Positions 1-46,966 of a stretch of 46,966 nt of DNA are shown here, in pieces. Position 1 is the first letter of the stretch, and each line of letters opens with the position of its first letter. The notes below the pieces were generated by a model. It was not told the origin of the DNA, did no database searches, and worked only from the letters and a program-made list of their open reading frames with translations. Origin of the DNA: Desulfobacteraceae bacterium CG2_30_51_40. GTDB taxonomy: Bacteria > Desulfobacterota > DSM-4660 > Desulfatiglandales > Desulfatiglandaceae. A program made the position numbers and the translations under genes. Location of the stretch: positions 1-46,966 of the forward strand of contig MNYJ01000197.1 in the NCBI GenBank assembly GCA_001874005.1, given 5' to 3'.

Positions 1-105
1 CAGCGATTGTTCGAAAGGCCGCCTCCGGCGGCCTGTAGGACAGGCGCTGGAGCGAAGCTCAGCTCGCCCATTCGCGGCGCGCCGGAGGCGTGCCGCGAAC
101 AGGGT
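1..105. repeat. GC-rich multi-hairpin element that cuts the TonB receptor gene
   Basis: This stretch is much richer in GC than the receptor gene it joins and is made almost entirely of short perfect inverted repeats. GGCCGCC/GGCGGCC lies at 17-33, CCTGT/ACAGG at 32-44 and GAGC/GCTC at 50-60. A long hairpin at 71-99 has TTCGCGGC/GCCGCGAA outer arms and an inner CGCC/GGCG stem. The receptor reading frame (minus strand) keeps family-like sequence up to GIAYHP and then runs into this element, gaining an unrelated tail and a stop at 59-61. It is probably an interspersed palindromic repeat or short mobile element. An assembly-edge artefact is possible because it sits at the window end. Confidence 0.5.
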
Positions 106-988
106 GATAGGCTATGCCTACCTTGGGAGAGAAGCTTTCCTCGTGCTGGGTATCATATTGGTTCTTGTAGGCGGGGACTCCTCCCTCAGGCTTGGTGTCC
201 CAGATTGCGCCGTCGGAAGTCGAAATAAAGTCATAACGTGCTCCGGCAGTCAGGATAAGGCTGTCATCAAATAACCTGAAATCCGCGTTCAGGAATGGAG
301 AGATGAACTGCTGAACCCCCTCTGCCCCCGCGTCCCTGGTGGTTCCCGGGAAATCTTCGTCATAGTCCCAGTTTGCCTCCTTGAAGGCGGCTCCCAGCGT
401 CAGGTTCGCACCTTTCCAAAGCGCATAGTTTCCCTGCAAATCGACTCCCCATGTATATGCCTTGGGGTGCTCATCACGATAGGGAGCTGTGTAGTTGTTG
501 TTTGCGTTATCCTGATAGGCGGTCTTGTCGGCCCGATTCAGATAGACAAGCCCTTTGAGCCCCAGCTTTTCCCCCTTGCGGGAATAATTGAGCCAGTACT
601 GGTCGAGTGTAAGGTCGGTGTGGAAAAACTCCCTTCCCTGTCCGCCGTCCAGATCATAGTAAAGGCCTGAAAGGGTTATGTCGGAGTTTTCAGCTATATC
701 ATAGGAGACCTTCCCCAGGGCCTTCCCCGCCCTACGGTATTTCTTGGTAGTGTAGCTCTGCACATCCTCTCTCATGTAAAATCCGTCGCTATCGTCGTAA
801 CCCCCGGCGGCCATCAAACCGAAACCATCAAACTTCTGGCTGTGAAAAAGGGCGCCGCCGTAAGTATTGGCAGTCCCGGCCTCACCCCTTATTGAGGTCT
901 TCCGGGTCTTGGAAGCCTTTTTGGTGATGATATGTATGACGCCTCCAAGACCCTCTGAACCGTAGAGTGCTGATGTGGGCCCCCTCAC
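59..988 (-). pseudogene. TonB-dependent receptor, C-terminal part (plug end and partial beta-barrel), truncated
   Basis: This frame continues the receptor begun at 1417, in the same phase, after an in-frame TAG at 1001-1003. It opens with the plug motif VRGPTSALYGSEGLGGVI, the hallmark of TonB-dependent outer-membrane receptors, followed by about 290 residues with alternating aromatic/polar strands typical of the barrel (for example SDITLSGLYYD, LNADFRLFDDSLILTAGARYD, SFSPKVGIAY). A full receptor is usually 600-750 residues; the two parts here total about 450, so the last part of the barrel is missing. The final residues come from the hairpin element at 1-105. A GTG at 986-988 could in principle restart translation, but I see no Shine-Dalgarno and the product would lack a signal peptide and plug start. 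It is probably non-functional; the substrate is unknown, though nickel or a metal chelate is a reasonable guess from the CooT neighbour. Confidence 0.75.
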
Positions 989-1000
989 TATTTCGATCCT

Positions 1001-1417
1001 CTATATGGTCTCCTTTGGTATGTGGCCCCAGGCGATCCATGCGATGGCGTTGTTGAAGTTGTCGTTCTGGGGAACCCCGTCCAAAAGGAGAAGTACCCTG
1101 TTTTTCCCGACCCCCCTCATTATGAGCGGGCTCACGATACCGTTTGTCTGCATGCCGTAATGCCTGAAATTGTATATGCCCGCCACGCTTCGCACTATGT
1201 CCTCTATCCTTTCAAAGGGAGAGGATGCGATTTCCTCACTTGTTATTACAGTCACCGCCTGGGGGGCGTCAAATACCGACATCTCGCTCCTGGTAGCCGA
1301 AACTACCACTGAATCAAGGCGATGCACCTCCTCCTTCTTATCCTCGCCCGACACCAAGGCCGGAAATGCGAGCAAGATGGCCATCAAAAAAGACCCGATA
1401 CATTTTACTACTCTCAT
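1001..1417 (-). pseudogene. TonB-dependent receptor, N-terminal part (signal peptide and plug), ends at in-frame TAG
   Basis: The 138-residue product starts with a Sec signal peptide (about residues 1-24, hydrophobic stretch after MRVVK). A TonB-box-like segment (LDSVVVSATRSE, about 34-45) follows, then the plug domain (VTVITSEEI, VRSVAGI, RVLLLLDGVPQND). A good AGGAGGAG ribosome-binding site lies just upstream of the ATG. The frame stops at TAG (1001-1003) between IPKETI and RIEIVRGP. Family members have Glu or another residue at this point (IPxxxIERIEVVRGP), so a single GAG-to-TAG change explains the break. TAG also ends ordinary genes here (exbB, coaX, rpoH), so recoding is not indicated. 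A receptor like this would sit in the outer membrane and import a metal chelate or other ligand powered by ExbB-ExbD-TonB; the shortened product alone cannot form a pore. Confidence 0.8.
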
Positions 1418-1514
1418 CTGTCTCCTCCTAAGATCGCTTTTTTTTACCTTCCTTGATTTATTACAAATCCTTTAGATAAAGCGCCCAAGAGGAGAAACGG
1501 GCCCTCACAAAATG

Positions 1515-1574
1515 AAAAGGCCAGGAAGGCGCGCAAACCCCTTATGGGCGGGCGTTGGGCCTTCTTGGCCTTTT
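1515..1574 (-). terminator. Likely rho-independent terminator after the DUF3842-cooT pair
   Basis: AAAAGGCCAGGAAGGC (1515-1530) pairs with GCCTTCTTGGCCTTTT (1559-1574) with one wobble, giving a 14-16 bp stem with T-runs on both strands. It lies between the end of the CooT gene (1689) and the start of the receptor (1417). The best reading is termination of the upstream minus-strand unit, separating it from the receptor. The loop is long (28 nt) and may fold further. Confidence 0.5.
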
Positions 1575-1688
1575 TTGATGCTTTCTTGAACAGAACCCCG
1601 CATGGAGCTCTGTTAGTTTGGAGTTTCAGTTATGACTGCAAGAGGGCCGGGGCCTTCCAGGCCGCCTTTGAGACCCTTTTATAGCTTC

Positions 1689-1877
1689 CTATTGCTCGAA
1701 CAGGATCTTGTGGTTGACGAGATTCATGGACTTGATCCTTCCATTGACGATCTTCTGATCGCCGAATATGCCCATGATCCTCCAGCCGTTTTCGCCTTCA
1801 GGCTCAATCAGATCAACCGACTCCATGATCAGTTCTTCCTGACCGTCCTTTACCAGATAGGCATTCGCTTCACACAC
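1689..1877 (-). CDS. CooT family nickel-binding protein
   Basis: This small protein of 62 residues begins MCEANAYLV. The Cys directly after the initiator Met is the conserved feature of the CooT family, whose founding member binds Ni(II) through that Cys and takes part in nickel delivery for CO dehydrogenase maturation in Rhodospirillum rubrum. The rest, with short beta-type segments such as MESVDLIEPEG and IVNGRIKSMNLVNHKILFE, fits the family's small all-beta fold in size and pattern. Its ATG overlaps the last eight bases of the DUF3842 gene, so the two are probably translationally coupled. No CO dehydrogenase or hydrogenase gene is in this window, so the enzyme served is unknown. A TonB receptor and ExbBD-TonB lie next door, which may mean metal import; that link is inference. 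Confidence 0.8.
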   Translation of the reverse strand: MCEANAYLVKDGQEELIMESVDLIEPEGENGWRIMGIFGDQKIVNGRIKSMNLVNHKILFEQ

Positions 1878-2295
1878 CTTTAATCACCTCCTTTATCTTT
1901 CCTTCAATCATTGCCTGGACCAGGTGGGGAAGGGGCTCCTTCATCACCCCAACTATCTCGCATCGCTCCTGCGATAGAGGAATGAGGAACTTAACCGCCA
2001 TACTGGTCATAACAGACTCGGCCATTCTCGCTGTTACCTCTCCCATCATTGAATTGGGCCACGTGATGGCAATTGGCCCAACGACAAGGTCGCACTCATT
2101 GGACATTCGGCAGATGGCGTTTTCGCCCGAAGCCCCCCTGTTTGCCCCGGCCTTTAACATCTGGGACGTTGCAATCGCGTTTGTGCCCAGGGCGATCAGC
2201 TCCACTCTCTCACCAAAGCTCTCCTTAAGATACTTAATGATGGTTGCGCCTATGCCCCCGCCCTGGCCGTCTATCACACAAATCTTCTTGATCAA
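1870..2295 (-). CDS. DUF3842 family protein
   Basis: The 141-residue protein opens with KKICVIDGQGGGIGATIIKYL, a beta-strand followed by a glycine-rich loop (about residues 5-16) as in nucleotide-binding Rossmann-like folds. It continues with alternating strands and helices (ERVELIALGTNAIATSQML, CDLVVGPIAI, RCEIVGV), matching what I know of DUF3842. No catalytic function is established for the family. The start is TTG at 2293-2295, chosen because GAGGT lies at good distance upstream and the strand KKICVID follows at once. Its stop overlaps the start of the CooT gene, a pairing I recall as recurrent in anaerobes, so a role in metal handling or in maturation of a nickel enzyme is a fair guess, not shown by the sequence. 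Confidence 0.75.
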   Translation of the reverse strand: MIKKICVIDGQGGGIGATIIKYLKESFGERVELIALGTNAIATSQMLKAGANRGASGENAICRMSNECDLVVGPIAITWPNSMMGEVTARMAESVMTSMAVKFLIPLSQERCEIVGVMKEPLPHLVQAMIEGKIKEVIKGV

Positions 2296-2403
2296 TTGTC
2301 ATACCTCGCTTCCAGTAGAACTCGCGACATTAGTGCCTTATTCCAAAGCGTTCTGTCACAAAAAACAAGAAAATTTCGGCATCCTTTATCTGAAATTTTA
2401 ACC

Positions 2404-2480
2404 TCCCGTCATTCCGGCACTGTTTTGGCCGGAATCCAGGTGTAAAAGACTGGATACCGGCCTGCGCCGGAATGACGGGA
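2404..2480. repeat. Interspersed palindromic repeat (CGTCATTCCGG type)
   Basis: Perfect 15-bp arms TCCCGTCATTCCGGC (2404-2418) and GCCGGAATGACGGGA (2466-2480) flank an inner imperfect pair, CCGGAATCCAG / CTGGATACCGG. This is the widespread extragenic palindrome type seen in many proteobacterial genomes. A partial relative is at 24919-24942. It lies between tonB and the DUF3842 gene. Confidence 0.8.
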
Positions 2481-2535
2481 CTGCAAACTGGGATTTGGGT
2501 TGCGGGCATAGCCCGCCTTAGAGATCACTTTATTG

Positions 2536-3249
2536 TCACATGAGTTCAAAGACAATACTTATCTCCACACGCACAGGACCGTTAAAAAGCTTTGCCGTAG
2601 GTCTTGGAAATGGTGATGCCGCCTTTACGGCCTCAAGGGCCGCATCATCAAGCAACCGATAGCGGCTGGGCTGCCTCACCTCCAGGCCGCTTATTGTGCC
2701 GTCGGAGGCTATGGTGAATCTCACTGCAACCCGCCCCTGCATCTGCTGTTTCATTGCCGCTGCAGGATATTTCTTCCGGCTTTCGATCTTCATCCTCACC
2801 ATGCTGAAATAATCTTCGCGGGCGCCGTATGGAAGAGGACCTGAAGGAGCGGCCGAAGAAGGCGGCACCCAGTTCATTGCATCAAGCCTGGCAGCATCCG
2901 GTTTCTCGGGCACGTCTATCGGCTCAACAATGCTCTTTGAGGCTTTGGCAGGCACCTGCTGACGCGGCGGCTGAACAGCCTTCATTGGGACAGGAATTAC
3001 ATCTCTCACCTGGGGCGTCTCCGCATCAGGAGGCCTTCGCCTCTCAGGAGGCCTTGGAATGTTTCTGACTGCCGGGTTCTTTTTTTCCTCAAGGCTGAGT
3101 TCTATATAAGTCAGGGCTTTCGAATTATAGAGGCCCGCGATATGCCCCAGAATCCAGGCGTGGAAGGTAATGGAGCCAACAAGAAATCCCGCAAGTATCC
3201 AGTTTGGCCTTCTTCTCTTCCCCTCCACCCCTGACCAGCCTTTCGTCAT
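2536..3249 (-). CDS. tonB: Energy transducer TonB
   Basis: The 237-residue protein has the classic TonB layout. A short basic cytoplasmic tail is followed by one membrane anchor (about residues 17-38, WILAGFLVGSITFHAWILG), then a proline/charge-rich periplasmic linker (about 55-120, PRPPERRRPP and similar). A C-terminal TonB domain follows (about 145-237: GRVAVRFTIASDGTISGLEV, LLDDAALEAVKAASPFPRP). It spans the periplasm and passes proton-motive energy from ExbB-ExbD to an outer-membrane receptor. Its ATG overlaps the exbD stop (ATGA, 3246-3249), so it is translationally coupled and last in the exbB-exbD-tonB unit. The anchor keeps a Ser-His pair (SITFH), as in TonB anchors. The partner is probably a TonB-dependent receptor such as the damaged one at 59-1417. 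Confidence 0.9.
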   Translation of the reverse strand: MTKGWSGVEGKRRRPNWILAGFLVGSITFHAWILGHIAGLYNSKALTYIELSLEEKKNPAVRNIPRPPERRRPPDAETPQVRDVIPVPMKAVQPPRQQVPAKASKSIVEPIDVPEKPDAARLDAMNWVPPSSAAPSGPLPYGAREDYFSMVRMKIESRKKYPAAAMKQQMQGRVAVRFTIASDGTISGLEVRQPSRYRLLDDAALEAVKAASPFPRPTAKLFNGPVRVEISIVFELM

Positions 3250-3653
3250 AGACCCTTCTCTGTCGCCAAAACAAGCCTCCCGGCGCCTGCGGCCTTGGCC
3301 ACATCCATCACCTGCACCGCCTTGTTGAGAATGACGGAGCGGTCGGCCCTTATGACCACAAGTCTGTCGCCGGAATCTCTTATCATCTCCTTTAGCCGCT
3401 TGAAGAGCTGATCGAGAGCGACCTCTCTGTTTTCGATAAACGATCTACCCTGCGCATCAACATACACGGTTATCTCCTGATCTGTCTGGGGCCTTGCGGC
3501 CTGGGCCTGAGGGAGCTTAATATCTATCCCCTCATCCACCATGAAATTGGTTGTAAGAAGAAAATAGACAAGCAGGAGAAAGACTATGTCTATTAGGGAG
3601 GCCAGGGGAAACTGTACCCCGTATCTGGGTCTTCTGGTTCTGTGGACAAGCAT
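3246..3653 (-). CDS. exbD: Biopolymer transporter ExbD
   Basis: The 135-residue inner-membrane protein has an N-terminal cytoplasmic tail, one transmembrane helix (about 15-38) and a periplasmic domain, the normal ExbD/TolR form and length. Asp22 in SLIDIVFLLLVYFLL is the conserved membrane-embedded Asp of the proton channel. The periplasmic part (EITVYVDAQGRSFIENREV, DRLVVIRADRSV, VMDVAKAAGAGRLVLATE) matches the family. It works with ExbB to convert proton flow into movement of TonB. It starts three bases after exbB ends and overlaps tonB by four bases, so the three form one operon. TolR is the alternative, but the adjacent TonB favours ExbD. Confidence 0.9.
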   Translation of the reverse strand: MLVHRTRRPRYGVQFPLASLIDIVFLLLVYFLLTTNFMVDEGIDIKLPQAQAARPQTDQEITVYVDAQGRSFIENREVALDQLFKRLKEMIRDSGDRLVVIRADRSVILNKAVQVMDVAKAAGAGRLVLATEKGL

Positions 3654-3656
3654 TTC

Positions 3657-4271
3657 CTATTTTCCTCTGTATTTTCCAAGGCTCTTTATGAATCGCACTG
3701 TGCCATCCTGCAGCCTTGCCTCATACCGGTCCACCCGGTGAGTGAGCCAACTGTGCGCGACCATCGTGGGAAGGGCGACCGCAAGCCCCAGGGCCGTTGT
3801 GAGCATTGCCTCCCAGATTCCTCCTGCAAGTACCGCAGCATTGACCTTTCCTCCCATCTGCTGGATGACCATGAATGCCTTTATCATGCCGGTTACGGTA
3901 CCGAGGAGCCCCAGAAGAGGCGCAATATTGGCAATGGTAGCAAGGGCCTGGAGGTATCTTGACAGCTCTGTTACCTCCTCCTCGGTTGCGTGGGCAAGCA
4001 CCGTCTCCAGTATCTCCCTGTCCTGATCCATAACATCGAGGCCCTGTGCCAAAATCCTCCCCATGGGCGAACGGCTGTTCATCGCGGCCTCCTTAGCTCC
4101 CTTTTCATCTCCCTTTTCAATGAAATCGGAGACCCTTCCCGCAACGAGTCTTCCCCTTCTTCCGAGGACCGCAAAGCGTATGGCCCTTTCCGCAAATATT
4201 GTAAGAGCAAAAACGGAGCAAAGAAGGATCGGGATTACGAGCACCCCGCCCTTGCTTAAAAAATCTATCAT
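3657..4271 (-). CDS. exbB: MotA/TolQ/ExbB proton channel family protein ExbB
   Basis: The 204-residue product has an N-terminal transmembrane helix (about 5-26), a cytoplasmic helical loop and two further membrane helices. These carry the ExbB/TolQ signature ANIAPLLGLLGTVTGMIKAF and GIWEAMLTTALGLAVALPTMV. It forms the proton-conducting pentamer around ExbD. I start it at ATG 4271 (MIDFLSKGG) because AAGGAGG lies five bases upstream at 4277-4283. The frame extends to 4310, but that would place this perfect ribosome-binding site inside the gene. It ends three bases before exbD. It follows the calcium-loop protein gene by 125 bases, with no clear terminator between them, so all four may share a transcript. 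Confidence 0.9.
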   Translation of the reverse strand: MIDFLSKGGVLVIPILLCSVFALTIFAERAIRFAVLGRRGRLVAGRVSDFIEKGDEKGAKEAAMNSRSPMGRILAQGLDVMDQDREILETVLAHATEEEVTELSRYLQALATIANIAPLLGLLGTVTGMIKAFMVIQQMGGKVNAAVLAGGIWEAMLTTALGLAVALPTMVAHSWLTHRVDRYEARLQDGTVRFIKSLGKYRGK

Positions 4272-4276
4272 TTCAT

Positions 4277-4283
4277 CCTCCTT
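4277..4283 (-). promoter_or_regulatory. Ribosome-binding site that sets the exbB start
   Basis: AAGGAGG on the minus strand, five bases before ATG 4271. It argues against the longer frame beginning at 4310. Confidence 0.7.
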
Positions 4284-4396
4284 CAAAAAGCGTTCAAAGG
4301 ACTTGCGCACAGGTGTTTTTCTCAGCCTGACGACAGCCTTTATCTTCGATAGGCCGCCCGGTTGCCGAGGTCAAGCCCCTTGAGCATTCCTAGCGA

Positions 4397-6163
4397 TCAC
4401 ATTTTCTTTTCTATGTCTGCCTTTCCGTCGAAATCCAGATCCTCCATCCTCGATGTCATGGCCTCGGATTCGTCATAGTGCTCCCACAGATCAGGTCTGC
4501 CGTCCTGGTTCCGATCCTCCTCCACCATTGAAAGGCGTCCCTTTTCATAATAGAACCAGGTATCCGTCCGGCCGTCCCCGTCGGAGTCCTTCTCACCAAG
4601 AAAGGCCCTCTCTTCCGCGTCGTAGTGCCAGGTGAGATCGTATCCGGCCTTGCCATCCGAAGATTCCCTTGAAATCACGAGCCTTCCCTTGCCGTTATAT
4701 TCCTCGATGGAGACCCATCTATCGCGGACTCCGGAGAAGACCTCCTTGACCCTCATGGCATCCTTAATATAGCGATATCGCTCATCAAACTTTCCATCGC
4801 CGTCTGTGTCAACCTCGGTCACCATTGTCCAACCCGGTTCATTCAAGATCTGCCTGGTTTCGAAATGACCGTCCCCGTCCCTGTCCAGGAGAACTCTTAT
4901 CATCCGGCCCTTGTCATATTCCATGACGGAATCTATCCTTCCGTCGTGGTTTCTGTCCTGCTCCGCCTTTACCATGTCACCGGACTTGTAGTGCTGCCAT
5001 GTGTCCATACGGCCGTCGCGGTTTGAGTCCGTCTCAGCCAGCAGGATAATCCCGGCCTTGTCAAATGTGATGCGCTGTTCGATCCTGCCGTCGTCGTCCT
5101 GGTCAACAGTCTGGAGTACGGGTTTTTCCTTCTCGAAGGTTGTAACCGTCTTTTTCCCGTCCTCAACCTGTTCAAGACTTGTCATTATCCCTTTCATGAA
5201 ACGGCTGATCCTGTTTTTCTCTCTGATAAGGGCGGGCCTGCCGTCTTCGTCGAAATCCGTGAAGCGGTCGGGCTTGCCGTCATGATCAGTGTCCTCTTTC
5301 TTATGTACCGGCCTTCCCTTTACAAGCTTAAGCTCCGTATCAAATGATCCGTCCAGGTTCGTATCCATCATCTCCTTTACAGGCAGGGAGTCCCTGTATT
5401 CGATCACATGAAATGGTGTCTCGCTCCCATTCCGCCTCTTTTCCTGCCTGGATATCTCGCCCTTCTCATAAAGGCGAAGGGTTTCCATGAAGCCGTCCTT
5501 GTCCGTGTCGTTCAATGTCCTTGCAACAGCTCCCTCCTGATCGTAATAAACCACCTGTTCCAAACGGCCGTCTCCGTCCCTGTCGGCCTTCTGTTCGACG
5601 GGTTTTTCATCCTTGAATTTCTGCCAAAAATTTGCCTTCCCGCCGCCTGTGGTATCCTTTGTAACAAGGGTCAAGGCCCCGTTTTCGTAATGATGGATTG
5701 TATCAAACCTGCCGTCTCCTGTGGTATCCCTCTCCCATCTCAATGGCCTCTCCTGCTCATCAAAGCGGATGGCCCCGACTGGTCGGCCCAGGGTGTCCAG
5801 CTTTTCATGGAGCGTGCGCTTTCCCTTCTCTAGGATATCCTTTTCATCAACATTGCCGTCTGCATCGGAGTCCTTTTCAACTCGCATGAGCACACCCTTC
5901 TCGTAATACTGGAACGTGTCCATCCGGCCGTCCCCATCCCTGTCAGCTTCAAGCTTAACTAAGTTTCCGGTTGGGTCCAGATGAGCGATCCTGTCAATCC
6001 TTCCATCCTTATCAGTATCCTCTTTTATGACTTTCACACCCTGTGCCGCGGCATTAAAAGGGCCAATACTGTGAAACGCGAGCCCCAGCATAAAGATCAG
6101 AGAGTTCAGAAACACAGGGTTAAGGATCATTTTCCACTTAGACATATTATTAACCTCATTCAC
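4397..6163 (-). CDS. Exported protein with many DxDxDGxx[DE] calcium-type loop repeats
   Basis: The 588-residue protein has an N-terminal signal peptide (hydrophobic ILNPVFLNSLIFMLGLAFHSI, ending near AAAQG). The whole remainder is built of units of about 22-25 residues, in which an acidic loop of the form D-x-D/N-x-D-G-x-x-D/E alternates with a short beta pair ending in Y-x-x-G (for example DRDGDGRMDTFQYYEKG). I count about 16 well-formed loops and several degenerate ones. Such loops bind Ca2+ in EF-hand-like, dockerin and thrombospondin type 3 repeats, so a calcium-stiffened extracytoplasmic rod is likely; binding itself is not shown. There is no catalytic motif. The start is ATG 6163, or ATG 6145 (MSKWKM), which has GAGG eight bases upstream. 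It lies upstream of exbB-exbD-tonB on the same strand and may be co-transcribed. Confidence 0.75.
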   Translation of the reverse strand: MNEVNNMSKWKMILNPVFLNSLIFMLGLAFHSIGPFNAAAQGVKVIKEDTDKDGRIDRIAHLDPTGNLVKLEADRDGDGRMDTFQYYEKGVLMRVEKDSDADGNVDEKDILEKGKRTLHEKLDTLGRPVGAIRFDEQERPLRWERDTTGDGRFDTIHHYENGALTLVTKDTTGGGKANFWQKFKDEKPVEQKADRDGDGRLEQVVYYDQEGAVARTLNDTDKDGFMETLRLYEKGEISRQEKRRNGSETPFHVIEYRDSLPVKEMMDTNLDGSFDTELKLVKGRPVHKKEDTDHDGKPDRFTDFDEDGRPALIREKNRISRFMKGIMTSLEQVEDGKKTVTTFEKEKPVLQTVDQDDDGRIEQRITFDKAGIILLAETDSNRDGRMDTWQHYKSGDMVKAEQDRNHDGRIDSVMEYDKGRMIRVLLDRDGDGHFETRQILNEPGWTMVTEVDTDGDGKFDERYRYIKDAMRVKEVFSGVRDRWVSIEEYNGKGRLVISRESSDGKAGYDLTWHYDAEERAFLGEKDSDGDGRTDTWFYYEKGRLSMVEEDRNQDGRPDLWEHYDESEAMTSRMEDLDFDGKADIEKKM

Positions 6164-6543
6164 GCCTGCCCCCGGGCCGGTTCAAGCCGGAAAAACGCAT
6201 AAGCTCGCCTCTCCAAAAAAATAGGCCAGGGAAGCGACTATTCACAACGCTAACCCCGGCCTTCATGACCTTGTTATAACACCTTAATTAATACTTCTTT
6301 GACACCTTCTTGGCATCATTTTAATTATGAATGATAATTCACAAAAGTCCCGGATGTCAACAAAAAAGCTCCGCCCGCTTCAAGTCTTATCGCATGATTC
6401 CATAGAGTTAAACTATAGTATAGGGCAAAACCAATTGCACTCTTTTCCCCATGCCTGGTTGACTTGCAATCCAGATTGAGGTAACTACCGCATCTGATGA
6501 AACATGCTTATGCCTGAATTCTTTTTGGAGGAGGTCATTTCTT
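6164..6543. other. Divergent intergenic region with Fur-like palindrome
   Basis: This 380-base AT-rich gap lies between two divergent exported-protein genes. It contains the palindrome at 6323-6339, a TATAGT box at 6414-6419 that may be a -10 element for the plus-strand gene, and GGAGGAGG at 6527-6534, the ribosome-binding site for ATG 6544. I see no small gene or RNA in it. Confidence 0.5.
6323..6339. promoter_or_regulatory. Fur-like operator candidate
   Basis: AATTATGAATGATAATT is a perfect inverted repeat (AATTAT/ATAATT, 5-base spacer) and contains the GATAAT hexamer that builds the Fur consensus. It lies about 160 bases upstream of the calcium-loop/exbB-exbD-tonB unit. Iron control of a TonB system would be ordinary. 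The match is partial, and AT-rich palindromes arise by chance. Confidence 0.35.
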
Positions 6544-7167
6544 ATGCCGATTGCCGACTCACCTACAAGCAGAGCAATGCGGATTGCAGCATTTATTTTC
6601 GTTATTTTGTCAATCACAATTCCGTTCATCTTCAACGCTTTTCCCTCTGAAGCAGCCTGCTGGGAATGCTGGGGGCCGGGACTCCCCGACCCGTGCCGGA
6701 ATACCCTTTACAGCGTTGCAATGGTTCCAGGTTCAGCGGGGAATGATGTCTGGACCGTAGGCGCTAAGGGCACCATCCTTCACTGGAACGGTACTGCCTG
6801 GAGCAAGGTCGCAAGCCCTACTACAGAAATTCTGAGGTCGGTTGCAATGGCCAAGAATAATCTTGGATTTGCCGTCGGCCATGGGGGCTGGGTGCTCAAG
6901 TGGAACGGAACATCCTGGACAAAGTCTGATGCCAAGACCACCAACTGGTTTCGCACTGTGGGATTTACGCCAGGGACTAACGGCAATCAGGCATGGGCAG
7001 CCAATGACTACGCAGGTGTCGGATACTACTTGAACTGGAACGGCTCTCAGTGGGACTACAAATATGGAGGCCAGAATCAGAGCCATGGATTCACCATCTG
7101 GGGTCTTTCCATGATAGACACAAGCAACGGATGGGCTGTGGGGGATGCCTTGCATCAGGTCTCCTAA
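6544..7167 (+). CDS. Exported beta-propeller protein, N-terminal part, ends at in-frame TAA
   Basis: This is the first 207 residues of a gene broken by TAA at 7165-7167; the same reading frame continues without shift to 9906. The product has a signal peptide (about residues 12-38, RIAAFIFVILSITIPFIFNAFPSEA), then three propeller blades and half of a fourth. The blades have the pattern L-x-x-V ... W-x-V-G-x-x-G-x-I-x-x-W-N-G-T-x-W, seen in YCF48/BNR-like propellers. The ribosome-binding site GGAGGAGG is nine bases before the ATG. The stop falls in a loop of blade 4, where a similar insertion occurs without a stop in blade 12 (VGYAHYADFKTDS). A nonsense change in a formerly whole gene of about 1118 codons is the simplest view. 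As it stands the short product is unlikely to fold as a propeller. Confidence 0.7.
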   Translation: MPIADSPTSRAMRIAAFIFVILSITIPFIFNAFPSEAACWECWGPGLPDPCRNTLYSVAMVPGSAGNDVWTVGAKGTILHWNGTAWSKVASPTTEILRSVAMAKNNLGFAVGHGGWVLKWNGTSWTKSDAKTTNWFRTVGFTPGTNGNQAWAANDYAGVGYYLNWNGSQWDYKYGGQNQSHGFTIWGLSMIDTSNGWAVGDALHQVS

Positions 7168-7173
7168 AATCAA

Positions 7174-9906
7174 TTGACGATGAAGGGGCAGATAACTCGT
7201 TTTACCGGCTCTTGGGGAAATACTGATTATCCGGTTGAAACGGAAGGCAAGCTTTATGCTGTAAAGATGCTATCCAATAACGACGGCTGGCTTGTAGGAG
7301 AAAAAGGCATCATAGCGCGCTGGAATGGCACCACGTGGACCCAGATTGCCGCAAGCCCGACAGCAAATGACCTCAGGGCCGTTGACCTGCGGACTGCTAG
7401 CGACGGATGGGCCGTAGGGGAAGACGGGGCAATCCTTCGATGGAACGGCACTGCCTGGACCCAGGTAAACTCACCGACGATCCTCGATTTGTATGGCGTG
7501 GTATCAGTATCCGCAACCGATGCGTGGGCAGTAGGCGAATTCGGGATAATACTCAGATGGGACGGAGTCAGATGGAATATAGTGTTTGGGCCAACTGTCC
7601 GAAAGCTTGAAGACATTTCCATTGTTCCGGGGACAAACGGATCAGATATCTGGGCCGTGGGAAGCAGCAATAAGACGATGCATTGGAACGGAAGCGATTG
7701 GGGGCCTGTCCAGGGGCCGGCTTCGTCATACTATGCTGTTGGTATGGCTTCCGCAAACGACGGTTGGGCACCCGCTGCCGGGGCCAGGTTCTACCGTTGG
7801 GACGGCTCCACATGGGCACTTGCAGGCACATGGTTATCCGCCTACGAGTTAGTGATGCTTTCAGCCAATAACGGATGGGCCGTGGGATGGAACGGAAAGA
7901 TCCAGCACTGGAACGGCACCAGTTGGTCATCAGTGACATCGCCGACTGCTACAATGCTTCAGGCCATCTCCGCTGTTGGACCAAACGAATTATGGGCTGT
8001 AGGATACAATGGAACAGTAGTGCGTTACAACGGCACAGCCTGGTCTATTGTCAATACACCCGATACCACCGGATTGAACGATGTGAGCATGGTCTCCTCA
8101 TCAGACGGCTGGGCGGTCGGATATGCTCACTATGCAGATTTCAAGACCGATAGTCCTTTCCTGAGGTGGAATGGAACCTCCTGGACAAGGCCCCTATACA
8201 GCCAGGTATCAAAGACGCTTTATGGAGTCTCTCTGGTCCAAACCCCTTCAGGGGCTACGGGTTGGGCCGTGGGAGAGGCAGGAGAGGTCTATCAGCTCAA
8301 AAACGGCACCTGGACGGCAGGATGCACTTACACGTCCAACAACCTCTTCGGGATCGCGATGGCTTCGCGGTATGAAGCATGGGCAGTTGGGGATGGAGGG
8401 GTGATCCTCCACTGGCTCGATCCTAACAGGCCCGCCACCATTCCGACGGTAACAACATCAGGCATTTCGGCCATAACCTCCAACAGCGCCTCAGGAGGCG
8501 GGAATGTTACCTCCGACGGCAAGTCCCCGGTAACTTCAAGGGGTATCTGCTGGGCGACATCTCCCAACCCCACAAAAGCCGACACATGCGCAGCGGGAGG
8601 TTCAGGCACAGGAACATTCACAGGAAACATAACCGGCCTTAACCCCGGAACTATCTATAATGTGCGGGCCTACGCCACAAACGCCGTCGGCACTGCCTAT
8701 GGTTCAAACACGTCATTTACAACTGGCCTTCCCAACAGGATCTACGTTGATTCCGCGGGCATTTGCGGAGGGCGGGCGCCATGCTACAACAAGGTTCAAA
8801 ACGGCATGGGCGCGGCCGGGGAGGGTTCAACCGTTCTTGTGATGCAGGGCAGCTATCCTGAATCAGTAACCATAAGTGAGTCATTCAAAATGGATTGCGG
8901 TTACAACAGTGATTATTCCTCTCTTGTGTCCAGCTCCGAGATCGCCCATTTGACTCTGAGCGGCGGACCTCTGACCGTTGGCGGCCAACTGAGCATTGGG
9001 GGATCAGCGGCAATGGCGGGCATTGCTGGTTCACAAATCAACGCTGAACTGGGTCCGGTTGAAACCAATGGCAGTCCATCTATTCAAAAGAGCAGGCCTG
9101 TTTTCAAGCCCCGCCTCGGAAGTCCCGAAAAGGACCTCCTGGACCTACTAGTGACAAGATCTTCCTCACGAGCTGAAAAGGATTACCCGGCTTCTTTCCC
9201 GGATGAGAGGGAAGCCTTGAAAAGGCTGACCCTGCACCTCTATCTGACAGCCCTTGGCAGGGCTCCGGAGCAATGGGGCATGAATCTCTGGATTGATAGT
9301 TATCTTAGTTACTACATGTACTTAGGGATTGGTTTAGGCCAGGCCGCAGCGCAAATGGGGAGGATGATCTTCCTATCCGCGGAATACGGACAACGTGGAC
9401 GCACCGATTCCGAGTTCCTGCGCGACTGTGCCGATGCCTTTCGGCTGGGAGTCGAGTATCAAGAAAATGCGGAGTGGACAACCGGTTTGACCAGAGAGCA
9501 GGTCGTCACGATTGCTTCATCATCAGAGCAGTTCAGCAACTGGGTATCAACCATGCTTCCAGGTTTTCCAGGTGAGCAGACAAGGAACTTCGTTTCACAT
9601 CTCTACGCAGGACTTCTGGATCGGCTGCCCTGGGAGGCAGAGATCGAATACTGGGTGTCGTTAGTTGAAGCGCGCGGCCCAGAGGATGTCTCCATGTTAA
9701 TGGGCAACACTCTGACGGCCTCCCATGAGTTCAAAAATGCCTTTCCATCTTACCCCGAGCAGGTAGAAAGACTCTTTCGCGCTTTTGCCGGACGTTTTGC
9801 CTCGACGGATGAGACGGTGTATTGGACTCTTTTACTTGAGTCAGGAGAGGCAGCAATTGCGGATATAGTGGAAGGATTTGCCGAAGGAGAGGATTTCAGC
9901 AAATAA
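7174..9906 (+). CDS. Beta-propeller / Fn3-like / DUF4214-like exported protein, C-terminal part
   Basis: The 910-residue frame continues the gene begun at 6544; the nominal TTG start has no ribosome-binding site, so it was probably not an independent gene. It completes blade 4 and adds ten more W-x-V-G...W-N-G-T-x-W blades to about residue 415. With the first part this makes 14 blades, the number for two seven-bladed propellers. Next comes an Fn3-like domain (about 425-515, NVTSDGKSPVTSRGICWATS, YNVRAYATNAVGTAYGS), then a short beta-helix-like piece (RIYVDSAGICGG, GSTVLVMQGSYPESV). The C-terminal 250 residues resemble DUF4214 units (HLYLTALGRAPEQWGMNLWI, FVSHLYAGLLDRLPWEAEIEYWV). DUF4214 occurs in secreted surface proteins and has no settled function. 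Without readthrough or reversion this portion lacks a signal peptide and is probably not exported. Confidence 0.7.
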   Translation: MTMKGQITRFTGSWGNTDYPVETEGKLYAVKMLSNNDGWLVGEKGIIARWNGTTWTQIAASPTANDLRAVDLRTASDGWAVGEDGAILRWNGTAWTQVNSPTILDLYGVVSVSATDAWAVGEFGIILRWDGVRWNIVFGPTVRKLEDISIVPGTNGSDIWAVGSSNKTMHWNGSDWGPVQGPASSYYAVGMASANDGWAPAAGARFYRWDGSTWALAGTWLSAYELVMLSANNGWAVGWNGKIQHWNGTSWSSVTSPTATMLQAISAVGPNELWAVGYNGTVVRYNGTAWSIVNTPDTTGLNDVSMVSSSDGWAVGYAHYADFKTDSPFLRWNGTSWTRPLYSQVSKTLYGVSLVQTPSGATGWAVGEAGEVYQLKNGTWTAGCTYTSNNLFGIAMASRYEAWAVGDGGVILHWLDPNRPATIPTVTTSGISAITSNSASGGGNVTSDGKSPVTSRGICWATSPNPTKADTCAAGGSGTGTFTGNITGLNPGTIYNVRAYATNAVGTAYGSNTSFTTGLPNRIYVDSAGICGGRAPCYNKVQNGMGAAGEGSTVLVMQGSYPESVTISESFKMDCGYNSDYSSLVSSSEIAHLTLSGGPLTVGGQLSIGGSAAMAGIAGSQINAELGPVETNGSPSIQKSRPVFKPRLGSPEKDLLDLLVTRSSSRAEKDYPASFPDEREALKRLTLHLYLTALGRAPEQWGMNLWIDSYLSYYMYLGIGLGQAAAQMGRMIFLSAEYGQRGRTDSEFLRDCADAFRLGVEYQENAEWTTGLTREQVVTIASSSEQFSNWVSTMLPGFPGEQTRNFVSHLYAGLLDRLPWEAEIEYWVSLVEARGPEDVSMLMGNTLTASHEFKNAFPSYPEQVERLFRAFAGRFASTDETVYWTLLLESGEAAIADIVEGFAEGEDFSK

Positions 9907-9956
9907 ACTTAGGGGCCAGGATGCGTCGCTCTTTTTTTAAGAAAAGGGTTTGATCG

Positions 9957-9986
9957 TTGACAGCGCTTAAGGTGTGGGCGTAGGGT
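9957..9986 (+). promoter_or_regulatory. Possible sigma-70-type promoter for the secreted hydrolase
   Basis: TTGACA (9957-9962), then 18 bases, then TAGGGT (9981-9986), which keeps the key T-A...T of a -10 box. It lies 34 bases upstream of the hydrolase ATG and its AAAGGAGG ribosome-binding site. Confidence 0.35.
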
Positions 9987-10019
9987 TTTTTCAAAATCCA
10001 TGAAAGGAGGATTTGAACT

Positions 10020-11168
10020 ATGAAGCGATTTATTAACGTGTTGCTTTCGGTCATCTCTTTGATCATTGGGTTAACCGCCATTCCTCTAATGGCCCAGATT
10101 GAGTTGGCAGACGGATGTACAAATGGAACACAGTCAAGCGGAGCAATCTATCGTATCTGCATGCCGCAGGAATGGAACCACGACCTTGTGGTATTCGCCC
10201 ACGGGTACGTATCTCCATATGAGCCGGTCGGGATTCCTGAGGATCAGCTCGTCTTGCCGGACGGGACATCCGTGCCAGGCATAGTCAACAGCCTCGGATA
10301 CGCCTTTGCCGTCACAAGCTACAGCAAGAACGGCCTTGCGGTGAAAGAGGGCATTTCCGATGTAGTTGATCTCGTAACCATCTTCAAGTCAGATCATCCC
10401 TTAACTGACAAGGTCTATCTTGTGGGCGCCTCAGAGGGTGGACTTATAACGACCCTGGCAACCGAGACTCACCCTGATGTCTTTAGCGGGGCAATGGCCA
10501 TCTGCGGACCGATCGGGAACTTCTGCAAGCAGGTAAATTACTGGGGAGATTTCAAGGTGGTATTCGATTATTTCTTTCCAGGCGTCCTGCCTGGGACCCC
10601 GGCTGGTGTGCCTGATGATGTGGTTTCAAACTGGGAGACCTACCAGAAAGCCATCGTTTCCGCCATCCTTAAAAGGCCCCATGCAACAGAGCAGTTGCTC
10701 ATGGTGACCAGAGCGCCGATTGATCCAAACGATTCCGATTCCGTAATTGAAACCGTGCTTGGTATTTTGTGGTACAATAGCTTCGCCACCAATGACGCAA
10801 TCAACGAACTGAACGGATCTCCCTATGACAATAAAGGCCGGATCTATACCGGCTCTGATAACGACTTCAGGTTGAATCTTCTGGTAAAGCGCTTTAAAGC
10901 TGATAAAGCGGCTTTGGTGAATATAGCCGCCGGATATCAGACAAGCGGGAACTTGTCTGTCCCGCTCGTAACCGTTCACAACACAGGCGATCCCATTGTT
11001 CCCTACTGGCATGAGCCCATCTACCGCCTCAAGGTCTTTTCGAGCGGAGCAAGCCTGTTGCACAACAATATTCCCCTGTTCCGGTACGGCCATTGCAATG
11101 CGAAGGCATCCGAGGTTCTGGCAGCATTCGCCATCATGGTAATCAAGGCTGAATTGTGGGATCTTTAA
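10020..11168 (+). CDS. Secreted alpha/beta hydrolase
   Basis: The 382-residue protein starts with a Sec signal peptide (about 1-25, KRFINVLLSVISLIIGLTAIPLMAQ) after an excellent AAAGGAGG site. The core shows the alpha/beta hydrolase order: strand and oxyanion region (HDLVVFAHGYVSP), nucleophile elbow GASEGG with Ser138, a late acid in TGDPIVP (Asp324) and His358 in RYGHC. The nucleophile, acid and histidine come in the expected sequence, so an active esterase, lipase or peptidase acting outside the cytoplasm is likely; the substrate cannot be told. There is a long insertion between strand and lid (PEDQLVLPDGTSVPG). It shares strand with the propeller gene 113 bases upstream but has its own possible promoter. 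Its stop codon directly abuts the chemoreceptor remnant, suggesting that insertion or deletion brought the gene here. Confidence 0.75.
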   Translation: MKRFINVLLSVISLIIGLTAIPLMAQIELADGCTNGTQSSGAIYRICMPQEWNHDLVVFAHGYVSPYEPVGIPEDQLVLPDGTSVPGIVNSLGYAFAVTSYSKNGLAVKEGISDVVDLVTIFKSDHPLTDKVYLVGASEGGLITTLATETHPDVFSGAMAICGPIGNFCKQVNYWGDFKVVFDYFFPGVLPGTPAGVPDDVVSNWETYQKAIVSAILKRPHATEQLLMVTRAPIDPNDSDSVIETVLGILWYNSFATNDAINELNGSPYDNKGRIYTGSDNDFRLNLLVKRFKADKAALVNIAAGYQTSGNLSVPLVTVHNTGDPIVPYWHEPIYRLKVFSSGASLLHNNIPLFRYGHCNAKASEVLAAFAIMVIKAELWDL

Positions 11169-11452
11169 CATGCCGGTACAGAGCTGACAAATGCTACCAA
11201 AAAGGCTTTCAAGGAAAATATCGCTATTGCGGCAAAGGTAGGGGGGGTTGGTAACCGAGGTTTCCGCAGCCTCCAGCGAGCAGGCCCAGGGTATAGCTCA
11301 GATCAGCAAGGCCGTTGAAGAAATGGATAGAGTAGTCCAGCATGTGGCTGACAGATGAAAGACCCGCTTCTGTCAAAGGGACTCCTGGTGCTAGAGAGGT
11401 TAAGCCTCAGCAGGTAATCCCGCTGGACGACAAGGAATTGGAAGAGTTTTAG
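11169..11452 (+). pseudogene. Remnant of a methyl-accepting chemotaxis protein (C-terminal signalling region)
   Basis: Three pieces of a chemoreceptor C-terminus can be read. Bases 11169-11240 give HAGTELTNATKKAFKENIAI followed by AAKVG. After a run of seven G that breaks the frame, 11248 onward gives LVTEVSAASSEQAQGIAQIS then KAVEEMDRVVQHVADR and a TGA. A third piece ending at TAG 11450-11452 gives VKPQQVIPLDDKELEEF, the typical acidic tail of desulfobacterial receptors. The sensor domain, the signalling tip and the residues between VADR and the tail are gone. This is a decayed gene, not a short functional one. The hydrolase stop codon is immediately adjacent, so the left part was probably lost when that gene arrived. 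Confidence 0.8.
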
Positions 11453-11554
11453 TGCAGTATGCGCCTCCGCCCCAATGACCATGGGAGCGGGGAATATTTC
11501 GTGCCGATCACTTCCAAAAAATCCAGACTAACCTCAATTCCTTTTTATGAGGGA

Positions 11555-12370
11555 CTAAGGGTTTTCCGTTGCCTTTATCACTGAGCGCACTATGTTTTTC
11601 ATGCTCACGTTGCCGAAGCACAGCCATTTGATCTTTCTGTCTTCCTTGAGTTCGAGGGCCCTCATTATCTGTGAGGCGTTTAAGCCCTTAGAAGAAAGCT
11701 TAGCCACTGCGCCGTAAAGATCCTCCAGATACTGGAGCTTGGCCGCTATGAAGGTCTTGCCTTTTGAAGGCCTTGGATGGTGGGCGCAGAAAAGGGCATC
11801 AAAGTCCAGCCCCATGACAAGCTTGAGCGACCGGATCTGATCCACTATGCTCTCATCTGCCCTGAAGTATTTTATCCGGCTTGAAAGATACAGGTCCCCG
11901 GAAAAGAGCCATCCCTCGCTCGCCACGAAGTAAGAAAGGTGGTCCTTTGAATGGCCCGGGGTATGGATGGGCTCAAAGGTAAGACCGTTATCCCGGAAGT
12001 CCCCATTCAATACCTCCACCTCGACCGGCGTTGCGGGTCCCCACATGAGTTTCTGGTAGGGGAAAATCTTGTAGGGCCTTGAAAGCTTCTCTCTGGTCAG
12101 GGGATGTCCGTAAACCTTAACATCAAGCTCGGAGCTTATGGCCGCCGCGTTTCCGCTGTGATCCTCGTGATAATGGGTCAGAAGGATTTGCCTGATCCCT
12201 TCGCTTCGGGCCATGGCCAAAACCTCCTGCCTGTTGTGCGAAGGGCCCGTGTCAATCATGACAGATCCCACTCTGTAGCAGATGGCGGTCATCATGGGGC
12301 GCCCCACCGGCGACCAGCCGAACTCCCATCCCCTTACCTTTCCGAAATCGTGCCTTTCGACAATCTTCAC
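11555..12370 (-). CDS. MBL-fold metallo-hydrolase
   Basis: The 271-residue protein carries the metallo-beta-lactamase fold metal motif THYHEDH (His66, His68, Asp70, His71). The later ligands are His140 in HTPGHSKD, Asp159 in FSGDLYL and His197 in CAHHPR, so a two-metal site is complete. This fold covers thioesterases, lactonases, glyoxalase II-like and RNA-processing enzymes. A C-terminal helical part (about 205-271, KLQYLEDLYGAVAKLSSKGL) resembles the extension of LACTB2-like and glyoxalase-like members, but I cannot name the substrate. No signal peptide is seen, so it is cytoplasmic. It stands alone on the minus strand, divergent from the uvrA gene with a 253-base gap holding no other gene. 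Confidence 0.8.
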   Translation of the reverse strand: MKIVERHDFGKVRGWEFGWSPVGRPMMTAICYRVGSVMIDTGPSHNRQEVLAMARSEGIRQILLTHYHEDHSGNAAAISSELDVKVYGHPLTREKLSRPYKIFPYQKLMWGPATPVEVEVLNGDFRDNGLTFEPIHTPGHSKDHLSYFVASEGWLFSGDLYLSSRIKYFRADESIVDQIRSLKLVMGLDFDALFCAHHPRPSKGKTFIAAKLQYLEDLYGAVAKLSSKGLNASQIMRALELKEDRKIKWLCFGNVSMKNIVRSVIKATENP

Positions 12371-12623
12371 AAAAACGCCTTTCCCGATTCAACAGTCAGT
12401 ATCCACAAGCCGCCGGCGCTTTGTTGCATATCAGAACGAGAGGGGAATCGCAATAGACCTATCTCTTTGACATTTAACGCATCCTCGTCACCTCAAGCCT
12501 CCAAAAATAGCCCAAGGCCTTCACGAAGAGCTTTCAGTGCTTAACTTGTTACCTCAAATATTTTGAAATTAGTTCGGAGCTAAAGTTTCTCATAGTGCGG
12601 CTTCGTCACAACACCTTAGGAAT

Positions 12624-15600
12624 ATGCAGAAATCGGAAATCGGCAATAAGATAACAGATAAGGTGATTTCCATAAGGGGGGCGCGCGAGCACAACCTCAA
12701 GGGGATTGACCTCGACATTCCCCTCAATAATCTTACCGTCATTACGGGCGTAAGCGGGGCAGGGAAATCATCTCTTGCCTTCGACACCCTGTACGCGGAA
12801 GGCCAGCGAAGGTACGTGGAGACATTTTCTCCATACGCGCGCCAGTTTCTTGACCGCATGGAAAGGCCGAAGGCCGACTGCATAAAGGGGATTCCGCCCG
12901 GTATTGCCATTGACCGCAAGGACCCGGTGCGCACCTCGAGATCAACTGTTGGCACCATGACGGAGATAACTGACTATGCAAAGCTTCTATTTGCAAAGGC
13001 GGGAAGGCTCCATTGTGAAAAGTGCGGAAGACCCGTCATACAGGAAGGCCCGGCGGACGCTTGGAAGGTCTTGGCAGAACCAGGTGCCCCGCAGGGAGGT
13101 GAAATCATCATAACCTTCCCATCCGAGGGAAAGGATGAGTCGGTCAAGGCCCTCCTGCAGGCCGGATTCAGCCGAAGTTTTACAGGCTGGAGACTTGAAG
13201 ACCTTGATAAGGCCGAAGGAGCTACGATCCATGTGGTCATGGACAGACTTCCCGGGGGTCCGCGCGACCGAAAGAGGATATTCGACTCCCTTGAGCAGGC
13301 ATTTGTGGCAGGCAAGGGAAAGGTGGATATCTGGATCAGGCCTGATTTTCACCGTTCCTTCAGCGCGAGGCTTGAGTGCCCTGAGTGCGGAATATCCTAC
13401 GACAAACCCTCCGCCAATCTCTTTTCATTCAATAGCCCCATAGGCGCCTGCCCCCAATGCCGCGGTTTCGGAAGGATAATAGAGATAGACATGGACCTTG
13501 TGATCCCGGACAGGCGGCTTTCTCTCGAAGAGGGCGCTATAAAGCCCTGGGGCGCAAAGAGGGAAGGCAGGATGGAATACAAGGACCTGGAAGAATTCTG
13601 TCTGAAAGAAGGCATAGACATGTCCTTGCCTTACATGAGCCTTCCTGCAGTTCAAAGGCGGGCCTTGGAAGACGGGACTTCATCCTATTACGGTATCAAG
13701 GGTTTTTTCGACTGGCTTGAGACAAAGACCTACAAGATGCATGTGAGGGTCTATCTTTCAAGGTACAGGTCATACGGGATCTGCCCCATGTGCGCGGGGA
13801 GCCGTTTCAAGAAGGATGCTCTTCTTTACCTGATAGGCGGTACAAACATAGCCCAGTTCTACCAGATGGACGTTTTAAGGGCACGCAGGTTTGCGGAAGG
13901 CCTTGGATACGCGGATGAGGCTATCATCCTGATACTTCAGGAGATTAAAAGCAGACTTAGCTTTCTGGACGAGGTGGGCCTCGGCTATCTTACCCTTGAC
14001 CGCCAGTCAAGGACGCTTTCCGGAGGGGAGGTCGCAAGGGTGGCCATGGCATCCGCCCTGGGGTCCTCCATAGTTGACAGCCTCTACGTGCTTGACGAGC
14101 CGAGCATCGGACTTCACCCGAGAGACATCAGCCGCCTTATGAACATTATAAAAGGAATAAGGGATCTTCCCAACACGGTGGTTGTGGTGGAACACGATCC
14201 ATCGGTCATAGTCGCGGCCGACCACGTGGTGGAGCTTGGACCCGCAGCCGGTGCATCAGGCGGAAGTGTCATTTATGAAGGGCATCCTTCAGGGATAAAG
14301 GATTCCTTGACCGGAAGGTATATCAGGGGAGCGACCGGTATCCAGGTGCCCGCCCGGAGAAAGGCGCCTGAGGAATTCCTTGTGATAAGGGGCGCCTCCG
14401 CCCATAACCTCAAAAATATTGATGTGGAGATACCGCTTGGACTTTTTGTGTGCGTCACAGGGGTTTCAGGCTCAGGAAAATCCACCCTGACGGAGGGAAT
14501 TCTCTTCAGGGCCTTAAAGCGTATTAGGGGAGATCAGCAGGAAAAACCAGGCCCCCACAGGTCAATTGAAGGCGCGGAACTAGTGGAGGATGTAGTAATG
14601 GTGGACCAGAGGCCCATCGGAAGGACCCCCAGGGCCAATCTTCTCACTTACACGGGCGCCATGCCCTATATTAGAAGGCTATTGGCCGAAACACCCGCGG
14701 CCGTTAAGCTGGGTTTGACCGCCTCTGAGTTTTCCTTTAACAGCGGTGAGGGAAGGTGCCCGGTATGCAAAGGCCAGGGCTATCAGAGGCTTGAGATGCA
14801 GTTTCTCTCGGATGTGGACCTGCCCTGTCCCGAGTGCGGCGGGAGGCGCTTCAAGCCCTTTGTCCTGGATGTGAGGCTTAAGGGAAAAAACATCCACGAG
14901 ATACTCTCAATGACTGCTGAGGAGGCATGCGAATTCTTTTCCGGCTCAAAGGCCATCCTGAGAGCGCTAGAACCTGTAAGATCAGTGGGACTGGGGTACA
15001 TGGAACTGGGCCAGCCGCTGAATACGCTTTCGGGAGGGGAGGCCCAGAGACTTAAACTTTCAAGGCACATGGAGGAAAGGAAAAAAGGAGGGGTTCTCTT
15101 CATATTCGATGAGCCCACTACAGGTCTTCACCTTGCAGACACAGACCTTCTCCTCAAGGCCCTTTTTGCCCTGAGAGACAGGGGCAACACCATAATTGTG
15201 GTGGAACATAACATGGAGGTGGTCAAGACAGCCGACTGGGTGATTGACCTGGGACCTGAAGGAGGCGATGCAGGGGGAGAGCTTGTAGCCTTCGGAATGC
15301 CGGAGCGTGTCGCCTTGAGCAAAGGCTCGGTAACGGCCTCTTTTCTAAAGAAGGCTCTGGAGCAAGGCGGATGGAAGGCTGAAGATGCAGGCTCGGAATC
15401 ATGGAAGGTAAGTGAAAAGGAACAGGCTGCATGGCAGTCCCGGGAGGCGATCGTCATAAGAGGGGCAAGAGAGCATAATCTCAAGGACCTTACTCTGTTC
15501 ATACCGCGAAGGGAACTGGTTGTGATAACGGGTGTTTCAGGCTCGGGGAAATCCACCCTTGCCTTTGATGTGCTCTTTGCCGAGGGCCAGAGAAGATATC

Positions 15601-17891
15601 TTGAGACCCTTGCGCCTTACGTGCGGCAATACATGAGAATCCTTCAGAGGCCTGATGTGGACGCGGTTACAGGCATTCCTCCAACGGTAGCCATAGAGCA
15701 GAGGATCAGCCATGCAAGCAGGCGCTCTACCGTCGCGACCCTGACCGAGATATATCATTTCCTCAGGCTTCTTTTCAGCAAGCTGGCAGTTCCAAACTGT
15801 CTGCAGTGCGGAAGAAGCCTCGAGGCAGGGAGCAAGGATGAAATTGCTGGAATAATAGTTGAAAGACACACGGGATCAGACGCCTTGCTTCTTGCCCCCA
15901 AGATATACGGAAGAAAGGGCTTTCACAAAAAGCTCCTCGCCGAGGGCCTGAAAAAAGGCATAACCCGAGCGCGCATTGATGGAGTTCTAACACCCATCGT
16001 CAAAGATATGTCCCTTGAAAGATACGCCGAACACACAATCGAGTTTTTGATAGGAAGACTCAGCGCGGGTGAGGGGCCCGATATCGCGAAAAGGGCTATC
16101 GAGGAGGGAGACGGCACCGTGATAGTCTCAGAGGAAGGCAGGACTGATAGGACCTACAGCCTGACCGGGATATGCCCTGAATGCGGAATAGGAGCGCCTG
16201 AGCCTGATCCGAGGCTATTTTCCTTCAACTCTTCGAAGGGGTCGTGCCGGAAGTGCGGAGGAACCGGGCTAGCCGGGGAAGACAGCACGGCTATATGCCC
16301 TGAATGCGGCGGCAGCAGACTCAGGAAGGAGTCACTCGCTTTCAGGATCGCCGGCCTGACCATCTGGGACTTCGTGAGCCTTTCAGCAGGCGATCTTCTT
16401 GCAGCAATAAGCGGGCTTTCATTTGATTCGGTCTTTCAAAGGATCGCAGAACCGCTCATTTCTGAGATAACGGAAAGACTGCGTCTCATGGGGAGGCTCG
16501 GTCTTTCTTACCTGGAGCTTAACCGGAGCGGAGACACCCTTTCAGGGGGAGAGGCACAGAGGGTGAGGCTTTCCGCTCAGTTGGGCTCCAATCTGACCGG
16601 GGTCTGCTATGTGCTTGATGAACCCACCATAGGGCTTCACCCCCGTGACTCAGGTGCCATGATTGCAGCCTTACGGGAGCTGAGAGACAGGGGAAACTCC
16701 GTGGTGGTGGTAGAGCACGACGAGGAGACGATCAGAAGTGCGGATCGTATCATTGATATTGGCCCTGGCGCGGGAGATGAAGGCGGCAGGCTTGTGGCCG
16801 AAGGCACGCCGAAAATGATCGAGCGGAGCGGCCACTCCATAACCGGAAGATACCTGCAGCCAGGCAAGGGAAGGCTCGGATCAAGGCTCAGGCCATACGG
16901 GGAACGGGAAAAACTTTCGATCCAAGGGGCCTTCCTCCATAATCTCAAGGAGATTGACGTTGATTTCCCCCTGGGCTGCCTTATATGTGTAACCGGAGTT
17001 TCAGGCTCAGGAAAAAGCACACTCCTGAGGGAGGTGGTTTTCGAATCTGTAAAGACCATGCTTTCCGGACGCTCCGGCGGCCCTTCAGGCTGCAGGGCCG
17101 TTAGTGGATGGCAGAACATCAGGCGCATCCTAGAGGTGGACCACAGCCCCATCGGCCGCACGACCCGCTCGGTGCCGGCATCATACGTGGGTTTTCTTCA
17201 GCGCATAAGAGAGCTTTTCTCTCTGGTGCCCGAGGCGAGGGCGCGCGGTTACAGGCCTGGAAGGTTTTCATTCAATGTCGCGGGCGGAAGATGCGAGGCA
17301 TGCAAGGGGCACGGAAGCATCAAGGTCTCCATGGGTTTTCTCCCTGATGTGTATGTCAGGTGCGAGACATGCGAGGGAAAAAGATTCAACACTGAAACCC
17401 TTGAAATAAAATACAAGGGAAAGGCAATATCCGAGGTGATGGAGATGACCTTTGATGAGTGCGTAAGGTTCTTTGCGGCTCATACGGAGATCAGGAGGGC
17501 GGCTTCCCTTGTCTCTTCCATAGGTCTTGGTTATCTGAGACTGGGGCAGCCTAGCCCAACACTCTCGGGAGGCGAGGCCCAGAGGATAAAGCTTGCCGAG
17601 GAGCTATCCAAAAGGACTGACGGCCGCACCTTCTACGTCCTTGATGAGCCCACCACCGGTCTTCACATGGCTGACACGGAACGTCTGATTGAGGTCCTAC
17701 AGGCCCTTGTGGATGCCGGAAACACTGTCGCTGTGATAGAGCATAATCTCGGAATCATAGGGGCCTCCGATTACATAATTGATCTGGGGCCAGAGGGAGG
17801 GCATGGCGGCGGGAAAGTGGTAGCGGCAGGCTCCCCGAGTGAGGTTGCCGCAACAGGGCAGATGTCACATACCGCGAGATACCTTTCCTGA
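12624..17891 (+). CDS. uvrA: Double-length (tandem) excinuclease ABC subunit UvrA
   Basis: The 1755-residue protein contains two complete UvrA copies in one chain; normal UvrA is about 940 residues. There are four Walker A motifs (GVSGAGKS at 42, GVSGSGKS at 613, 970 and 1458). The four LSGGE signatures lie near 465, 802, 1306 and 1647, and there are four Walker B motifs ([32 protein letters not shown]). Each copy begins [10 protein letters not shown] and has its own zinc modules (CPECG...CPQC in copy 1, CPECG...CRKC in copy 2, and C-terminal CxxC-CxxC fingers in both). A charged linker (about 910-940) joins them. UvrA recognises DNA damage with UvrB in nucleotide excision repair and works as a dimer, so the fusion could be a covalent dimer. 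Chlamydial UvrA has the same double form. Copy 1 diverges after its first signature ([12 protein letters not shown], not AQRIRLA), hinting at specialisation. The ribosome-binding site is weak (TTAGGAAT). Confidence 0.93.
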
Positions 17892-17976
17892 AGTGATGCG
17901 GGCAAGGGCAGCAGGATTGCTCTGTTGCATGTAAGAGGCTTAGCCTATAGTATGTCCGGCATCATGTACTAACGGT

Positions 17977-18001
17977 CATGCCCTGAAAGGGGCACAACGA
18001 A
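17977..18001. repeat. Short hairpin repeat (CATGCCCTG...GGGGCACA), copy 1
   Basis: TGCCCT and GGGGCA pair around a GAAA loop. The block is closely matched at 24868-24891, including the flanking AAC and CGAA bases, so it is a dispersed unit and not chance. It lies immediately before another repeat (18003-18072). Confidence 0.6.
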
Positions 18002-18002
18002 A

Positions 18003-18072
18003 GATGAAAATCACCCCCACCCCTCCCTCCACCGTCAAGGGGGAGGAATAAAGGCAAGGGGCATTTTCATAT
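18003..18072. repeat. Interspersed repeat, C-rich/G-rich with ATTTTCATAT end, copy 1
   Basis: This 70-base unit starts GATGAAAATCACCCCC and ends GGGGCATTTTCATAT, so its ends are inverted. It is similar along its length to 30634-30704, with right-end pieces at 26721-26756 and 41295-41311. It fills most of the gap between uvrA and the DUF6765 gene. Confidence 0.7.
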
Positions 18073-18100
18073 AAACCAAAGGGCCTACGGATGGCCTTTT

Positions 18101-19126
18101 ATGGATACGGAATTTCACTACTGGGTTACAGGGATCATAGCCAGGGAGGCGGGCTTTTCTGAAAGGGAGGCCTCAATTATCGCTTACAGCTCAGAGTACG
18201 TGGATGAAAACGATATATGTTACAGCGTAGAGGATCGCGCAACGGGTGAGATATACAGGAACTTCGTAAGTCAGACCATGAACATACTCAAGCCCAAGAG
18301 CGACCTTATGAGGATATACCCTATCTTTCATTTCGTGCCGGGTGATCCCTTTGCTGAAAGCACAAGGAGAAGGGATGGGAAGATGCATATCCTCAACACA
18401 ACGCCACAAGGGCCCTATGCACAGGAGATGCTCAAGGCAGCCTTCAATGCATCTGAGAGGACAAGGCTATACAGGATAGGAATCGCCTGCCACGCCTATG
18501 CAGACACCTGGGCGCACCAGAACTTTGTCGGATGGTATGACTCCTTTAACCACATGGATCTGGATATCAAGCCGAATATCGGGCATGCGGACGCAGAACA
18601 TCATCCTGACTGGATGGCGCATCTCTGGACCGACAACAGGCTTGTGGAAAAGGATGTGGACAACAGAAGGAGGTTTCTTTCGGCAGCCTCCTGTCTCTTC
18701 AGGCATTTTTGCCGTTACCTGGCCTCACTGGGAAGACAAAACCACTCGGGAAACTGGGAAGGCCTTGAGTCGCTTTTCAAGTCCTTCAACGATCCGCCTT
18801 TCACCGGCAGCAAGAACTATTACAGGAAGGAGCGCATGGCCAAATGCAAGGAAGCCGCCCCATGGCTGGAAGATTTTGACGAAAGAAGATGGTTCTCGGA
18901 GGCGATTGAAACCGAAGTCCACGGGCTTCCCGACAGTTCCCATGAGCTGGTTCCAACCATCTTTGAAGACAAGTACTTCTGGAAGAGGGATGTAAACAGG
19001 GATGTAAACAAGGAAGAGAAGGGCTGGTACCTCTTCCAGGGGGCTGTAAAGGCCCATGAAAGGTTTTCCATAAAGCTTCTGTCTCCGATTTTTGAAAAGA
19101 TGGGCTATCAGCTTTCCTCTGTTTAG
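18101..19126 (+). CDS. DUF6765 family protein
   Basis: The 341-residue protein begins MDTEFHYWVTGIIAREAGFS and YVDENDICYSVEDR, which I recognise as the DUF6765 pattern. It is rich in His and Asp at spaced positions: HFVPGDP, HAYADTWAHQNFVG (131-144), HADAEHHPDWMAHLWTDNR. This helical HxxxDxxxH arrangement recalls the zinc-dependent phospholipase C/S1-P1 nuclease fold, where such residues bind a metal cluster. That similarity is my inference; the family has no proven function that I know. No signal peptide is evident, so a cytoplasmic place is likely. The ATG follows the repeat at 18003-18072 and has only a weak ribosome-binding site. Confidence 0.7.
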   Translation: MDTEFHYWVTGIIAREAGFSEREASIIAYSSEYVDENDICYSVEDRATGEIYRNFVSQTMNILKPKSDLMRIYPIFHFVPGDPFAESTRRRDGKMHILNTTPQGPYAQEMLKAAFNASERTRLYRIGIACHAYADTWAHQNFVGWYDSFNHMDLDIKPNIGHADAEHHPDWMAHLWTDNRLVEKDVDNRRRFLSAASCLFRHFCRYLASLGRQNHSGNWEGLESLFKSFNDPPFTGSKNYYRKERMAKCKEAAPWLEDFDERRWFSEAIETEVHGLPDSSHELVPTIFEDKYFWKRDVNRDVNKEEKGWYLFQGAVKAHERFSIKLLSPIFEKMGYQLSSV

Positions 19127-19254
19127 CCGCTTAAGCGGCCCTGGGTAAGTGCAATTCCCTATATGCTCAGGAATGAAACGAGGGATTTTCTTGTTTCGTT
19201 GTGCCCGTCCAGGGCCTGGACGGTTTGGAGAATCCGTGATAAGGAAAAAAATAG

Positions 19255-20094
19255 ATGAATGAAACCATAAGATCAATACTTTGCCCAAGCTGCAGAAGGC
19301 TTATCTCAAGCGATGAGAAGAACTGCCCTTACTGCGGCATGAAGAATCCGGGCTCCGGTTTGAAAGGACTTGCCTTGTCATGGATGAGCGGCGGAGAGGA
19401 CAGCGCTTTAAAGATTATTATCGCGGCTAATGTCGCTTTCTTTCTTTTTTCCATACTAATCGGCGCCAGAACCACCTCTTTTTCCATGCACCCGTTCTCT
19501 TTTCTTTCTCCCGGCAACAAGTCCCTCATTCTCCTCGGGGCAACAGGTGTATTTCCCATAGATTCTCTGCACAGATGGTGGACTATAATATCTGCCAACT
19601 ACCTCCATGGAGGCTTGCTTCATCTTGTCTTCAACATGCTAGCCCTTTCACAGCTCGGGCGTCTTGCGGCAAGGGAATATGGTGTGGCAAGGATGCTTTC
19701 CATATACACCCTGGGAGGGGCCTTTGGTTTCTTTGTCTCTTACCTGGCAGGCGTTACACTGACAATCGGTGCTTCAGCGGCCGTGTGTTCCCTGATAGGC
19801 GCCATGCTCTACTACGGAAAGAGCAGGGGAGGGCTATATGGAGACCTCCTCTATAAGCGAATAGGCGGTTGGGCAGTCGGGATATTTCTATTCGGTCTCC
19901 TGGTACCGGGGATAAACAACTGGGGACACGGCGGTGGTCTTGGCGCCGGTATAGCGCTCGGGTATCTTCTTTCATATACGGAAAAGAGGCCCGAGTCATC
20001 CATTCACAGAACCGTTGGGGCTGCATGCGCTTTGGCCACTGCCGCCGTTCTTCTATGGGCGGCAGGCTCGTCCGTTTACTACATGGGAGTTTAA
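19255..20094 (+). CDS. Rhomboid family intramembrane serine protease with N-terminal zinc ribbon
   Basis: The 279-residue protein begins with a zinc ribbon (Cys10, Cys13, Cys24, Cys27 in CPSC...CPYC). Six or more membrane helices follow from about residue 57. The rhomboid catalytic dyad is Ser174 in IGASAAVCSLIG and His225 in NNWGHGGGLGAGIALG. The conserved HGGLLHLVFNM segment with Asn127 is present too, so the protease should be active. Rhomboids cut transmembrane substrates inside the inner membrane; the substrate here is unknown. AAGGA lies upstream of the ATG at fair distance. The gene is 128 bases after the DUF6765 gene on the same strand and could share its transcript. Confidence 0.9.
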   Translation: MNETIRSILCPSCRRLISSDEKNCPYCGMKNPGSGLKGLALSWMSGGEDSALKIIIAANVAFFLFSILIGARTTSFSMHPFSFLSPGNKSLILLGATGVFPIDSLHRWWTIISANYLHGGLLHLVFNMLALSQLGRLAAREYGVARMLSIYTLGGAFGFFVSYLAGVTLTIGASAAVCSLIGAMLYYGKSRGGLYGDLLYKRIGGWAVGIFLFGLLVPGINNWGHGGGLGAGIALGYLLSYTEKRPESSIHRTVGAACALATAAVLLWAAGSSVYYMGV

Positions 20095-20583
20095 TAACTT
20101 CTTAAAAATCCGCTGTTCAACGGCTTAAAGAAATGTGGTAACCGTTCACGGTTTCAAAGGTTGAGATGTTCAATGTTGCGTTTTTGACCGCTAATCCGAT
20201 CTTTGGGCGGTATTTTGCGTGAGAATTCCCCGGCTCCGCCGTTTGAGACCAGGAGATGGACACCCGATCCAGCGCTATTTGGCAAAGTTAACAGGGTTTA
20301 TCAGCCGATCACGGCTTCAGTTCTATCCCTGTCCCTAACCCTGAACGTTGAACCCAGAACCTGTGAACCCTTACGAAATGTGTTACCAAATGCAAGGCCC
20401 GAGTTTGAGGGTGCCTGCCCGATGGATTGAGAGTCGGAGCCAAGGCGAGGACAAATGCCTGCAAATGGGGTCTGACCACAAGTACGTCGCATTTACCCGT
20501 CTGCGGTGCCGCGCCCAGGCAGGCGAGGGGTGAGCGAAACGCCGTGCATCGGGGTTTTAGAATCAATCGTCAAGGAGGGTTAA
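20095..20583. other. Non-coding mosaic region between rhomboid and darP-like genes
   Basis: This is 489 bases with no credible gene on either strand. It contains GTTCACGGTTTCAAAGG near 20144 and an oppositely oriented GAACCTGTGAACCC near 20356-20369, a loose inverted pair of the GTTCA/TGAAC type common in repeated intergenic DNA. Two other blocks (20420-20480 and 20500-20545) look like pieces of dispersed repeats. The last bases hold the ribosome-binding site for the next gene. Confidence 0.4.
20572..20579 (+). promoter_or_regulatory. Ribosome-binding site that sets a TTG start for the DarP-like gene
   Basis: AAGGAGGG lies four bases before TTG 20584. It supports this unusual start over ATG 20599 further in. 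Confidence 0.6.
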
Positions 20584-20961
20584 TTGAGCAGGAAAGGCAT
20601 GAGACACGGTTTTAACAGAAGGCCGAGGGCTTCTGTGGAACCGCCGGAGATAATGGAAAAGAGCAGATCGCAGATAAAAAGGGAGATGCTTGCCCTGCAG
20701 AAGCTCGGTGATGAGATGTCCTGCCTCTCATCCCGCCTGCTGCCGGAGCTGGGCCTTCCTGAGGAAATCCTGGAGGCTATTGCGGGCCTAAGGGCCTTGC
20801 CACCGGGAGGCGCCCGGAAAAGGCAGGTCAAGTTCCTCGGAGGCCTTCTTCGATGTATTGCCCCTGACAAACTTACTGAAGTCGAAAGGCAATTCAGGAT
20901 GATAAAAAAAGTGGGAATCACAAAGACCAGTAAAGAAAAGACCTGTGATTCCCTTCACTGA
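20584..20961 (+). CDS. DarP/YjgA (DUF615) family ribosome-associated protein, short form
   Basis: The 125-residue protein contains the DUF615 pattern SRSQIKREMLALQKLGDEM (about 27-45), LPEEILEAIAGLR and GARKRQVKFLGGLLR (about 78-92). E. coli DarP (YjgA) of this family assists late assembly of the 50S ribosomal subunit. This protein is shorter than the roughly 180 residues of enterobacterial members: the N-terminal part is brief and the sequence ends soon after the conserved GARRRQ region. The ending (TKTSKEKTCDSLH) looks non-conserved, so either a compact form or a C-terminal loss is possible. The start is TTG with a strong AAGGAGGG site. It stands alone, convergent with pgsA. Confidence 0.75.
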   Translation: MSRKGMRHGFNRRPRASVEPPEIMEKSRSQIKREMLALQKLGDEMSCLSSRLLPELGLPEEILEAIAGLRALPPGGARKRQVKFLGGLLRCIAPDKLTEVERQFRMIKKVGITKTSKEKTCDSLH

Positions 20962-21078
20962 CTTCCTTATATGAACATCGGCAGCCCCCTCCAGGCCTCG
21001 TGGCATTTAGGGAAGCGTGATTCAAGATGCCGCCAATGGGAAAAAACTGATGTTCATGCGCGGGGCTATCTAAACCCT

Positions 21079-21804
21079 TCATGGATGTTTGAGTGATGTC
21101 TTTTTTGGCCGTATGATAGGAATGGGACCAGTGAATATTTTGTAGTTTGTAAAGAGATATCGAGCAAGGGAAAGAAGGGTGATAAAGGTAGTCAGGAGCA
21201 TCAGGTAATAAGGGAGAAAGGATGAAAGGGAAAAGATGAGGTCTCCTCCTTCACCCTGGAGAAAGGCTGTGAGATTGTTGAACGCGACGTTCCATCTCCC
21301 TGCTCCGCTGAGGATGGCATCCTGATAATTCAAATTGATCAAGGCCCTCTCCTTGACGTTAAGCACCATGAAACTCATTAGAATTATGATGATACTAAAC
21401 ATCTGGAAAGCGGTTTTTACCTTTGCAAGCCTCGAAGTTCTAAGTACCGCCCCCTGGTACTGGGAGAGATGGCGAAGAAGGGTGATGAATATATCCCTTG
21501 CAAGGATGCACAGAACCATCCATATAGGTATCTGATCGGATAAGAATATAAAGGTTATAAAGGCCCCCAGTACTAGAAACTTGTCGGCCAGGGGATCAAG
21601 GAACTTTCCCAGGTTGGTCTCTTGATTGAGACGTCGCGCCAGGTATCCGTCAACAAGATCCGTTAGAGAGGCAAGCGAGAATATTACGAAGGCGGCTATA
21701 CGGTTGGCCTGGGAGTGCTGGAATATCAAATAGACAAATAAGGGAAGCAGAATGACCCTGAGTGCGGTGATCCCGTTTGGTATGTTAAAATCCGTTCCGT
21801 TCAT
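21079..21804 (-). CDS. pgsA: CDP-diacylglycerol-glycerol-3-phosphate 3-phosphatidyltransferase PgsA-like
   Basis: The 241-residue integral membrane enzyme shows the CDP-alcohol phosphotransferase signature D-G-x2-A-R-x8-G-x3-D-x3-D exactly: Asp52, Gly53, Ala56, Arg57, Gly66, Asp70, Asp74 (VDGYLARRLNQ...GKFLDPLAD). The N-terminus NIPNGITALRVILLP matches PgsA. The reaction joins CDP-diacylglycerol and glycerol 3-phosphate to phosphatidylglycerophosphate, the first step to phosphatidylglycerol and cardiolipin. About five or six hydrophobic helices are present. It is longer than the usual 180-200 residues: an insert between the fourth and last helices (about 155-185, KERALINLNYQDAILSGAG) accounts for the difference. 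Other CDP-alcohol transferases are possible but less likely. It is divergent from rlmKL. Confidence 0.85.
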   Translation of the reverse strand: MNGTDFNIPNGITALRVILLPLFVYLIFQHSQANRIAAFVIFSLASLTDLVDGYLARRLNQETNLGKFLDPLADKFLVLGAFITFIFLSDQIPIWMVLCILARDIFITLLRHLSQYQGAVLRTSRLAKVKTAFQMFSIIIILMSFMVLNVKERALINLNYQDAILSGAGRWNVAFNNLTAFLQGEGGDLIFSLSSFLPYYLMLLTTFITLLSLARYLFTNYKIFTGPIPIIRPKKTSLKHP

Positions 21805-21936
21805 TAACGTGCGTGCGCCTCTATATGAATATCCTGTATGGTTTTTAAACCGTCCTTAGCCGCGGTTTTATCCGCGCTGCCTGGCGATCATTTTCATTGC
21901 TTGTTGTGCCCGCCGAGTGTAGGGGGTCGGAATGAA

Positions 21937-21974
21937 AGGGCCTCACAGCTTTTTTTGTGCGTCAAGGCCTTTTG
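21937..21974. other. Hairpin in the pgsA-rlmKL divergent gap
   Basis: AAAGGGCCT pairs with AGGCCTTTT (one wobble), enclosing CACA/TGTG. Since both flanking genes point away, a terminator role is not obvious. A 12-base palindrome AATGTTAACATT (21998-22009) follows and could be an operator for rlmKL. Confidence 0.3.
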
Positions 21975-22064
21975 GGACACCCTGTTTTGTCAAAGTTAAT
22001 GTTAACATTCATCCCTTGCAAAAGAAAAGTGTAGAAGTTCAAAAAAAACGGTCAGGAGTACACA

Positions 22065-24182
22065 ATGACATTAAGATTTACTGCTACTTGCGCCTTTGGA
22101 CTGGAGCGGCTGGTCGAGGAGGAACTAAAGACTTTCGGGGCCGCGGAGGTTGACCGCGAGAAGGGCGCGGTTCACTTCTCCGGAAAACTCGGCGTCTCAT
22201 ATAGGGCGTGTCTATGGTCCCGTTTTTCAAGCCGTGTGCTCCTAGACCTTGGAGGCTTTGAGGTCCCGGATGAAAAGAGCCTTTATGATGGGGTAAGAGC
22301 GATAGACTGGAGCGGGCATATTTCTCCCTCGGGAACTATTGCGGTTGAGACCGTTCAGAAGAGAAAGTCGTCTTTCCCCGGCTACTACGCAAGCCTCAAG
22401 ACAAAGGACGCGATTGTGGACCAAATAAGAGACCGATTCGGAACAAGGCCTTCTGTCCGTGTTGAGAGGCCGGAGGTTCTTATCCATCTTTTCCTGGACG
22501 GAGACAAGGCGAAAGTTTTCATAGACCTCTCCGGAGAGGGACTGCACAGAAGGGGTTACAGAAGCTCGGGCGGAACCGCGCCCTTGAAAGAGTCGCTAGC
22601 GGCTGCGATCCTGAGGATGACCGGATTTCCGGCAGATACTGAAGCAGGGACCGCATTGGTTGATCCCATGTGCGGTTCCGGTACCTTTCTTGTCGAAGCA
22701 GCGCTTATGGCCGCAGATTGCGCGCCGGGGCTCGGCAGGGACTATTTCGGCTTTACTGGCTGGCTCGGGCATGACCCGGGATTGTGGGCGGATTTAATAG
22801 CGGATGCCTCAGACAGGAAAAGAAGGGGACTCGCAGGTAAAAAAACCGCTATAATCGGATACGATTCGACCTCCCTGAGTGAGTGCCGAAAAAACATCAG
22901 GACGGCCGGGCTTGAAGGCATTGTAATGATTGAGCAAAGGGATATTGCCCATTTAAAGAGCCCGATCCTCGCTAACCAATTCGATACGCGTATCCTGGTG
23001 GCCAATCCCCCTTATGGAGAGAGGCTTGAAAGCCCCTTGACCGCCTCATTTATTCAAAGGTGCCTGATCAGGAAACTCAAGGAGGAATTTGCGGGATGGA
23101 GGGCAGGAATCTTGATTGCATCTGCTTGCCGCTTTGATGGGGGCGAGGAAGACATAAAAAGGACAAAACTTTTTAACGGCCCTCTGCCTTGCGAACTGAA
23201 TGTTTTTGAGGTTTCCGGGTCAGGCACCGCCGACAATGCCTCAATACGAAGGATGTATAAACCGGCGCTACCAAGATCAGACGATTTTTCCAATAGGCTC
23301 AGGAAGAACTTGAAAAACATCATTCCATGGGCTGAAAGGGAGATAATTGATTGCTTCAGGATCTACGATTCAGACATACCGGAATACAATGTTGCAGTGG
23401 ACATATTCGATGGCTATGTAAGGGTGGTTGAATATCCGCGTCCCCAGACGGTTCCGGCGGATGCTGCAGGCCGGAGGCTCAGATACTGCGCAGACGCAGC
23501 ATCTGAGGTCATGGGAGTTCCCCGCCCATTGATCCACGCCATCTCCTGGGGAGAAAAGAGAAGAAGCAGGAGCGATAAGACCGATGAATGGTTCAGGAAT
23601 CTCAAGGAGGTCAGTGAAGCCGGCATGCGTTTTCTTGTTGACCTTGAGGCAGCAAGGAACTGCGGCCTTCCGCTCAGACAGAGACTTGTAAGGCGCTTCA
23701 TAAGGGATAACGCAAAAGGATCAAGATTCCTCTGCCTTTTCTGCGGCTCAGGATCAGCGACGGTATCCGCGGCTGAGGGAGGGGCCTTAAAGAGCCTCTC
23801 CCTCGACCCTTCTACCGCAAATATCACCTGGTCCCGCTGCAACATAGCGGTCAACGGATTCAGTTCCGAGTCCCACCGGGTGATGGCCCTTGATGAACCT
23901 GAGGCTTTGAGAGACCTGAGGGAGAGTTTTGATCTCATATTTGTTGACATGCCCGATCCTTTTCGCCGCAAAGCGATAAACGCCGAATCGCTTCTAAAGG
24001 CAGCCGTTGAAAGACTTTCGGATCGGGGCAGACTTCTGTGTTTTATGGATGCGAAGATGCCTTTGCCGGCCCCCCTGATATCGGCCAAGGATATTACAGC
24101 CCATATAGTTCCCCGGGATCTCAAACGGGGATGGAGGGCCGGAAGATGCCTTATCCTTCCGGGGGATCAACTGCAGGTGTAA
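22065..24182 (+). CDS. rlmL: Bifunctional 23S rRNA methyltransferase RlmKL-type
   Basis: The 705-residue protein matches the length and order of E. coli RlmKL (702). A THUMP RNA-binding region (about 45-165) is followed by the RlmL methyltransferase half with SAM motif DPMCGSGTFLVEAALMA (from 200) and catalytic NPPYGERL (from 314). A second methyltransferase half, RlmK-like, runs from about 400 to 705 (RFLCLFCGSGSATVSAAEGGA). RlmL makes m2G2445 and RlmK m7G2069 in 23S rRNA. The second half is odd: where the family has FLDHR and DPPTF, this protein has PLRQR and DMPDPF, so the RlmK activity may be lost or changed. The ATG has AGGAG eight bases upstream. The 3' end overlaps the convergent transporter gene by 32 bases. 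Confidence 0.88.
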   Translation: MTLRFTATCAFGLERLVEEELKTFGAAEVDREKGAVHFSGKLGVSYRACLWSRFSSRVLLDLGGFEVPDEKSLYDGVRAIDWSGHISPSGTIAVETVQKRKSSFPGYYASLKTKDAIVDQIRDRFGTRPSVRVERPEVLIHLFLDGDKAKVFIDLSGEGLHRRGYRSSGGTAPLKESLAAAILRMTGFPADTEAGTALVDPMCGSGTFLVEAALMAADCAPGLGRDYFGFTGWLGHDPGLWADLIADASDRKRRGLAGKKTAIIGYDSTSLSECRKNIRTAGLEGIVMIEQRDIAHLKSPILANQFDTRILVANPPYGERLESPLTASFIQRCLIRKLKEEFAGWRAGILIASACRFDGGEEDIKRTKLFNGPLPCELNVFEVSGSGTADNASIRRMYKPALPRSDDFSNRLRKNLKNIIPWAEREIIDCFRIYDSDIPEYNVAVDIFDGYVRVVEYPRPQTVPADAAGRRLRYCADAASEVMGVPRPLIHAISWGEKRRSRSDKTDEWFRNLKEVSEAGMRFLVDLEAARNCGLPLRQRLVRRFIRDNAKGSRFLCLFCGSGSATVSAAEGGALKSLSLDPSTANITWSRCNIAVNGFSSESHRVMALDEPEALRDLRESFDLIFVDMPDPFRRKAINAESLLKAAVERLSDRGRLLCFMDAKMPLPAPLISAKDITAHIVPRDLKRGWRAGRCLILPGDQLQV

Positions 24183-24843
24183 CTATCTTACCCTCGCGCC
24201 CCCTTAGAAAGCGTACTGCCAGGTAAGTAAAAGGTGTGGCCGCGGCCTCATAAGCGCACTTGACCACCCACTGAGTTATTGCCGTTACCACAAGCCCAGC
24301 CGGAGGGATAACTCCGCTAAAGGCTATTAAGATAAATATGAATGAATCAATCCCCTGTCCTATCAGGGTGGAACCTACCGTACGCGTCCAGAGCCATCTT
24401 CCTTTTGTTGCGACCTTCATTCTGGCCATGATATAGGCGTTAGCAATCTCTCCTGCAAGATAGGCGATGAAGGATGCCGCAAGAAGACGAGGGGCGAATA
24501 GGAGAATCTTTTCATAGGCACCCTGTCCATCCCAGAAGGAGGCCGGAGGAAGGATGCCTCCGGCCCAGACGGCTCCAACCATCATGAGATTGCAGAAAAA
24601 CCCGAGCCATATTACCTTTCTTGCCTTACGATAACCGTAGATCTCAGTCAATACATCCCCTGCTATATAGCTTATCGGAAAAACAACGATCCCTGCCGGC
24701 AGTATCAGGCGGCCAAAAGAGGCGAGCTTCACGGATATGATATTGGCGGTAAGAAGCGCGGTGACAAATATCGCGGTAGTTATTACAAACCAGATGGAGT
24801 AGCTATAATCAGACCTATCTTCAAATTTGCTCATTGTCTCCAT
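24151..24843 (-). CDS. Queuosine precursor transporter (YhhQ/VUT family)
   Basis: The 230-residue membrane protein has about six hydrophobic helices and the YhhQ-family patterns ANIISVKLASFG, GIVVFPISYIAGDVLTEIYGYRKARKVIW, YLAGEIANAYIMARMK and GSTLIGQGIDSFIFILIAFSG. Family members import 7-cyano-7-deazaguanine or related bases for queuosine in tRNA. The Asp, Glu and Tyr in GDVLTEIYGYR and the Gln-Asp in GQGIDSF are the conserved polar residues expected. No queuosine synthesis gene is visible in the window, consistent with salvage. The start is ATG 24843, with ATG 24834 as an alternative. Its stop lies inside the rlmKL coding end, so the two convergent genes overlap. Confidence 0.85.
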   Translation of the reverse strand: METMSKFEDRSDYSYSIWFVITTAIFVTALLTANIISVKLASFGRLILPAGIVVFPISYIAGDVLTEIYGYRKARKVIWLGFFCNLMMVGAVWAGGILPPASFWDGQGAYEKILLFAPRLLAASFIAYLAGEIANAYIMARMKVATKGRWLWTRTVGSTLIGQGIDSFIFILIAFSGVIPPAGLVVTAITQWVVKCAYEAAATPFTYLAVRFLRGREGKIVTPAVDPPEG

Positions 24844-24867
24844 AGTCCCGAATCAACCTCTAACTGC

Positions 24868-24891
24868 CATGCCCTGTCGGGGCACAGCGAA
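24868..24891. repeat. Short hairpin repeat (CATGCCCTG...GGGGCACA), copy 2
   Basis: Closely matches 17977-18001 (CATGCCCTGTCGGGGCACAG with the same flanking bases). It lies in the short gap between the yhhQ-like and DUF4301 genes. Confidence 0.55.
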
Positions 24892-24918
24892 GCAATGCTG
24901 CGTGTCATTTCGTACTCG

Positions 24919-24942
24919 CCGGAATCCAGTTCGTCATTCCGG
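24919..24942. repeat. Partial CGTCATTCCGG-type palindromic repeat
   Basis: CCGGAAT (24919-24925) and ATTCCGG (24936-24942) are inverted, with CCAG and GTC as in the full unit at 2404-2480. The DUF4301 stop codon (TGA, 24934-24936) falls inside it, so the last codons of that gene come from the repeat. Confidence 0.6.
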
Positions 24943-26526
24943 TAAATCGTTTCTGTGGGCTGGTCGCAGTAGATCGTTAACGGTCTTTACAGGGTTAAAG
25001 GTCGAGGCCGGGACTTCTAAAAATATGGTTATCCAGCCTGCCATAGCCCCGTTCCAAAGCCCCGGCAGCTCCAGGGCCTTGAGGTCTCTTCCCTGATAGG
25101 ATTTTCTTGCAATGAACACGGCTTCGGGATCAACGAATCTCTTGAGATCAAACTTGACCCCTTTATGGTCTTTCAGGCTGCAGACTATATCAACGGGGTT
25201 AAAGTGGGTTGAGGCCTCAAAAAGCTCCTTCTGGTCGGGGGCGCTCATATCTACCTGAGCCTTTTCCACTATCTGCAGGGTGACTGTTCCTGTCTTGTCC
25301 TTTACCCAGAAAGGACCTCCCCCGGGCTCTCCCTGGTTCTTGACCATGCCGCAAACCCTGATCGGGCGATTCAATAGAGTCATGATTTTTTCCTTATGCA
25401 GCCTGCCTGAGATATTGGCGGGAGACTTCGATATGGGTAGGTGAAGCACATCGGCCGCAAAGGACTCAGACTCTGCGATAATAGTTTCAGAAGGATCGGC
25501 CTTGGAAAGCCGCTCCAGATAATGAAAGGCCCTTTCCCTAATACGAAAGAGATAACCCCCAATGATCTTTTTCCATCTGACAACTTCCGGCTTGAGCCTG
25601 TCGGGCACCACATTGTCAATGTTGGTTATAAACGCCAGGTCGCTATCTAGTTCATTAAGATTGTCTATGAGTGCCCCATGCCCTCCCGGCCTGAATAGAA
25701 TTTTACCGTCTTCAGTTCTGAAAGGGCTGTTTTCAGGCCCCACGGCGATGGTATCGGTTGTATTTTTCTGCACGGAAAACTTGACCTCAAAACTGACTCC
25801 AAGTCTTCTTTCAAGAGGCGCCTTGACCCGCCTCAAAAGGGCCTCAAAGCGTGAAAGATGCTCGGGCGAAACAGTCATTGAAAGACGGCAGACGCCTTCA
25901 TCACCTTTTAGATAGTGGCTTATCTCCACCAGGTGCTCCTCAAATGAAGTTCTGGGGCCTTCAGGATACCTGTGAAAGGCGATAAGACCCTTTGGAAGCT
26001 CCGCGTAATTAAGGCCCCCGGATGACAGGAGCGCATCGAAGATATCACTGAAATGTCCATCCCGGATCAACTGCCCTGCGTCTAACCCGGCTCTTTTCAG
26101 GATGCCTTCAAGGTGTTCAAAAAAAGCGAAGTCTCTTATACCGTCCATAAACGCCAGAGCGTCTTTAATCTCTTTAGTGCCTATTCGGGCTTGCGCGGCA
26201 ACTGCATCACGCGTCAAATGTCTCTCCTCCGACCAAACGGTAAGAAGCGCCTTGAACATCCTGGTGGCGGCGCCGGAGGCAGGTACAAATTTGGCTGCAT
26301 CCATGAGACCCGCTTCCTTATCGAAAAGACCTATAAGCTCCTCCCGGGTCTGCCGGCCCAGGCGCTCTATACCGTCTCCGGCGGTGGCTGGACGCTCTAT
26401 TTCGGTTAGCGGCGGCGGCCCGGAGAAAAGATTCATCTGTGCAAGTGCCTGTTCCATGGTCAGACCGTGAGACCGGATCTGTTCAAGGTCTCGTGGTGTA
26501 AAATTTGCAAAATTCATAAAGGCCAT
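24934..26526 (-). CDS. DUF4301 family protein, nucleotidyltransferase-like
   Basis: The 530-residue protein matches DUF4301, best known from Bacteroidetes. Two segments resemble UDP-sugar pyrophosphorylases: FVPASGAATRMFK (80-92), like the G-x-G-T-R-M nucleotide loop, and RPGGHGALIDNL (279-290) followed by FITNIDNVVPD (299-309), like the GHGD and N-x-D-N segments that bind substrate and metal. A sugar-nucleotide or related nucleotidyl transfer is therefore plausible, but this is inference and no activity is known to me. The C-terminal 140 residues (from about 390) form a beta-rich part with DKTGTVTLQIVEKAQVD. The last residues (RNDLPE) and stop codon derive from the palindromic repeat at 24919-24942, suggesting the natural C-terminus was slightly changed. 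No signal peptide is seen. Confidence 0.75.
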   Translation of the reverse strand: MAFMNFANFTPRDLEQIRSHGLTMEQALAQMNLFSGPPPLTEIERPATAGDGIERLGRQTREELIGLFDKEAGLMDAAKFVPASGAATRMFKALLTVWSEERHLTRDAVAAQARIGTKEIKDALAFMDGIRDFAFFEHLEGILKRAGLDAGQLIRDGHFSDIFDALLSSGGLNYAELPKGLIAFHRYPEGPRTSFEEHLVEISHYLKGDEGVCRLSMTVSPEHLSRFEALLRRVKAPLERRLGVSFEVKFSVQKNTTDTIAVGPENSPFRTEDGKILFRPGGHGALIDNLNELDSDLAFITNIDNVVPDRLKPEVVRWKKIIGGYLFRIRERAFHYLERLSKADPSETIIAESESFAADVLHLPISKSPANISGRLHKEKIMTLLNRPIRVCGMVKNQGEPGGGPFWVKDKTGTVTLQIVEKAQVDMSAPDQKELFEASTHFNPVDIVCSLKDHKGVKFDLKRFVDPEAVFIARKSYQGRDLKALELPGLWNGAMAGWITIFLEVPASTFNPVKTVNDLLRPAHRNDLPE

Positions 26527-26566
26527 CTTTCCTTATTTATGAAACTCACCTTCACCACTCTCTATC

Positions 26567-26712
26567 TAGTGTCCATCCGGAAATGAAATAGTTTCGTCGA
26601 GTTCAAGGCGGGCGATAATTTTAACCACAGGAATACATAGACGTATTTCGAGGATTAAAATTTGAGCCCAACGCCGAAATCGGTGAAAATAGCCGTTTCC
26701 GGATGGACACTA
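26567..26712. repeat. 146-bp element with perfect 17-bp terminal inverted repeats
   Basis: TAGTGTCCATCCGGAAA (26567-26583) is exactly inverted at 26696-26712. Inner parts also pair loosely (TTTCGTCGAGTT...ATTTTAA with TTAAAATTTGAG...CGCCGAAA). It has no coding capacity, so it looks like a MITE or long imperfect palindrome. It lies 40 bases upstream of the DUF4301 start. Confidence 0.75.
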
Positions 26713-26720
26713 TCTACCGT

Positions 26721-26756
26721 TGAGGGTGCGAAGTATGGGAATAGGGGAGATTTTCA
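26721..26756. repeat. Right-end fragment of the ATTTTCATAT interspersed repeat
   Basis: TGAGGGTGCGAAGTAT...AGGGGAGATTTTCATT aligns with the right half of 30634-30704 (GAGGGTGAGGGATAC...GGGGAGCATTTTCATAT). It lies directly after the 146-bp element. Confidence 0.5.
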
Positions 26757-26951
26757 TTCTTCGTTTTGCCCCATTGGTACATGAGGGTTAAAAGCTATAG
26801 TATTATACCATCCCATCGCCACTGTGTATAGCTTCCATAAGCATCGGGGTCTGTATAGGATGATGAACAAAAGAAAGAGGCATCTGCAAGACTGAAAGTA
26901 CTAAGAAACCGGATGCCCCCTTTTTTTTATAGAAATTAGAAAAAAACTATC

Positions 26952-26957
26952 TATAAT
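26952..26957 (+). promoter_or_regulatory. Possible -10 box for ftsH
   Basis: A consensus TATAAT lies 75 bases before the preferred ftsH start. No good TTGACA-like -35 stands at 16-18 bases, so the promoter call is weak. A heat-shock type cannot be excluded. Confidence 0.3.
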
Positions 26958-27031
26958 AACATCAAAACTTAGGAAAGTTTTTATTGAAATACTTTTCTAG
27001 ATTAATAGGTATTTTTGGAGGTTTTCACGCA

Positions 27032-28858
27032 TTGAGTCCCTTTTATAAAAATCTCGCCCTTTGGCTTGTAATATCGCTTATGATGGTGATGCTGTTTCAA
27101 ATTTTTAAACAGCCCTCCAGAGGAAGCGCCGCCATAAATTACAGTGACTTTCTGGAGATGGTTGAATCCGGGGGTGTGCTTCAGATTACCATCCAAGGTG
27201 ATCTGATAACCGGCATAGCGGGCCAGGGCCAGTTCAAGACCTATGCCCCCAAAGATGCTGAGCTTATTCAACTGCTGCGCAGCAAGGGAGTCAAGATCGC
27301 AGTAAAACCACCAGAGGACACCTCATGGTTCCAGATGATCCTTTCGTGGGTTCCCATGCTTCTCCTGATAGGTGTGTGGGTCTTTTTCATGCGGCAGATG
27401 CAGGTTGGGGGAGGCAAGGCCCTTTCCTTTGGTAAAAGCAAGGCCCGTCTCATATCTGAAAACCAGGAAAAGGTAACCTTCCAGGATGTTGCAGGCATCG
27501 AAGAGGCCAAAGGCGAGCTGGAGGAGATAGTTCAATTTCTGAGGGACCCGAAGAAATTTACTCGTCTTGGAGGCAGGATACCCAAGGGTGTTCTGTTGGT
27601 AGGCTCACCGGGAACAGGAAAGACTTTACTTGCCCGGGCCATAGCCGGCGAGGCAGGGGTCCCTTTTTTCAGCATAAGCGGCTCGGATTTTGTGGAGATG
27701 TTTGTCGGGGTAGGGGCCTCCAGGGTAAGAGACCTTTTCATGCAGGGGAAGAAGAACGCTCCCTGCATTATTTTTATTGACGAGATTGACGCTGTCGGCC
27801 GCCACAGGGGTGCCGGGCTCGGCGGAGGCCATGACGAACGGGAACAGACCCTGAATCAGCTCCTGGTGGAGATGGACGGTTTTGAATCAAACGAGGGAGT
27901 CATTCTTATATCGGCGACCAACAGACCAGATGTCCTTGATCCGGCGCTCTTGAGGCCCGGTCGCTTTGATCGTCAGGTGGTGGTCCCGGTTCCGGACATC
28001 AAGGGGAGAGAAGGCATTCTCAAGGTGCATCTCAAGAAAAAGACCGTCAGCCAGGATGTGGATGTTTCTATTCTGGCGAGGGGAACGCCCGGGTTTACAG
28101 GGGCTGACATAGAAAATATGGTGAACGAGGCGGCCCTCATGGCTGCCAAGCACGACAAGGATAAGATAGAGATGACGGACTTTGAGGACGCAAAGGATAA
28201 GGTCCTCATGGGCACCGAACGAAAGAGCATGATAATAAGTGAAAAAGAGCGAAAGATTACGGCCTACCATGAAGCGGGCCACACACTTGTAACCAGGCTT
28301 CTGCCTAATACCGACCCAATTCATAAGGTCACCATAATCCCGAGGGGAAGGGCGCTGGGGCTTACCCAGGCTCTTCCAATGGATGAGAAGCACACCTATC
28401 CGAAGGATTACCTCCTCAGCAATTTAGCCATTCTGATGGCCGGAAGGGCCTCCGAGGAGATAGTGCTTGATATGAAGACCACAGGGGCCGGCAATGACAT
28501 TGAGCGCGCGACGGAACTGGCCCGCAGGATGGTATGTGAATACGGCATGAGCGACGCTATGGGCCCTCTTACCTTCGGCAGGGGCGATGAACAGATCTTC
28601 CTCGGCAGAGAGATAGCCAAGCACAGGGACTACAGCGAACTTACGGCCCAGCAGATAGACGCTGAGGTCAGACAACTTGTGACCGGAGCATACGAAAAGG
28701 CGCTCGAACTTATAAGGGGCAACATTGATCTTCTGCATAAAATGGCGCAGGCGCTCCTTGAAAAGGAGACGCTTGACAGTCGTGATCTGGATCAGATCTG
28801 CCCCATTGCTCCTCCAGGACAGGCCGACGCCGAAGTGCCCGCGGAGGCCAGAGGATAA
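27032..28858 (+). CDS. ftsH: ATP-dependent zinc metalloprotease FtsH
   Basis: The 608-residue product (from TTG 27032) begins [17 protein letters not shown] after the initiator, the usual FtsH N-terminal helix. It has a periplasmic part, a second helix ([15 protein letters not shown]), an AAA+ domain with Walker A GSPGTGKT (191-198) and Walker B FIDEID, then the zinc motif HEAGH (413-417) and Asp in [10 protein letters not shown]. It degrades membrane and regulatory proteins, including RpoH and LpxC in E. coli; an rpoH gene is in this window. I prefer TTG 27032 because GGAGG lies ten bases upstream at 27017-27021 and the sequence then matches the family. The frame is open from TTG 26984, which would add 16 residues ([15 protein letters not shown]). 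folP follows after eight bases. Confidence 0.95.
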
Positions 28859-28866
28859 TACTGTCC

Positions 28867-29712
28867 ATGTCGTGTCTTCTCAAATGGCAGGCTCGCGTCC
28901 TTGACCTGTCCAAAAGGACCCATGTCATGGGCGTCCTTAATGTAACGCCGGATTCCTTCTCAGACGGCGGGCGTTATTTCTCCCTTTCAAAGGCGGTTGA
29001 GCACGGAATCCTTATGGCGGAACAAGGGGCGGACATTATTGATGTGGGCGGGGAGTCAACTAGGCCCTTCTCCGGGAGGATTCCAAGCTCTGAGGAGATT
29101 GAAAGGACGATACCCGTAATTGAATCACTGGCAGCCCTGATAGATATCCCGATAAGCATTGACACAACAAAGGCGGATGTGGCCGCAGAGGCATTGAGGG
29201 CCGGGGCTTCGATAATAAACGACATAAGCGCTCTTCGCCAGGACCAGGCTATGGCTTCCATTGCGGCTGAAGCAGGAGTCCCCGTAATCCTCATGCACAT
29301 GAGGGGAAGTCCTGAGGACATGCAGGCAAATCCCACCTATGGCGACGTAGTAGGCGAGGTGATCTCTTTCCTGCAGGAGAGGACGGCATTTGCCGTGTCC
29401 CAGGGGATCAAGAAGGAGTTGATAGTCATTGATCCCGGCATAGGATTCGGAAAGACTTTCGATCATAACCTCACCCTGATTAGGGAACTCAGGGCCTTTA
29501 AGAGACTGGGGCAGGCTATTCTGCTCGGGACCTCCAACAAGTCCTTCATAGGTCATATACTTAAGAAAGGCCCATCCGAGAGACTCACCGGCTCAATGGC
29601 AACAGTAGCGGCCGGGGTGATGAACGGGGCCGATATCGTAAGGGTTCACAATGTCCTGGAGGCGGTTGAAACAACCCGTATCATAGATGCGGTTTTGAGG
29701 GGCTTGAATTGA
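28867..29712 (+). CDS. folP: Dihydropteroate synthase FolP
   Basis: The 281-residue enzyme carries both DHPS signatures: MGVLNVTPDSFSDGG (about 21-35) and the pterin-binding IIDVGGESTRP (about 57-67). Further family blocks are SIDTTKADVAAEAL, INDISALR, DPGIGFGKT and GTSNKSFIG. It condenses p-aminobenzoate with hydroxymethyl-dihydropterin diphosphate in folate synthesis and is the sulfonamide target. Length is typical. It begins eight bases after ftsH, and ftsH-folP adjacency is common in proteobacteria, so one operon is likely. coaX follows after 24 bases. Confidence 0.95.
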   Translation: MSCLLKWQARVLDLSKRTHVMGVLNVTPDSFSDGGRYFSLSKAVEHGILMAEQGADIIDVGGESTRPFSGRIPSSEEIERTIPVIESLAALIDIPISIDTTKADVAAEALRAGASIINDISALRQDQAMASIAAEAGVPVILMHMRGSPEDMQANPTYGDVVGEVISFLQERTAFAVSQGIKKELIVIDPGIGFGKTFDHNLTLIRELRAFKRLGQAILLGTSNKSFIGHILKKGPSERLTGSMATVAAGVMNGADIVRVHNVLEAVETTRIIDAVLRGLN

Positions 29713-29736
29713 CTTTTTTTTGCGGGGGCCGGGTCA

Positions 29737-30504
29737 ATGTTGCTTTGCATAGATATAGGTAACACCAACGTGGTAGTAGGTGTTGCCCAGGGCGAAACGA
29801 TACTGAAAAACTGGAGAGTAAGGACCGAGAGAGAGATAACCAAAGATGAGCTGGCTATAGTTTTTTCGAGTCTTTTTACTTCTTCCGGATTGTCCGAAAG
29901 CGAGATAACTGAAGCCGTCATATCCTGTGTCGTCCCCCCCCTTCTTAACACCTTCGAGGAGTTCTGCCGAAACAGGTACGGGATAAAGCCATTGATTATC
30001 GGGCCCGGCACAAAGACCGGGATGCCCATACTCTATGATAATCCTAAAGAAGTGGGGGCGGATCGTATTGTAAACGCTGTGGCAGCTTATGAGAAATACC
30101 ATAAGGCGCTTGTCGTGGTGGATTTCGGAACTGCAACAACGTTTGACTGCATCTCCGCCGGAGGGGCGTACCTCGGAGGCGCCATAGCCCCAGGGATTCT
30201 TATATCCGCAGAGGCTCTATTTCAAAAGGCGTCCAAGCTTCCAAGGGTAGAGATATTTGCCAGGCCCAAGACCGTCATTGCGCGAGATACCATCTCCAGC
30301 ATGAACGCGGGGATTATTTTCGGATACGCCGGGCTGGTTGACGGTATAGTAAACAGGATCAGGAGGGAATCGGCGGAAGATATGACTGCTATCGCCACAG
30401 GCGGCCTGGCTCCGGTGATATTTGAGGTTTCCGAGACTCTTGACCATGTTGAAGAACAATTGACATTGCTGGGTCTTATGGTCATATTCAGCCGCAACAG
30501 ATAG
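29737..30504 (+). CDS. coaX: Type III pantothenate kinase CoaX
   Basis: The 255-residue protein has the ASKHA-type phosphate loop DIGNTN (6-11), GADR (107-110) and VDFGTATTFD (128-137), the defining motifs of type III pantothenate kinase, at the usual spacing and length. It phosphorylates pantothenate in the first step of coenzyme A synthesis; this type is not inhibited by CoA. It is the third gene of the ftsH-folP-coaX run. A possible terminator and a repeat separate it from mfd. Confidence 0.93.
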   Translation: MLLCIDIGNTNVVVGVAQGETILKNWRVRTEREITKDELAIVFSSLFTSSGLSESEITEAVISCVVPPLLNTFEEFCRNRYGIKPLIIGPGTKTGMPILYDNPKEVGADRIVNAVAAYEKYHKALVVVDFGTATTFDCISAGGAYLGGAIAPGILISAEALFQKASKLPRVEIFARPKTVIARDTISSMNAGIIFGYAGLVDGIVNRIRRESAEDMTAIATGGLAPVIFEVSETLDHVEEQLTLLGLMVIFSRNR

Positions 30505-30588
30505 TCCCGGTTCTTTAGCGTCCCACACCGAAGCAGATAAATCTTCTCACTTTCATGACGCTTGGTGCAGTCATGGGCGGGATTTTTT
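30504..30588 (+). terminator. Possible terminator after coaX
   Basis: AGCGTC (30517-30522) pairs with GACGCT (30557-30562), nested inside GTCCCG/CGGGAT, and is followed by a run of six T (30583-30588). The long loop makes the call weak. Confidence 0.3.
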
Positions 30589-30633
30589 GTAACTACTCAA
30601 GTTCGAAGTTAAGGGGTTTACGCCTCAAGGTTA

Positions 30634-30704
30634 TATAAAAATCTCCCCTACCCCTCCCTTCCATGTCGAGGGTGAGGGATACAGGCAGGGGAGCATTTTC
30701 ATAT
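30634..30704. repeat. Interspersed repeat, C-rich/G-rich with ATTTTCATAT end, copy 2
   Basis: This 71-base unit has ends AAAAATCTCCCC and GGGGAGCATTTTCATAT, similar along its length to 18003-18072. It lies directly upstream of mfd, and an in-frame ATG at 30663 falls inside it. Confidence 0.7.
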
Positions 30705-30714
30705 GGAATTTCTC

Positions 30715-30719
30715 AGGAG
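30715..30719 (+). promoter_or_regulatory. Ribosome-binding site that sets the mfd start
   Basis: AGGAG six bases before TTG 30726. It favours this start over ATG 30663, which lies inside the repeat. Confidence 0.6.
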
Positions 30720-30725
30720 TATTTC

Positions 30726-33700
30726 TTGACTGCTGTATTACACAAGAATCCATATAGAACGGCCCTGAACAAGGCCATCGAGGAAGGCAAGACGCCGATC
30801 AGGGTGGCTGGGCTGGCCCGGGAGGCCCAGTCATATTTTACCTCCGAGCTGTTTTCTTCTATCACAAGGCCCTGTCTCCTGGTACTTCCAGGGAGAAAAG
30901 AAGCCGTGAGGTTTTTTGAGGGCCTTCGCTTTTTCCTCGGTGAATCGGATAACCCAAACAGCCATGGAAGGCTCTACGAGTTTCCCCCCTATGACATGTC
31001 ACCCCTTTCCGGACTCAGCCCCAACAGGGATGTACTGAGAAGACGCCTTGCCGCGCTTTTTGCCCTTGTCAATGAAAAATCCCCTGTTGTTGTGACATGC
31101 CCCGAGGCTATTTGTTACAGACTCCTGCCCAAAAAGATCTTCTCCGATTCCCTAGACTACCTTGAGACCGAAGAGGAGGTGGACAGGGAACTGCTTGTGG
31201 CGCGGCTTGAAAAATCCGGTTATCAGCGCACGTCTCTGGTGGAGGAGGTGGGAGATTACGCAGTAAGGGGAGGGGTCATGGACATCTTCTCCCCCCTTTA
31301 CGAAACTCCCATGAGGATCGAATTCTGGGATGAGCGCATCGAATCCATCAGAAAATTCGATCCCATGAGCCAGAGATCATTGGAACATGTCAAGGAGGTG
31401 ATTGTCCTTCCATCAAGCGAGGTAATCCTTGGAGAGGAGCAGGTCGAAAGAGCGAGATCAATGGGAAGACTCCCCGCCGGGGCCGAGGCCGGCGCCGGAT
31501 TTCCCGGGCAGGAGGCATGGCTTAACCACTTCTACGAGCATCTTGACGGCATCTTTGAATACATGCCGGGGGAATCCCTGAACATCATCTTTTCTCCAAA
31601 CCGGATCAAGGCAGCTTGTCAGAGGATAGCTGAGAGATTTGCTTCCGATGTCGAGCGTTTTCGAAACGAGGCGGCTCAGCGCCGCAGTCCATTCCCTGAA
31701 ACCGATGGTCTTGTGCTGTCCTTTTCCGATATCCGGGATGGGCTTTACAGGCATCAGAGTGTGGAGATCGAAGAGCTGGATTTGGTTCAGCCGGCGGAAG
31801 AGGGAGAAATCATAAGGATCGAGAGCCGGTTTGAAAAGGACTTTGACCTTGAAGTACTTAGTCCCACAGGCGCCAGGGTGTCCATGGCTCCTATGGCCCA
31901 AAGCATTGAGAACTGGATCGCTCAAGGGATGGCGGTCGTTTTGGTTGGTCGTACCGACCAGCAGGCAAGGCGAATACAGGAGATACTGGCAAACTACAGC
32001 GTTGATGCGCCGCTTGTTGTGTCCGGATGGGCCGAGGTTCCGGAAGGAACAGGCCTTACCATATGCATAGGAAGACTTGCCCGCGGCTTTATCTGGAAGG
32101 ACATCGGCCTGTGCATTATAAGTGAGGATGATATCTTCGGGCCTAAATCAGGCAGGTCACGACCCGTCAAAGAGGTGCGACATGCCGCCATAGTCTGGTC
32201 AAGCTTGAGCCAGATCAAGACAGGGGATCTCATGGTCCACGAGGAGCATGGGATAGGGCGTTATGCCGGGCTTATCACAATGGAGATAGACGGTAAGATA
32301 AATGACTTTCTGCTCATAGAATACGCTGCCGGAGGCAAACTCTACATACCGGCTCACAGGATAGAGGTTCTTCAGAAATACGCGGGAGCCGAAGATGGTG
32401 AACCAAAGCTTGACCAGCTTGGTAGCCGCTCATGGAATACCGCCAAGCAGAGGGCCGGAGGCTCCGTCCGTAAGATAGCCCAGCAACTGGTAGAAATATA
32501 TGCGCTCCGCGCGCACAAGAAGGGTTTCCAGTTTTCTCCCCCGGATCCCCTCTTCAGGGAGTTTGAGGCCGCCTTTGAACATGAAGAGACCTCAGACCAA
32601 ATCAAGGCCATAGAAGATGTCCTAAGCGACATGATGTCCGAAAGACCCATGGACCGCCTGGTATGCGGTGACGTCGGATTTGGAAAGACAGAGGTAGCCG
32701 TAAGAAGCTCCTTCAAGGCGATTATGGACGGAAGGCAGGTTGCGGTACTTGTTCCCACCACGGTCCTGGCGGAACAGCATTTCGAAACCTTCAGAAAGAG
32801 AATGGAGCCTTATTCAGTTAGGATAGGTGTCTTGAGCAGGTTTAAGTCCAGAAAGGAACAGGCGGAAACTCTAGCCGGCCTCAGAGCAGGGAAGCTGGAT
32901 CTTGTGATAGGGACGCACAGACTGCTCCAGAAGGATGTTCAGTTCCGGGACCTCGGGCTGGTAATTGTGGACGAGGAACAAAGGTTCGGCGTTAAGCAAA
33001 AGGAGGCCTTAAAGAAGTTCAGGGCCATGGTGGACGTCCTGGCAATGACCGCAACCCCGATTCCGCGCACTTTTCAGATGTCTCTTATGGGCATCAGGGA
33101 CCTAAGTGTCATAGAGACCCCTCCCGAGGAGAGATTTGCCATAGAAACCTACCTCTCCCCTTATGACGAAGCCCTTATTGACAGGGCTGTAAGATTTGAG
33201 ATCGAAAGGGGGGGCCAGGTCTTTTTCGTCCACAATAAGGTAAGAACCATAGAGACCATGGCGGAAATACTGATGGGTCTGATTCCATCGGCCCGGATAG
33301 CTATAGCCCACGGGCAGATGAAGGAAGGGGATTTGGAGGGCACCATGCTCAGGTTCCTTAGAAAAGAAGTGGACGTCCTTGTCTGCTCAACCATCATTGA
33401 ATCCGGGTTGGACATCCCATCGGCCAATACCATCATAATAAACGAGGCGGACAGGTTCGGCCTCGCCCAGATATATCAACTCAGGGGGAGAGTGGGAAGG
33501 GCCAAAGAAAAGGCCTATGCTTATCTTCTCGTTTCCGAAGGAACGCAATTAACAAGGGACGCGGAAAAGAGGCTCAAGGCCCTCATGGATTTTTCCAGAC
33601 TGGGAGCCGGGGTTCATCTTGCCATGCATGACCTGAAGATAAGAGGGGGAGGAAACATACTTGGATTTGCCCAGGCAGGGCATATAAATGCGATCGGCTA

Positions 33701-34289
33701 CGAGCTGTATTTAAAGCTCATAGAGCAGGCGGTCGCCGAACTCAAAGGCGAAGAATGGGAGGAGGAGGTAAACCCAGAGATATCAATAAAGGTTTCGGCT
33801 TATCTCCCGGAGGGATACGTGGCTGATACCGATATGAGACTGAACCTTTACAGGAGACTTTCGACGGTTAGGGACGAGGCCGAACTATACGGTATCGCGG
33901 ATGAGATAAAGGATAGATTCGGGCCACACCCTGCGCCGGTCAATAATCTTATCCGTATCATGTCCATAAGACTTTGCCTTAAGCGGATGGGCATAGTGAA
34001 GGTTGAGGCGGCAGCGGCAAGACTGAGGCTGACGATAAGACCCCCCGGCCATTCAATCTTACCGGGACAAACCCTCTTAGCAAGGGATGAGGCTTCCGGA
34101 AGATCAGCAAGGATTCGATCAGGGCTTACGGCGGACCGGATAGTAAGGCTGCTTGCCGGAGAGCCGAGAAAATACAGATTCCTTAAAGGAGACATCCTTG
34201 AAATACTCGGCACCTCATTTGAAAACGACCCGGCAGAGGTTGAAAAGGCCGTAAGGCTGCTGGAGAAAAACTCTTGCATTTTCCCGTGA
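30726..34289 (+). CDS. mfd: Transcription-repair coupling factor Mfd
   Basis: The 1187-residue protein has the Mfd order. A UvrB-like N-terminal part (about 10-330: YEFPPYDMSPLSGLSPNRDVLRRRL, GGVMDIF) is followed by the RNA-polymerase-interacting segment (HEEHGIGRYAGL) and a RecG-like translocase. The translocase has Walker A GDVGFGKT (648-655), DEEQRFG (from 749), the TATPIPRT motif and helicase motifs IV-VI (IIESGLDIPSANTIIINEAD, QLRGRVGR). A C-terminal UvrA-masking domain ends it. It removes stalled RNA polymerase and recruits UvrA, here presumably the tandem UvrA encoded 13 kb upstream. I start at TTG 30726 (AGGAG upstream); the frame runs to ATG 30663, but those 21 codons are repeat sequence. 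Confidence 0.94.
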   Translation: MTAVLHKNPYRTALNKAIEEGKTPIRVAGLAREAQSYFTSELFSSITRPCLLVLPGRKEAVRFFEGLRFFLGESDNPNSHGRLYEFPPYDMSPLSGLSPNRDVLRRRLAALFALVNEKSPVVVTCPEAICYRLLPKKIFSDSLDYLETEEEVDRELLVARLEKSGYQRTSLVEEVGDYAVRGGVMDIFSPLYETPMRIEFWDERIESIRKFDPMSQRSLEHVKEVIVLPSSEVILGEEQVERARSMGRLPAGAEAGAGFPGQEAWLNHFYEHLDGIFEYMPGESLNIIFSPNRIKAACQRIAERFASDVERFRNEAAQRRSPFPETDGLVLSFSDIRDGLYRHQSVEIEELDLVQPAEEGEIIRIESRFEKDFDLEVLSPTGARVSMAPMAQSIENWIAQGMAVVLVGRTDQQARRIQEILANYSVDAPLVVSGWAEVPEGTGLTICIGRLARGFIWKDIGLCIISEDDIFGPKSGRSRPVKEVRHAAIVWSSLSQIKTGDLMVHEEHGIGRYAGLITMEIDGKINDFLLIEYAAGGKLYIPAHRIEVLQKYAGAEDGEPKLDQLGSRSWNTAKQRAGGSVRKIAQQLVEIYALRAHKKGFQFSPPDPLFREFEAAFEHEETSDQIKAIEDVLSDMMSERPMDRLVCGDVGFGKTEVAVRSSFKAIMDGRQVAVLVPTTVLAEQHFETFRKRMEPYSVRIGVLSRFKSRKEQAETLAGLRAGKLDLVIGTHRLLQKDVQFRDLGLVIVDEEQRFGVKQKEALKKFRAMVDVLAMTATPIPRTFQMSLMGIRDLSVIETPPEERFAIETYLSPYDEALIDRAVRFEIERGGQVFFVHNKVRTIETMAEILMGLIPSARIAIAHGQMKEGDLEGTMLRFLRKEVDVLVCSTIIESGLDIPSANTIIINEADRFGLAQIYQLRGRVGRAKEKAYAYLLVSEGTQLTRDAEKRLKALMDFSRLGAGVHLAMHDLKIRGGGNILGFAQAGHINAIGYELYLKLIEQAVAELKGEEWEEEVNPEISIKVSAYLPEGYVADTDMRLNLYRRLSTVRDEAELYGIADEIKDRFGPHPAPVNNLIRIMSIRLCLKRMGIVKVEAAAARLRLTIRPPGHSILPGQTLLARDEASGRSARIRSGLTADRIVRLLAGEPRKYRFLKGDILEILGTSFENDPAEVEKAVRLLEKNSCIFP

Positions 34290-34338
34290 GCTTGTTAGCG
34301 TTATTAATTTTTGTTAACATTATCAATTTTGTGATACT

Positions 34339-34354
34339 ACCCGCTTAATAGCGG
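34339..34354. other. Small perfect hairpin after mfd
   Basis: CCCGCT-TAAT-AGCGGG forms a six-pair stem. No T-run follows, so a terminator role is doubtful; it may stabilise the mfd transcript end. Confidence 0.3.
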
Positions 34355-34428
34355 GGTGGCCTGATGATTGCTCAAGAGAGTCATCAACGCGTAATATTGG
34401 ACAGGGATTCGATTCGTAGCACCGTGAA

Positions 34429-34456
34429 TTGACAACCTGAGCAGTTACAATAAAAC
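34429..34456 (+). promoter_or_regulatory. Possible sigma-70-type promoter for surA
   Basis: TTGACA (34429-34434), 16 bases, then TAAAAC (34451-34456, four of six matches). The surA ATG with a GGGAGGG site follows 26 bases later. This would start the surA-rodZ-tyrS-rpoH run. Confidence 0.4.
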
Positions 34457-34482
34457 AATGAGATGGAAGGGAGGGATATCGA

Positions 34483-35454
34483 ATGAAAAGGTTTTTCCCT
34501 CGATTTATCGTTATATCGGCTTTGATTATTTTTACCTTTAACGGAGTTTTATGGGCTGATATATGTAATAGAATAGTAGCCTTTGTTAATAATGATATTA
34601 TCACTTCCTATGAGCTTGAAAACAGAATGCAAAAGCTCGTTGGAACTTCTTTGGATCAGTTTAAGGAAAAAGACCCTCAGGGTTATTCTGATGCCAGAAG
34701 ACAGATATTGAACATGCTCATTGATGAGAAGATAGCCCAGGAAAGAATAAAGGAACTAGGAATAAATATCTCTGCCAAGGAAATTGATCAGGCGATAGAG
34801 CGATTAAAAGAGGACAATCATTGGACCCATGAGGATTTGCTCCTGCGACTTAAAGACCAAAAGGTAAGCTTATACGAGTACAAGGAAGCCATGAAAACCG
34901 AGCTTGAGCGTGTGAGGCTTATCAATCATGAGGTCAAATCGAAGATAATCGTTCGCGATGAAGATATTGGTGAATATTACAAGCGCCACCAGGATGAGTT
35001 CAGTTCGCCTTCCCGGGTCAGGCTTTCTGCCATATTTATAAAGGCAGCTTCCGATTCGGGTGGAGGAGAAACTAAGTCCGCTAGAGAGTCGGCCAAGGAA
35101 ATCCTTTCCAGATTGAAGGCTGGCGAGGACTTTTCAGAGTTGGCAAGGGCTTTTTCGCAGGGACCGGGGGCTTCCAATGGAGGTGACCTGGGATTTTTTA
35201 AAGTCTCCCAGCTCGATAAGGAGCTTCAAGAGGTAGTTACCGAGATATCTGAAGGAGGAATCAGCGAACCCATACCCAGGGCCGGGGGTCTTCAGATAAT
35301 AAAAATAACTCAGAAGGAAAAGGGAGGCACCAGAAATCTGCAGGAGGTCAGAGACGCGATCTTTAACCGGCTTTACAAGGAAGAGGTGAACAGAAGATAT
35401 GTTAAGTGGCTGGGTGAATTAAGAAAAAAGGCATATACCAAGATAATATATTGA
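34483..35454 (+). CDS. SurA-like periplasmic peptidyl-prolyl isomerase/chaperone
   Basis: The 323-residue protein begins with a signal peptide (about 1-26, KRFFPRFIVISALIIFTFNGVLWA). A SurA N-terminal chaperone domain follows (about 28-165: NRIVAFVNNDIITSYELENRM, RRQILNMLIDEKIAQERIKELG). One parvulin-type PPIase domain covers about 172-275 (RLSAIFIKA, LKAGEDFSELARAFSQGPGASNGGDLGFF, GGLQIIKI). E. coli SurA has two PPIase domains; one is usual in this group. It helps outer-membrane proteins fold in the periplasm. It stands first in a run with rodZ, tyrS and rpoH, 36 bases before rodZ. Confidence 0.88.
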   Translation: MKRFFPRFIVISALIIFTFNGVLWADICNRIVAFVNNDIITSYELENRMQKLVGTSLDQFKEKDPQGYSDARRQILNMLIDEKIAQERIKELGINISAKEIDQAIERLKEDNHWTHEDLLLRLKDQKVSLYEYKEAMKTELERVRLINHEVKSKIIVRDEDIGEYYKRHQDEFSSPSRVRLSAIFIKAASDSGGGETKSARESAKEILSRLKAGEDFSELARAFSQGPGASNGGDLGFFKVSQLDKELQEVVTEISEGGISEPIPRAGGLQIIKITQKEKGGTRNLQEVRDAIFNRLYKEEVNRRYVKWLGELRKKAYTKIIY

Positions 35455-35490
35455 TATAATTACGTATATTGGCTATATCAAGGATGGGCA

Positions 35491-36420
35491 ATGGAAGGCA
35501 CAAATGAGGAGACCTTGAAGGAATATTGGGCTCAAGATGTAACCAGTCTGGGCTCGATGCTTGTCTCTGAGCGACAAAAGAGGGGGCTCTCACTTGAAGA
35601 TATCTCCGAAAAAACCAGGATAAGATTCGAGATCCTCAAGGCAATTGAAACAGAGGCCTGGGTAGGTCTTCCTGAGCCGGCATACATAAGGGGCTTTTTG
35701 GTCAGCTATGCGAGGGCGCTGGGAATGAATCCAGACGCGGTTCTTGACCTTTACAATAGAGGTACTCACATCGCAAGGCCCCTGAAACCTTTGAGAAAGA
35801 AAGCACGATCAGGCAAGACTTTCTATCTGGTCATTCTTCCTCTGATTATAGTTTTTTGTGCCGGCGTTTATATATTTGGAAAGGATCTGTTGGAGAGGTC
35901 TAAAGTCATAGCAAGGGATCTGTTCTCCTGGGACATAACCACCGAAAGACCTACAGCAATGCCGAATCAAGAGGCCGTTTCCACCGTCCCTGAAAAGGCC
36001 GAACATCCGGATGAGGAAGCCGCGGCTCATAACATTCGGATTCCGGAGACCGCAGATGAAGAGGCACCGGATGCCGACCGGCAGCAAGATGAGGCTCTAA
36101 TACAGGAATTGAAGCCGCCTCCTGAGAAAGAACCACCTGAGCGGAAGGCCGAAGAAGGAGATATTGTCTTGAAGGCAACCGCCTTGAAAAGGACGTGGCT
36201 GAGAGTAGTTGCGGACGGAGGCGAACCGATGGAATATATGCTCACCGCAGGCATGGAGCGAGAATTTTATGCGAAGGAGGGTTTTGAACTTCTGATCGGA
36301 AATGCCGGAGGCATAGTCCTTGAATTCAACGGAGAAAAGATGCAGAATCTGGGTTCACCAGGTGAGGTATTAAGACTGAGCCTGCCCTGGGATATCAAAG
36401 CGAGAGGGGAAACGCGCTAA
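35491..36420 (+). CDS. RodZ-like cytoskeletal/transcription-regulator protein
   Basis: The 309-residue protein has an N-terminal helix-turn-helix domain (about 20-90: LGSMLVSERQKRGLSLEDIS, LPEPAYIRGFLVSYARALGM). A basic segment and a single transmembrane helix (about 111-130) follow, then a low-complexity acidic/proline linker and a C-terminal beta domain of the DUF4115 type (about 225-305: ALKRTWLRVVADGG, LLIGNAGGIVLEFNGEKM). This is the RodZ architecture; RodZ ties MreB to the membrane and controls rod shape. No mreB is in the window. Its stop is one base before tyrS, so the two are tightly linked. Confidence 0.85.
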   Translation: MEGTNEETLKEYWAQDVTSLGSMLVSERQKRGLSLEDISEKTRIRFEILKAIETEAWVGLPEPAYIRGFLVSYARALGMNPDAVLDLYNRGTHIARPLKPLRKKARSGKTFYLVILPLIIVFCAGVYIFGKDLLERSKVIARDLFSWDITTERPTAMPNQEAVSTVPEKAEHPDEEAAAHNIRIPETADEEAPDADRQQDEALIQELKPPPEKEPPERKAEEGDIVLKATALKRTWLRVVADGGEPMEYMLTAGMEREFYAKEGFELLIGNAGGIVLEFNGEKMQNLGSPGEVLRLSLPWDIKARGETR

Positions 36421-36421
36421 A

Positions 36422-37669
36422 GTGGAAAATGTGTTTGAGATATTTGAACAAAGAGGATTTATCGAACAGGTTACGGACAGAACCATGCTTGAAGATCTTC
36501 TCAGAGAGCCAGTCACCTGTTATATCGGCTTTGATCCTACTGCAAAGAGCCTTCATGCTGGCAGCCTTCTTCCCATAATGTCGCTCATGCACATGCAGAG
36601 GCAGGGGCACAGACCCATTGCGATAGTGGGCGGAGGGACCGCCCTTGTAGGGGATCCAAGCGGCAAGACCGAGATGCGGCCCATAATGACCAGAGATCAG
36701 ATAGATGAAAACGCCGCATCCATTAAGGCCCAGCTTTCAAGATTTCTAGATTTCTCAGATGGAAAGGCCTTTCTCGTCAATAATGCGGATTGGCTTACTG
36801 AACTAAGCTATATAGAGTTTTTGAGGGATATAGGAAAACATTTCAGCGTCAACCGCATGCTTACCGCCGAAAGCTACAGGACAAGACTCGAGACAGGCCT
36901 GAACTTTATTGAGTTTAACTACATGCTCCTTCAGGCCTATGATTTCTTGCATCTTTTCAAACACTACGGTTGCCGTCTCCAGATGGGTGGAAATGACCAA
37001 TGGGGAAACATCCTTGCAGGCGCTGACCTTATCCGTCGGCTGGAAGGCGAAATAGTCCACGGTTTAACGCTGCCGCTTCTCACTACCTCAACAGGAATAA
37101 AGATGGGGAAGACTCACAAGGGGGCAATATGGCTAGATCCTGAGCTGACCTCATCCTATGAGTATTATCAGTACTGGATAAACCAGGCCGATGCAGACAT
37201 TAAGCGATTTCTCGCTCTCTTCACATTTCTCCCCATGGGAGAAGTGAAAAGGTTAGGGGCGCTTGAAGGCTCTGAGTTGAACCATGCCAAGGAAATCCTT
37301 GCCTTTGAAGCCACAAGAATATGCCATGGCGAAAAGGAGGCCGAAAAGGCCAGGAATGCATCCAGATCTCTGTTTGGAGGTGGAGAAGGAGATGTCTCTT
37401 CCGATACCCCCACCTTCAGCCTCGATGCCGGCGAACTCGCATACGGGATAGAGGCATTCATTCTTTTCAGTAATTGCGGCCTCTGCAAGACAAGGGCAGA
37501 GGCCCGCAGGCTAATTTCCCAGGGTGGAGCCTATCTCAACGGAATAAAGGTCGAAAGCGCCGAGACCAGGGTAAACTCAGATCATCTCAAAAACGGCGCC
37601 ATTCTACTTAGAGCGGGCAAGAAGCGCTACATGCGAATTTTAGCAAAGCCTGAAGGCGTGAAGGAATAA
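36422..37669 (+). CDS. tyrS: Tyrosyl-tRNA synthetase
   Basis: The 415-residue class I synthetase has HAGS (45-48) as its HIGH motif and KMGKT (227-231) as KMSKS, with the tyrosine pocket residues in YIGFDPTAKSLHAGS, NFIEFNYMLLQAYDF and GGNDQWGNI. An S4 RNA-binding domain ends the protein (about 345-405: LCKTRAEARRLISQGGAYLNG). It charges tRNA-Tyr. The start is GTG 36422, one base after the rodZ stop. Its stop overlaps the rpoH start (TAATG), so expression is coupled. Confidence 0.94.
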   Translation: MENVFEIFEQRGFIEQVTDRTMLEDLLREPVTCYIGFDPTAKSLHAGSLLPIMSLMHMQRQGHRPIAIVGGGTALVGDPSGKTEMRPIMTRDQIDENAASIKAQLSRFLDFSDGKAFLVNNADWLTELSYIEFLRDIGKHFSVNRMLTAESYRTRLETGLNFIEFNYMLLQAYDFLHLFKHYGCRLQMGGNDQWGNILAGADLIRRLEGEIVHGLTLPLLTTSTGIKMGKTHKGAIWLDPELTSSYEYYQYWINQADADIKRFLALFTFLPMGEVKRLGALEGSELNHAKEILAFEATRICHGEKEAEKARNASRSLFGGGEGDVSSDTPTFSLDAGELAYGIEAFILFSNCGLCKTRAEARRLISQGGAYLNGIKVESAETRVNSDHLKNGAILLRAGKKRYMRILAKPEGVKE

Positions 37670-38646
37670 TGGAAGACAGCGAAGACATTCTGGTCCTTGA
37701 TGACGAAATAGAAGAGGAACCTCTTGATACTGTTGCGGAATCGGAGCTTGTTCCGGCGATCCCGCTTGAAAAGTCGAGGGCGGTAGTCCCCTATGATCCT
37801 CTGCAGATATATCTCATGGAGATAAAACGCTATAAACTGCTCACTCGTGAGGAGGAACTGGAGCTTGCCGTAAGGGCCGCAGAGGAGAAGGACGAAAAGG
37901 CGATTTATGCCCTGGTCACCTCCAACCTGCGCCTCGTAGTGAAGATCGCCATGGATTTTCATCGCTACTGGACGCAAAACCTATTAGATCTTATACAAGA
38001 GGGCAATCTTGGACTCCTTCAGGCGGTTCGGAAGTTCGATCCTTACAGAGGCATAAAATTCTCCTATTATGCATCCTTTTGGATAAAGGCGTATCTTCTT
38101 AAGTTTATAATGGATAATTGGAAGCTGGTTAAAATTGGAACCACTCAGAGCCAAAGAAAGCTCTTTTTCAACCTCGCAAAAGAAAGGGAAAATCTCATAT
38201 CCAAAGGCTTTGAGCCGGAACCACGTCTGCTTGCCGAAAGGCTGGATGTAAAGGAAGCGGAAGTCGTTGAAATGAGCCAGCGACTTGGCGGATGGGAGAT
38301 ATCACTTAGTTCTCCACTGGGTGATGAGTCCAAGGAGACATACGGCGCATTCCTTCCCGACACCGGTACCAGCGTTGATGAAGAACTATCAGAGGACGAG
38401 AGCCGAAGGCTCCTTGCAGGAAAGCTTAGGGAGTTCCGCAAGACCCTCATGGGGAAAGAGGCTGACATATTCGACAGCCGCATCATGGCGGAAAAACCCC
38501 TGACCCTCAGGGAACTAGGCGAAAAATATAACATCTCCAGGGAAAGGGTGCGACAGCTTCAGGAAAAGATAGTGGACAACATAAGGAAATGGCTGGAGCA
38601 CGAGATCCCCAACTTCAAACAGCAATACATGGACATGTTGAAATAG
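37669..38646 (+). CDS. rpoH: RNA polymerase sigma-32 type factor RpoH
   Basis: The 325-residue sigma factor has region 1.2 (DPLQIYLMEIKRYKLLTREEE) and region 2 (NLRLVVKIAMDFHRYWTQNLLDLIQEGNLGLLQAV). The RpoH box QRKLFFNLA (162-170) separates heat-shock sigma factors from RpoD/RpoS. Region 4 has the helix-turn-helix LTLRELGEKYNISRERVRQLQ. It directs RNA polymerase to heat-shock promoters. The N-terminus has a 40-residue acidic extension, longer than in E. coli RpoH. The ATG overlaps the tyrS stop by one base, so it is probably translated from the surA-rodZ-tyrS message. FtsH, the protease that destroys sigma-32 in E. coli, is 9 kb upstream. Confidence 0.93.
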   Translation: MEDSEDILVLDDEIEEEPLDTVAESELVPAIPLEKSRAVVPYDPLQIYLMEIKRYKLLTREEELELAVRAAEEKDEKAIYALVTSNLRLVVKIAMDFHRYWTQNLLDLIQEGNLGLLQAVRKFDPYRGIKFSYYASFWIKAYLLKFIMDNWKLVKIGTTQSQRKLFFNLAKERENLISKGFEPEPRLLAERLDVKEAEVVEMSQRLGGWEISLSSPLGDESKETYGAFLPDTGTSVDEELSEDESRRLLAGKLREFRKTLMGKEADIFDSRIMAEKPLTLRELGEKYNISRERVRQLQEKIVDNIRKWLEHEIPNFKQQYMDMLK

Positions 38647-38693
38647 ATTAAGGAGGCCCGGGGACATATAATCGGCTCCCCCCACATTTTACT

Positions 38694-40466
38694 ATGCTAA
38701 GACATCGTTATCTTACCATAATTGCTTTCTGCGGCAGGGGCCGGATGAGTCTATTATTCCTGCTCTTGATGCTGACTTCAGCCTCCTGCGGGCAATTGTC
38801 CCATTTGAGCGCAGAGAAGGAGGGAAAGGCTGTTATTGAGCCTGCTTCTCCTCTTTCCGAGCGCCTGAACGATCCCTATGCACTTTTCCTTTATGCAACC
38901 CTGGCAGAAGCTGATGGAGATTACGTATCGGCCCACAGTTATCTGGCCAAGGCCGTGAGCATTGACCCTCGCTCGGCCTATCTCCATGCCAAGATGGCCT
39001 ATCTCCTCAAGGAAAAAAAGGAATTCGGCGAGGCCATAAAGCATGCTCTTGTCTGCATAGAGCTGGAACCCTCCGATCCGGAATACAAGGTCCTCGCGGG
39101 TGATCTGCACGCGGCGATGGGTGAGGACGATAAGGCCATTGAGCAATACGAACAGGCATCCAAGCTAACCGGGGGAGATCCCAGAATCAGGATGCTTTTG
39201 TCAACAATGCTTATAAGGAAAGGCAGATTCGAAGAGGCACTGAAACACCTCGAAAGAGTCATTGAGGCCAACCCTCAGCTTATAATAGCACATTACTACC
39301 GTGGCAGGGTGAATTTCGAACTCAAGCGTATTCCGCAGGCAGAGGAAGCCTTTCTTCAGGCCCTTGAGTTGAATGAAAGGCTTGAACCCGCACTTTACGA
39401 TCTAGGGACCCTTTATCAAATGGCCGGTAGGGACGTTGACGCGATCGAAACTTACGAGCGCCTCCTGAGTTTCCATCCCCAAAATCTGGCCGTAAGGGAG
39501 AGGCTCGTAAGCCTTTATATGAAGACAGGGCTTAAGGACAAAGCTGAAAGGGAGATAGATGCCATAAAAGGCCTTTCCCAGCCCGGAGGCATCAACAGAC
39601 AGGCGCTGGGGCTTGCCTACCTGAGGCAGGGAAGGCTGGATGAATCCATAGAGGAATTGAGTATGATAGTATCGGCTTGGCCCAGGGACTACAAGAGCAG
39701 ATACTATCTGGCCATAGCTTATGAGGAAAAGGGAGATGGAGAAAAGGCCATAGAGAACTTTTCAACTATTGTGCCTGAATCGGACTATTATTTTAACGCA
39801 AGAATCCACATGGCCTACCTGCTGGAAGCCGAAAAGAAGATAGACGAGGCCATCAGGACCATCCAGGAGGCCCTCGAAGAGAAAAAGGATAAAGTTGAAC
39901 TTTATCTGGCCCTTGGTTCTCTCTATGAGAGTAGCAAGAACTATGCGAAGGCGAAGGAGGCCCTCCGGCAGGGTCTTGAAATTGATAAGGAAAATACCGA
40001 TTTAATGTTCAGGCTAGCCGTCATTCTTGATAAGGACAATGACAAGCATGGCTGCATAGAGCTGATGAAACGGGTGGTTGCATTGAACCCGGAGCATGCC
40101 GAGGCCCTTAATTACATAGGTTATACCTATTCAGAGCAGGGAGTGAATCTTGAAGAAGCGCTGGCTCTCGTAAACAGGGCACTGAAGATCAAGCCTGAAA
40201 GCGGCTACATAATTGACAGTCTGGGTTGGATCTATTATCAAAAAGCCCAGTATGCTCAAGCAATTAAACATCTTGAAAAGGCCGCTGATCTGATGCCGGA
40301 AGACCCGACCATAAGTGAGCACCTCGGAGACGCATATTCAAAGGCCGGCCGATACAAGGATGCGCTTGGGCGTTACAATAAGGCCATGTCCCTGGAACCA
40401 TCTAATCCCGAAAAATTAAAGGAAAAGATATCAGAGATGGAAAAGCGCCTTGAAAAGGTTAAATAA
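38694..40466 (+). CDS. TPR repeat protein, probably envelope-anchored
   Basis: The 590-residue protein has a hydrophobic N-terminus with a Cys near residue 33 (FLLLMLTSASCGQ), so a lipoprotein or exported form is likely, although the lipobox lacks the usual Leu three positions before Cys. The rest is about fourteen 34-residue tetratricopeptide units, many with the A-x-x-x-Y/L...P pattern (AYLHAKMAYLLKEKKEFGEAI, AHYYRGRVNFELKRIPQAEE, GYIIDSLGWIYYQKAQYAQAI). TPRs form superhelical protein-binding scaffolds; the partner is unknown. ATG 38745 (MSLLFLLL), preceded by GCAGGGG, may be the real start, since 38694 has no ribosome-binding site. The LolB-like gene follows after five bases, which hints at an outer-membrane assembly role. 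Confidence 0.8.
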   Translation: MLRHRYLTIIAFCGRGRMSLLFLLLMLTSASCGQLSHLSAEKEGKAVIEPASPLSERLNDPYALFLYATLAEADGDYVSAHSYLAKAVSIDPRSAYLHAKMAYLLKEKKEFGEAIKHALVCIELEPSDPEYKVLAGDLHAAMGEDDKAIEQYEQASKLTGGDPRIRMLLSTMLIRKGRFEEALKHLERVIEANPQLIIAHYYRGRVNFELKRIPQAEEAFLQALELNERLEPALYDLGTLYQMAGRDVDAIETYERLLSFHPQNLAVRERLVSLYMKTGLKDKAEREIDAIKGLSQPGGINRQALGLAYLRQGRLDESIEELSMIVSAWPRDYKSRYYLAIAYEEKGDGEKAIENFSTIVPESDYYFNARIHMAYLLEAEKKIDEAIRTIQEALEEKKDKVELYLALGSLYESSKNYAKAKEALRQGLEIDKENTDLMFRLAVILDKDNDKHGCIELMKRVVALNPEHAEALNYIGYTYSEQGVNLEEALALVNRALKIKPESGYIIDSLGWIYYQKAQYAQAIKHLEKAADLMPEDPTISEHLGDAYSKAGRYKDALGRYNKAMSLEPSNPEKLKEKISEMEKRLEKVK

Positions 40467-40471
40467 ATCTT

Positions 40472-41281
40472 GTGAAATCAACCTTATTCCTATTGAGCCT
40501 GTATGTTTTTTCCCTTTCCCTTCAATCCTGCGCTTCCATAGGTTTAGCGCCAGGCAAAAAGCCCTTAAGCGACCAAGAGATAAGTGATGCTTTCTCGCAC
40601 CTTTCGCGGGAAGACCTCAAGGCAGAAACCTTCTTTGGAACCGGGCAATTGATAGTTGAAGGTCGTGATTCATATTCGAAAGCGCCCATCCTTTTTATTG
40701 GAAGACGCCATCCCCTAGAACTGAGGATCGAGATCACCCATCCCTGGGGAAAGCCATTGGCAAACATGCTCGTAAGAAAGAACGGTTTTCTCTTGGTTGC
40801 CTTTCAGGAGTCAAAGTATTACGTGGGAGACGGGGCCGCAATGTCGAGACAGGGGCTCCTGCCGCTCCAGCTTTCACCAGTTGAGCTTTGGGGGGTAGCA
40901 CGGGGATATCCATTTCTTGAGGGATTCAAACCTGTCTTTGATGGAATTCCTGATGGGATTGGGCTTAAAGGAGAGTATGGTAAAGTGATCCGCCTTGACG
41001 GCTTAAACCCCGTCTCAGCCTTACTGCCTGAAAAGGAAGTAGAGATAGCTTACGACGGCCTCGCATCAGGAGTGGGTGTAGCCTTTGCGAAAGAAATCAG
41101 GATAACAAGCATTAGAGACGGCTTAACAGTGACCGTAAAAAGGGAGCAGATGGAGGTAAACACCGCGCTTTCCGATGATATCTTTCGGATAGAGATACCT
41201 GAGGGTTACGAAAAGGTTAACATAAGAAACTCTGCCGGAAAACCCGACAGCCCCAGGCCGGATGATTCAGACGGCCTCTGA
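40472..41281 (+). CDS. LolB-like outer-membrane lipoprotein insertion protein
   Basis: The 269-residue protein starts with a lipoprotein signal (STLFLLSLYVFSLSLQSCAS, lipobox LQSC with Cys about 21). The body shows the LolA/LolB-type beta pattern: FFGTGQLIVEGRD, ILFIGRRHPLELRIEITHPWGKPLANMLVRKNGFLLVAF, then VEIAYDGLASGVGVAFAKEIRIT and DDIFRIEIPEGYE at the end. This resembles LolB/DUF4292 proteins that receive lipoproteins from LolA or take part in outer-membrane lipid handling. Identity to true LolB is uncertain. The start is GTG 40472, five bases after the TPR gene, so the two are probably co-translated and may work together. Confidence 0.7.
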   Translation: MKSTLFLLSLYVFSLSLQSCASIGLAPGKKPLSDQEISDAFSHLSREDLKAETFFGTGQLIVEGRDSYSKAPILFIGRRHPLELRIEITHPWGKPLANMLVRKNGFLLVAFQESKYYVGDGAAMSRQGLLPLQLSPVELWGVARGYPFLEGFKPVFDGIPDGIGLKGEYGKVIRLDGLNPVSALLPEKEVEIAYDGLASGVGVAFAKEIRITSIRDGLTVTVKREQMEVNTALSDDIFRIEIPEGYEKVNIRNSAGKPDSPRPDDSDGL

Positions 41282-41294
41282 AGTTTGCTATCGC

Positions 41295-41311
41295 GGGGGT
41301 GATTTTCATAT
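41295..41311. repeat. Right-end fragment of the ATTTTCATAT interspersed repeat
   Basis: GGGGGTGATTTTCATAT matches the end of the units at 18003-18072 and 30634-30704. It lies in the 57-base gap before the molybdopterin enzyme. Confidence 0.45.
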
Positions 41312-41338
41312 GAGGGGAAAAGGATACCGGGGTAGATC

Positions 41339-43402
41339 ATGAAATGGATCAAGACACACTGCTCCAGAATGGATCACGGCGGATGCGGGATACTCGTAGG
41401 TGTTGAAAATAACCGGATAGAGTCCATAAAGCCTGATCCCGAAGGATTCCTGAACCACGGCTTCATCTGCCCGAAAGGTGTTCATGGCGCGGAAAAGCTA
41501 TATCATCCCAAGAGGTTGAAAGAGCCTCTCGTGAGAGTAGGAGAGCGGGGAGAAGGAAAGTGGCGGGAGATTTCTTGGAAAGAGGCCCTGCTATTGATAA
41601 GCAAGAGGTTTATTGCCGTCAAGGATAAATTCGGGGCCAGGGCGGTCGCCTTCTGCCAGGGCATGCCAAAGGGTATGGAGCACTTTGTTCTTATCCGGCT
41701 GGCCAATCTGTTCGGCTCCCCCAATGTGGTTGCAACGCAGGATGTCTGTCACGCTCCCAGAGAAATAACAGGGCTCCATACCTGCGGTTTTTATCCTGTG
41801 GCTGATCTCCACAGCCGGCCCCCCCTGGTAGTCCTGTGGGGAAGCAATATCACCGCCACCAATGAAGAAGGAGAGATATCAACCCTTTTGACTGAAGCAA
41901 TGAAAAAGGGGACGAGGATAATTCTGGTTGACCCCAGAAAGACCGCGCTCGCGGACAAAGCCCTCATGGTTCTTCAGCTAAGACCAGGGACCGACCTCGC
42001 CCTGGCCCTCGGTTTTCTTAAAGTTATAATTGATGAAAAACTCTATGATCAAGGCTTTGTTGACAAATGGGCCTATGGTTTCGATGCCCTTTCAAGGCAT
42101 CTTGAAGGCTTTTCACTGGATGCCGCATCAGAGATAACCGGGGTGGAGGCGCAACTCATTCGAGCGGCAGCAAGGGTCTATGCCGTGACTAAACCGGCCG
42201 CCATACAGGTGGGTAACGCCATTGAACATCACCCTTCTACCTTTGATTCAGCTAGGTCTATCATATCTCTTATGGCCCTGTGCGGTAATCTCGATACCGC
42301 CGGTGGAAACATAGCGCCCGATGAACCGGATATACTTGGGCTGGGAAAGTTTGTAAAGGCGGATCAGCTTCCATCCAAGCCCAAAGAGATGATAGGATTT
42401 GCCCACAAGACCATACCAAGGCTTATGACCGTACCGCCGGCCTATTTCCGCTCAGCGGTAATCGGGGGCCGTCCTTATCCGGTAAAGGCCGCATATATGC
42501 AGTGCACCAATCCTCTTGTAACATACGCGGAAAGCCCCATGACCCGCGAAGCGCTTAATGCACTGGATTTCCTTGTCGTCTCTGACGGTTTCATGACCCC
42601 TACGGCCTCTTTTGCCGATATCGTGCTCCCCGCAGCATTCAATTTTGAATTCAATGATATTGGTCACTACGGCCTCGGGCACGGATACATACTTGCCAGG
42701 CCTAAGGCCGTTGATCCCCCGGGTAATTGCCGCTCTGATATCAGTATCCTGAACGAGCTTGGCAAAATGATGACCGACGCAGCCAACTGGTATGATGATC
42801 CGGATCTGCTCCTGGAAGAAGTGCTCAAGCCGGCCGGAATGACCTTTAAGGATTTCTCAGAGGCGGGATTTTTAAAGGGCAGGCAGCGTTATAGAAAATA
42901 TGAGGCTAAGGGCTTTAAAACCCCGACAGGAAAGGTTGAATTGCTTCTAAGCACGGCGGAGAAATACGGCCTGGCCCCTTTACCTGAAATCCCCGCCATG
43001 CAGACGCCAGAAGCGGATTTCCCACTTATCATGACAAGCGCCAAGAGCCCTTATTATCTGCACTCCTCCTACCGTTGGGTCGATTGCCTGCGAGAACGAG
43101 AACCTTATCCATTTGTTGAGATTAACACAGAAACAGCAGTATCACTGGGCTTAAAAGACAAGGATGAAGTAATTATAGAGACCCGTCACGGAAAGATTAC
43201 CCAGAAGGCAAGAATAACCGACCGAATCAGGCCTGATGTTGTATGCGCGTCTTACGGATGGTGGTTTCCCGAAGGAGACGCCTCGGCCCAGTTTGAATGG
43301 AAAAAGGCAAATTACAACATGCTTACTTCCGCATCCCATGTGGGAAAAGAATTTGGTACCCCGCTTCTTAAGGGGATTCCTTGCAGAATAAGCAGGAAAT
43401 GA
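41339..43402 (+). CDS. Molybdopterin-dependent oxidoreductase with [4Fe-4S] N-terminal motif
   Basis: The 687-residue protein is a member of the DMSO reductase superfamily (bis-MGD Mo or W). The N-terminal cluster motif reads C8-x3-D12-x3-C16-x27-C44: the spacing is standard but the second Cys is Asp. Cofactor-binding patterns follow (VVLWGSNITATNEEGE, ILVDPRKTALADKA, LRPGTDLALALG, GNLDTAGGN). Cys137 in VATQDVCHAP sits at the metal-ligand position, as in formate dehydrogenase and NapA. The C-terminal domain ends with LIMTSAKSPYYLHSSYRW and TSASHVGKEFGTPLLKG. There is no twin-arginine signal, so it is cytoplasmic. No partner Fe-S or membrane subunit is adjacent. The substrate is unknown. The nucleotidyl cyclase gene starts four bases after its stop. 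Confidence 0.85.
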   Translation: MKWIKTHCSRMDHGGCGILVGVENNRIESIKPDPEGFLNHGFICPKGVHGAEKLYHPKRLKEPLVRVGERGEGKWREISWKEALLLISKRFIAVKDKFGARAVAFCQGMPKGMEHFVLIRLANLFGSPNVVATQDVCHAPREITGLHTCGFYPVADLHSRPPLVVLWGSNITATNEEGEISTLLTEAMKKGTRIILVDPRKTALADKALMVLQLRPGTDLALALGFLKVIIDEKLYDQGFVDKWAYGFDALSRHLEGFSLDAASEITGVEAQLIRAAARVYAVTKPAAIQVGNAIEHHPSTFDSARSIISLMALCGNLDTAGGNIAPDEPDILGLGKFVKADQLPSKPKEMIGFAHKTIPRLMTVPPAYFRSAVIGGRPYPVKAAYMQCTNPLVTYAESPMTREALNALDFLVVSDGFMTPTASFADIVLPAAFNFEFNDIGHYGLGHGYILARPKAVDPPGNCRSDISILNELGKMMTDAANWYDDPDLLLEEVLKPAGMTFKDFSEAGFLKGRQRYRKYEAKGFKTPTGKVELLLSTAEKYGLAPLPEIPAMQTPEADFPLIMTSAKSPYYLHSSYRWVDCLREREPYPFVEINTETAVSLGLKDKDEVIIETRHGKITQKARITDRIRPDVVCASYGWWFPEGDASAQFEWKKANYNMLTSASHVGKEFGTPLLKGIPCRISRK

Positions 43403-43406
43403 ACAA

Positions 43407-44627
43407 ATGAATGAAGTTAAGGAAAAGATATCAATTAGCAGGGTCATGCCCGATTACTGCCAGGAGCGATTCAAGGCTCACAGGAACCTCGCGCGCAAGA
43501 TCGCCCCATTCATGGAGGTAAACGATATACTGGAGATTATCAGGTCTGAGCTGAGGACCGCCATACCCCATGCCATGGAGGCCTGCGTACTGCTTCTTGA
43601 CCCTGACGCTAAGCAATATACGAGGCCTATGCAGTGCGCTCTTTACGACCGTCCCGTCAACTGCCTCATGTGCAAACGAAGCAGGCCCGCCGTCAAGAAG
43701 GCGATAAGGGAGAAGAAGGCAGTCATATTCCGGGCAAGCAGCCCGGTGCTTCGTCATGATGCGTCATTGGTAGAGATCGGCCCTGAGGCGGCCATGCCTG
43801 TTCTCCTCGGTGAAGAGGTAATTGCGGTCGTCAGCCTTGTCTCAGCACCCGGCGGGGATTTTCCCAGAAGGGATTTTCTCTTTCTCAAGGATTTTTCCGA
43901 AACGCTTGCAAACGTTATAATAACAGCCAGAAGACACTGGGAGACCACAAAAGAAAAGATACGCATCAGTAAGATGCTCGATCACCTTTCCTCATTTGTG
44001 CCTCAGTCCGTCAGGGTGATGGTTGAAAAGAATCCTGAACTCCTTACACAGGAAAAACAATTAAAGGAAGTGAGCATCCTGTTTCTCGATTTAGAGGGAT
44101 ATACAGCTCTCAGCCAGAGCTATTCCGAGGTGGAAGTAAATCGTCTTGTAGAAAGGCTTTTTTCAAGCTTTGTTGACCCGATACAGCGCTCAAAGGGCGA
44201 TATCAACGAGACCGCAGGCGATGGGCTTATGATAATCTTTAAGGAAGACGACGCCCTGACCAACGCTATTAACTCCGTCAAGGCAGCCTTTGAGATTCAC
44301 GAAAGGGTTACCGAGCTTAACGCCGCGCTTGACACCGGCATCAGGTCTATGCATGTGAAGATAGGAATAAATTCAGGGCAGGCGCTCCTGGGTATGACCA
44401 GGTTCAAGGGATCTCTCGATACCCGCATGACATTCACCGCAAGCGGACCGGTAACCAATATGGCAGCTCGTCTTGCAGCCCTGGCAAAAGGCGGGGAGAT
44501 TCTTATCGGAGAAGAAACCATGCGCCTTATTAGAGAACTCTGGCCTGTCTATGAGATCGGCGAGGCAAAGCTCAAGGGCTTCGATGGCCATGTGAAGGTA
44601 TTCTCCCTTACAAAGCCGGCCGCCTGA
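43407..44627 (+). CDS. GAF domain / class III nucleotidyl cyclase
   Basis: The 406-residue protein has a GAF-like sensor (about 25-180), a short coiled linker and a class III cyclase catalytic domain (about 215-400). Metal-binding Asp228 (LFLDLEGYT) and Asp272 (GDGLMIIF) are present, as are the transition-state pair Asn351 and Arg355 (NMAAR). The base-selecting Lys of adenylate cyclases is Glu268 (NETAGDG), as in guanylate cyclases; the second selector is Thr344, as in class IIIb enzymes. So the product could be cGMP or cAMP. The GAF domain holds Cys60, Cys77, Cys86 and Cys89 (CLMC), which might bind metal. The ATG is four bases after the molybdopterin gene, with AGGA inside that gene, so the two are coupled. 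Confidence 0.85.
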   Translation: MNEVKEKISISRVMPDYCQERFKAHRNLARKIAPFMEVNDILEIIRSELRTAIPHAMEACVLLLDPDAKQYTRPMQCALYDRPVNCLMCKRSRPAVKKAIREKKAVIFRASSPVLRHDASLVEIGPEAAMPVLLGEEVIAVVSLVSAPGGDFPRRDFLFLKDFSETLANVIITARRHWETTKEKIRISKMLDHLSSFVPQSVRVMVEKNPELLTQEKQLKEVSILFLDLEGYTALSQSYSEVEVNRLVERLFSSFVDPIQRSKGDINETAGDGLMIIFKEDDALTNAINSVKAAFEIHERVTELNAALDTGIRSMHVKIGINSGQALLGMTRFKGSLDTRMTFTASGPVTNMAARLAALAKGGEILIGEETMRLIRELWPVYEIGEAKLKGFDGHVKVFSLTKPAA

Positions 44628-44893
44628 AAAACCAAGTTTAAACCCTCTTTTTTTTAATATACCGTTATTTTAACGTAACCTGACGGAGACATCAAAGGAT
44701 TTTTCCCTGGGATATCCCGAATTTTGTTTGATCTGGGAAGAGGATAGGCGCATTCTAGCGGGATTGACCGGCAAACGGGTATTGACACCGTTTGATGGGA
44801 TATCGAGTAGCTCACGAGGCTCGAACCGGCTGCCCGCCTTTTTTCTGTCCGGATGGAAGGCGCAGGCGGCGTTTTATGACGGAGGAGGGTGAC
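44628..44893. other. Intergenic region before the acylase gene
   Basis: This 266-base gap has a T-run after the cyclase gene (44648-44657), without a strong stem. It also holds an AAACGG/CCGTTT inverted pair around 44774-44794 containing a TTGACA, and GGAGGAGGG as the ribosome-binding site of the next gene. There is no gene or tRNA. Confidence 0.4.
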
Positions 44894-46966
44894 ATGAAGA
44901 GGTGGATGTGGATTACGGTGATTGTGGTGGTGTGCATCCTGGCTGCTATCTCGGGTGGCGGGTATCTGTGGCTTCAGTGGCGGCTTTCAAAAGAACTCCC
45001 CCAGATAAACGGTGAAATCGCGCTCAATGGCATAAGAGAGAATATTGAGATCATCAGGGATGAATGGGGAGTACCCCATATATACGCGCAAAACGAAAAG
45101 GATCTATATTTCGCCTTCGGTTATGCCATGGCCCAGGACCGCCTGTGGCAGATGGATTTTCATCGAAGGCTTGGAAAGGGTGCGCTTTCCGAGATACTGG
45201 GTAAGAAGTTCATTGCTGTTGACCGCTATTTCAGGACCATTGCCGCTGCCGGCGCGGATACCAGTGTATCCGAGAAGATCGCCCCTCTCCTTGATGCCTT
45301 CTCAGAGGGCATAAACGCCTTCATGGATTCCCACAAGGGCAGGCTCCCGATAGAATTTACCATTCTCGGTTTCAGGCCTTCTCCCTGGACGCCTGAGGAC
45401 TATATCGCCGTCCTCAAGGTGGTCAACTGGGCGCTCAGCAGCGGCTGGCGCGTGGATATGACTGCCCGCAGAATGCTTGAAAAGGTGGGCGAGGAGCGTC
45501 TCAAGGAAGCCTTCCCGGGGTGGCCTGGCGACGCTCCGATCGTGATAAAGAATGAAAAACTCCTTAAAGCCGGCATTGATAGGACACAGGAGGTCCTGGC
45601 TCTCTTAGACGGGATATTTCCTCTGGGCGGTTCAGGGGCAAGCAACAACTGGGTTGTCTCAGGGGATAAGTCCTTATCCTGTAAACCCATCCTGGCAAAT
45701 GATCCCCATGTCTCTCTCACAAATCCTTCATTCTGGTGGGAGGTGCATCTGAGCTGCCCAACCATAGATGTGACGGGTTTTGCGGTTACGGGTGTGCCCG
45801 GCATTCCGGTAGGTCACACAGGGTCAACCGCATGGGGCGTAACCAATGTGATGACTGATGACGTGGACTTCTACGTCGAAAAGATCAATTCCAAAAATGC
45901 CGGGCAGTATCTCTTTAACGGAAAGTGGGAGGATATGAAGGTCATAAAGGAGACCATCGCCGTAAAGGGCGAGGCGCCCGTCGTGGAGGAGATATTTCTC
46001 ACAAGGCATGGGCCTGTCATTGAAAGACCCGATGCGGAGACTGCCATATCGGCCAGATGGGCCTTTTCAGAGAGGCCCCAGCCTGCCGACCCGGGCTATC
46101 TCCTCATAAAGGCAAAGACAGTCCAAGAGATAGGAATGGCGCTCAGCCGCTGGGAGCTTCCTGGACAGAACTTCGTCTTTGCGGATGCAGGAGGTGGAAT
46201 AGGATACTGGTGCTGCTCCCCGGTGGTGATAAGGGCAAAGGGAGAAGGCCTTCTTCCGGTACCGGGCTGGACGGATGAATACGAATGGAAGGGCTATGTC
46301 CCCCATGAGGAAAAGCCCCATGTAATCAATCCCGTAAACGGGGTCATCTTCACCGCCAACAACAGGCTCGCGGGCGAGGATTACCCTTATCAGATAACCA
46401 CCTATTGGGAGCCAGCCGATAGATCCCTGAGGATCAAGGAGCTTCTGGGGGCAAAGGAAAAATTCGCGCCTTCGGATTTTATGGCCATACAGATGGATGT
46501 CCTATCGGTTCTCGCAAGGCGGATTAATCCCTTGATGACTGAAGCCGTTAAAGATGCATTTCCCGATCAGAAGGCATCCGAACTTAAGGCGATACTTTCT
46601 TCCTGGGACTGCAGGATGGAAAAGGAGAGTGTAGCGGCCTCGATCTTTGAGGTTTTCTTCATCCATCTGCTTGACGCGGTATTCAAGGACGAACTGGGAG
46701 ATGAGTTGTATGCTGCCTACCTTAAGACGGTCTCCTTTCCGGCCAGGGCCATCGAGGCCATGGCGGAGGCGGATAAGTGTTTGTTCTGTGACGACATCTC
46801 GACCCCGGTAAAAGAGACCTTCAGAGACGCTGCTGCAAAGGCCCTGAAAAACGCGGTTACGGAGATTGAAGGGAAATTGGGCAGTGACATGAAGAAGTGG
46901 TACTGGGGTAGCCTTCACGCGCTTACCTTTGAGCATCCACTGGGGAAGAAAAGGCCGCTTGATCTC
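44894..46966 (+). CDS. Penicillin acylase family protein (3' end outside window)
   Basis: The 691 codons visible start at ATG 44894 after a strong GGAGGAGGG site. An N-terminal membrane anchor or signal (about 1-30, WMWITVIVVVCILAAISGGGYLWL) is followed by the alpha-chain pattern IIRDEWGVPHIYAQNEKDLYFAFGYAMAQDRLWQMD. The autoprocessing site is GGSGA-SNNWVVSG, with Ser250 as the new N-terminal nucleophile of the beta chain. ANDPHVSLTNPSFWWEVHL and TGSTAWGVTNV continue the family's substrate and calcium region. Members of this Ntn-hydrolase family hydrolyse amides, including beta-lactam side chains and acyl-homoserine lactones, in the periplasm. The specific substrate is not predictable. The frame is open to the window end. 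Confidence 0.92.
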   Translation, partial: MKRWMWITVIVVVCILAAISGGGYLWLQWRLSKELPQINGEIALNGIRENIEIIRDEWGVPHIYAQNEKDLYFAFGYAMAQDRLWQMDFHRRLGKGALSEILGKKFIAVDRYFRTIAAAGADTSVSEKIAPLLDAFSEGINAFMDSHKGRLPIEFTILGFRPSPWTPEDYIAVLKVVNWALSSGWRVDMTARRMLEKVGEERLKEAFPGWPGDAPIVIKNEKLLKAGIDRTQEVLALLDGIFPLGGSGASNNWVVSGDKSLSCKPILANDPHVSLTNPSFWWEVHLSCPTIDVTGFAVTGVPGIPVGHTGSTAWGVTNVMTDDVDFYVEKINSKNAGQYLFNGKWEDMKVIKETIAVKGEAPVVEEIFLTRHGPVIERPDAETAISARWAFSERPQPADPGYLLIKAKTVQEIGMALSRWELPGQNFVFADAGGGIGYWCCSPVVIRAKGEGLLPVPGWTDEYEWKGYVPHEEKPHVINPVNGVIFTANNRLAGEDYPYQITTYWEPADRSLRIKELLGAKEKFAPSDFMAIQMDVLSVLARRINPLMTEAVKDAFPDQKASELKAILSSWDCRMEKESVAASIFEVFFIHLLDAVFKDELGDELYAAYLKTVSFPARAIEAMAEADKCLFCDDISTPVKETFRDAAAKALKNAVTEIEGKLGSDMKKWYWGSLHALTFEHPLGKKRPLDL

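Follow-up and report, generated by a model that had tools for sequence, protein, structure and literature searches.

A gene encoding an exported protein built of calcium-type loop repeats heads a distinct ExbB-ExbD-TonB lineage in part of the Desulfobacterota, and it is the usual first gene in one nutrient-import motor of many sulfate reducers and their relatives. The gene is described here from a stretch of 46,966 nucleotides (contig MNYJ01000197.1 of Desulfobacteraceae bacterium CG2_30_51_40), referred to below as the window. TonB systems as such are known, and a canonical TonB-ExbB-ExbD system shares the same three domains above the Pfam cut-offs and adjoins a TonB-dependent receptor. In contrast, the system of the window has as its first gene one for a conserved exported protein predicted to form a calcium-loop ribbon. 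What is new is this conserved ribbon at the head of one ExbB lineage, which is not described in the searchable papers; full-text literature searches returned no description of the repeat gene or of its link to exbB. We know of no such exported calcium-loop component in the described TonB systems.

Organization of the operon

The repeat gene is located at positions 4397..6163 on the minus strand and comprises 588 codons when read from a GTG. Since the ATG at 6145 (codon 7) is preceded by GAGG six bases upstream, it is probably the better start. The gene is followed on the same strand by exbB of the linked clade described below (3657..4271; ATG at 4271 with a good ribosome-binding site; PF01618, 115.5 bits), exbD (3246..3653; PF02472, 102.1 bits) and tonB (2536..3249; PF03544, 65.8 bits), the last of which overlaps exbD by 4 bases. 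All three domains scored above the Pfam cut-offs, and a TonB-ExbB-ExbD energising set is thus present. This confirmed the gene order that had been proposed in an earlier, sequence-only reading of the window. The stop codon of the repeat gene is separated from the exbB start by 125 bases. Consensus matching on the minus strand detected neither a promoter-like nor a terminator-like site between 4397 and 4271, where signals of its own would have set exbB apart from the repeat gene. The best promoter-like site, TTGACA-18-TATCAT, agrees with the consensus at 11 of 12 positions and precedes the repeat gene (6331..6360, minus strand); the scan, which is limited to this kind of evidence, relied on consensus matches only and found 6 sites, versus a mean of 3.3 in shuffles of the region.

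Directly downstream of tonB is a DUF3842 gene (1870..2295, minus strand), a homologue of which is found near an operon remnant in genome G047. A CooT-family gene of 62 codons for amino acids (1689..1877, minus strand; PF10133, 88.4 bits at a cut-off of 27) is situated between tonB and a TonB-dependent receptor fragment (59..1417, minus strand) that runs into the contig end. This fragment contains an in-frame TAG at 1001-1003, in what we take to be the place of the Glu codon usual in the receptor plug motif I-x-RIEIVRGP. Elsewhere in the window, the plus strand encodes a 1755-residue protein (12624-17891) with two UvrA-type domain sets, apparently a tandem UvrA.

Export signal and calcium-type loops

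The repeat protein begins with a putative signal peptide (MSKWKM...NAAAQ; 6041..6145, minus strand), which by its sequence and the family pattern is of the Sec/SPase I type without a lipobox. Inspection of the window's protein revealed no lipobox cysteine after this signal peptide, and no surface anchor was seen. Of the 75 relatives examined, 71 have a hydrophobic Sec-type signal segment ahead of the repeats, and lipobox-like motifs occur in two of the 75, in one case inside a hydrophobic stretch; a surface lipoprotein was rejected on this count. With a Sec signal, almost never a lipobox and no anchor in sight, we place the repeat protein in the periplasm, as its probable location, rather than on the surface, where the sequence-only reading had tentatively put it. 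Most copies are roughly 480-600 residues long, some have fewer than 400, and the number of repeats varies. Among the closest 20 sequences, length and register are nearly fixed (588 residues, 603 alignment columns). The C-terminal end (4400..4630, minus strand) is richest in near-invariant residues, W512, D526, W536, N552 and W560 among them.

The repeat protein contains 15 instances of the pattern D-x-[DN]-x-D-G-x-x-[DE], compared with a shuffle mean of 0.03, and 16, compared with 0.05, when S or T is allowed at position 3 (5000 shuffles, with a maximum of 2). The earlier count of about 16 DxDxDGxx[DE] loops within 4397-6163 was therefore right, as were their coordinates. The loops are spaced by 24-25 residues or multiples thereof, with the exception of a DFDEDG at residue 303, which falls on the turn side of the predicted ribbon; one further loop of the window's protein, DTTGGGKAN at residue 170, is degenerate. 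Across the family, positions 1, 3, 5 and 9 are 90-100% conserved in most of the 17 loops. Conservation is clearly broken at position 3 of loop 5, position 9 of loop 6 and positions 3 and 9 of loop 16, and it goes down to 84-88% at a few further ligand positions. The loops are predicted calcium sites. The YxxG beta pairs that had been reported to alternate with the loops fared differently: the bare motif is not above shuffles (8 occurrences versus 3.5 expected, with a shuffle maximum of 11) and was rejected as a motif, whereas an alternation of hairpins and loops is indeed predicted by AlphaFold.

Predicted fold and related families

The AlphaFold model, calculated with 69 sequences, reached a pLDDT of 90.8 and a pTM of 0.70. 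The signal region alone was poorly predicted, with low pLDDT at residues 1-41. In the model the chain is a single beta meander of 46 strands, forming 23 hairpin units (4415..6019, minus strand). Along one edge of the meander the strands are joined through short turns, two to seven residues in length, while the opposite edge carries mostly longer loops, 17 of the 23 being nine-residue loops of the DxDxDGxx[DE] type. The C-terminal 233 residues folded alone gave a pLDDT of 94.8 and a pTM of 0.83. We read the model as an open single-layer ribbon with an estimated contour of roughly 22 nm, at 4.8 A per strand. Structure prediction thus yielded a regular ribbon with calcium-type loops, in agreement with the rod that had been anticipated from the sequence.

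In Foldseek searches the best E-values (1e-14) were obtained for Rhs and teneurin repeat shells. These YD-repeat shells share hairpin repeats of similar size with the repeat protein. However, their rows gave TM-scores of 0.10-0.17 against the full model, below 0.3, and an rmsd above 40 A, which suggests that the overall shape differs, and no RHS family was among the Pfam matches. VIA-align, applied to a chosen list of fold families, scored OspA and the N-terminal sheet of TarM/SdgB/GtfA at a Z of about 10-11 across 100-270 residues, and the MORN protein SET7/9 at about 7; the OspA-like comparison, on predicted models, had an rmsd of about 4-15 A. By these scores all of them resemble the repeat protein in local beta-meander geometry, but they are much shorter, show a large rmsd across long stretches, and none is described with calcium loops on one edge. 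The sole PDB sequence matches were EF-hand proteins such as lanmodulin (E 4e-4). The DxDxDG loop chemistry is common to both, whereas the loops of the repeat protein have nine residues and join strands in the model, and EF-hand loops lie between two helices; an EF-hand or lanmodulin relative was rejected, the matches being at the loop level only.

Two sequence families touch the repeat protein. Pfam DUF6802 (PF20615) scored 38.8 bits, exceeding its cut-off of 27. Its profile has 102 positions, is without an assigned function and spans just a few repeats of the protein, and the family is named in no paper found by full-text literature search. The Lsa25.6 family adhesin profile (NCBIfam NF050087) scored 67.7 bits in four stretches and did not reach its curated cut-off of 150; the repeats are related, but the profile covers 196 positions versus the 588 residues here. 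The Lsa25.6 family is described in PMC7662565 as binding host components. By these profile scores the repeat protein family appears related to the Lsa25.6 adhesins, yet outside that family. A viral origin was rejected, as six peptide patterns of the repeat protein had no match in viral contigs, and so was a plasmid-borne reading, for which one cyanobacterial match only was found (62% coverage, 22% identity).

The repeat gene is linked to one ExbB lineage

A scan of species genomes gave 128 relatives, of which the best 80 were taken as loci; the carriers include the culturable Desulfosarcina widdelii and Desulfocicer vacuolatum. Four of these end less than 700 bases downstream of the repeat gene, which left 76 evaluable loci. 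In 71 of them the repeat gene is followed by a co-directional exbB, accompanied by exbD in 68 and by a downstream tonB in 62 of these 71 loci. Locus L059, an apparent miss, carries an exbB of the linked type four genes downstream, while L097, L107, L108 and L109 are without exbB nearby. The alignment A2 built from the 80 loci omitted eight with stops in the matched range as well as the four loci L107-L110, of which L110 encodes a short homologue, and it includes L059 and L097, both without an adjoining exbB; alignment A3 comprises 49 of 62 trimmed rows.

An independent sample of the phylum contained the repeat gene in 32 of 395 genomes (E 1e-20), and exbB lay within 1 kb of 31 of the 39 repeat copies, in 25 of the 32 carrier genomes. 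The adjacency that the sequence-only reading had proposed for a neighbourhood search was thus conserved in both data sets. Several diverged or short copies do not adjoin exbB, namely those of G178, G353, G252, G258 and G410; the copies of G178 and G353 are short weak matches. In one miss (G039) the contig ended, and for three copies the distance to exbB was 2.7-3.7 kb. Two degraded loci were observed. In G047 (L166, 303-1103) an operon remnant fuses the repeat N-terminus in frame to the ExbD C-terminus, and in G004 (C1, 1505557-1508762) the repeat gene, apparently broken in two, precedes an intact exbB of the linked type.

The ExbB proteins themselves are divided along the same line. In 61 relative genomes, 23 ExbB copies are 61-100% identical to that of the window and 22 of these adjoin the repeat gene, whereas the remaining ExbB matches reach at most 43% identity. 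The single exception, G040, has a linked-type ExbB with no repeat frame in the approximately 1 kb available upstream, and a search of the G040 genome did not find the repeat gene anywhere; it may therefore be dispensable. An ExbB tree with 72 linked and 28 unlinked sequences requires two label changes, versus 24.6 in shuffles. This was a quick maximum-likelihood tree for which the program warned of joined long branches, and the one unlinked row within the linked part, L144, sits on a long branch. The tree was built without 12 of the 40 unlinked regions, two having no match and ten having domains of fewer than 100 residues. Together, the adjacency and the split in ExbB identity define a dedicated ExbB-ExbD-TonB lineage whose first gene is usually the repeat gene.

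Candidate cargo and selenocysteine receptors

The flanks of the related loci contain genes for CbiM, CbiQ and DUF4198 proteins, a P-loop protein with a CbiA match whose CooC-like name is our own reading, and NikL-family subunits (175 bits in L061, versus a cut-off of 100, and 70 bits in L096, below it). CooT, to whose family a gene of the window belongs, is known as a nickel-binding CO-dehydrogenase accessory. NikL, CbiM, CbiQ, CooC-like or CooT genes were found near 20 of 72 linked and none of 20 unlinked ExbB genes (Fisher p 0.005, relatedness ignored), and with DUF4198 added the counts were 28 of 72 and 0 of 20 (Fisher p 0.0003, relatedness again ignored). TonB-dependent receptors were likewise more frequent near linked (41/72) than unlinked (3/20) ExbB loci, while the FecCD permease, which is iron/haem-like, showed no difference (9/72 versus 3/20). 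The comparison was made without eight of the 80 loci, four truncated and four without exbB in reach; the flanks of the 20 unlinked loci are longer on average, and this set mixes TolQ- and MotA-like proteins. The available flanks of 52 of the 72 linked loci hold no NikL, CbiM, CbiQ, CooC or CooT marker. Since the markers are enriched, nickel or cobalt is favoured as the cargo, and the neighbouring genes suggest that the linked motor may import one of the two. A tetrapyrrole-methylase-like protein with an apparent signal peptide is encoded in L034 (6036-6965), and similar genes are present in nine other loci; the signal peptide is odd, since the enzyme would need cytoplasmic SAM.

At 12 loci a receptor gene near the cassette contains an in-frame TGA, as in L034 (3843-6032), L038 (9386-11503), L049 (4331-6532) and L071 (3940-6027). 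Seven such receptors were scanned and reached the cut-offs of NCBIfam PCPU, PUIUD, CU and FCYXU, that is, of all four types. A selenoprotein TonB-dependent receptor of this kind has already been published (PMC12013277, PMC13188914); neither article contains the terms exbB or EF-hand, and PMC12013277 contains neither calcium nor nickel. In the phylum sample, the repeat gene was present in 7 of 17 genomes whose match contained an in-frame TGA, versus 25 of the 378 others (Fisher p 0.00013). As it is missing from 10 of the 17, the selenocysteine receptors and the cassette are associated, yet separable, and these receptors were rejected as its sole partner.

Discussion

Of what we infer from these data, a functional partnership of the repeat protein with the linked TonB motor is the strongest, given its co-inheritance with one ExbB clade. 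Our tentative preference is for a periplasmic accessory, stiffened by calcium, that serves a TonB system for nickel or cobalt complexes, a reading that builds on the repeats, their conserved ligand positions, the export signal, the co-inheritance with an ExbB clade and the enrichment of nickel and cobalt genes nearby. The repeat protein would then be a dedicated fourth component of the ExbB-ExbD-TonB lineage. Exported by Sec and freed of its signal peptide, it would, lacking an anchor, most likely act in the periplasm. About 17 loops along the ribbon edge, each predicted to hold Ca2+, would stiffen the ribbon, and the TonB motor could use it as an accessory or scaffold. The conserved end at the C-terminus may dock on the TonB side or on the receptor, and the ribbon could keep the receptor, TonB and the incoming ligand in register; this ligand would most probably be a complex of nickel or cobalt. 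A periplasmic scaffold would fit a ribbon that is rigid, anchorless, predicted to be calcium-loaded and equipped with a conserved end. Repeat length and TonB periplasmic length were uncorrelated (Spearman rho 0.004, n 55), and a periplasm-spanning ruler matched to TonB was rejected for this reason.

Conceivably, the acidic ribbon acts instead as a periplasmic buffer that takes the ligand or metal from the receptor and passes it to an inner-membrane transporter. The many acidic loops (77 Asp among 548 residues of the repeat protein) would suit this role, and ABC or ECF inner-membrane partners at other loci could receive the ligand. Such a buffer seems doubtful, however, as the loops follow the DxDxDGxx[DE] calcium pattern without the His or Cys ligands expected for nickel or cobalt, and periplasmic binding proteins (PF01497) are already encoded in some loci. 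The repeat protein could also be an operon neighbour with an envelope task of its own, for instance in calcium-dependent stability or signalling, that is co-transcribed with the TonB genes and does not act with TonB. In its favour, G040 has its linked-type ExbB without the repeat gene; nevertheless, the gene is inherited together with one single ExbB clade in many genera and is adjacent in 22 of 23 cases, which exceeds what is usual for unrelated operon mates and makes this explanation unlikely.

We consider it distinctly unlikely that the protein is a surface-exposed or secreted rod for ligand capture outside the cell, along the lines of the sequence-only reading, or an adhesin. The resemblance of its repeats to Lsa25.6, a family of Leptospira surface adhesins (67.7 bits), and its OspA-like single-layer sheet geometry would agree with such a rod, but the family cut-off of 150 was not reached, the relatives carry a signal peptide only, with a lipobox-like motif in 2 of 75, and the near-fixed length and register of the closest 20 sequences are unlike typical adhesin repeats. 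Finally, a cassette serving chiefly selenocysteine-containing receptors, and not nickel or cobalt receptors generally, appears very improbable: all four NCBIfam types adjoin it above their cut-offs at some loci and the repeat gene is overrepresented in genomes with a TGA-containing match (7/17 versus 25/378; Fisher p 0.00013), but it is absent from 10 of these 17 genomes, and an in-frame TGA is missing in most of the receptors that lie near the cassette.

Returning to the calcium-stiffened accessory, it is possible, and we hold the view loosely, that the cassette represents an undescribed class of TonB motor of which the ribbon is a working part, and through which sulfate reducers and their relatives would take up nickel or cobalt complexes, using selenocysteine receptors in some lineages. 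How TonB force crosses the periplasm to the receptors is a long-standing question, and a dedicated exported, apparently rigid partner of one ExbB lineage provides a concrete test protein for periplasmic scaffolds of TonB. Hydrogenase, CO dehydrogenase and B12 enzymes have nickel or cobalt as cofactor metals, and the repeat-gene cassette points to a candidate outer-membrane route for the uptake of one or the other.
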